Below, one piece after another: positions 1 to 38,848 of a DNA stretch of 38,848 nucleotides (its first letter is position 1; each line of letters starts with the position of its first letter). Position numbers and translations under genes: made by a program. The stretch comes from a bacterium (lineage in GTDB: Bacteria > Patescibacteriota > Minisyncoccia > Minisyncoccales > JAGGXC01): the NCBI GenBank assembly GCA_021157625.1, contig JAGGWD010000001.1:1-38848 (forward strand), read 5' to 3'. The notes under the pieces are model-generated. The model was given only the letters and a program-made list of their open reading frames with translations, did not search any database and had not been told where the DNA came from.

Positions 1-359
1 CTATAATAGATTTGGTGGTTTTTGGCATAAGTATTATTGAGTGTAAGGGATATTATACTCAATTTCTATTATTAAGAATATTCCACTAAAAAGTGTATGT
101 CAAGTGGAAAACTGCTTCTCCCCCAAAAAGTCCACCTTAATTATATTCAGATTCCACAAATAGATTTATTAACAAAAAAAGAAACCAAAAATAGAGATCA
201 AAGAAAAGTAGATATTCAGAGAGGGTAATCCAATATCTAAAATTATCTAAAATTAACTAAAAAAATAGCTTTTGTAACTCTCAGATAAGCATATTCTTTG
301 AAACAAAATACCCCCATCCCCTACTTTCCTTGTAATTCAATCTTAAATGTCGCACAATA

Positions 360-1232
360 TTATTCTCCTGCAACACAGTTATTGAAGATTTTTACTTGGT
401 TATTATACTCATTCACTAAAATTTTTGTTTCTTCAAGAAGAGTATTGTATTTTTCTACAAGATTATTATATTCAGCAACTTTCTGTTTATATGCTGTACT
501 CCATTTAGGCCGAATAGATTTCAGCTCTTCTTGAAGATTTTCTATAAGGATTTGTAATTTACGAAGTTTTTCCTGATTGGCTTCAATTTTTTCTTTTAGC
601 CCTTCTTCTGGTTGAGGACAAGCAGATAAAGGCAATCCAAAATGTTGAACTGCAATCCAAGTAGGTTTTCCTTCAAAAATTCCTCTTCCCACTGCCACTC
701 CAATATCTTGATATCTTGAATTGAGAATATTTCTTCTATGAGGAGGGCTAGCCATCCATTCCTGAACCAGATCTTGATCATCCTTAAAGTTCCCTAAAGC
801 TAAATTTTCTCCTACTGCAATAAACTCATATCCGTATCGCTGAGCTAACTCCCCTACTCCTACACCTGAAGTTGAATAATGAGCAAAATATTGATTCTCA
901 AACATATCTTTGAGTTTTGCTTTGGCAGAAGCATCAAGATAAAAATTCTCTCGAAGCAAAGGAAGACCATTCTTTTCTCTCTCTACATTAGTCCATAGAA
1001 TCACTCCTGTGGGAGTAAGGTTCCCTTCCAAGGAATCTTTATAGGATAAAAGAGCAGGAGGTGCTGAAATTTGCTTTTTTGCTTCTCTGACTATAAATTC
1101 ATTTATTCTCTCTTCAATTCTTTTTTGAAGCTGGTAAGAAAAATTAAAAATTCTTTCTTCCTTGACTCGAAAAAGAAAGAAAAATAATAAGACAAGTAAA
1201 ATAGTAATAAATATCTTGAATCCTCTACTCAT
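360..1232 (-). CDS. CAP-domain (SCP/PR1-like) secreted or membrane-anchored protein with C-terminal coiled coil
   Basis: N-terminal hydrophobic segment; CAP-like motifs NVEREKNGLPLL, FAHYST, GENLALG, MASPPHRRNILN, DIGVAVG; coiled-coil C-terminus. Confidence 0.85.
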   Translation of the reverse strand: MSRGFKIFITILLVLLFFFLFRVKEERIFNFSYQLQKRIEERINEFIVREAKKQISAPPALLSYKDSLEGNLTPTGVILWTNVEREKNGLPLLRENFYLDASAKAKLKDMFENQYFAHYSTSGVGVGELAQRYGYEFIAVGENLALGNFKDDQDLVQEWMASPPHRRNILNSRYQDIGVAVGRGIFEGKPTWIAVQHFGLPLSACPQPEEGLKEKIEANQEKLRKLQILIENLQEELKSIRPKWSTAYKQKVAEYNNLVEKYNTLLEETKILVNEYNNQVKIFNNCVAGE

Positions 1233-1341
1233 TTTATTTCTTTTTATTTTACCAAAAAATAAAATTTCACGCGATTCTTCATCTTACTCTTTTTTTTATC
1301 TCAATAACTTATTATAATGAAATATAAGAACAATAATAAAT

Positions 1342-2277
1342 ATGATCAAGAATTTAAGAAATTTTCCTATTTTTTTAAAGAAAGAATTAGAAAAACCCAA
1401 AATTCTATTGCCATCTAAATACAAAAAAATTCAGAATATTGTAGTTGCAGGCATGGGAGGTTCTGCAATTGCTGCTGAGGTCCTAAAAGAAGTTATCCCT
1501 CTCAAGATCCCTTTAGAAATATCGAAGGGATATTTTCTTCCGTATTGGACAAGTAAAGATACTCTTCTTATCTGTGTAAGTTATTCGGGAAATACTAAAG
1601 AAACATTGACTCAATTCCATCAAGGAATAAAGAAAAAATCAAGCATTATCGTTATTACCTCTGATGGAAAACTAATGAAAGAAGCAAAAAAGAAAGCCAT
1701 CCCATTTATAGAACTTCCTAAAGGATTTCTTCCTCGAGAAAGCTTTCCTTTTATCTTCTCAAGTCTAATTAGAATATTTAAAACATTGGGTTTAACTAAA
1801 GAAGTTTTTTCATTTGAGCTTCTAGAAAGAGAGATAACAAAAATAGAGAAAGAAGCAAAACTGGTCGCCAGAAAAATTAAAAATAGCTTCCCCATAATCT
1901 CAAGTCAATATTTTTCTGTAAGTACACGGTGGGAAGATCAACTTAGCGAGAATGCAAAGCATTTAGCCGAAAGCAAAACCCTTCCTGAATTAGCACATAA
2001 CGAAATAGAAAGCTGGAGGAAATTGGATAAGAATTACTCTCTGATCCTCTTAAGAGATTGTAAAGAGACAAAGGAAATAAAATGTCTTTTTGAAGGAATT
2101 AAAAAAATCATAAAGAAAACCCCGATATTGGAAATAAAAGCAAAAGGAAAAACAAAACCAGAAAGAGTACTCTATCTAATTCTCTTTGGAGATTTTGTAT
2201 CTTATTTTCTGGCAAAGGAAAAAAAGATAAATCCAAAAACAACGGATTATATAAAAAGACTAAAAAAAGTAATTTAA
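1342..2277 (+). CDS. SIS-domain protein, bifunctional phosphoglucose/phosphomannose isomerase family
   Basis: VVAGMGGSAIAAEVL, CVSYSGNTKETL, LAHNEIESW motifs. Confidence 0.85.
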   Translation: MIKNLRNFPIFLKKELEKPKILLPSKYKKIQNIVVAGMGGSAIAAEVLKEVIPLKIPLEISKGYFLPYWTSKDTLLICVSYSGNTKETLTQFHQGIKKKSSIIVITSDGKLMKEAKKKAIPFIELPKGFLPRESFPFIFSSLIRIFKTLGLTKEVFSFELLEREITKIEKEAKLVARKIKNSFPIISSQYFSVSTRWEDQLSENAKHLAESKTLPELAHNEIESWRKLDKNYSLILLRDCKETKEIKCLFEGIKKIIKKTPILEIKAKGKTKPERVLYLILFGDFVSYFLAKEKKINPKTTDYIKRLKKVI

Positions 2278-2282
2278 ATAAA

Positions 2283-3962
2283 CTATTGCTTTCGTAAGAG
2301 TTTTATAAATACATCGTTTGGAATATTAACTTTGGTACGAGCAGCAAGTTTCTTTTTTCCTTTTCTTTGTTTCTGAAGCAATTTTTTCTTGCGGGTATAA
2401 TCTCCACCATAAAGAGGTGCAAGCACATCTTTTCTTAAAGCAGGAATTGTCTCTCGAGCAATAATTCTACTTTTGCTTGGCTTGTGAGTTTTTTGTTCTT
2501 GGAATATATCACCCAAAGCTATTTGAATAGGGACTGCAAAATTTTGTCTGGGAATTAATTCTTTCAGTGAAACTGCTAATTTTCTAGCTTTCTTTTGGGC
2601 ATATTCTCTTGGCACAATCTGAGAAAGTGCGGAGACTTGTTGGCCAGCTACGAAAACTTCCAACTTTACTAAATCTGCCTTCCTTGACTCAATAGGTGTA
2701 TATATCATAGAAGCATATCCCGAACTAACACTTTTTAACCTATCATAGAAATTAATCAGAATATCTGCTAAAGCAACATTATACTCTATAATAAGACGAT
2801 CCTTGCTTAAGTAGTCTGTTTTTTTATACTCACCCCTTAGTTGTTTTAAAAGTTCCATCACTTTACCAAGATAATTTTGAGGAGTAATGATTTTTAACTC
2901 AACCCACGGTTCTTTTGCTATTCTATCTTTTCTATTTATCTGGTAATTTACTTGAGGAGTAGTAACCAACAAATCCAACTGATATTCTCTTTTCAATCTC
3001 TCAACCACTATTTCTAAATGAAGAGTTCCCAAAAAACCACATCTAAATCCCCGTCCTAGAGCAGGTAAAGACTCCTCTTCAAAATAAAGCGCCGGATCGT
3101 TCAATTTTAATCTATTGAGGGCTTCTTTTAGAAGGGAGAAATCTGCTTCATTGGTAGGATATAGACTAGCAAACACCATTGATTGAGGTATTTTCCATCC
3201 CACGCTCTTTAGATATTCCTCTAAATTCTTTTGTCCCGTTGCAAGATAACCAACCTCACCCACTCCTAACTCAGATACGGGCACCATCTGAGGTTTAAAC
3301 ACCCCAATCTCATTCTTTTCTTTTCTTAAAGTTCCTTCTAATACTCTTATGTAGGCAATAACCCCTTTAAAAGGATCGTAAAATGAATCAAAAATAAGAA
3401 TTTTTAAGGGAGCTTTGGGATTACCTTTGGGAGGAGGCACAGATTTTATAATTTCTTCCAAAAGCTTTTCCACATTTTGACCTGTCTTAGCAGAAATCTT
3501 AATTATTCTATTTTTTTCTATTTTCAAAAGATTTATTAACTCTTCTTCTACCTTCTCAATACAAGCATTTGGTAAATCAATTTTATTAATTACTGGAATA
3601 ACAACTAAATTTTGTTTTTGAGCAAGATAAAGATTAGTGAGAGTTTGGGCTTGAATTCCTTTGGTAGCATCAACAAGTAAAACAACCCCCTCCACTGCTT
3701 TTAATGATCTTTCTACCTCTGAACAGAAATCTATATGGCCAGGTGTGTCAATAAGATTCAGAACGTAACCTTTGTATTCCATTCTTACGGGTTGCAGCTT
3801 AATTGTAATCCCCTTTTCTCTTTCCAAATCCATCTGATCTAGCAATTGATCTCGCATTTTTTCTTTTGGAACAGTATTGGTTATTTCTAACAATCTGTCA
3901 GCTAAGGTTGACTTACCGTGATCAATATGACTGATGATAGCGAAGTTACGAATATTTTTCAT
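2283..3962 (-). CDS. lepA: Elongation factor 4 (LepA) GTPase
   Basis: HIDHGKSTLADRLLE, DTPGHIDF, NKIDLP, C-terminal LepA tail GKKKL..VNIPNDVFIKLL. Confidence 0.96.
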   Translation of the reverse strand: MKNIRNFAIISHIDHGKSTLADRLLEITNTVPKEKMRDQLLDQMDLEREKGITIKLQPVRMEYKGYVLNLIDTPGHIDFCSEVERSLKAVEGVVLLVDATKGIQAQTLTNLYLAQKQNLVVIPVINKIDLPNACIEKVEEELINLLKIEKNRIIKISAKTGQNVEKLLEEIIKSVPPPKGNPKAPLKILIFDSFYDPFKGVIAYIRVLEGTLRKEKNEIGVFKPQMVPVSELGVGEVGYLATGQKNLEEYLKSVGWKIPQSMVFASLYPTNEADFSLLKEALNRLKLNDPALYFEEESLPALGRGFRCGFLGTLHLEIVVERLKREYQLDLLVTTPQVNYQINRKDRIAKEPWVELKIITPQNYLGKVMELLKQLRGEYKKTDYLSKDRLIIEYNVALADILINFYDRLKSVSSGYASMIYTPIESRKADLVKLEVFVAGQQVSALSQIVPREYAQKKARKLAVSLKELIPRQNFAVPIQIALGDIFQEQKTHKPSKSRIIARETIPALRKDVLAPLYGGDYTRKKKLLQKQRKGKKKLAARTKVNIPNDVFIKLLRKQ

Positions 3963-4034
3963 AAAAACAGAATAATTCTAAAAATTCCAGGTATTCTTCC
4001 TGGAACAAAAAATAAACATATTTATATCTCTTAC

Positions 4035-4583
4035 TTATATTCCTAAATCGATATAACGTGGACGTTTTTGACGGAGAGAGACAGTAACTTTCAGCCCTGA
4101 AGAAATTTTTGCTACCTCATATATTTTAGTACAGCTTTTTGGAGCAAAACCCGGCTTAAGAACTGCTCCACATTCACTTCCTTCAGGAATCCATCTATCA
4201 AATTTTCGTTCATAATGAAATCTTCTTCCTTCACTGTCCACTAAATCACCAATATTCCACCATCCTTCTTTAATATCGTCTGTTCCTATATTTTGAGCTT
4301 GTATTGTAACCTCAATAAATCTTTCGGTAGTAGTAAGATCTTGAGGATATCCAAATTTGCTTTCTGAGGCAAGAAGAATATTGCCTCTATCCTTCACTTC
4401 TTTTAATGAGAACTTAACATTTCCAATCTCAACTTCATATACAGGTTCTTTATTTTTTTCTGTCTCTTCGGGAGGAGGTGGAGGCGTCAACATCAAAGAT
4501 TTCACAGCAATAAAAATAACTACTATCACAATGATAATAATCACTCCCACAATAATTTGTTCTCGGGAGAGATTTTCAATCAT
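4035..4583 (-). CDS. Membrane-anchored extracytoplasmic protein, DUF4352-like beta domain
   Basis: N-terminal TM, proline linker, beta-rich domain resembling DUF4352. Confidence 0.5.
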   Translation of the reverse strand: MIENLSREQIIVGVIIIIVIVVIFIAVKSLMLTPPPPPEETEKNKEPVYEVEIGNVKFSLKEVKDRGNILLASESKFGYPQDLTTTERFIEVTIQAQNIGTDDIKEGWWNIGDLVDSEGRRFHYERKFDRWIPEGSECGAVLKPGFAPKSCTKIYEVAKISSGLKVTVSLRQKRPRYIDLGI

Positions 4584-4601
4584 AAATGTTTTTAATTAAA
4601 T

Positions 4602-5339
4602 TTATCTTCCAAATCTTCTCTGGCGTCTTGCATATTCCTCAAGCGCTCTATCAAAATCCTCCTCCTTAAAGTCTGGCCAATATTTATCACAGAAATAAAG
4701 TTCAGAATATGCAGACTGCCATAGCAAGAAGTTAGAGAAGCGTTTTTCTCCACTTGTCCTAATTACCAAATCAGGAGCAGGCAAACCGGCAGTAGATAGA
4801 TATTTCTCAAATAATTTTTCAGTTATTTTGCTAGCAGGAATCTTTTCTTTGATAATTTTCTTGGTAGCCTCCAAAATATCCCAACGGCCACTATAACTTA
4901 CAGCAAGATTAAGAAAATATTCCTTATTGTTTTTTGTTAAATCCTCGATTTTCTTTATTACTTCCCTAAGGCTTTTTGGTAATCTTTCTTTCTGGCCAAT
5001 TACTCTTACTCGTACTTTCTTGGTCAACATCATATTCTTGCCTGCCTGCTTGTCGAGATACTTCTTGAGTTCTTCTCTAAAACCTCTTTCCAAAAGTTCA
5101 AGAAGATATTTAACCTCTTCTTTTGGTCGATTCCAGTTTTCAGTAGAAAAACCAAAAGCTGTCAGAACTTTTATTCCCTTTTTTTGACACCACCGACAAA
5201 ATCGTTTTATGTTCTCAAAACCTGCTAAATGACCCTGAATGGTAGGCAGACCCCTCTCTCTTGCCCATCGACGATTTCCATCAGGAAGCAAAACAACATG
5301 GGTGGGTATTTGCTTTTTATCTAATGTTTTCTTTTTCAT
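4602..5339 (-). CDS. uppS: Isoprenyl transferase / undecaprenyl diphosphate synthase
   Basis: HVVLLPDGNRRWARERGLPTIQGHLAG, TAFGFSTENWNRP, PDLVIRTSGEKRFSNFLLWQSAYSELYF. Confidence 0.95.
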   Translation of the reverse strand: MKKKTLDKKQIPTHVVLLPDGNRRWARERGLPTIQGHLAGFENIKRFCRWCQKKGIKVLTAFGFSTENWNRPKEEVKYLLELLERGFREELKKYLDKQAGKNMMLTKKVRVRVIGQKERLPKSLREVIKKIEDLTKNNKEYFLNLAVSYSGRWDILEATKKIIKEKIPASKITEKLFEKYLSTAGLPAPDLVIRTSGEKRFSNFLLWQSAYSELYFCDKYWPDFKEEDFDRALEEYARRQRRFGR

Positions 5340-5496
5340 ATTGATAAGGATTATAAATTTCTAACGGCTTTTTTTCTGATAATTTGGCTGTTATATATCC
5401 TAACCCAAAAGAAGCCAGTGAAATCAAAATAATGACTATTATCAGCACTATATCGATTTTATAATTTTTGACAATTCTTTTCAAGTCTGCTAACAT
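5317..5496 (-). CDS. Small single-TM protein (59 aa), absent from supplied ORF track
   Basis: ATG at 5496: MLADLKRIVKNYKIDIVLIIVIILISLASFGLGYITAKLSEKKPLEIYNPYQYEKENIR*; overlaps uppS start by 23 nt. Confidence 0.7.
   Translation of the reverse strand: MLADLKRIVKNYKIDIVLIIVIILISLASFGLGYITAKLSEKKPLEIYNPYQYEKENIR
5468..5496 (+). promoter_or_regulatory. Sigma70-type promoter for rpmA, predicted leaderless
   Basis: TTGACA (5468-5473), 17-nt spacer, TAACAT (5491-5496); rpmA ATG at 5506. Confidence 0.65.
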
Positions 5497-5505
5497 AACT
5501 GATAT

Positions 5506-5778
5506 ATGGCAAAGACAAAATCATCAGGAACAACAAAATTAGGAAGAGATTCAAAACCCAAATATCTGGGAGTAAAGGTTTTTGATGGCCAACCTGTTAA
5601 ACCAGGAATGGTAATCGTAAGACAGCGAGGAACAAAGTTTTTGGCAGGTAAAAATGTAAAAAAAGGAGCCGATGATACTTTGTATGCTCTCAAAGAGGGA
5701 AAAGTTAAATTTACTACTACTCGAAAAAAAAGATTTGATGGTTCGAGAAGAAAAGTCAAAGTAGTTAATGTAGAATAA
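5506..5778 (+). CDS. rpmA: 50S ribosomal protein L27
   Basis: [51 protein letters not shown]. Confidence 0.95.
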
Positions 5779-5797
5779 TTAAAGGATTTTTTAAAAG

Positions 5798-7432
5798 TTA
5801 AGATCTTTTTCTGGTGCAGGCTCTTATAAACTCTCTAAATAAAGGATGAGGGCGAAGAGGTCGGGATTTATATTCAGGATGGAACTGCGTTGCCACAAAA
5901 AACGGATGGTTTTTATATTCAATGATTTCGACTAAATCTCTTTCTGGATTAACTCCTGCTATTACTAATCCTTTCTTTTCTAAGAGTTCTCGAAATGAAT
6001 TATTAACTTCGTATCTGTGCCTGTGACGTTCCACAACAAGCTGTTTTTTATATGCTTTAAAGGAAATGGTTCCTTTTTTTATTCTGCACAGATAATCGCC
6101 TAATCTCATTGTTGCTCCATACCTTTTCTCCCGAAGCAAAACTTTTTGTTCAGGCATTATATCTATCACATTATTTTTACCTCCGGGATTAAACTCTGCA
6201 GAATTAGCATCTTTGATACCTGCCACATTACGTGCAAACTCTATTACTGCCAATTGCATGCCGAAACATAAACCAAGATATGGAATCTTATGGGTTCTAC
6301 AGAATTCAATAGCCTTGATCTTACCTTCCACTCCTCTACTTCCAAAACCTCCAGGCACAATAACTCCATCAAATTTCTCAAGTTCTCGAACTGCTCTTGG
6401 TTTTTTCTCATAGTTTTCTGCAGATAGCCATTGAATTTCTGGTTTTCTTCTAAAATACCAGCTGGCATGTTTTATTGCTTCTATAACAGAAATATAGGAA
6501 TCCATTAAGGTAAATTTACCTGTCTCAAAATACTTTCCTACCATAGCAACCTTCACTGGTTTTTTTGCTGTTTTAATAATCTTTACAAGTTTTTCCCAAT
6601 CTTGGAGATTTTTTTTGCAAGAACGCCTTGAGTGCAGACCAAATTTATGAAGTATTCTATCCCCTAACCTTTCTTTTGCGAAATTAACAGGTATCTCATA
6701 TACAGATTCCACATCTGGAGAGGATATAACATCTTTAATATCTACATTACAGAAAATAGAAATTTTACGTTTTCTGGGCTGGTCTAAAGGAAATTTACTT
6801 CTTGCTATAATAAGAGAAGGTTGAATTCCTGCCATATTTAGCCACTTTACTGCCTGCTGAGTAGGTTTGGTTTTCATTTCACCTATAGTCTCTGGAACAG
6901 GAAGATAAGATATCAAGATAAAAAGAACTTTCTTGGGATTATGAAGTTTCATCATTCTGGCTGCTTCAAGAAACAACATATTTTGGTATTCACCTACTGT
7001 TCCCCCTATCTCTATTAAAACAAAATCGGCTTTAGTTTTTTTGGCCGCTTTTTTTATACGAGAAATTGTTTCATTGGGAATATCAGGTACTACTTCCACG
7101 CACCGTCCTCCATACTCTAAATTTCTTTCTCTTTGAATTACTGCCTGATAAACACGTCCTGTAGTAATATAGTTGTCAGTAGTCAGTTCTTCGTCTAAGA
7201 ATCTTTCATAATTGCCAATATCTTGGTCGCATTCTACCCCATCTTTGGTCACGAAAATTTCACCATGCTCGATGGGATTCATTGTTCCGGCATCGACATT
7301 AACGTAAGGATCTATTTTGATCGCTGTAACTTTATATCCTTTAGCTTGCAGAATCTTACCGATAGAGGCAGTTGCAATCCCCTTGCCGATGCCTGACATT
7401 ACGCCACCGATAATGAAAATATACCGGGTCAT
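5798..7432 (-). CDS. pyrG: CTP synthase
   Basis: FIIGGVMSGIGKGIATASIG, IDPYVNVDAGTMNPIEHGEIFVT, glutaminase motif PYLGLCFGMQ, QFHPEYKSRP. Confidence 0.97.
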   Translation of the reverse strand: MTRYIFIIGGVMSGIGKGIATASIGKILQAKGYKVTAIKIDPYVNVDAGTMNPIEHGEIFVTKDGVECDQDIGNYERFLDEELTTDNYITTGRVYQAVIQRERNLEYGGRCVEVVPDIPNETISRIKKAAKKTKADFVLIEIGGTVGEYQNMLFLEAARMMKLHNPKKVLFILISYLPVPETIGEMKTKPTQQAVKWLNMAGIQPSLIIARSKFPLDQPRKRKISIFCNVDIKDVISSPDVESVYEIPVNFAKERLGDRILHKFGLHSRRSCKKNLQDWEKLVKIIKTAKKPVKVAMVGKYFETGKFTLMDSYISVIEAIKHASWYFRRKPEIQWLSAENYEKKPRAVRELEKFDGVIVPGGFGSRGVEGKIKAIEFCRTHKIPYLGLCFGMQLAVIEFARNVAGIKDANSAEFNPGGKNNVIDIMPEQKVLLREKRYGATMRLGDYLCRIKKGTISFKAYKKQLVVERHRHRYEVNNSFRELLEKKGLVIAGVNPERDLVEIIEYKNHPFFVATQFHPEYKSRPLRPHPLFREFIRACTRKRS

Positions 7433-7439
7433 ACAATTA

Positions 7440-7889
7440 CTACTCTTGTTCAGGAGTGATTATCAGTTTTATTTCCGCCTCCAAGTTATGTTTGAAAGTT
7501 ACCTTTATTGGAAATTCTCCTATTTCTTTAATAGGTTCTTTTATATCGATTTGATTCTTACTAATATTGAAACCCAATTCTTTCAATTTTTCAGAAATCT
7601 TCTGTGCTGTTATTGATTCATACAACTGGCCACTTTCTCCTACTTTTACAGGAAAAACAATTTCCTGCCCATCTATTGCTGCTGCTTCTTCCTGCACTTT
7701 CTTTAACTCTTCCTCTGCTTTCTTCTCTTCTTTCTCTTTCTGTTTTTCAAGCCACTCAAGATTTCTTTTGGTCGCTGGTTTTGCTAAACCTCTCGGAATT
7801 AAAAAGTTGCGTGCATAGCCATCTTTCACCTCTTTAACTTCGTATTTTTCTCCTAACTTTTCTATATCTTTGAGAAGTATCACTTTCAT
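7440..7889 (-). CDS. rplI: 50S ribosomal protein L9
   Basis: [36 protein letters not shown]. Confidence 0.96.
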
Positions 7890-7937
7890 AGAGCACTAAT
7901 TATATTATTTTATTATAAAACAACTCAAAAAAGTTCA

Positions 7938-9125
7938 TCAATCATTTTCCAGTCCTTTTACTACTTCTATAGCTTTTTGAAGTTGAGGGTCTTTTTTCTC
8001 TTCATAATCCTGTTCTGTCATTTTTATCTCTATATCCGGTTTAAGACCAGATTCTGTAATTGATTGACCCTTTGGAGTTAACCACTTAGCTACTGTAATT
8101 TTCATACTAGAACCATCACTAAGACGAGATAATTCCTGCACCGACCCCTTTCCAAAAGATCTTTCACCTATAAGGGTCACATTCCGATCATCTCTTAATG
8201 CTGCTGCTAAAATTTCCGCTCCAGAAGCAGTGCCTTTATTAATTAAACATACCATAGGATAATCAGAAAATGAACCAGGCCCTTTTGCTCTGTATTCCTG
8301 AGAAGGTTGTCTTCCACCAAAATCTTCTATTGCTACTAATTCTCCTTTTTCTAAAAACCAACCCGCAATGATGCGCGCTACCTCTAAATAACCACCTGGG
8401 TTATTTCTTAAATCCAAAATTATTCTTTTGGCAGGACTTTTTAGAATTTCTTTGGAAGCTTTATTGAAATCATAACTAGCCAATTGAGTAAAATGATAAA
8501 GTTTAATATAAGCAATATCTCCTTCTTTTATTTCCCACTTCAAGGAAGGAATTTCTACTATATCTCTTTTTATTTTGAAATCTCGAGGCTCCTCCCATCC
8601 TTCTCTAAGAATGGTTAAAGTTACTTCTGTTCCTCTTGGTCCTCTTATTAATTTAACCGCTTCATCTAAAGAAATGTGTAAAGAAGGTTTTCCGTCTATC
8701 TTAACTATTTTGTCTCCTGGACGTAAACCAGCCTTTTGAGCAGGAGTACCTTCCAATGGAGTAATGACTTGAAGTTCTCCTTTAACTATTCCAATTTCCA
8801 TTCCTACCCCTTCAAATTTACCTGAGATATCTTCTGAAAATACTTTTGATTCTCGGGGTTCAAGGAATACAGTATAAGGATCTTCTAAACTCTCAAGCAT
8901 TCCCGAAATAGCACCGTAAATCATCTTTTTTGTGTCTAATTTTTGAGGATCTACGAATTTTTTATGTACTTCTCTCCATGCTTCCCAAAACAAAGAAAAA
9001 TCCACATCTTCGGGTGGACAAACTTTACAATGCACAGAAGATTTTCCTAATAAAAATCCGCTCCCGAAACTTGCAATTCCAAATAGAACAACAATAAAGA
9101 AAAGAAAAACTTTATATTTTTTCAT
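7938..9125 (-). CDS. S41-family C-terminal processing peptidase with PDZ domain
   Basis: PDZ region GLRPGDKIVKIDG; catalytic KGTASGAEILAAALRD and GKGSVQ; start trimmed from track 9203 to MKKYKVF because the longer ORF runs into a tRNA. Confidence 0.93.
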   Translation of the reverse strand: MKKYKVFLFFIVVLFGIASFGSGFLLGKSSVHCKVCPPEDVDFSLFWEAWREVHKKFVDPQKLDTKKMIYGAISGMLESLEDPYTVFLEPRESKVFSEDISGKFEGVGMEIGIVKGELQVITPLEGTPAQKAGLRPGDKIVKIDGKPSLHISLDEAVKLIRGPRGTEVTLTILREGWEEPRDFKIKRDIVEIPSLKWEIKEGDIAYIKLYHFTQLASYDFNKASKEILKSPAKRIILDLRNNPGGYLEVARIIAGWFLEKGELVAIEDFGGRQPSQEYRAKGPGSFSDYPMVCLINKGTASGAEILAAALRDDRNVTLIGERSFGKGSVQELSRLSDGSSMKITVAKWLTPKGQSITESGLKPDIEIKMTEQDYEEKKDPQLQKAIEVVKGLEND

Positions 9126-9176
9126 GTTAATTTTATATAACAGATTTCCCAAAAATAGTCCAGACAAAAATAAAAG

Positions 9177-9249
9177 TGCCTCCGGGAGGACTCGAACCTC
9201 CAACCATCGGCTTAAAAGGCCGCTACTCTACCAATTGAGTTACGGAGGC
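9177..9249 (-). tRNA. tRNA-Lys(TTT)
   Basis: Cloverleaf: acceptor GCCTCCG/CGGAGGC, T arm GGAGGTTCGAGTCCTCC, loop CTTTTAA; no encoded CCA. Confidence 0.93.
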
Positions 9250-9315
9250 GAATCATTTTTTATCTTACCATTTTCAGAAAACAAAATCAACTCCTCGAAT
9301 TATAACTATCTGAAC

Positions 9316-10020
9316 TCAACGTTCTAAGGGAAACAAACATTGGCTACAAAATATATTTTTCTCCCATCTATCTCTAAACTCTTTGATTGTCAAAGCATCT
9401 TTTTTCTCAAACTCCCCTACCCTAACTCTCTCTAAATCAAAAAGGTAGCCTCCTGTAGCAAGTTTTTCTCCTATATCCCGTGCCAATGATCTGATATATA
9501 CACCCTTACCACAAACCACCTTTATCTTAAGATATGGCCAGTGATAATCAATCAATTCAATTTTTTTAATGTAAACCTTTCTTTTTGGTAATATAACTTT
9601 TTTTCCCTGACGTGCCAACTTATAGGCTGGCACTCCAGAAACCTTAATGGCTGAAAAATCGGGCGGTCGCTGATATATAAATCCCTCAAAAGAAGACAAA
9701 ATTTTTAGGATATCCTCTTTTGAAGGTTTTTGAGAAACCTTTATTTTCTCTTTTTTGCCTTCTTCATCATCTGTGTTACTTCTCCATCCTAATTTAATTG
9801 TAGCTATATACTCTTTTTCCTTTTTGACAATTTCAGAAAGTTTCTTTGTTGATTTTCTTCCAATTCCCACTACCAACACTCCTTCTGCCAAAGGATCTAA
9901 GGTACCCGCATGACCTACTCTTTTCTCTTTTGTAATTTTTCGGATTTCTTCAATCACATCATGGGAAGTACATCCTTTCTCTTTATATATAGGCACGATA
10001 ATACTCCCACAATTTGCCAT
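9316..10020 (-). CDS. truB: tRNA pseudouridine(55) synthase
   Basis: KRVGHAGTLDPLAEGVLVVGIGRKSTK; CGKGVYIRSLARDIGEKL. Confidence 0.94.
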   Translation of the reverse strand: MANCGSIIVPIYKEKGCTSHDVIEEIRKITKEKRVGHAGTLDPLAEGVLVVGIGRKSTKKLSEIVKKEKEYIATIKLGWRSNTDDEEGKKEKIKVSQKPSKEDILKILSSFEGFIYQRPPDFSAIKVSGVPAYKLARQGKKVILPKRKVYIKKIELIDYHWPYLKIKVVCGKGVYIRSLARDIGEKLATGGYLFDLERVRVGEFEKKDALTIKEFRDRWEKNIFCSQCLFPLER

Positions 10021-10067
10021 ATATTTAGTTCTTATCTGAATTATGATAAAATTTTTAAATAGGGTTT

Positions 10068-10286
10068 ATGAGTCAAAAAATTCTCTCAAATATCTTATTT
10101 GTAATAATCCTCTCTATTTATTTGTGGTATACCTTTGCGATTGTCTATCATCTGATCAGATTTGGCGTTGGAACCAAACCCAAAAGAATGGCCTTAATTT
10201 TCTTTGTGGGTTCATTTATACTCTTCTCTGCAACAGTTATTTTTTACCTCAAGATAAATTGGCAAGATATATTAATAGCTAAATGA
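10068..10286 (+). CDS. Small two-TM membrane protein
   Basis: 72-aa hydrophobic ORF; stop overlaps start of downstream PH-domain gene. Confidence 0.6.
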   Translation: MSQKILSNILFVIILSIYLWYTFAIVYHLIRFGVGTKPKRMALIFFVGSFILFSATVIFYLKINWQDILIAK

Positions 10287-10810
10287 TGTCTATTTTTACT
10301 TTCTCAAAAAACACTTTTGAAGGACAACTTCCTGGAGAAGAAACTATTCTTGTGACAAGGAAACATTGGATTTTCTTAGTACTGCCTCTTTTCTTGATTT
10401 TTTTCCTAGGAGCAATAATATTAGCTTTCACTTTCTGGATAAGTTCTTTTTCTTGGTATGAGAGATTCTCTCCAATATGGCAATTTATTCTCAGTCTAAT
10501 CTTTTTAATTCTCTGGAATCTTGGATTTTGGTGGATTATGATTTATTCTCTTAATACCATCATAATAACCAACAAAAGAATAATCGAAAACAAGCAACTA
10601 GGTCTTTTCAAGCATATAGTTAATGAATTACAACTAAAGGATATACAAGATATTTCGGTAAAAATTATAGGACCCTTTGCTCATCTTATGAACTATGGAG
10701 ATATAGAAGTCCAGAGCGCCGGAACAGTAGCAAAGTTCTTTTTCAATCAGCTTCCTTGGCCAGAGAAAATAAAAAATGTCATTATGGAACAAAAAATCAA
10801 AGAATCATAG
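10283..10810 (+). CDS. Membrane protein with bacterial PH (bPH2/YdbS-like) domain
   Basis: Two TMs then SLNTIIITNKRIIENKQLGLFKHIVNELQLKDIQDISV...GDIEVQSAGT. Confidence 0.75.
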   Translation: MMSIFTFSKNTFEGQLPGEETILVTRKHWIFLVLPLFLIFFLGAIILAFTFWISSFSWYERFSPIWQFILSLIFLILWNLGFWWIMIYSLNTIIITNKRIIENKQLGLFKHIVNELQLKDIQDISVKIIGPFAHLMNYGDIEVQSAGTVAKFFFNQLPWPEKIKNVIMEQKIKES

Positions 10811-10871
10811 AACAGAAGCACTCCAGCGTAATTTGATCTTTTACCAATAAATAAATGTTTGATGAAATCAA

Positions 10872-11951
10872 CTAAATACCTTCTTGCCTTAATTTTTCTA
10901 AGAGTTCTCTTTGTTTCTTAGTTAGCCTTCGAGGTGTTTTTATTTTAAGTTTTACATAAAGATTTCCTCTCCCGAAACCACTAAAATGTGGGATACCTTT
11001 TTTTGAAATTCTAAATAATTTACCTGATTGAGTGCCAGGAGGAACTTTCAGAAGGAGAGTCTTGCCTTCAAGAGTCGGAACTTCTACTTCATCTCCCAGG
11101 GCAGCTTGTGAAAAAGAAATGGGTATTTCTACATAAAGATCATCTCCTCTCCTTTCAAAAATAGGATGTTTTCTTACTGAAATTCGTAAATATAGATCGC
11201 CTGGTTTTCCTTTCTTTCTTCCTGCATCACCCTTTCCTTTGATCTTAATCATCTGTCCTGAATCAACTCCTGCAGGAATAGTGACATCTATTTTTTCTTC
11301 CCCTATAATTCTTCCTTCACCTTTACAAACATTGCATGGCTTCTCGGGACGAAATCCTTCGCCTCCACATTCGGGGCATACTACGTATCGTGTTACGGTG
11401 CCAAAAAATGTTCTCTTTATCTCCTGAACCTGTCCTGTACCTCTGCAAGAAAAACATTCATTTAAACGGGTGCCGGGTTCAGCCCCGCTACCTTGACAGC
11501 GAGGACAAACAATATACTTTCTCAAAATAATTTCTTTGTGTTGATCTTTTAAAGTTTCGGCAAGAGACAATTCAATTTCAACCTCTATATCTTTTCCTCT
11601 CTTTAAATCCTTTTTAGGAGGCCAGAAACCTCCGCCAAAGAACTCCTCAAAAATATCACCTAAATCTTCAAATTCAAAATCAAAACCAGGTTTTTTCTTC
11701 CATTCTGAAAAATCAAAACCAAAACCTCCCTCGCCTGGAGTCGCTCCTTCAAATACTCGTCCAAATCTATCATATTGAGCCCTTTTCTCTTTATCAGAAA
11801 GAACCTGATATGCCTCGTTTATTTCTTTAAACTTTTTTTCGTCTCCTCCTTTATCAGGATGATATTTATGAGCCAAGCGACGATATGCTTTTTTGATCTC
11901 TTCCTGAGAAGCATTCCGAGGAACACCTAAAATTTTGTAATAATCTTTCAT
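10872..11951 (-). CDS. dnaJ: Chaperone DnaJ
   Basis: J domain with HPD, G/F region, four CxxCxGxG-type zinc motifs. Confidence 0.96.
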
Positions 11952-11969
11952 ACTTCTTTAAAATGAATA

Positions 11970-13841
11970 TTACTTTTCTTTATATTCTCCTTCTTGAGCA
12001 TCAGAATCAGAGTCTTTCTTATTGTTACCTTTTTCCTGAGCTCTTCTATAAAGCTCGGTTCCTACTTTCTGAAGAGCCTGAGAAAGCTGAGAAGTTTTGG
12101 TATCTATTTCTTCCTTGTTCTCTCCTTCTTTTGCTTTCTTTAACTCCTCTATCTTTTGCTCAATTTCTTTCTTAAGATCATCTGGAATTTTATCAGCATT
12201 ATCTCTCAGGCTTTTCTCAGCTGCATAGATTAAACTATCAGCTTTGTTTTTTGATTCAATCAATTCTTGTTTCTTTCTATCCTCTTCGGCATGTAATTCC
12301 GCTTCTCTTTTCATTCTCTCAATTTCTTCTTTAGAAATACCACATGATCCCTCAATACGGATTGATTGTTCTCTTCCTGTAGCTTTATCTCTTGCTGATA
12401 CATTCAGAATACCATTTGCATCAATATCAAAGGTAACTTCAATCTGAGGGACCCCACGTGGAGCAGGAGGAATTCCATCTAAAATAAACCTTCCTAAAGT
12501 TTTATTATCTGCTGCCATTGGTCTTTCTCCTTGAAGGACATGGATTTCTACAGATGTCTGATTATCAGCTGCGGTAGAAAAAATCTGGGTTTTGGAAGTA
12601 GGAATAGTGGTATTCTTGGGAATCAAAATAGTATTAACACCACCCAATGTTTCAATTCCTAAAGATAAAGGAGTAACATCCAAAAGAAGCACATCTCTAA
12701 CCTCGCCCTGAAGAATACCACCCTCCACTGCCGCTCCAATGGCTACTACCTCATCCGGATTAATTCCCTGACATGGCTCCTTACCAAATAATTTTTTAAT
12801 TTCTTCTTTTATTTTGGGCATTCTTGTCTGGCCTCCTACCAAAACTATCTCTTCAATATCCTTGGGCTCCAGTTTGGCTTCCTTTAATGTTTGCTTAACT
12901 AGCTCAATTGATCTATCAATGTATTCTTTTACTAAATTCTCAAACTGCGCTCTGGTTAACTTATAGTAAAGATGCTTTGGTCCAGAGGCATCAGAAGTGA
13001 TAAAGGGAAGATTAATCTCTGTCTCCAAAGTGGTAGAAAGCTCAATTTTTGCTTTCTCAGCAGCCTCTTTTAATCTTTGAAGCGCCAACTTATCTTTAGA
13101 TAAATCAATTCCTTGATCTTTTTTGAACTGCTCTACCAACCAGTCCATTATCTTTTGATCAAAATCATCACCTCCCAAATGAGTATCTCCTCCTGTCGCT
13201 TTCACCTCTACTGTATCTTCTCCTACGTCTAATATAGAAATATCAAAAGTACCTCCTCCAAAATCATAGACTACAATTTGCTGATTTTTCTTTTTAGTTA
13301 ATCCATAAGCAAGAGCAGCAGCTGTTGGTTCATTAATTACTCTTCTTACCTTAAATCCAGCAATCTCTCCTGCCACTTTTGTAGCCTTTCTTTGAGAATC
13401 ATCAAAATAAGCAGGACAGGTTATAATTGCTTCCTCGATTTTCTCTCCTAATTTTTCTTCCGCATCTCTTTTTAACTTCTGAAGGATCATTGCAGAGATC
13501 TCTACTGGTTTATACCATTTATCTCCCATTTTCACCTCTACTCCTCCTTCTGATGACTCTCTGATATCATAAGGAAGAAGTTTCTTATCACGCTGAACTT
13601 CGGGATCACTAAATCTTCGTCCTATGAGTCTTTTAATAGAGAAAATAGTATTCTTGGGATTAGTAATCTGTTGACGTCTCGCTGTTACACCCACTAATAT
13701 CTCTCCACTTTTTGACAATGCAACAACAGAAGGGGTAGTTCTTGCTCCTTCTTTGTTTTCTATAATCCGTGGTTCTCCTCCTTCAACCACGGCCATTGCT
13801 GAGAAAGTTGTACCTAAATCTATGCCTAATATTTTTCCCAT
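11970..13841 (-). CDS. dnaK: Chaperone DnaK (Hsp70)
   Basis: [43 protein letters not shown]. Confidence 0.98.
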
Positions 13842-13861
13842 AGTTTTTAAAAATTATTTAT

Positions 13862-13929
13862 TAATAAAGACCACATCCTGCCGACTATCTCTAAAATTTA
13901 AGACAGTCGGCAGAACCCAGTCTTTATTA
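13862..13929 (-). other. Long imperfect RNA hairpin between hsp20 and dnaK
   Basis: TAATAAAGAC(13862-13871)/GTCTTTATTA(13920-13929) and CTGCCGACT(13878-13886)/AGTCGGCAG(13905-13913), symmetric 6x6 wobble-rich internal loop. Confidence 0.7.
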
Positions 13930-14337
13930 TTTCTTAACTTTAATTTTTATCTTCTTTGCCTTTTCTTTTTTCTCGGGCTTTGCTTTAGGAATAGTAATAG
14001 TCAATATTCCATCGGCATATTCAGCCTCCGCTTTCTCGTCAATCACATCTACAGGCAATGGTACAGCTCTCTGATAATACCCTCGAGAAAGTTCTCTTCG
14101 ATAATATCCTTTCTTTTTCTCCTCTTTAGAAGTCTCACTCTTAGCCTCTACCTTAAGAATGTTGTTTTTAACCTCTACCTCTATATTCTTTGGATCTACA
14201 CCAGGCAGTTCCACCTCCGCTATTACTTTTCCATCTTTTTCATAAATATCCATCTTAGGAGTCTTCATTGAAGGCCATTCTTCTTCAAACCATCTCTCAA
14301 GTTCCCAGAAAGGATTACGATAAGGAATTAGAGACAT
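13927..14337 (-). CDS. Hsp20/alpha-crystallin small heat-shock protein
   Basis: VIAEVELPGVDPKNIEVEVKNNILKVEAKSE..YADGILTITIPK. Confidence 0.93.
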   Translation of the reverse strand: MSLIPYRNPFWELERWFEEEWPSMKTPKMDIYEKDGKVIAEVELPGVDPKNIEVEVKNNILKVEAKSETSKEEKKKGYYRRELSRGYYQRAVPLPVDVIDEKAEAEYADGILTITIPKAKPEKKEKAKKIKIKVKK

Positions 14338-14380
14338 ATTAATTATTTTTTTTAATTTTTAAATACTTAGCGACCTTTGT

Positions 14381-14923
14381 TTATTTTGAAACTTTAACTT
14401 TAGCAGGTCTTAGTACTTTGTCTTCTAATATGTAACCTTTCTGCACTTCTTCTATTACTATTCCTGATTCTTTATCTTTTACTTCTACTTCTTCAACAAC
14501 TTCATGAAAATTGGGGTCAAATTTCTTTCCTAATGACTGAATTTCTTTTAAGCCTTGATTTTTTAAAAAATCCAGAAGTTGAATTTTGATCTGAAGCAAT
14601 CCTTTTAAATATTGATTTTCCTTCATGTCTTCTGGGATCTCTTTCTCTGCTTTCTCAAAGTTATCCAAGACAGGCAAAATCTTCAAAATGAATTCCTCAT
14701 TGGCATATTTTATAATATCTTTAAATCTTTCTGTCTCTTCTTTTTTGTAATTAAGAAAATTAGCTCTTTCACGTTGCCATCCTGCTAAAAACTCTTCTTT
14801 TTCTTTCTGGCATTTCTCTAATGCTTTCTTTAAATCAGAGACAGACAATTCTTTCTCTGCGCTAGCCTTCTGTGTTTTGGATTCTCTATCTATTTCTTTG
14901 GTGGTATCTTCTTTTTTCTCCAT
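14381..14923 (-). CDS. grpE: Nucleotide exchange factor GrpE
   Basis: LPVLDNFEKA..FDPNFHEVVEEVEVKD..GIVIEEVQKGYILEDKVLRPAKVKVSK. Confidence 0.95.
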   Translation of the reverse strand: MEKKEDTTKEIDRESKTQKASAEKELSVSDLKKALEKCQKEKEEFLAGWQRERANFLNYKKEETERFKDIIKYANEEFILKILPVLDNFEKAEKEIPEDMKENQYLKGLLQIKIQLLDFLKNQGLKEIQSLGKKFDPNFHEVVEEVEVKDKESGIVIEEVQKGYILEDKVLRPAKVKVSK

Positions 14924-14935
14924 CTTAATTTACTC

Positions 14936-15661
14936 TTAATTTTCTTGTAATGAATGAGTTAAGAGGTTTATAAGAGATATATTTTTATTATAATTCATTC
15001 TCTTCGGTCCTAAAATAGCAAACATTCCTTCACAACCCAATTCAGTACATGTAAATCGCGCTGTGATGATACTAAAATCACTGCTTTTGAAAACTGGATT
15101 TTCTTTTCCTATATATACCTTGGGCTCTCCAGAAGCTTGAGCAACGATCTCCTTAATATGCTTCTCAAATCTTTCTATCATTTTAATAAATTCAAGAGTA
15201 ATTTCTTTGCCTTGAAATTCTGGTTCAGAGAGCACCCTTCTCCATCCTTCTTTCCAAAGAAGATCTTCTTCTACTAAATAAGTTAAACCCAAATTAGAAG
15301 AATAATCCGCAATCACTCTACTTGCCACCTGAATCAACTTGACTGCATTTTCCATCTCTCTCTCTATTTCTTTTAAAATTTTGCTTTGTTTTTCTTCAGT
15401 GAAAAAACTACACTCTTTCTTGCAGAGAGAATCCACAAAGAACCGATAACCCTTATCAGTAGGTACCCTCCCTGCTGATGTATGGGGCTGATAAAGAAAT
15501 CCTTGATCAGTAAGCTTCTGCATTTCTATTCTAAGAGTTGCAGGAGATACACCAAAATTATACTTCTCCCAAAGAAGCTTAGAACTCACCGGTAAAGCAG
15601 AATGTATATATTCTTTTACTATTTTTTCTAATATCTTTTCTTGTCGCGCAGTAATAGCCAT
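14936..15661 (-). CDS. hrcA: Heat-inducible transcription repressor HrcA (short form)
   Basis: MAITARQEKILEKIVKEYIHSALPVSSKLL..SPATLRIEMQKLTDQGFLYQPHTSAGRVPTDKGYRFFVD; start placed at 15661, inside the track ORF. Confidence 0.93.
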   Translation of the reverse strand: MAITARQEKILEKIVKEYIHSALPVSSKLLWEKYNFGVSPATLRIEMQKLTDQGFLYQPHTSAGRVPTDKGYRFFVDSLCKKECSFFTEEKQSKILKEIEREMENAVKLIQVASRVIADYSSNLGLTYLVEEDLLWKEGWRRVLSEPEFQGKEITLEFIKMIERFEKHIKEIVAQASGEPKVYIGKENPVFKSSDFSIITARFTCTELGCEGMFAILGPKRMNYNKNISLINLLTHSLQEN

Positions 15662-15668
15662 TAACTCT

Positions 15669-15696
15669 ATTTTAAAAATTATCACTCTCTTGTCAA
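15669..15696 (-). promoter_or_regulatory. hrcA promoter overlapping CIRCE, predicted leaderless
   Basis: TTGACA (15696-15691), 16-nt spacer, TAAAAT (15674-15669); ATG at 15661. Confidence 0.75.
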
Positions 15697-15705
15697 GAGT
15701 GCTAA
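15679..15705. promoter_or_regulatory. CIRCE operator (HrcA binding site)
   Basis: TTATCACTC-N9-GAGTGCTAA, one mismatch from TTAGCACTC-N9-GAGTGCTAA. Confidence 0.93.
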
Positions 15706-15717
15706 TTCAAAAGTTAA

Positions 15718-15741
15718 TCAAAAAGCTCTCTTCGAGAGCTT
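15718..15741 (-). terminator. Intrinsic terminator of the 15783-17003 gene
   Basis: AAGCTCTC-GAA-GAGAGCTT followed by T-tract on minus strand. Confidence 0.7.
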
Positions 15742-15782
15742 ATTAAAAATATAAAAAAGAGGGAGAGGTTATTTAAAGATCT

Positions 15783-17003
15783 CTAAGAAGTGATTTGTAG
15801 TGTTGTGTTGCTTTTTATCTGTCTCCAAGATGGAAATGCAATAAGAGAACTAACATCTCTCTTCCAATCCCCTGTCTGGAAAATCAAATTACATAGAAAT
15901 TCTTTGTCATTTTCTACATAGTTACAAAACACACATTTCTTGATCTTGCAGCGCTGAGGACAACCATTACAATTTATTTCTATAAATTTATGCTCACAGG
16001 ACATCATTTTGGACTTTCTCTCTCTTCTATCTTTCTCCTTTTGTCTTCTTTCCTCTAGTATCTTATCAATCACTTCCGATAAAGAAACTTCTTCCTTGAA
16101 ACTAAATTCCTGATATTTAAAAGTATCCAGAAGTTCTTGCTCTTTAGCAAAAAGTTCAAACGAAGGCAGATCTGTAAATCCAAGATAGTTGAGCGCTCTT
16201 ATCCACCTTTGTCTTAATTGCGGCTCTGCATCTCTATATTCCTCTGCTATTATACGACCATATCTGCCAAGATTTGCTCCTTCAGGAAGGAGTCCTTTTT
16301 TTTGCAATCGATTCATTTCTTCTAGATGCACTTTAATCATCCAAGAAGGTAACCAAATCTTTGTTACTCTGCCCTCAACCCAAAATCTAAGCAATCTGAA
16401 AAACCCGTAGTTTGAAGGAACCATCCTGCCTGCATCATAGCGAATGGTCTTCCAACCGCCACTTGTTAGCATACCAATCCCGTTAATGAGATCACGCCAG
16501 CACCGAGGAGTATAATATGCTATCCATTTTTCATTTTCAGGAACAAGAACCACCTCATTGAAAGTAAGATCCCGACTCCGAAGAATTTTTGCAAGCGTCT
16601 TTGTCTTTTTGCATTCATCCTTAAAACTTCCTCTTACGGGCTCAATATCTCTTCCATCAAAACGAATTTCTTTTTCTGAAATTACAGAAGAAAGCATTCC
16701 TTTCAAAGCAGTTTCTTTCTCCAGAAGATAATCTCTACTTTTTGCTAATGGCTGGGAATGCAACACAATGATATCAATATCATGTATTTTGTCTTCTATT
16801 TCCATTCTTTTTCTCTCTATATACTTTCCTACATTGATCATATTATGAAGCAATACCAATCGTGCCAACCCTCCTTTTATTGCTAAGTTTCTTTCTTGTC
16901 CAAGCCTCTTAAGAACCTCTCTCGCTATCTCAGGCACTATACTCAAATCCATCTCTGCTTTATATATTTTCATTTCTCTCCCCCTTTTTTCTATTTTTTT
17001 CAA
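15783..17003 (-). CDS. Putative pol-beta/CCA-type nucleotidyltransferase-like protein with Cys-rich C-terminal cluster
   Basis: UUG start with AGGAGGTGG leader; LAIKGGLARLVLLHN...HDIDIIVLHS (GG..DxD), FFRLLRFWVEG; tail CEHKFIEINCNGCPQRCKIKKCVFCNYVENDKEFLC. Confidence 0.5.
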   Translation of the reverse strand: MKKIEKRGREMKIYKAEMDLSIVPEIAREVLKRLGQERNLAIKGGLARLVLLHNMINVGKYIERKRMEIEDKIHDIDIIVLHSQPLAKSRDYLLEKETALKGMLSSVISEKEIRFDGRDIEPVRGSFKDECKKTKTLAKILRSRDLTFNEVVLVPENEKWIAYYTPRCWRDLINGIGMLTSGGWKTIRYDAGRMVPSNYGFFRLLRFWVEGRVTKIWLPSWMIKVHLEEMNRLQKKGLLPEGANLGRYGRIIAEEYRDAEPQLRQRWIRALNYLGFTDLPSFELFAKEQELLDTFKYQEFSFKEEVSLSEVIDKILEERRQKEKDRRERKSKMMSCEHKFIEINCNGCPQRCKIKKCVFCNYVENDKEFLCNLIFQTGDWKRDVSSLIAFPSWRQIKSNTTLQITS

Positions 17004-17035
17004 GGTACCACCTCCTATAACAATTTTGTATTTTA

Positions 17036-17063
17036 ATTATAACAGAAATAATTTATTTGTCAA
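17036..17063 (-). promoter_or_regulatory. Consensus sigma70-type promoter
   Basis: TTGACA (17063-17058), 16 nt, TATAAT (17041-17036), upstream of AGGAGGTGGTACC-TTG. Confidence 0.8.
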
Positions 17064-17132
17064 CCCAGCTAATTTCAGGCTTCCAATTAAACAATTAAAT
17101 TTTGGAGCGATCTAATCTCTTAGTTTCCAATC

Positions 17133-17165
17133 AAAAAAGGCTCACTATTTCTATTTAAGTGAGCC
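17133..17165 (-). terminator. Intrinsic terminator of the zinc-ribbon gene
   Basis: GGCTCACT/AGTGAGCC stem then TTTTTT on minus strand. Confidence 0.8.
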
Positions 17166-17168
17166 AGA

Positions 17169-17438
17169 TTATTTAACCCTTTCTTGCTTTTTGAGTCTTT
17201 GCCCTTTCTGTTTCATTTTCTGGATTCGAGGAATTTTAAAAAGCATCTTGTCTCCTATATATTTCCAGTATTTTCCGCATTTTCTACATTTATGAAAACC
17301 GGTTTCTCTATCAAGATAAAGAAATCCATGGCACTCAGGACAGAACAGCGTCTTTGTTTTGCCGGCCACTTCTACTTTGCCTTCTTTTTCTTGCTCTTTT
17401 TTCTTTTTCTTTGGGTCTATTATTATACATATTTTCAT
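17169..17438 (-). CDS. Small zinc-ribbon protein
   Basis: CPECHGFLYLDRETGFHKCRKCGKYWKY, flanked by basic tails; preferred start MKICIIID. Confidence 0.65.
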   Translation of the reverse strand: MKICIIIDPKKKKKEQEKEGKVEVAGKTKTLFCPECHGFLYLDRETGFHKCRKCGKYWKYIGDKMLFKIPRIQKMKQKGQRLKKQERVK

Positions 17439-17457
17439 CCACATCACTCCATATTTT

Positions 17458-17483
17458 GAAAAAAAGGAGCTATGATTACTCCT
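17458..17483 (-). terminator. Likely terminator after tRNA-Trp
   Basis: AGGAGT-AATCATA-GCTCCT then T7 on minus strand. Confidence 0.55.
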
Positions 17484-17490
17484 CTCATGT

Positions 17491-17565
17491 TGGCGGGGGT
17501 GGCAGGACTCGAACCTGCAGGACCGGTTTTGGAGACCGACCGTTTACCAGTTAACGGACACCCCC
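17491..17565 (-). tRNA. tRNA-Trp(CCA), 3' CCA encoded
   Basis: GGGGGTG/CACCCCC acceptor, loop CTCCAAA, T arm GCAGGTTCGAGTCCTGC, ends GCCA. Confidence 0.93.
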
Positions 17566-17661
17566 AAAAAAATCTTTAATTTTTCTTTTTTCTTTGTTTT
17601 ATATTACAGAAATTACAAAAATAATGCAAATATAAATCCAGTTTTTCTTTGTTCAAAGAAA

Positions 17662-17691
17662 TTGACAAATCTAATCTAAATATGTTATAAT
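17662..17691 (+). promoter_or_regulatory. Consensus sigma70-type promoter
   Basis: TTGACA (17662-17667), 18 nt, TATAAT (17686-17691). Confidence 0.8.
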
Positions 17692-17717
17692 AAATCTAAA
17701 AGGAGGTGAAAAGTATA

Positions 17718-17966
17718 TTGAGAAAATTATTGACTCTCTGTCCTCCACGAGATCTCGGACTAATAATAGTAACCCAAGGAGATCAATCCTGTTCTCATGA
17801 ATTCGAAGAAGTAAAATGGGATAGAGAACGATTTGGCCCTGATGTGGTAGATATGGATCCTGATCCTGGAGGAGCGATAGCTTTCCCAAAAGCCACTTAT
17901 AAATATCTTTTTCGTTGCAAGAAATGTGGAGCAGAAGTAATCAAAAGCGTTAGGGCACTAATCTAA
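17718..17966 (+). CDS. Lineage-specific small protein with C-terminal CxxC
   Basis: AGGAGGTG leader then TTG start; ends YLFRCKKCGAEVIKSVRALI; own promoter and terminator. Confidence 0.65.
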   Translation: MRKLLTLCPPRDLGLIIVTQGDQSCSHEFEEVKWDRERFGPDVVDMDPDPGGAIAFPKATYKYLFRCKKCGAEVIKSVRALI

Positions 17967-17992
17967 TCCTTTATTCTATTAAAATAAAATAA

Positions 17993-18021
17993 ATCTGCTC
18001 AAAAGAGCAGATCTTTTTTTT
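17993..18021 (+). terminator. Rho-independent terminator
   Basis: ATCTGCTC-AAAA-GAGCAGAT then T8. Confidence 0.9.
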
Positions 18022-18064
18022 AGAAGCATCCCAAATCCAACTCGACCCAAAATGTTCTTTTTTA

Positions 18065-18232
18065 TTATCTCTTTACTTCTTTATGAACCGTATGCTTTCT
18101 GCAAAACTTACAGAATTTCTTCAATTCTAACTTCTGCTCATGCAACTTCTTTGATTTATGAGTAAAATAATTAATTCTTTTACACTCCTGACACTGGAGT
18201 TTTACAAATGGTTTTTTCTTTTTCTTTGCCAT
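18065..18232 (-). CDS. rpmG: 50S ribosomal protein L33
   Basis: MAKKKKKPFVKLQCQECKRINYFTHKSKKL..KLELKKFCKFCRKHTVHKEVKR; start trimmed from track because the longer ORF enters a tRNA. Confidence 0.9.
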   Translation of the reverse strand: MAKKKKKPFVKLQCQECKRINYFTHKSKKLHEQKLELKKFCKFCRKHTVHKEVKR

Positions 18233-18247
18233 AATCTTATTTGCGTG

Positions 18248-18321
18248 AGCCTGGGAGGAGAATCGAACTCCTGACCTCCGCATTACCAGAGCGGTGCTCT
18301 AACCAACTGAGCTACCCAGGC
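18248..18321 (-). tRNA. tRNA-Thr(GGT)
   Basis: GCCTGGG/CCCAGGC acceptor, loop CTGGTAA, T arm AGGAGTTCGATTCTCCT. Confidence 0.93.
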
Positions 18322-18328
18322 AATCTAG

Positions 18329-18412
18329 TGGGCAGGGAGGGATTCGAACCCCCGAAGGCATGAAGCCACGTGGTTTACAGCCACGCCCGTTTGACCACTC
18401 CGGAACCTACCC
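18329..18412 (-). tRNA. tRNA-Tyr(GTA), class II long variable arm
   Basis: Acceptor GGGTAGG/CCTGCCC, anticodon loop CTGTAAA, long variable arm, T arm GGGGGTTCGAATCCCTC. Confidence 0.93.
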
Positions 18413-18500
18413 ATTTATCTCTGCTTATTTTACTATAGTAAATTTTATTTTTCAACAATCTCTTGAAAGAAAATCAACTTTCAATCCATAAAAACGTTAT

Positions 18501-18920
18501 TTATTTCTTATCTTTTTCATCACTCAAAACACCTCTTTTTATCTCTTTAATTTCAACTTTTTTGGGCTTAATTTCCTTTTCCAAATATTCTAATGCTTTC
18601 TCGGGTTGGGAGTGATCACCGCAAGTAAAAATGTCTACGGCTAAATAATTATATTCTGGCCAATAATGCAAAGCAATATGACTTTCTGCTAGCAATACAA
18701 CTCCCATTATTCCTTGAGGCCAAAACTTATGAACAGCAACCTTTAATGGAGTATTGTTGGCTTCTTTTGAGGCTTCAACCAAAAGCTTTTCCATCTCTTC
18801 CTTATCATCAATATTTTTCCCATCCCAAAATTCGGCAATCAAATGAACCCCAGCATATTTTACTGTTTTATGAGAAAATTGATTGTTCCACAAAATAGAA
18901 CTCTTTGTTTTTTTGATCAT
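18501..18920 (-). CDS. speD: SpeD-family pyruvoyl-dependent decarboxylase (AdoMetDC-like)
   Basis: HKFWPQGIMGVVLLAESHIALHYWPEYNYLAVDIFTCGDHSQP; ATG 18920 preferred over track TTG 18935. Confidence 0.9.
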   Translation of the reverse strand: MIKKTKSSILWNNQFSHKTVKYAGVHLIAEFWDGKNIDDKEEMEKLLVEASKEANNTPLKVAVHKFWPQGIMGVVLLAESHIALHYWPEYNYLAVDIFTCGDHSQPEKALEYLEKEIKPKKVEIKEIKRGVLSDEKDKK

Positions 18921-19027
18921 ATTGATTGAAGCCAATTGCTTAGTCTCTATTTTTGAAAAAATAGAGACCTCTTATTTCTCTTTCAAGAAATAAGAAAAAA
19001 CAAAGAGCGAAACAAAAAGCAATTGGC
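18901..19027 (-). promoter_or_regulatory. Structured speD leader RNA, candidate cis-regulator
   Basis: Outer stem 18931-18941/19017-19027 (11 bp), hairpins 18943-18968 and 18971-18994, cross-pairing 18901-18913/18995-19007 (13 bp). Confidence 0.65.
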
Positions 19028-19054
19028 AGTTAATTTCTTTAAATACTCAACCTT

Positions 19055-19083
19055 TTTTTATCACAAAAATAAATATGGGTCAA
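19055..19083 (-). promoter_or_regulatory. Putative speD promoter
   Basis: TTGACC (19083-19078), 17 nt, TAAAAA (19060-19055). Confidence 0.5.
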
Positions 19084-19110
19084 CAAAAAATTTTAGCTTT
19101 TGTTTTCACT

Positions 19111-19791
19111 TTATTCAATAATCTTTTGATGTTTCTTTCGCCACTCTTGAATTCTTTTGTGATCTCCGGAAAGTAACACTTTAGGGACTTTCCATTCTAC
19201 TCCTTTTTTGGGAGAAAACACGGCTGGTCTTGTATACTGAGGATATTCAATAAACCCTTTTTCTTTTTTGCCTTTCGTTAAAGCTGTTCTTTCTCTAAGG
19301 AACTCTTTTTTTCCTAATACTCCAGGAATTAATCGGGCCACTACTTCAATCACTACCATAGCTGGCAGTTCTCCTCCCATTAAATCATAATCTCCTATAG
19401 ATAATTCCATGTCTGCAAGATATTTGGCTACACGCTCGTCTACTCCTTCATACCGGCCACAGATAAAGATAATCTGATTTAACTTCGACAACTGATATGC
19501 AATTTTTTGAGTAAATTTTTTTCCACGGGGAGTAAAAAGAATAACTTTTCTTTTCTTCCTTTTAGGAATACTCTTTATCGCTTTATATATAGGTTCAATC
19601 TTCATCACCATCCCAAACCCTCCTCCAAAAGGCCGATCATCAACTGTCTTTCTTCTATCAGAAGTAAAATCTCTTAAGTTATGAATTTCTACTTTAATCA
19701 ATTTCTTTTTTATAGCTTTGTTTATAAGCGACTCTTTAAAGTAAGAGTCAAAAATTTTAGGAAATATAGTTATTATATCGAATCTTATCAT
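19111..19791 (-). CDS. trmD: tRNA (guanine37-N1)-methyltransferase
   Basis: MIRFDIITIFPKIFDSYFKESLINKAI, DDRPFGGGFGMVMK, CGRYEGVDERV, SIGDYDLMGGELPAMVVIE. Confidence 0.96.
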   Translation of the reverse strand: MIRFDIITIFPKIFDSYFKESLINKAIKKKLIKVEIHNLRDFTSDRRKTVDDRPFGGGFGMVMKIEPIYKAIKSIPKRKKRKVILFTPRGKKFTQKIAYQLSKLNQIIFICGRYEGVDERVAKYLADMELSIGDYDLMGGELPAMVVIEVVARLIPGVLGKKEFLRERTALTKGKKEKGFIEYPQYTRPAVFSPKKGVEWKVPKVLLSGDHKRIQEWRKKHQKIIE

Positions 19792-19867
19792 AAGTTAAAA
19801 ACCAGAAAACCGTGCTTTCTTTACTATAATAGCACGGTCTTCCGGAGCCTGTAAACTTTATTAAAGC

Positions 19868-20197
19868 TTACAGTTTAAGATCTTCTAGTCCCTTATCTGC
19901 GTCTTTGGACTCTTCTGTCTTTTCTTGAGTGCTTTTAGCAGCACCAGTCGGCTCTGCAATCTTGAGATTCACACGAGCCCTAGATTTAAGTCCAACAATC
20001 CTAACTAGATTTCTAATAGCTCTTACAGTTGCACCCTGACGACCAATCACCTGTCCCATATCTTCGGGGTTTACTTTCAAAGTAAGTAAAACACCCATTT
20101 CATCTACTGTTCTTTCAATCTTTACATCCTCAGGGTGATCAACTAAAGATTTGACAATGTATTCAAGAAATTCCTTGTCTTTTGCTTCTTTTGCCAT
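19868..20197 (-). CDS. khpA: KH-domain RNA-binding protein (KhpA/YlqC family)
   Basis: LEYIVKSLVDHPEDVKIERTVDEMGVLLTLKVNPEDMGQVIGRQGATVRAIRNLV. Confidence 0.88.
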   Translation of the reverse strand: MAKEAKDKEFLEYIVKSLVDHPEDVKIERTVDEMGVLLTLKVNPEDMGQVIGRQGATVRAIRNLVRIVGLKSRARVNLKIAEPTGAAKSTQEKTEESKDADKGLEDLKL

Positions 20198-20339
20198 ATT
20201 TCTTATTAGAGCTAATTTCTTTCAGTTTTGTCTTTTCTAGTAGCTCGACCTTTTTCTTCCGACCCTAGAAATCAAGGAATCGGGATATTAAGTTGATAGT
20301 AGCTACTATTTTCCTATCTTACTTATCTAAAATAATTTG

Positions 20340-21824
20340 TCAATACTTTTGCAAAAGTTTTTTAAATACTTCTTCTGCCTTTTGAGGATCTACTTTGCCA
20401 CTTGTCTCTCTCATCAACTGACCGATAAGAAACTGGAGTGCATTCGTTTTCCCACTTTGATAATCCTGGACAGCTTTTTGATTAACGGAGAGAATTTTCT
20501 GCGCTAGTTTTTGAATTTCATCTAAATCTCGAATTTGGATCAACTTTTTCTCTTCAATAATGTGAGAAGGATCAGCACCCGTTTTAAACATTTCAGCTAA
20601 TACAACTTTGGCTATTCTTGAAGAGATTCTATCCTCATAAATCATAGTAATGAATTCCGCAAAATTTTCTGGAGTAATCAAAAAATCCTCCCCTGTTATT
20701 TCTGCTTTCTTTAATAACCCTTGAAGATCACAAAGAATATAATTAGCACAAAGTTTAATCAACTTTTTCTCTTCTAGACTCGAAAGTTTTCTCTTAAACT
20801 CTACTGACTTTGTCCAATTTTTCAACTCTGAGACGACTTTCTCAAAATACTCTCCCAGATCTTTATTTTTTATAAATACTTCTACTTCTTTTTCTTCTAG
20901 ACCATATTCTTTTTTAAACCTTTCTCTCCTCTGAGAAGGGAGTTCTGGAATTTCAGCTTTGAGTTCTTGAAGATATTCCTGAGTAATCAAAAGAGGAGGT
21001 AAATCAGGCTCGGGAAAATATCGGTAGTCATGAGAATATTCTTTTTCTCTTTGACTTTCTGTCACTTCTTTATCTTCGTACCATCCTCGAGTCTCTTGAA
21101 TAACTTCACGACCCGATTTTAAGACATTGATTTGTCTTTGAATTTCGTATTCTATTCCTTTTTCTAACGATCTAAAGGAATTAAGATTTTTAATCTCTAC
21201 TTTGGTACCTAGTTTATCTCCTTTGCTTACCGAAACATTAGCCTCCACTCTCATTTGTCCTTTCTCCATATCAGCGCCTGAGACATTCAAATATCTTAAA
21301 ATCAACTGAAGCTCTTGCGCAAACTTACGTGCCTCTTTTGCTGATTTCAAATCAGGCTCAGTGACCAACTCCATTAACGGAATACCTGCTCTATTGAAAT
21401 CCACAAGCGAATATCTTCCCTTCTCATCATGGATAAGTTTTCCTGTATCCTCTTCAAGATGAATTTCTCTTATTCTGATTTTCTTTCCATTTATTTCTAA
21501 ATATCCATTCTTGCATAAAGGAATATAAAACTGACTAATTTGATAACCCTTAGGAAGATCAGGATAAAAATAACTCTTTCTATCAAATTTTGAATATGAA
21601 GAAATATGACAATTAAGAGCAAGACCTACTTTTATTGTCTTTTTAACTGCTTCCTCGTTAATAACTGGAAGCACGCCCGGATGACCCATACAAACAGGAC
21701 AAATATTGATGTTTGGATGACGTTCATTTGGGTCATTCGGGCAAGAACAAAACATCTTGGATTTTGTATCCAACTCCACATGAATCTCAAGACCTATTGT
21801 TGGTTGAAATCCATCTTTTATCAT
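20340..21824 (-). CDS. gatB: Asp-tRNA(Asn)/Glu-tRNA(Gln) amidotransferase subunit B
   Basis: TIGLEIHVELDTKSKMFCSC, DFNRAGIPLMELVTEPD, KNLNSFRSLEKGIEYEI, YRYFPEPDLPPL. Confidence 0.97.
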   Translation of the reverse strand: MIKDGFQPTIGLEIHVELDTKSKMFCSCPNDPNERHPNINICPVCMGHPGVLPVINEEAVKKTIKVGLALNCHISSYSKFDRKSYFYPDLPKGYQISQFYIPLCKNGYLEINGKKIRIREIHLEEDTGKLIHDEKGRYSLVDFNRAGIPLMELVTEPDLKSAKEARKFAQELQLILRYLNVSGADMEKGQMRVEANVSVSKGDKLGTKVEIKNLNSFRSLEKGIEYEIQRQINVLKSGREVIQETRGWYEDKEVTESQREKEYSHDYRYFPEPDLPPLLITQEYLQELKAEIPELPSQRRERFKKEYGLEEKEVEVFIKNKDLGEYFEKVVSELKNWTKSVEFKRKLSSLEEKKLIKLCANYILCDLQGLLKKAEITGEDFLITPENFAEFITMIYEDRISSRIAKVVLAEMFKTGADPSHIIEEKKLIQIRDLDEIQKLAQKILSVNQKAVQDYQSGKTNALQFLIGQLMRETSGKVDPQKAEEVFKKLLQKY

Positions 21825-22492
21825 CTTTGTTTCTTAATTGCTTCTCTCATTATCTGAACTCCTGAGCTTGTTCCTACAATATCAGCCCCTGCTTGTACCA
21901 TCTTTCTTAAATCTTTTAGAGTTCTTATCTTTCCAGCAGCCTTAATCAAAAGACCAGGTGCTCCTTCTATCATCAATTTTAGATGTCTGGCTTTCTCCTC
22001 AAGTTCTCTATGTTCTAAAGGATCCTTTTGTGTGGCAGTCTTAACACATATTGCTCCTGCTTTTTTCACTAACCAAGAAGCTTTTTTGATCTCTTCATCT
22101 GTAAGATAACCAGAGCCAATAATTACTTTGGTAGGAAGGATCTTACAAATTTCTTTCAAATCTTTTAATATCTTGTCGTATCTTTCATATTTTAAGTCAA
22201 CTATATTCATTACTATATCAATTTCATCAGCTCCATCCTTTTTTGCTTTTCGACATATCTTCATTCTTTCTGAATGAGAGCTCTGACCCATAGGAGGATC
22301 AACAAGAACAACAACTTTAATATCTGTATCTTTAAGCTCTTGTTTTGCCAATCTGACCCATTGTGGATTTACACATACTCCTCGAAAAGCGTATTTTATT
22401 GCCTCTTTGCAAGTCTTTTTAATATCTTTGGCTTTAGCTTTGGGATCAATGTTGGTATGATCTATGATTTTTGCTATTTGGCTCAGTTTCAT
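21821..22492 (-). CDS. deoC: Deoxyribose-phosphate aldolase family
   Basis: IDHTNIDPKAKAKDIKKTCKEA, GADEIDIVMNI, KVIIGSGYLTDEEI, CVKTAT, KIRTLKDLRKMVQAGADIVGTSSG. Confidence 0.88.
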   Translation of the reverse strand: MKLSQIAKIIDHTNIDPKAKAKDIKKTCKEAIKYAFRGVCVNPQWVRLAKQELKDTDIKVVVLVDPPMGQSSHSERMKICRKAKKDGADEIDIVMNIVDLKYERYDKILKDLKEICKILPTKVIIGSGYLTDEEIKKASWLVKKAGAICVKTATQKDPLEHRELEEKARHLKLMIEGAPGLLIKAAGKIRTLKDLRKMVQAGADIVGTSSGVQIMREAIKKQR

Positions 22493-22524
22493 ATTTTTGT
22501 AATTTAATTATTTTTAATTTATTT

Positions 22525-23163
22525 TCATAATTTTAGTTTTAATTCTTTATTGATTATTCCGAGACACTGCTCTGAAACTTCTTTTATTGAATTCTCTCCA
22601 TCAACCACTCTCCATCGAGAATAAATTTGTTTCTTAGCCAGATTATCATAAAAATTACACAACTCTCCCAAAAGCTTTCTATCTCTCTCGTTTCTATCTA
22701 GACTTTTCTTCTCTTTTAATTTTCTCTTAATCGAAGTAGAAGGAGAAATTTTCAGATATAAAACAAGATCAGGTTTGGGTAGTCCAAATATCTTGGCCAA
22801 ACTCAAAGCTTTTCTTTGAGAAAATCCTCTCAATCCTTGATAAGCAAGTGTAGAGGTAAAATAGCGATCTGATATCACAATCTTTCCTTCATTTAGCCAT
22901 TGATTGATTTTTTCTTTATCTTTTACAAAATCAATAAAATACAAGAGAAATTGCACAGACACAGAAAAATCATATTGACAGTGGAGATAACGATGAATCA
23001 ATCTGCCAATAGGGCCTTTGTAGTCGGGATAACATATTCTTATAACTGGTTTTTTATTTTTCTTTAAATACTCAAAGAGCCAACGACTTATACTCTCGGT
23101 ACCTGCTCCATCTATGCCTTCAAAAACAATAAATTTACCCCTTTTTTTCTTCTTCATTTTCAT
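22525..23163 (-). CDS. tmk: Thymidylate kinase family with degenerate P-loop
   Basis: FIVFEGIDGAGTESISRWL, ISDRYFTSTLAYQG, LPKPDLVLYLKISP. Confidence 0.85.
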   Translation of the reverse strand: MKMKKKKRGKFIVFEGIDGAGTESISRWLFEYLKKNKKPVIRICYPDYKGPIGRLIHRYLHCQYDFSVSVQFLLYFIDFVKDKEKINQWLNEGKIVISDRYFTSTLAYQGLRGFSQRKALSLAKIFGLPKPDLVLYLKISPSTSIKRKLKEKKSLDRNERDRKLLGELCNFYDNLAKKQIYSRWRVVDGENSIKEVSEQCLGIINKELKLKL

Positions 23164-23256
23164 TTTTCTTATTTTAGCACATTCCCAAAAATAAAAAAGT
23201 GAACTCTCTTAACATAGTACATTGTATTGAAAATATAATTTTGATAAAATTAATTA

Positions 23257-24861
23257 ATGACGAAGAAAACCATACTTCTTCTGATCATTGTTTTATTGAT
23301 AGCTTCCTTTTTTCGGCTATGGCAACTTAATTCAATACCGCCGGGCCTTTATCCAGATGAAGCAATTAACGCAAATGACGCGCTCCACACACTAAGAACT
23401 AACTCTCCAAGAGTTTTTTACCCAGAAAACAATGGAAGAGAGGGTTTGTTTATAAATCTCGTTGCCCTTTCTTTTTTAATTTTTGGAGCGAGTATATGGT
23501 CACTGAGAATCGTGTCAGCAATAGCTGGAATCCTTACAGTTTTTGGACTTTATCTTTTCACAAAAGAGCTTTTTAGCTCTTCTAAAATTTTTAAAAAATC
23601 CGCCGAATCTCTAGCTCTTCTTTCCTCCTTTTTTCTTGCTGTCTCTTTCTGGCATGTCAATTTTTCTCGTATAGGCTTTAGAGGAATACTTGTTCCTCTC
23701 ATTTTGGTTTTCTCTTCTTATTTCCTTACAAAGGGGTTTAGAACAAAAAAACCGCTATTTTTTATAATCTCGGGAATAATTTTTGGATTAGGATTTTATA
23801 CATACATTGCTTTTAGGCTAGCCGTTTTTTTAATTGCAGCGGTTTTCTTCCTTGAGTTCTTCCGGAACAAAGAAAAAAAACAATTAAAACAGCTGTTTGG
23901 GCTATCACTTTTGTTTCTTTTGTTTATCTTTATAACAGCTCTTCCAATAGGTATTTATTTTATAAACAATCCTGAGTATTTTGTAAGTCGGGCCGCTGGT
24001 GTTTCAATTTTTTCTCAACCAAATCTAATTAAGGCTTTTGGAGAAAGCTTGTTAAAGCATTTAGCAATGTTTAATATCCGAGGCGATGGAAATTGGCGTC
24101 ACAATATTGCTTCTCAACCAGTTCTTTTCTGGCCCGTGGGAATTTTGTTTTTAATTGGCTTATTATACTCAATGGGAGCAGCCATAAAATCAATCAAAAA
24201 CAAAGACTATCAAGAGCTTTTTCCTTACTGCTATCTGCTTAATTGGTGGTTCATAATGCTTTTGCCCGGAATTTTAACACATGAAGGAATTCCTCATTCT
24301 CTCCGATGCATCGGAGCAATTCCTCCTGTATTTGTCTTCAGCGCTTTGGGTTTGTTTTTCATCTACAATAAAACAAAACTTCTTGTTAAAATAAATTCTT
24401 GGATCCGTTTGATTCCTGTATTTGCTCTTGCATTGCTCATTCTCTCATTTGTTTTTGCTCAATACAGTAGATATTTCCTCATATGGGGCACAAGCCAAGA
24501 GGTAAAGGGAGCATTTTGCGAAAGATTTGTAGAAATTGGTAATTATCTAAATTCTCTTGACAATGATATAAAGATATATGTGATTGTGAACGAACCAGGA
24601 GTACCTGTCCCTTATCCGAATGGTATCCCTATGCCCGCTCAAACCCCTATGTTCATCGAGAGTATAAAATTTGGGAGTCCACGGGCAAGCTATCTTATAC
24701 CAGAAAATATAGACAAAATAAATCCAAACAGCAAAAAGACAATAATAGTTCCTATGAAATATGACAAAGAACTTTTTGAAGTTCTTATTAAAAAATTCCC
24801 AGAAGGAGAAATAGGAATTCAGATCCAAGAAAATATCTGGTCATATCTAATTAATTTTTAA
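23257..24861 (+). CDS. GT39/PMT-like polytopic membrane glycosyltransferase
   Basis: Multiple TMs; PPGLYPDEAINANDALHTLRTNSPRVFYPENNGREGLFI. Confidence 0.75.
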   Translation: MTKKTILLLIIVLLIASFFRLWQLNSIPPGLYPDEAINANDALHTLRTNSPRVFYPENNGREGLFINLVALSFLIFGASIWSLRIVSAIAGILTVFGLYLFTKELFSSSKIFKKSAESLALLSSFFLAVSFWHVNFSRIGFRGILVPLILVFSSYFLTKGFRTKKPLFFIISGIIFGLGFYTYIAFRLAVFLIAAVFFLEFFRNKEKKQLKQLFGLSLLFLLFIFITALPIGIYFINNPEYFVSRAAGVSIFSQPNLIKAFGESLLKHLAMFNIRGDGNWRHNIASQPVLFWPVGILFLIGLLYSMGAAIKSIKNKDYQELFPYCYLLNWWFIMLLPGILTHEGIPHSLRCIGAIPPVFVFSALGLFFIYNKTKLLVKINSWIRLIPVFALALLILSFVFAQYSRYFLIWGTSQEVKGAFCERFVEIGNYLNSLDNDIKIYVIVNEPGVPVPYPNGIPMPAQTPMFIESIKFGSPRASYLIPENIDKINPNSKKTIIVPMKYDKELFEVLIKKFPEGEIGIQIQENIWSYLINF

Positions 24862-24868
24862 CAAAAAT

Positions 24869-26647
24869 ATGAGCAATAAACTAACCTATTTAATTGCATT
24901 TATACTGCTTTCTGTGTTATTCATTACAGCTTTTACAAGTTCCTTGGATGATTCCACCACAATGGATGAATTAGCTCACATTCCTGCAGGATATTCTTAT
25001 CTAATCAAAAAAGATTTCAGAATAAATCCTGAACATCCTCCATTGATTAAAGATCTGGCTGCTCTTCCGCTTTTGAGATTAAATTTAAATTTCCCTCCAG
25101 AAAACCATCCTGCCTGGCAAGGTATTAATGAACAATGGTGGCTTGGTTCTGAATTTCTTTATCATTCAGGAAATGATATTGAAAAAATTCTTTTCTGGTC
25201 ACGACTGCCAATGATTCTAATTTTGGTATTTTTAGGACTATTCCTTTTTTTGTGGACAAAACAACTGCGGGGAAACAAAGCAGCTCTCTTGGTTTTGACT
25301 ATCTTTTCCTTCTCACCTACTTTTTTGGCACATGGAAGATTGGTAACCACTGATGTGGCAGCTGCTCTTGGAGTAGTAATGGGTACTTATTTTTGGATAA
25401 AATTCCTCAAAAAACCAGACGCAAAAAACATCATATTAGCAGGTTTAATATTTGGATTAGTAATGCTTTTCAAATTCTCCGTTATTCTGCTGGTTCCTTT
25501 CTTTGCAGTGATTACCATTGTCTGGGCTATCCTAAATTCAGAAGAAAAAAAACTGAAAGAAATAATTATAGAACTGATAAGGTATGGCATCCTTGCACTG
25601 ATTGTGATGGCAATCGGAGTAGCATTTTTAATCTGGCCTGTGTATAAATTTCATACCCTCCATTATCCCTCCCAAAAACAAATATCAGATACGGAATATC
25701 TTCTTAGTTCTTCACCTATGCCAACGATAAAAAATATTTGCATTTGGATGACAAAGAATCCAATCCTGCGCCCTCTAGCACATTATCTCTTGGGACTTTT
25801 GATGGCAACTCAAAGAACAGCTGCCGGAAACACTGTCTACTTTATGGGCATGATATCTGCCAGCGGATGGTGGTATTATTTCCCTATTGTTTATTTGCTT
25901 AAGGTGCCTCTTGCTTTTCATGTTCTTAGCTTAATTGCCCTCTTCTGGGCAGTATGTGCAATAAAAGCTCCATTTTTCAAAAACCCTCTCCCGAGAATAA
26001 ACAGCTGGATAAAAAGCCATTTTACTGAGTTCTCATTGATGGTTTTTATTGCGATTTACTGGACCACTTCTTTACTGGGACATCTCAATATTGGAGTTAG
26101 ACATGTTCTTCCCACTTTTCCCTTTATCTATATGCTTGTAGTTTTGGGAATCACAGGATTACTAGATAGCGTCAGCAAAGAAAAAAGAAAATATATAACT
26201 GCCATACTTATAATTCTCGTTGGCTGGTATATAATCTCCTCTATAACTACTTGGCCCTATTATCTGTCTTATTTCAATGAAATTGGAGGCGGTAAAGAGA
26301 ACGGATATAGATTCGTAGTTGATTCAAACTATGATTGGGGACAGGATATGAAAAGATTAAAGAAATGGGTAGATGAAAACAAAATTGACAAAATCTATGT
26401 TGACTATTTTGGGGGTAGTGATGCTAAATATTATTTGCAAGAAAAGTATCGTCCTTGGCAGGGTACAAATAAACCAACAGATTTTCCAAAAGGAAATTAT
26501 TTAGCAGTCTCAGCAACTTTTCTGCAAGGAGGAAGAGGAAATCCTGTACCTGGTTTTGACCAACCTACAGGATATTATCGATGGCTTGATAAATACAAGC
26601 CAATAGCCAGAGCAGGTACTTCTATCTTTATCTACTATATAAAATAG
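24869..26647 (+). CDS. GT39/PMT-like polytopic membrane glycosyltransferase
   Basis: TMDELAHIPAGYSYLIKKDFRINPEHPPLIKDLAALPLL; multiple TMs. Confidence 0.75.
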   Translation: MSNKLTYLIAFILLSVLFITAFTSSLDDSTTMDELAHIPAGYSYLIKKDFRINPEHPPLIKDLAALPLLRLNLNFPPENHPAWQGINEQWWLGSEFLYHSGNDIEKILFWSRLPMILILVFLGLFLFLWTKQLRGNKAALLVLTIFSFSPTFLAHGRLVTTDVAAALGVVMGTYFWIKFLKKPDAKNIILAGLIFGLVMLFKFSVILLVPFFAVITIVWAILNSEEKKLKEIIIELIRYGILALIVMAIGVAFLIWPVYKFHTLHYPSQKQISDTEYLLSSSPMPTIKNICIWMTKNPILRPLAHYLLGLLMATQRTAAGNTVYFMGMISASGWWYYFPIVYLLKVPLAFHVLSLIALFWAVCAIKAPFFKNPLPRINSWIKSHFTEFSLMVFIAIYWTTSLLGHLNIGVRHVLPTFPFIYMLVVLGITGLLDSVSKEKRKYITAILIILVGWYIISSITTWPYYLSYFNEIGGGKENGYRFVVDSNYDWGQDMKRLKKWVDENKIDKIYVDYFGGSDAKYYLQEKYRPWQGTNKPTDFPKGNYLAVSATFLQGGRGNPVPGFDQPTGYYRWLDKYKPIARAGTSIFIYYIK

Positions 26648-26688
26648 GGCCAAAAAACGCCCTAAAGATAAAATAATAATTTCAAAAT

Positions 26689-27492
26689 TTACTTATAAAA
26701 GATTTGATTTCCAAATCTTAAATCAATATATTCCAGATTCTTTCTCTCTTGAGGAGAAATTTTTTCTTTCAGTACTAGATCAAGGTTAAAGACCTGTCTT
26801 GAAATATCATCATCTAAATTAAAGTAAATTTCCCAACCTTCTTGAGTTAGCACATTTGCTCTTTTGCTACTGACAATTTTAATGGAACGAAGCAAAATCT
26901 CTTTTTTTTCCAATTCTTCTTCTATTTCTGCAATAAGTGAGCCTAATCCTTTTTGGATTATCGTTCTTCCTATCTTTAAATCTTTATCTCTCTCTGGAGG
27001 AACAATTTCAGGCCATTGATTTCTTTGATTTTTTACTTTTTCAAATACTACTCCTTCCTTGTCTATAAAAAAATAATTATTGTCTTTTTTAACAACTCCT
27101 ATAGGTTTTCTTTCTCGAACAGAAATGATTAACTTATCTGGAAATTGTCTTTGAATAGAAACTTCGCCGATTTGAGGAAAATAATTTAGTATTTCTTCAT
27201 CTAAACGCTCCAAATTGGCAAGAAAAATACTTCTTGAATCCCAGAATATAATTTTTTGGGGAAGATAGAGCTCTACTAAGTTTTTAATATTTTCCGTCTT
27301 TACTTTTTGGTTTCCTTTAACCTGGATTTCTTTAATTTGGAAAAGGCAATAAAAACAGACTAAGTAAAAAATTATCAAAAACGCTATCAAAAAAAGTCCA
27401 ACAGCCCAAAAGAATCGATTTTTCACAATTTGAATTTTTCTTTTTTGCCTCCATCGTTTCCTAAATTTTTTAACACTTTGACTTTTTTTCAT
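26689..27492 (-). CDS. ftsQ: Cell division protein FtsQ-like (POTRA)
   Basis: Basic N-terminus, one TM, IKEIQVKGNQKVKTENIKNLV..IGEVSIQRQFPDKLIISVRERKPIGVV. Confidence 0.82.
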   Translation of the reverse strand: MKKSQSVKKFRKRWRQKRKIQIVKNRFFWAVGLFLIAFLIIFYLVCFYCLFQIKEIQVKGNQKVKTENIKNLVELYLPQKIIFWDSRSIFLANLERLDEEILNYFPQIGEVSIQRQFPDKLIISVRERKPIGVVKKDNNYFFIDKEGVVFEKVKNQRNQWPEIVPPERDKDLKIGRTIIQKGLGSLIAEIEEELEKKEILLRSIKIVSSKRANVLTQEGWEIYFNLDDDISRQVFNLDLVLKEKISPQERKNLEYIDLRFGNQIFYK

Positions 27493-27505
27493 AAATCCTT
27501 ATAAC
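27478..27505 (+). promoter_or_regulatory. Sigma70-type promoter
   Basis: TTGACT (27478-27483), 16 nt, TATAAC (27500-27505). Confidence 0.6.
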
Positions 27506-27525
27506 TTATTAAAGGAGGTGGTTCT

Positions 27526-27951
27526 TTGAAATGGGAATATCCCTCAGAAGAAATAATACATATAAAGCAAGTCAAAATTGGAAAAATCAATGCAATTGTA
27601 GCTCTCTCAGGGGACTCTCAAGATTCTGAACCAGAACTAAACAATCAAGAAATTGCTAATTTTGTCAAAAGACTTTATCAAGCAACTAGTGTGCCTCTTA
27701 TTCTTCAATGGGAGATTGAAGAGTACCTAAAAGATATTCCGAAGGCCATGGTTATCCATCCGTATTCTATCAAGGAAAAAGATCTTGATACCTATGAAGT
27801 ATTATATCAAGCAAAGCAGTTCTGCAACAAATTCAAATGGAAGAATATATTACTGGTAGCCCATCCTGCTCATTTACCAAAAGCTCGACTGGCTGCCAAG
27901 CAATTGGGCTTTAGAGTTTACATCCCATACGAACTTCTCACTTATAGATAA
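27526..27951 (+). CDS. DUF218/YdcF-like small protein
   Basis: AAAGGAGGTG then TTG start; VALSGDSQDSEPEL.. ILLVAHPAHLPKARLAAKQLGFRVYIP. Confidence 0.6.
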   Translation: MKWEYPSEEIIHIKQVKIGKINAIVALSGDSQDSEPELNNQEIANFVKRLYQATSVPLILQWEIEEYLKDIPKAMVIHPYSIKEKDLDTYEVLYQAKQFCNKFKWKNILLVAHPAHLPKARLAAKQLGFRVYIPYELLTYR

Positions 27952-27985
27952 GAGGTTATCAAAAACCTCTTTTCTTTTTTCTTAA
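27951..27985 (+). terminator. Intrinsic terminator
   Basis: AAGAGGTT-ATCAA-AACCTCTT then TTCTTTTTTC. Confidence 0.8.
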
Positions 27986-28987
27986 CTTCTCAATGATCCA
28001 GTTAAACCAATATCTTGAATCCAGCACCAAATCCTGGGTTTTTACATATTCCTTTCTCCAGCCACCAAAACCTTTCTTAAACAAAGTCAATCCCCACCAT
28101 GGATGCTTCCTTGAAGCGTTATCAGGCGCAATCCCCCAAAAATTATATAGCCTACAACCTCTCCTTTTTGCTTCTTTTATTACCTCCCATTGTAAAAGAT
28201 AGGAAACAGGAATTTTTGGATATTTCAAAGAACTGGCCCCATGATGATAAAAACCAATTCCTTGCCAATAAACTATAATTGCTGAAGCAAGAATCTCGTC
28301 TCTGTATTTTCCAAAAAAGATAGAGATCTGATTGTCAGAACTAAAACACAAGAATTCTTTCTTGAAATAATTCAAAGAAAAAGGAACAAATTTGTGACGC
28401 TTCACTACCTCTTGATGAATTTCATTAAACACTTCTATGTCTTGTAATTTCTGGCTTTGATATATCTGAATATCTTTGTTTTTTAATCCCTGCCTAATTA
28501 AATAGCGAGTCGTCTTTCGCATTCCTGCTAAAAGTTCTTCTTCTGAGGATGAGATATCTAATTCCCAAGTCACTTCTGGATGCATATGAATAGGAGCTTC
28601 TCTAAATCCAATCTTCTCAAAGATTCTTATATTTTCATCATTCCTCTCGCAAATAGGACTTATTCTTATGAAACTGCATTTTTGGCTCCTGGCAAGTTTC
28701 TTCAATTCGGTCATCAAAGATACCAATACAGATTCAAGATCTTTTTTATTCAAAACAACAGGTCCGTGTGGCACAAATAAAAAAGTACCTCGTTTTGCTT
28801 TAATTCTTATCACTAAAGATTCTGCAACTAGATCATTATCTTTATACAAACCAAAACGCCATATTTTATGGCCCATTGCTTTTTGGAACTCTCCCCAATT
28901 CCAACTCTGAAGAAATGTTTTCTCCTCAACATTAAAAAGAAATCTCTCCCATTCATCTTTATTTTCTATTTCCTTTATTTCAAACAT
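27959..28987 (-). CDS. FemAB-family peptidoglycan bridge aminoacyltransferase
   Basis: FLQSWNWGEFQKAMGHKIWRFGLY, FVPHGPV, RKTTRYLIRQG, YHHGASS, YNFWGIAP, LTLFKKGFGGWRKEYV. Confidence 0.9.
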   Translation of the reverse strand: MFEIKEIENKDEWERFLFNVEEKTFLQSWNWGEFQKAMGHKIWRFGLYKDNDLVAESLVIRIKAKRGTFLFVPHGPVVLNKKDLESVLVSLMTELKKLARSQKCSFIRISPICERNDENIRIFEKIGFREAPIHMHPEVTWELDISSSEEELLAGMRKTTRYLIRQGLKNKDIQIYQSQKLQDIEVFNEIHQEVVKRHKFVPFSLNYFKKEFLCFSSDNQISIFFGKYRDEILASAIIVYWQGIGFYHHGASSLKYPKIPVSYLLQWEVIKEAKRRGCRLYNFWGIAPDNASRKHPWWGLTLFKKGFGGWRKEYVKTQDLVLDSRYWFNWIIEKLRKKKRGF

Positions 28988-29058
28988 TTTCTATAGCTCC
29001 AGAAAATAAATGAAGGTTGATTTAAGCATTAAGCTTTCCAAAGAAGCATTTTAATATT

Positions 29059-30324
29059 CTACATCTTTTTGAGCAGCTTTGCTATTCGTCTCGCATCTTC
29101 TTCAGAAATATTTATGTGGGTAGGTAAATTAATTATTCTTTTTGCTATATCCTCTGCGTTTTTGCACTCTCCCACCCTATATCTCATTTTCTCCAAATCA
29201 GTATCAGGAGGTACAATAGGAGTTTTTCGCCAACCATCGTCTAGTAGAATTTTTTTCTTTCTGGCTTCTCTCAAGATCTTATCTGTATCTTGGCCTTTCT
29301 TTATTAAGATTGGAAATCTCATAAAAATCCTTTTCGTGCCTTTCAGGCCTTCTTGAAATTCAAATCTATCCCTAAGTTCCTCTATATATATCTTAGCAAT
29401 TTTCTCTCTGTGATTGTTAAACTTCTCTAATTTCCTAAATTGATTAAGTGCCAAAATAGCTAAGGCATTAGGAAATTTCTTAGGAAAGTAAGAGGTAAGT
29501 TTCCCTCTTTTCTCTTCTTTGGAAACTGCCTTTGATAAAACCATTGTTAACTGAAGCGTATTTAAGATAATTTTACCAAAAGAAGGAAAGCGATAGGCGG
29601 GCAAGACCAAGTAATTTACCAAAACGGGATGGAGCAGTTGCTGAAGAATCCAAGATGACAGAGGAAAACTACATTTTTTCTGAAAATCCCTCACCTTTTT
29701 TCCTATTTCTGGATCATTGCTCACCACCATCCCTCCATAAACCGAAGAAATTATTTTATCTCTGCCAAAGCTAAAGAAAGCAGCTTTTCCAAACGTTCCT
29801 ACTTTTTTTCCTTTATACTCTGCGCCCAAGGAGTGAGCACAATCTTCGATTAAAATTAATTTATTTTTGTCGCATATTTTCAGAACCTCATCCATCCGTG
29901 CTGGCTGTCCAAAAGTATGCTGAACTACCACTACTTTGCTTCTCTCTGTAATTTTGTTTGCTAGATCTTCTGGATCTAAATTGAAACTCCTATCACAATC
30001 TACAAAAACAGGCCTTAGACCAAAATAAAGAATTGGGTTTACAGCAGCATTGCAAGTAAAAGCCTGAAGCAAAACTTCATCTCCTTCTTTTAGATCTAAA
30101 GACTTCAAAATAGCCAAAAAAGCTGACCTTCCACTATTAAAAGATACTGCTTCTTTTGCTTCAAAATAATTTTTAAATTCCTGCTCCAGAACAGAAATCT
30201 CTCCTCCTTTTCTCCACTTTCCCGGAGAAAAGATTAACTTCAATGCCAACTTTATATCATCTTCTTCGGTATTAGGAGAAAGAGAGATTGAAATAGGATA
30301 GGTGTTGAAAATTTTAAATTTCAT
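29059..30324 (-). CDS. DegT/DnrJ/EryC1-family PLP aminotransferase
   Basis: AVSFNSGRSAFLAIL, DEVLLQAFTCNAAVNPI, LILIEDCAHSLGAEY, FFSFGRDKIISSVYGGMVV. Confidence 0.92.
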   Translation of the reverse strand: MKFKIFNTYPISISLSPNTEEDDIKLALKLIFSPGKWRKGGEISVLEQEFKNYFEAKEAVSFNSGRSAFLAILKSLDLKEGDEVLLQAFTCNAAVNPILYFGLRPVFVDCDRSFNLDPEDLANKITERSKVVVVQHTFGQPARMDEVLKICDKNKLILIEDCAHSLGAEYKGKKVGTFGKAAFFSFGRDKIISSVYGGMVVSNDPEIGKKVRDFQKKCSFPLSSWILQQLLHPVLVNYLVLPAYRFPSFGKIILNTLQLTMVLSKAVSKEEKRGKLTSYFPKKFPNALAILALNQFRKLEKFNNHREKIAKIYIEELRDRFEFQEGLKGTKRIFMRFPILIKKGQDTDKILREARKKKILLDDGWRKTPIVPPDTDLEKMRYRVGECKNAEDIAKRIINLPTHINISEEDARRIAKLLKKM

Positions 30325-30332
30325 GATATACT
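30305..30332 (+). promoter_or_regulatory. Sigma70-type promoter overlapping the divergent DegT gene start
   Basis: TTGAAA (30305-30310), 16 nt, TATACT (30327-30332). Confidence 0.55.
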
Positions 30333-30351
30333 CAACAAATGAGGTGGTAAT

Positions 30352-30654
30352 TTGACAAATAAATACATCCAGAAAACGAAGGATTTATTAAGAATAGGTA
30401 TCAAAAGACTATTGGATCTAGTCGCAATAATGGTAGGAGCAATATTTTTCTTTATTGGATGCATGGCTCTTTATGTATGGAATCCACTTATATTCTCGGC
30501 CATCACAAGAGGAATAATCGGAGCAATACTAACTGGCATAATAGCAGGTCTTTGTTTTGTGAGCTTAGGGGTCTGTTATGAGACAGCAATAACAGTAAGC
30601 TTTTTGCTAGCTCTTATCGTTTTCTTATTCTACCAGTTCTCCAGGATGAAGTAG
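30352..30654 (+). CDS. Small membrane protein (100 aa)
   Basis: GAGGTGG leader then TTG start; three hydrophobic segments; own terminator. Confidence 0.65.
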   Translation: MTNKYIQKTKDLLRIGIKRLLDLVAIMVGAIFFFIGCMALYVWNPLIFSAITRGIIGAILTGIIAGLCFVSLGVCYETAITVSFLLALIVFLFYQFSRMK

Positions 30655-30672
30655 AACTTCAAAAATAATCTT

Positions 30673-30705
30673 TTTGAGAGAGGCTTTGAATAAGCCTCTT
30701 TTTTA
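30673..30705 (+). terminator. Intrinsic terminator
   Basis: AGAGGCTT-TGAAT-AAGCCTCT then TTTTTATT. Confidence 0.85.
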
Positions 30706-32274
30706 TTAGAGCAATTCAAAAGCTCTATATAACTCTTTGGGAACTCTACTCTCAAGAAGGATTACATCCTCCCTTCCATTGAAACTCTTGAGTTTTTTAA
30801 AGATATCTTGAGATCTTTCCAAGAACAAAATTCTTTTTTCTTGCATCCCCTTTTCTATTGCTCCCCTTTTAATTGAATCAAAATAATCTTTGGTAGTAAT
30901 GATTGCAAGATCACAGACATTAGCTATCTCCTCCCCTATTCTTTTATGAACTGCATCAGCTTCTGGTCCTAATTCTATCAAACATGGCATAACGATTGCT
31001 TTCTTTCCCTTCCACACTTTGAGATAATCAAGATGAGCAAGCACTCCATCAGGATTTGCAGAGTAAGTAGCATCAACAATATTAAATCCTTTTATTTTAA
31101 TCAATTCCATTCCTCGCTTAAGTGGTTTAATCTTTCTACATGCCATGGATATTTCCTCCAAACTCATTCCCATTTCTTGAGCAACCAGAATTGCCATCAA
31201 AATATTATCTATCCAGTGTTTTCCTAATAGGTTAATTTTGAATTTTGATTGAGAGCTTTTTGTTAAAACTTTAAAAGAAATAAAATCTTTACCTACTTCA
31301 ATATCTTCTGCCCAAATATCTCTATTAGTCATTTTTTTGGAAATCTTTGTTTTCTCAAAAAGATCTCGACAATATTGATTATTTCCATTAAAAACTGCTA
31401 GCCCATCAGGGGGAAGACTTTCAATCAGTTCATATTTTGTCTTTATGATACTCTCAAGCGAACCAAAAGTGGCCAAATGCTGTTGATTTATACCTGTTAA
31501 AATCCCAATTTTTGGTTTTGCAATATCGGTCAAAAGTTTAATGCCCCCTTGATTATAAGCCCCCATTTCACAAACAAAAATTTGGTGACTCTTTGATAAA
31601 TCATTAAGTATGCACTGAGAAATACCTACTTCAGAATTTTGATGCTCTTTAGTTCTCAGTACTCTAAATTTCTCCGATAAAATATCAGCAAGAAACTCCT
31701 TGGTAGATGTTTTACCGTAACTTCCAGTTATTCCAACCACTATCAGATCCTTGAATTTATTTCTTTTATCTGTGGCTTTTGCAATAATTTTTTTTCTCCA
31801 AGAAATAGCAATAGGTTCTACACTCAATACTAATCCAGAAACAAATAAAGGAGCTAGAAGATCTAGAGTTATTAGGCAATGATAGAAGAATCTTTGAGCA
31901 ATTGGTGAAAGGACTAGTAAACTTCCAAAAACAATCTCAAAAATAATTCCTACACACAATATCAAGAAGGTTTTTTTGGTAATCACAGGCATCAGGAGTT
32001 TTTTTCTGAATAAGGCAAAAAAAACAAAAAGGGCTTCTCCAAAAAATACAATTACAGTTAAATAAGAAAATAAAATAGTTCTGAAAAAAAGCCCAATTAA
32101 AACAAACAATTTAAGAAAAACAATTTTTGTTCTAATCAATTTTTTACCCTTCTCTGTATGAAAATGTGCCTTAAATCTTCCTATATGATATTCTTTTAAT
32201 TGCCAAAGCCAAACCCACAAAAATAACTTTTTTGTAAAAACAATCATCCATAAAATAAGAGCTACGATTTGCAT
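30706..32274 (-). CDS. murF: MurF-like Mur ligase with N-terminal membrane domain
   Basis: GITGSYGKTSTKEFLADIL, TKEHQNSEVGISQCIL, VCEMGAYNQGGI, VDATYSANPDGVLAHL; several TMs in first ~160 aa. Confidence 0.85.
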   Translation of the reverse strand: MQIVALILWMIVFTKKLFLWVWLWQLKEYHIGRFKAHFHTEKGKKLIRTKIVFLKLFVLIGLFFRTILFSYLTVIVFFGEALFVFFALFRKKLLMPVITKKTFLILCVGIIFEIVFGSLLVLSPIAQRFFYHCLITLDLLAPLFVSGLVLSVEPIAISWRKKIIAKATDKRNKFKDLIVVGITGSYGKTSTKEFLADILSEKFRVLRTKEHQNSEVGISQCILNDLSKSHQIFVCEMGAYNQGGIKLLTDIAKPKIGILTGINQQHLATFGSLESIIKTKYELIESLPPDGLAVFNGNNQYCRDLFEKTKISKKMTNRDIWAEDIEVGKDFISFKVLTKSSQSKFKINLLGKHWIDNILMAILVAQEMGMSLEEISMACRKIKPLKRGMELIKIKGFNIVDATYSANPDGVLAHLDYLKVWKGKKAIVMPCLIELGPEADAVHKRIGEEIANVCDLAIITTKDYFDSIKRGAIEKGMQEKRILFLERSQDIFKKLKSFNGREDVILLESRVPKELYRAFELL

Positions 32275-32279
32275 ATTTT

Positions 32280-32975
32280 TTATTCCTCAATAAAATTTAT
32301 AATCTTTTGAGACAGGAGATCGGGACATTCCAGGTAGGGAGCATGTCCGATATTCTTCAAAACTTCCAGCCTAGAGTTTTTTATTTTTTCATTTATCAAA
32401 TAAGCATCAAAAATAGGAGTAATCTTGTCTTTGTCTCCCCATATGATTAAAGTTTTGGTCTTTATCTGAGAAAGACAAGGTCTAAGATCTTCTTTAACGA
32501 CTTCTTTTAGGGTTTCTTTCATAACTCCTTTTGCTTGAAGATAGTCTGGGTTTCTTACAACAAATTTATAAAAAAATCTACGCAGGGTATTATAGTATGG
32601 TAAAAAAGAAAATTTTTTAAAAAAGGGGACAAAGCAAGAAAGAAGCTTCTTTTTTGGTTTTATACCTGCCGCAGAAACCAATATCAATCCTTTTAACCTT
32701 TCTGGAAATTTTTGAGCAAATTTTATAGAAATCCTTCCTCCAAACGAATGTCCTAGCAAAAAAAATTTTTCTTTATCTTTAGAAAACTCCCAGAACCAAT
32801 CAACATAATCTTTAAGAGACCATGGCTTTTTGAGTTTCTTTCCTTCTCCCAAACCAGGAATTGCAGGAATAATTACTTCTATTCCTTTGTCTTCGAGTTT
32901 CTCTTTTACTTGCTTCCATTTCTCTCTTGAACTTCCCCACCCATGGAGAATAATAATCGTTTGACAATCTTGCAT
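32280..32975 (-). CDS. Alpha/beta hydrolase
   Basis: ILHGWGSSREKW, LLGHSFGGRISIKFAQKFPE, LIIWGDKDKITP, NIGHAPYLECPD. Confidence 0.9.
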   Translation of the reverse strand: MQDCQTIIILHGWGSSREKWKQVKEKLEDKGIEVIIPAIPGLGEGKKLKKPWSLKDYVDWFWEFSKDKEKFFLLGHSFGGRISIKFAQKFPERLKGLILVSAAGIKPKKKLLSCFVPFFKKFSFLPYYNTLRRFFYKFVVRNPDYLQAKGVMKETLKEVVKEDLRPCLSQIKTKTLIIWGDKDKITPIFDAYLINEKIKNSRLEVLKNIGHAPYLECPDLLSQKIINFIEE

Positions 32976-32989
32976 AATTGTTTTATAAT
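32961..32989 (+). promoter_or_regulatory. Perfect-consensus sigma70-type promoter
   Basis: TTGACA (32961-32966), 17 nt, TATAAT (32984-32989). Confidence 0.85.
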
Positions 32990-33007
32990 CTAAAATGGAG
33001 GGATAAA

Positions 33008-33334
33008 TTGAAAAGAAAAAAATATTTGGAGAGAAAAATCGAAATTTTTATAGAGTTGCTGAGGCCCGATCTAGATCCAGAAGTTGTGGAAAGATGTGCG
33101 CATGAGTGTGCTAGATTAACTCGCTTCATTCTTCTGATTGGTTTATTGTTCTCAATAGGATCTATAGCATATGGAACGTTTATAATGAAATTCTTTTTCC
33201 CAAACAACATTCCGTTCCAAAGCATAATGCTATTGAATCTTCCTTGGTTGATAGGCTTTATCCTCGGCCCAGCAATCTATAAAATTTTCCTGCCCAAGTA
33301 TAAAGAAATATATAACAAATATTTTATGCGCTGA
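33008..33334 (+). CDS. Small two-TM membrane protein
   Basis: GGAGGG leader then TTG at 33008; the track start 32978 lies inside the promoter; LKRKKYLERKIEIFIELLRPDLDPEVVERCAHECARLTRFILLIGLL. Confidence 0.7.
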   Translation: MKRKKYLERKIEIFIELLRPDLDPEVVERCAHECARLTRFILLIGLLFSIGSIAYGTFIMKFFFPNNIPFQSIMLLNLPWLIGFILGPAIYKIFLPKYKEIYNKYFMR

Positions 33335-33360
33335 GAGTATTATCAGCGCTTTCTTTTTTT
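33328..33360 (+). terminator. Rho-independent terminator
   Basis: GCGCTGA-GAGTATTA-TCAGCGC then TTTCTTTTTTT. Confidence 0.88.
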
Positions 33361-34617
33361 AATTACACTAAAGTTCAAATATTTTCTAAGAACAGATGGT
33401 ACTTTAATACTTCCATCTTTTTGCTGATAATTCTCAATGATAGCAATAAGCGTTCTTCCAATAGCAAATGCCGTTCCGTTGAGAGTATGAACAAATTTAA
33501 GTTTATTGGATTTTTTGTCTTTATAACGGATATTTAAACGGCGCGCCTGAAAATCAGTACAGTTAGAAGTCGAATGAGTTTCTCTCCAACGGCCCTGTGA
33601 TGGCATCCAGGCCTCGATATCGTATTTTGCTGCTGCAGGATCACCTAGATCTCCGGTACAAATCTCAACCACTCTATAGGGAATCTTCAAAAGTTTCATC
33701 AATCTTTCTTCCAAACTCAGAAAGAATTGATGTTCGTAAACAGATTTCTCAGGATGAGCAAAACTAAACATCTCTACTCCATCAAATTGATGAACCCTAA
33801 AAATACCCCACGTCTCCCTTCCATAAGACCCTGCTTCTCTTCTAAACCATGTAGAGAAACCTACATATCTTATAGGTAACTGTTTTTCTTCAAAAATCTC
33901 TCCTGCGTGCATAGCGCCTATAATTTGCTCTGTTGTTCCTGCTAAATACAAATTATCTTTCTCAATATAATAAATCTCATCCCTACCTCTTTCTACATAT
34001 CCCATTCCTCTCATCATTTCAGGTTTTATCATTACAGGAGTAACAAGAGGTATGAAACCTTCTTGGATCAATTGATCAAAAGCAAAATTAATTAATGCGA
34101 ATTCTAAAAGAACTGCCTCTTTTTTAAGAAAACCAAACCGGGTCCCCGCTACCTTTGCTGCTCTTTTTATATCTATCAAATCAAGTTCTTGCGCTAACTC
34201 CAAATAATCACGGGGAGGAAAATTGAATTCGGGTTTTTTCCCAACCTCTCTCAATACAACGTTCTCTGATTCATCTTTCCCTACAGGAACACTTTCCAGC
34301 GGCAAATTAGGAACCTGTAATAATAACTCATTTAGTTCTTTATCAATTTTATTAAATTTTTCTTTAAGAGCATCTTCTTTTTTATCGATCTTTTTCATTT
34401 CAGAAATAATTTTCTTTTTTTCTTGCTGAGATTTAACGGAAGCAATGATTTTGCTTGCTTTATTCTTTTCTGCACGGAGTTTTTCTAATTCTGTGAGCAT
34501 TTCTCTTCGTTTCTTGTCTAACTCAATAATTCGATCAATATCAACTTCCACACCTTTATTACGACACCCTTTTTTAACTAATTCTTTATTTTCTCGAATA
34601 AATTTAATGTCAAGCAT
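33343..34617 (-). CDS. serS: Seryl-tRNA synthetase
   Basis: MLDIKFIRENKELVKKG, coiled-coil arm, AGTTEQ, FRREAGSYGRETWGIFRVHQF, LNGTAFAIGRTLIAIIENYQ. Confidence 0.97.
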   Translation of the reverse strand: MLDIKFIRENKELVKKGCRNKGVEVDIDRIIELDKKRREMLTELEKLRAEKNKASKIIASVKSQQEKKKIISEMKKIDKKEDALKEKFNKIDKELNELLLQVPNLPLESVPVGKDESENVVLREVGKKPEFNFPPRDYLELAQELDLIDIKRAAKVAGTRFGFLKKEAVLLEFALINFAFDQLIQEGFIPLVTPVMIKPEMMRGMGYVERGRDEIYYIEKDNLYLAGTTEQIIGAMHAGEIFEEKQLPIRYVGFSTWFRREAGSYGRETWGIFRVHQFDGVEMFSFAHPEKSVYEHQFFLSLEERLMKLLKIPYRVVEICTGDLGDPAAAKYDIEAWMPSQGRWRETHSTSNCTDFQARRLNIRYKDKKSNKLKFVHTLNGTAFAIGRTLIAIIENYQQKDGSIKVPSVLRKYLNFSVIKKRKR

Positions 34618-34618
34618 A

Positions 34619-36082
34619 TTATTTTTTGGGACGCATTGTAGGAAACAAAATTATTTCTCGCAAGCTATAAGCATCTGTCAACAAAGCTACTAATCTATCG
34701 ATTCCCATTCCAAAACCAGCACATGGAGGCATTCCGTACTCTAATGCCTCAATGAAATCTTCATCCATTCTCTGAGCTTCTTTAAATCCTTGCTTATACA
34801 TCTTTTCTTGTTCTTCAAAGCGTTTTCTCTGTTCAATAGGATCATTTAACTCTGAAAATGCATTAACAAGTTCCCATCCTCCTACAATTACTTGGAAATT
34901 AGCTAATTTTTTAGGATTGCTCTCTAGTTGCTTGGCTAAAGGAAATGCTCCTATTGGATGATGAATCACAAAGGTGGGATTTATAATATCATTTCTGCAG
35001 ACTTTTTTGTAAATTTTATCAGCAATCTCTGCTTTTCCTTCTCCTTTTTCAATCTTTATTCCTAATTTCTCTGCTTCCTTTTTTAGAGCCTCAATATGAA
35101 TCTCATCAATGTTTATCTTGGTTTTCTTTCTCAAAAGATGAGAAAACTCTATTCTTGGCCAAGGAGGAGTAAAGTCAATAACTTTGTTCTGATATTTAAT
35201 CTTGAGGGACTTCTTCACCTTCTTGACTATTGTCTTGAACATCTCTTCTGTAAACTTCATCAATTCTTTGTAATCAATGTAGGCCCAATAAAACTCGAGC
35301 ATAGTAAAGTCAGGATTATGAAACCTATCAATTCCTTCATTTCTAAAACATTTTCCAATCTCATAAATCTTTCCAAATCCTCCCACTATTAATCTTTTCA
35401 AATAGAGCTCCAATGAAATCCTCAAATATAAATCAATATCTAAAGCGTTGAGATGAGTCTTAAATGGCTGTGCTTTTGCTCCCCCATAGATTGGCTGCAG
35501 GATAGGAGTTTCTACTTCCAAAAATCCATTTTTCTCAAGAAATCTTCTAATCTCTCTTATAATCTGGGACCGTTTCTCAAACCTCTTTTTAACTTCAGGA
35601 TTGAATATCAAATCGAGGTATCTTTTTCTATATCTTTCTTCCACATCTTTTAATCCGTGCCATTTTTCTGGCAAAGGCAAGAGACTCTTTGTAAGCATTC
35701 TAAAATCGGATACCTGAATTGTCTTTTCTCCTCTCTTTGTCTTGAAAAGAAATCCTTTTACTTCAATAAAATCTCCTATATCAAAATTATTAAGAAAAAA
35801 CTTATATGCTTTTTGGCCTAATACATCCTTTCTAAAATAAGCCTGAATTTTTCCTGTCTCATCTCCAAAATGAATAAAAGTAGATCCTCCATGTTCTCGG
35901 ATAGAGTATATTCTTCCTGCCAGGATTATTTCTTCTTTCTTTCTAGCTAACTTCTTAAAATCTCGACACGCCTTCTTTATCAAATGAGTTCTCTTACTTT
36001 TAGAAGGATATGGATTTATCCTCAAATCTTTAAGCCTCTTTAGCTTTTTTAATCTATTTTCTCTGATATTTGAAAGTGACAT
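34619..36082 (-). CDS. lysS: Lysyl-tRNA synthetase, class II
   Basis: RYRKRYLDLIFNPE, FLEVETPILQPIYGGAKAQPF, IYEIGKCFRNEGIDRFHNPDFTMLEFY, GMGIDRLVALLTD. Confidence 0.97.
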   Translation of the reverse strand: MSLSNIRENRLKKLKRLKDLRINPYPSKSKRTHLIKKACRDFKKLARKKEEIILAGRIYSIREHGGSTFIHFGDETGKIQAYFRKDVLGQKAYKFFLNNFDIGDFIEVKGFLFKTKRGEKTIQVSDFRMLTKSLLPLPEKWHGLKDVEERYRKRYLDLIFNPEVKKRFEKRSQIIREIRRFLEKNGFLEVETPILQPIYGGAKAQPFKTHLNALDIDLYLRISLELYLKRLIVGGFGKIYEIGKCFRNEGIDRFHNPDFTMLEFYWAYIDYKELMKFTEEMFKTIVKKVKKSLKIKYQNKVIDFTPPWPRIEFSHLLRKKTKINIDEIHIEALKKEAEKLGIKIEKGEGKAEIADKIYKKVCRNDIINPTFVIHHPIGAFPLAKQLESNPKKLANFQVIVGGWELVNAFSELNDPIEQRKRFEEQEKMYKQGFKEAQRMDEDFIEALEYGMPPCAGFGMGIDRLVALLTDAYSLREIILFPTMRPKK

Positions 36083-36114
36083 ATTCTTTTATTTTACTTT
36101 ATTTAAAAGAAGAG

Positions 36115-36144
36115 TTCAACACAGCCAATATTGGCTGTGTTGAA
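36115..36144. terminator. Perfect 30-bp palindrome, likely terminator of the upstream minus-strand gene
   Basis: TTCAACACAGCCAAT/ATTGGCTGTGTTGAA; pyrimidine-rich CTCTTCTTTT follows on minus strand. Confidence 0.65.
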
Positions 36145-36202
36145 GAATTCAAAACCCAACGACTTAAAGTAAAGGGGAGTCTTGTCTTGTTTTCTCTTTT
36201 TT

Positions 36203-36883
36203 CTATTCCTTCATCTTATTCTTTAAATCCTGTAATATCTCAGCAGCTACATCTTTTCCTCCCAAACCAAATGCAAGACCTCCAGCGATAACAAGAAAAG
36301 CAACAAATCCTGTAAAGAGAGTCATGATTATCTCTTCGGCTACTTTTAGCTGGACAAGAATGGCCACAATTGCCATTATCCAAATCGCCCATCTGACTAT
36401 CTTCTCTATAAAGTTAGAATATTTTATCTGCATTCCTTCAACGGCTGCTCTGATCACTTTTGGAAGATATTCAGCAACAATTACTGCAACTACAAAAATT
36501 GCTGCTGCTGCTACTACATTCGGAAGCCAACCAACGAAATCAGAGAAAAATTCAGGATAATATGGTCCTAATAAAATCTTGGCTGCAGCAGTCAAGAAAA
36601 CGATAAATAATACCCATTTAACAAGCGCTCCTATAAAACCTGAAGGGCTTACCTTCCATTTAGCCTTTGCCAAAGCTTCTTTCCATGCTCCACCTTCAAA
36701 CAATTTATCAAATTTTACTCGCTTGAGAATCTCGGCAACCAGCTTTCCAATAGCAAGCGCCACAAACCATCCAACAATAATTACTATAATTGATCCAATC
36801 AATTCAGGAACAAAATTTCGGAAACTCACCCATAACCCCTTTAAACTATTCAAAATAATTGTAGCCCAGTTTTCTACTGTCAT
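36203..36883 (-). CDS. MscS-like membrane protein (TM-helix repeats, no obvious cytosolic beta domain)
   Basis: IGSIIVIIVGWFVALAIGKLVAEILKRVKFD; GGLAFGLGGKDVAAEILQDL. Confidence 0.75.
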   Translation of the reverse strand: MTVENWATIILNSLKGLWVSFRNFVPELIGSIIVIIVGWFVALAIGKLVAEILKRVKFDKLFEGGAWKEALAKAKWKVSPSGFIGALVKWVLFIVFLTAAAKILLGPYYPEFFSDFVGWLPNVVAAAAIFVVAVIVAEYLPKVIRAAVEGMQIKYSNFIEKIVRWAIWIMAIVAILVQLKVAEEIIMTLFTGFVAFLVIAGGLAFGLGGKDVAAEILQDLKNKMKE

Positions 36884-36997
36884 TTTTAATACTCTGAATT
36901 TAAATTAATTTTCGACCTTTAGTTTGATTGATTAAATATATTATAACACTTATTAAATTTCAATTTAATAAGGTAAATAATTTTTCTGTGGATAATT

Positions 36998-37648
36998 TTA
37001 CTCCACCAACATTATTGAATAATCAAACTCTTGAGACCAATCTCGGCATTGTCCATTCTGATATTCTGCCACTGTACATATACCATCAGGTCCTGGATCA
37101 CCACACACTGCTCGAGAAAGCTTGATAGTAGAAGGAAGGGGCATTCCTTCTTCCGGCAAATCTGCAGGAACATATGCTTCAAGATTGCTAACAGCGATTA
37201 CTGCAAAAGGTCTATCAACATTCCTACACGTGGGAGAAGATTCATCGCATATACAATAACCAGCTGTCTCATAGCGATAGTAAGCGTAAAAATAATTACC
37301 AGGACGAGGACCAAAAAAACTAAAACCTTCAACTCTTCTATTGATAGGATCTACAGGAACCTTTGGTAGATATTGAGAAAGATACTCCATAAATTCTTCA
37401 GGATCTTGATCACTTGTCTCCCATCCCCCATGACCGCAAGGACAAGTTCTTGTTGGATAATGTTGATTTTCTATCCAATAAAGCTGAAGCGCTTTGATAA
37501 TTTGATTTATTTCTTGAAGCCTTTTTGTATCACGCGCTTTTTCTCTTACCGATCTCATTGTTGTTAAAGTAAGAATGATAATTAAAACAGCAATAGTAAT
37601 TGCAACCAAAAGTTCAATAACAGTAAATGCTCTTTTTCGCGCACTCAT
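36998..37648 (-). CDS. Type IV pilin/pseudopilin-like protein
   Basis: MSARKRAFTVIELLVAITIAVLIIILTLTTMRSVREKARDTKRLQEINQIIKALQLYW. Confidence 0.9.
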   Translation of the reverse strand: MSARKRAFTVIELLVAITIAVLIIILTLTTMRSVREKARDTKRLQEINQIIKALQLYWIENQHYPTRTCPCGHGGWETSDQDPEEFMEYLSQYLPKVPVDPINRRVEGFSFFGPRPGNYFYAYYRYETAGYCICDESSPTCRNVDRPFAVIAVSNLEAYVPADLPEEGMPLPSTIKLSRAVCGDPGPDGICTVAEYQNGQCRDWSQEFDYSIMLVE

Positions 37649-37744
37649 TATGTTAATCTTAATTACTTAATTATAACAGAAAAAGAATTAACAAATAAGA
37701 CTACATAAGTAAAATTCTTATTTTTGAGGCTCATTTTCACCAAA

Positions 37745-37771
37745 CAAAAAAACTCTGCTTTAAGCAGAGTT
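37745..37771 (-). terminator. Intrinsic terminator after tRNA-Ala
   Basis: AACTCTGCTT/AAGCAGAGTT then T-tract on minus strand. Confidence 0.85.
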
Positions 37772-37779
37772 GTTATTTG

Positions 37780-37853
37780 TGGACCCGAGCGGACTCGAAC
37801 CGCTGACCTCCTCATTGCAAATGAGGCGTTCTAGCCAACTGAACTACGGGCCC
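37780..37853 (-). tRNA. tRNA-Ala(TGC)
   Basis: GGGCCCG/CGGGTCC acceptor, stem CCTCA/TGAGG, loop TTTGCAA. Confidence 0.95.
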
Positions 37854-37863
37854 GACTTATAAG

Positions 37864-37936
37864 TGGGCGTGGGAGGAATCGAACCTCCGACCTCTTCTTT
37901 ATCAGAGAAGCGCTCTAACCACTGAGCCACACGCCC
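37864..37936 (-). tRNA. tRNA-Ile(GAT)
   Basis: GGGCGTG/CACGCCC acceptor, stem CTTCT/AGAAG, loop CTGATAA. Confidence 0.95.
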
Positions 37937-37960
37937 AAGTTCTAATAACTTTATTTTAAT

Positions 37961-37996
37961 AAAAAATAAAAAACTCGTAAAGAGTTTTTATTTTTG
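37961..37996. terminator. Intrinsic terminator between 16S rRNA and tRNA-Ile
   Basis: AAAAACTC-TTTAC-GAGTTTTTTATTTTTT on minus strand; T-tracts on both strands. Confidence 0.75.
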
Positions 37997-38087
37997 TGGA
38001 TATTTTTGAGTTGCTCCAAACCTATTATCCTGAAGAAGGCTTACGCCCTCCTCAAGAGATCGATCTTTTGGGTGCTCGATCAATACC

Positions 38088-38124
38088 CTACAATTAAAGT
38101 TCGAATTCAAAACTTTAATTGTAG
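38088..38124 (-). other. 14-bp perfect hairpin just downstream of 16S rRNA, possible processing site
   Basis: CTACAATTAAAGTT-N9-AACTTTAATTGTAG. Confidence 0.7.
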
Positions 38125-38139
38125 TCGACCAAAAAACTA

Positions 38140-38848
38140 AAATAAATTGATCCATCCCCAGGTTCCCCTAGGGATGCCTTGTTACGACTTCGTCCTAATC
38201 ACTAGCCCTACCTTGGGCCCCGGCAAAGCGGGGACTTCGGGTATTGCTAGCTCTTCTGACGTGACGGGCGGTGAGTACAAGACCCAGGAACGTATTCATC
38301 GCCACATGGCTGATTGGCGATTACTAGCGATTCCGGCTTCATGGGGTCGAGTTGCAGACCCCAATCCGAACTGGGACCGGCTTTTAGGGATTAGCTCCGC
38401 CTTACGGCTTCGCAACCCGCTGTACCGGCCATTGTACCACGTGTGCAGCCCAGGGCATCAAAGGGCCATGCTGATTTGGCGTCATCCCCACCTTCCTCCC
38501 GATTGTCTCGGGCAGTCCTCTATGACACGTGAAACATAGAGTAGGGGTTGCGCAGGTTTCCCCATTTAAGGGAGCACCTCACGGCACCTGCTGACGACAA
38601 CCATGCAGCACCTGTGCTAGTGTCCGTGTGGAATCTCTACCTTTCAGTAGAGTTTCACTAGCATGTCAAGCCCTGGTAAGGTTCTTCGGTTATTATCGAA
38701 TTAAGCCACATGATCCACCGCTTGTGTGAGCCCCCGTCTATTCCTTTGAGTTTCACCGTTGCCGGCGTACTTCCCAGGCGGGGCACTTAACGCGTTAGCT
38801 TCGCCACTGCAAGGGTCGACACTTGCAATAGCTAGTGCCCATCGTTTA
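38140..38848 (-). rRNA. rrs: 16S ribosomal RNA, 3' portion (5' end beyond window); 3' terminus approximate
   Basis: Conserved 16S segments in reverse complement: AAGTCGTAACAAGG, TGYACWCACCGCCCGTC-like TGTACTCACCGCCCGTC, AAACTCAAAGGAATAGACGG, TAAACGATGGGCAC. Confidence 0.97.

What the first reader, a model, noticed from the sequence alone, without database searches (positions are those of the whole stretch)
18901..19083. Candidate regulatory RNA with pseudoknot potential in the speD leader
A putative promoter (TTGACC-17-TAAAAA) predicts a leader of about 110-125 nt. It contains an 11-bp closing stem (GCCAATTGCTT/AAGCAATTGGC, 19027-19017 with 18941-18931), two perfect internal hairpins (9 bp, 18971-18994; 11 bp, 18943-18968), and a segment CTCTTTGTTTTTT (19007-18995) exactly complementary to AAAAAACAAAGAG in codons just after the AUG (18913-18901). 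The segment order gives a crossing pairing, so closing stem plus 13-bp helix would form a pseudoknot or mutually exclusive switch burying early codons. The gene encodes a SpeD-family decarboxylase, so SAM, polyamine or arginine sensing is a reasonable hypothesis. I do not recognise it as a described riboswitch class.
Basis: partly seen in the sequence, partly recalled or inferred. Interest (0 to 1): 0.88.

Follow-up and report, generated by a model that had tools for sequence, protein, structure and literature searches.

The report
Conserved pseudoknot RNA gating speD translation
The start of a polyamine-pathway mRNA in tiny Parcubacteria-type bacteria carries a conserved RNA knot, absent from the public RNA-family library, that ties up the start codon and first codons and so probably controls how much enzyme is made in cells whose ribosomes have lost the usual start-site recognition sequence.

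Summary
The 11-bp closing stem (P1), the crossing 13-bp helix (S2) between leader and codons 3-7, and the promoter are present as described. The same architecture precedes speD in about 36 other genomes (28 genera, 16 families) of the same order. P1 is 99% paired over 28 sequences, with two-sided changes at 8 of 11 pairs. S2's coding strand is fixed at codon level (Lys AAG 35/35 against 24% elsewhere in these genes). A further conserved hairpin (P5) lies in the first codons. The internal hairpins vary, and one genome has none. A covariance model found the element only at speD and nowhere outside the order. Rfam has no match. The uridine-rich loop between P1 and S2 runs parallel to S2's purine strand, as in the triple-helix pseudoknots of SAM-II and SAM-V riboswitches. 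The 16S rRNA of 18 of 19 readable carriers lacks the anti-Shine-Dalgarno sequence, so occluding the start codon is the natural control point. Best reading: a new class of cis-regulatory H-type pseudoknot that shuts off SpeD translation when folded. Ligand sensing, probably feedback by a polyamine or decarboxylated SAM, is plausible but untested.

The parts
19055..19083 (-). Putative promoter TTGACC-17-TAAAAA
   Evidence: Sequence; the same TTGACT-17-TAAAAA is kept in the congener G001. In many other genomes P1 starts within about 30 nt of the upstream stop codon, so an own promoter is not general.
19017..19027 (-). P1, 5' strand (GCCAAUUGCUU)
   Evidence: Pairs with 18931-18941; 99.3% of cells paired, 8 of 11 pairs with two-sided changes over 28 sequences
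19008..19016 (-). L1, uridine-rich loop 1 (UUUGUUUCG), candidate third strand of a major-groove triple helix
   Evidence: U-rich in all 35 leaders, 3-11 nt; the long form with its two flanking P1 uridines mirrors the S2 5' strand and is in Hoogsteen (U.A-U) register with the S2 purine strand
18995..19007 (-). S2, 5' strand (CUCUUUGUUUUUU)
   Evidence: Near-invariant in the non-coding leader across 28 genera; pairs with 18901-18913
18971..18994 (-). P2, internal hairpin in L2 (9 bp)
   Evidence: hairpins at this place vary in number and sequence between genomes and are absent in G085
18943..18968 (-). P3, internal hairpin in L2 (11 bp)
   Evidence: variable between genomes
18931..18941 (-). P1, 3' strand (AAGCAAUUGGC)
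18914..18930 (-). L3, loop 3, 12-17 nt in nearly all members, holding the AUG at 18920-18918
   Evidence: Length nearly constant; start codon 3-4 codons before the ACA of S2 in 34 of 35 genomes (7 in G169)
18901..18913 (-). S2, 3' strand (AAAAAACAAAGAG) within codons 3-7
   Evidence: AAG 35/35, ACA 32/35 against 24% and 16% background in the same genes
18886..18900 (-). P5, conserved hairpin in the coding sequence (UUCUAU / GUGGAA)
   Evidence: 86% of cells paired, two-sided changes at one pair and one-sided changes at the others; G169 has a long in-frame insertion in the loop with the stem kept
18501..18920 (-). speD, S-adenosylmethionine decarboxylase (139 aa) with an N-terminal extension encoded by the RNA element
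   Evidence: Pfam AdoMet_dc E 1.1e-36; NCBIfam TIGR03330 134 bits, cut-off 75.65

Best explanation
This is a conserved cis-regulatory RNA of speD, an H-type pseudoknot that straddles the start of the gene. P1 forms in the leader. S2 pairs leader sequence with codons 3-7 and leaves the AUG in the short loop 3 between P1 and S2. A uridine-rich loop 1 can lie in the major groove of S2 as a third strand. When the pseudoknot is folded, a ribosome cannot load on the AUG and SpeD is not made. When S2 is open, the A/U-rich start region is single-stranded and translation proceeds. These bacteria have largely lost the anti-Shine-Dalgarno sequence, so openness of the start region is what should decide initiation. 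The most likely input is feedback from the pathway: a polyamine or decarboxylated SAM stabilising the pseudoknot or triplex. Shown: conserved P1, S2 and P5, RNA-level constraint on codons, exclusive link to speD, loss of the anti-SD. Inferred: triplex, OFF polarity, translational level. Untested: ligand.
For: Same architecture in 35 aligned speD leaders. P1 covariation, 0/500 shuffles reach the score and all slid controls are far lower. Codon bias at S2, p about 1e-22 with the genes treated as independent. Covariance model: 38 matches at E <= 1.8e-4 in 37 genomes of the order, every one at speD, counting one remnant and one at a contig end; inspected weak matches elsewhere are chance, and none is convincing in 387 class genomes or 290 phylum genomes; none at 25 speD loci of other lineages. 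Operon context of polyamine synthesis, with the element between a second SpeD-like gene and speD in several genomes. P1 or S2 alone contributes similar stability, about -12 and -10 kcal/mol. Anti-SD absent in 18 of 19 carriers; 4 of 31 window genes have an SD-like motif. Lack of start-region structure governs SD-less initiation (PMC3121790). SAM-V precedent for a triplex pseudoknot acting on translation (PMC6061858).
Against: S2 varies little, so its pairing rests on exact complementarity, invariance and codon bias more than on compensatory changes; in family f44 it shrinks to 6-10 bp. P1 and S2 could be alternatives rather than coexisting. No expression or probing data. The triplex is read from sequence only, and some L1 are as short as 3-5 nt. 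The window's genus has no detectable SpeE or BpsA, so the pathway there is unclear.
Confidence: 0.75

Rival explanations
1. A true metabolite riboswitch: the L1/S2 triplex binds a sulfonium or polyamine ligand (decarboxylated SAM, SAM, MTA, spermidine) and thereby locks the OFF state, as SAM binding does in SAM-V. This is the specific form of the best explanation, not exclusive of it.
For: Exclusive association with the SAM-consuming step of polyamine synthesis; U-rich loop 1 in Hoogsteen register with the S2 A-tract; SAM-V places SAM in a U:A.U major-groove triplex and acts on translation (PMC6061858); a spermidine riboswitch on speD/speE/speB genes exists (PMC10853860).
Against: No binding-pocket consensus beyond U and A tracts; L1 length is loose (3-11 nt); SAM itself would be an odd repressor of its own consumer; polyamines stabilise RNA non-specifically.
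Confidence: 0.45
2. P1 and S2 are mutually exclusive and form a bistable switch rather than a pseudoknot: S2 closes the OFF state, P1 the ON state.
For: P1-only and S2-only folds are within a few kcal/mol of each other in most members; the nested MFE of the window leader uses S2.
Against: Loop lengths are kept in the range an H-type pseudoknot needs (L3 12-17 nt, L1 short and U-rich). G085 keeps only P1, L1, S2 and L3, a minimal classical pseudoknot. No strand is shared between P1 and S2.
Confidence: 0.25
3. The RNA is a docking site for a protein, for example SpeD itself or a ribosomal protein, or is a thermosensor, with no small ligand.
For: A conserved Lys/Arg-rich N-terminal peptide KTKRSIxW is encoded by the element; genes that look like rpsU lie upstream in several genomes (by eye, not profiled); A-U-rich S2.
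Against: Upstream genes differ (trmD in the window, a SpeD-like gene elsewhere) while speD is constant. Codons in the extension are fixed beyond the amino acids, and the peptide is interrupted in G169 with the stem kept, which speaks for RNA over peptide.
Confidence: 0.2
4. The conserved block is protein conservation (the SpeD N-terminal extension) plus chance hairpins in AT-rich DNA.
For: S2 3' strand and P5 are coding; AT-rich sequence gives frequent stems.
Against: Conserved complementary strand in the non-coding leader, P1 covariation outside the gene, fixed synonymous codons, speD copies without the leader element lack the extension.
Confidence: 0.02

Closest known systems
SAM-V riboswitch (and SAM-II, similar fold)
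   Same: H-type pseudoknot; loop-1 strand positioned as third strand in the major groove of the second helix; acts on translation in the published model (PMC6061858); gene linked to SAM metabolism
   Different: No Rfam match; S2 is 13 bp and its 3' strand is coding sequence, not the region of a Shine-Dalgarno site; hairpins inserted in L2, whereas SAM-V has its P3 after P1; sits on speD; ligand unknown
Spermidine riboswitch (SAM-I variant; PMC10853860)
   Same: Cis-element on polyamine genes including speD; end-product OFF control
   Different: SAM-I-like aptamer; no resemblance in architecture and no SAM-I match here
Telomerase RNA pseudoknot (own knowledge)
   Same: U-rich loop 1 forming U.A-U triples with the A-rich strand of stem 2 in an H-type pseudoknot
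   Different: Not an mRNA leader, eukaryotic, no homology implied
Eukaryotic AdoMet decarboxylase uORF and antizyme frameshift pseudoknot (own knowledge)
   Same: Polyamine-responsive translational control within the same pathway, one of them involving a pseudoknot
   Different: Different mechanisms (ribosome stalling at a uORF; +1 frameshifting) and no homology

Membership tests
SAM-II / SAM-V riboswitches | Scores above the Rfam covariance-model threshold | tested here: not met
   No SAM family reported at gathering threshold in the window nor at permissive E-values on the window element and 15 other loci
SAM-II / SAM-V riboswitches | H-type pseudoknot with two crossing helices | tested here: met
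   P1 and S2 cross and are conserved; that both form in one molecule is inferred
SAM-II / SAM-V riboswitches | Loop 1 able to form U.A-U triples with the purine strand of helix 2 | tested here: inconclusive
   Sequence register fits, 4-10 possible triples per member; triplex not demonstrated
SAM-II / SAM-V riboswitches | Folding occludes a Shine-Dalgarno sequence | tested here: not met
   No SD-like motif in 31 of 35 leaders, no anti-SD in 18 of 19 carriers
SAM-II / SAM-V riboswitches | Binds SAM | not testable with these tools
   Needs in-line probing or ITC
Spermidine (SAM-I variant) riboswitch | SAM-I-like aptamer | tested here: not met
   No SAM-I clan hit; different architecture
Conserved cis-regulatory structured RNA | Covarying helices in homologous leaders of one gene or pathway | tested here: met
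Intrinsic-terminator attenuator | G+C-rich hairpin followed by a U run between element and gene | tested here: not met
   By eye in the leaders: no hairpin plus U run between the P1 3' strand and the AUG; S2 ends inside the gene

The most novel reading that the evidence does not exclude
A new riboswitch class in which a sulfonium or polyamine ligand clamps a long U.A-U triple-helix pseudoknot whose second helix is made of the gene's own first codons, gating Shine-Dalgarno-independent initiation in bacteria that lack the anti-Shine-Dalgarno sequence.
Probability: 0.42. Interest if true: 0.93.

Novelty: new variant of a known kind. Interest (0 to 1): 0.82.

Why it matters
It is a conserved structured RNA, not in Rfam and not found in the papers searched, from a group of uncultured reduced bacteria whose gene regulation is little known. 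It gives a concrete case of probable translational control in cells that have lost the anti-Shine-Dalgarno sequence: the regulator occludes the start codon and writes its helix into the coding sequence, fixing synonymous codons and adding an N-terminal peptide. It is small and self-contained (G085 is a minimal version), so ligand binding and the triplex can be tested directly.

Tried and rejected
Rfam at gathering and permissive thresholds: only chance hits to the element. Weak covariance-model hits outside speD (G263, G519, G513, G420, G311, G278, G135, G166:C1): the sequences show no full P1/L1/S2 core, so chance. Arginine or ornithine decarboxylase reading of the window gene (known SpeD neofunctionalisation, PMC10407285): not favoured, as it passes the AdoMetDC equivalog cut-off whereas the second SpeD-like gene seen upstream in relatives does not; it is not excluded, because that paper singles out speD without speE, which is the case in this genus. 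Internal hairpins as the functional core: rejected, they vary and are missing in G085. A mobile or repeated palindrome: rejected, a single copy in its own genome and one per speD gene elsewhere. Literature searches found no description of such an RNA, but the library holds only open papers.

Full report
What is in the window. The window is contig 19 of a 610-kb genome in 22 contigs. A match in 'Parcubacteria bacterium DG_74_1' and the small genome sizes place it among the Parcubacteria-type reduced bacteria. The finding lies on the minus strand between trmD (19111-19791) and a 139-aa gene (18920-18501) that is an S-adenosylmethionine decarboxylase: Pfam AdoMet_dc E 1.1e-36 and NCBIfam TIGR03330 134 bits against a cut-off of 75.65.

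Is it more than chance? The 154-nt leader folds far better than dinucleotide shuffles (z = -5.9, 0 of 200). An exact leader/early-codon complement of 13 nt or more arises in 2 of 4000 shuffles, and no other gene of the window exceeds 10. P1 alone on this one sequence is not extraordinary (8 of 300 shuffles). The comparison with relatives decides.

Relatives. SpeD homologues were found in 65 of 247 genomes of the same order. After orienting the loci, most of the close homologues show one architecture: P1 (commonly GUUAAUCGCUU/AAGCGAUUAAC), a U-rich loop L1, S2 5' strand CUCUUUGUUUUU, a variable domain of one to five hairpins, P1 3' strand, a 12-17-nt loop L3 with the AUG in it, S2 3' strand AAAACAAAGAG in codons just after the AUG, and a further hairpin P5 (GAUCCAUxxxAUGGGUC) in the next codons. 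On 28 aligned sequences P1 is 99.3% paired with two-sided changes in 8 of 11 pairs; for the whole structure no shuffle reached the observed covariation score (0/500), and sliding partners by 1-3 columns drops pairing from 91.5% to at most 56%. The alignment somewhat understates S2, because family f44 is shifted by two columns there.

RNA-level constraint in the coding part. In 35 of 35 genes the lysine codon in S2 is AAG although AAG is 24% of lysine codons elsewhere in the same genes, and ACA stands in 32 of 35 against 16% among threonine codons (binomial p about 1e-22 each, not corrected for relatedness). G169 carries a long in-frame insertion inside the P5 loop with both arms of P5 intact. 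SpeD copies without the leader element lack the N-terminal extension; G170 keeps the coding half without the leader half and looks like a remnant. G085 has no hairpin domain and is a minimal classical H-type pseudoknot (AAUCGCUUUUUCCCUCUUUGUUUGAGCGAUU, then AACAAAGGGG after the start), with a wider S2 that keeps pairing through C-G and U-G pairs.

Distribution and context. A covariance model (R1) gives 38 matches with E of 1.8e-4 or better in 37 of the 247 genomes of the order, all at speD. G215's copy is cut off at a contig end and its truncated speD lies at another contig end. Weaker matches that were inspected are chance. No convincing match occurs outside the order in 387 class genomes or 290 phylum genomes or at 25 speD loci from other lineages. 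On the SpeD tree carriers cluster (9 label changes against about 19 in shuffles), which suits an old element with losses, though the tree has few columns and one origin is not shown. Downstream in most carriers are spermidine synthase or a BpsA-like branched-polyamine synthase, and in G214 an agmatinase-family gene. In several genomes the element follows directly on a second SpeD-family gene, below the AdoMetDC cut-off, perhaps one of the neofunctionalised decarboxylases described in PMC10407285. In many genomes P1 begins within about 30 nt of the upstream stop codon, so the element often lies inside an apparent operon, directly before speD. That, and the absence of a terminator, points to translation.

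Why the start codon? The 16S rRNA of this genome ends GGAUCAAUUUAUUUU in place of GGAUCACCUCCUUU. The tail could be read in 19 carriers, and 18 lack CCUCC or ACCUC, while the non-carrier G176 has the canonical end. Only 4 of 31 window genes have an SD-like motif. In SD-less initiation, local absence of structure at the start codon is what allows translation (PMC3121790). A knot that spans the AUG and first codons is therefore a fitting control device. The loss is not tied to the element: G002, which lacks it, has lost the anti-SD too.

Triplex. L1 plus the last uridines of P1 reads UUUUUGUUUC in the long form, the mirror of the S2 5' strand, and lies parallel to the S2 purine strand AAAAACAAAG with 4-10 possible Hoogsteen pairs per member. 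This is the geometry of SAM-V, where SAM sits in a U:A.U triple and the folded state blocks initiation (PMC6061858). It is inference here. P1 and S2 separately add about -12 and -10 kcal/mol, so both a pseudoknot and a bistable switch are energetically possible; the kept loop lengths and the minimal G085 form favour the pseudoknot.

Mechanism committed to. A folded pseudoknot, possibly ligand-clamped, is the OFF state and S2 opening is the ON state. Shown: conservation, covariation, codon constraint, exclusive speD link, anti-SD loss. Inferred: translation as the level, OFF polarity, triplex. Unknown: the ligand; a pathway product (decarboxylated SAM or a polyamine) is the most sensible candidate because SAM as a repressor of its own consumer is less logical. 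A spermidine riboswitch on the same kind of genes is known (PMC10853860) but has a different architecture.

Limits. S2 shows few compensatory changes; family f44 has a shorter S2. The sequences are mostly metagenome assemblies. No expression data. Novelty rests on Rfam release 15 and on open-access papers.

Noticed in passing
window 38140-38200 (minus strand); loci L118-L139: 16S rRNA 3' end lacks the anti-Shine-Dalgarno sequence (GGATCAATTTATTTT instead of GGATCACCTCCTTT); similar loss with varied tails in 18 of 19 element-bearing genomes read, also in G002 of the same family; G176 of the same order has the canonical end.
   Followed up: partly
genomes G000 and G001: The window's genus has speD but no detectable spermidine synthase (PF01564) or BpsA (PF01861), so the fate of decarboxylated SAM there is unknown.
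   Followed up: partly
upstream of the element in G037, G086, G087, G036 (L006, L009, L011, L018); downstream of speD in G095 (L007): A second, divergent SpeD-family gene (the G087 copy scores below the AdoMetDC equivalog cut-off) lies immediately upstream of the element, or downstream of speD in G095; possibly an arginine or ornithine decarboxylase derived from SpeD.
   Followed up: partly
downstream of speD in G091 and G054 (profiled) and G096, G171, G134, G042 (similar by eye): BpsA-like branched-chain polyamine synthase genes next to speD in small genomes, a family mostly known from thermophiles.
   Followed up: partly
L024 (G169), start of speD: Long in-frame insertion within the loop of hairpin P5, stem preserved, giving SpeD an extra peptide.
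   Followed up: no
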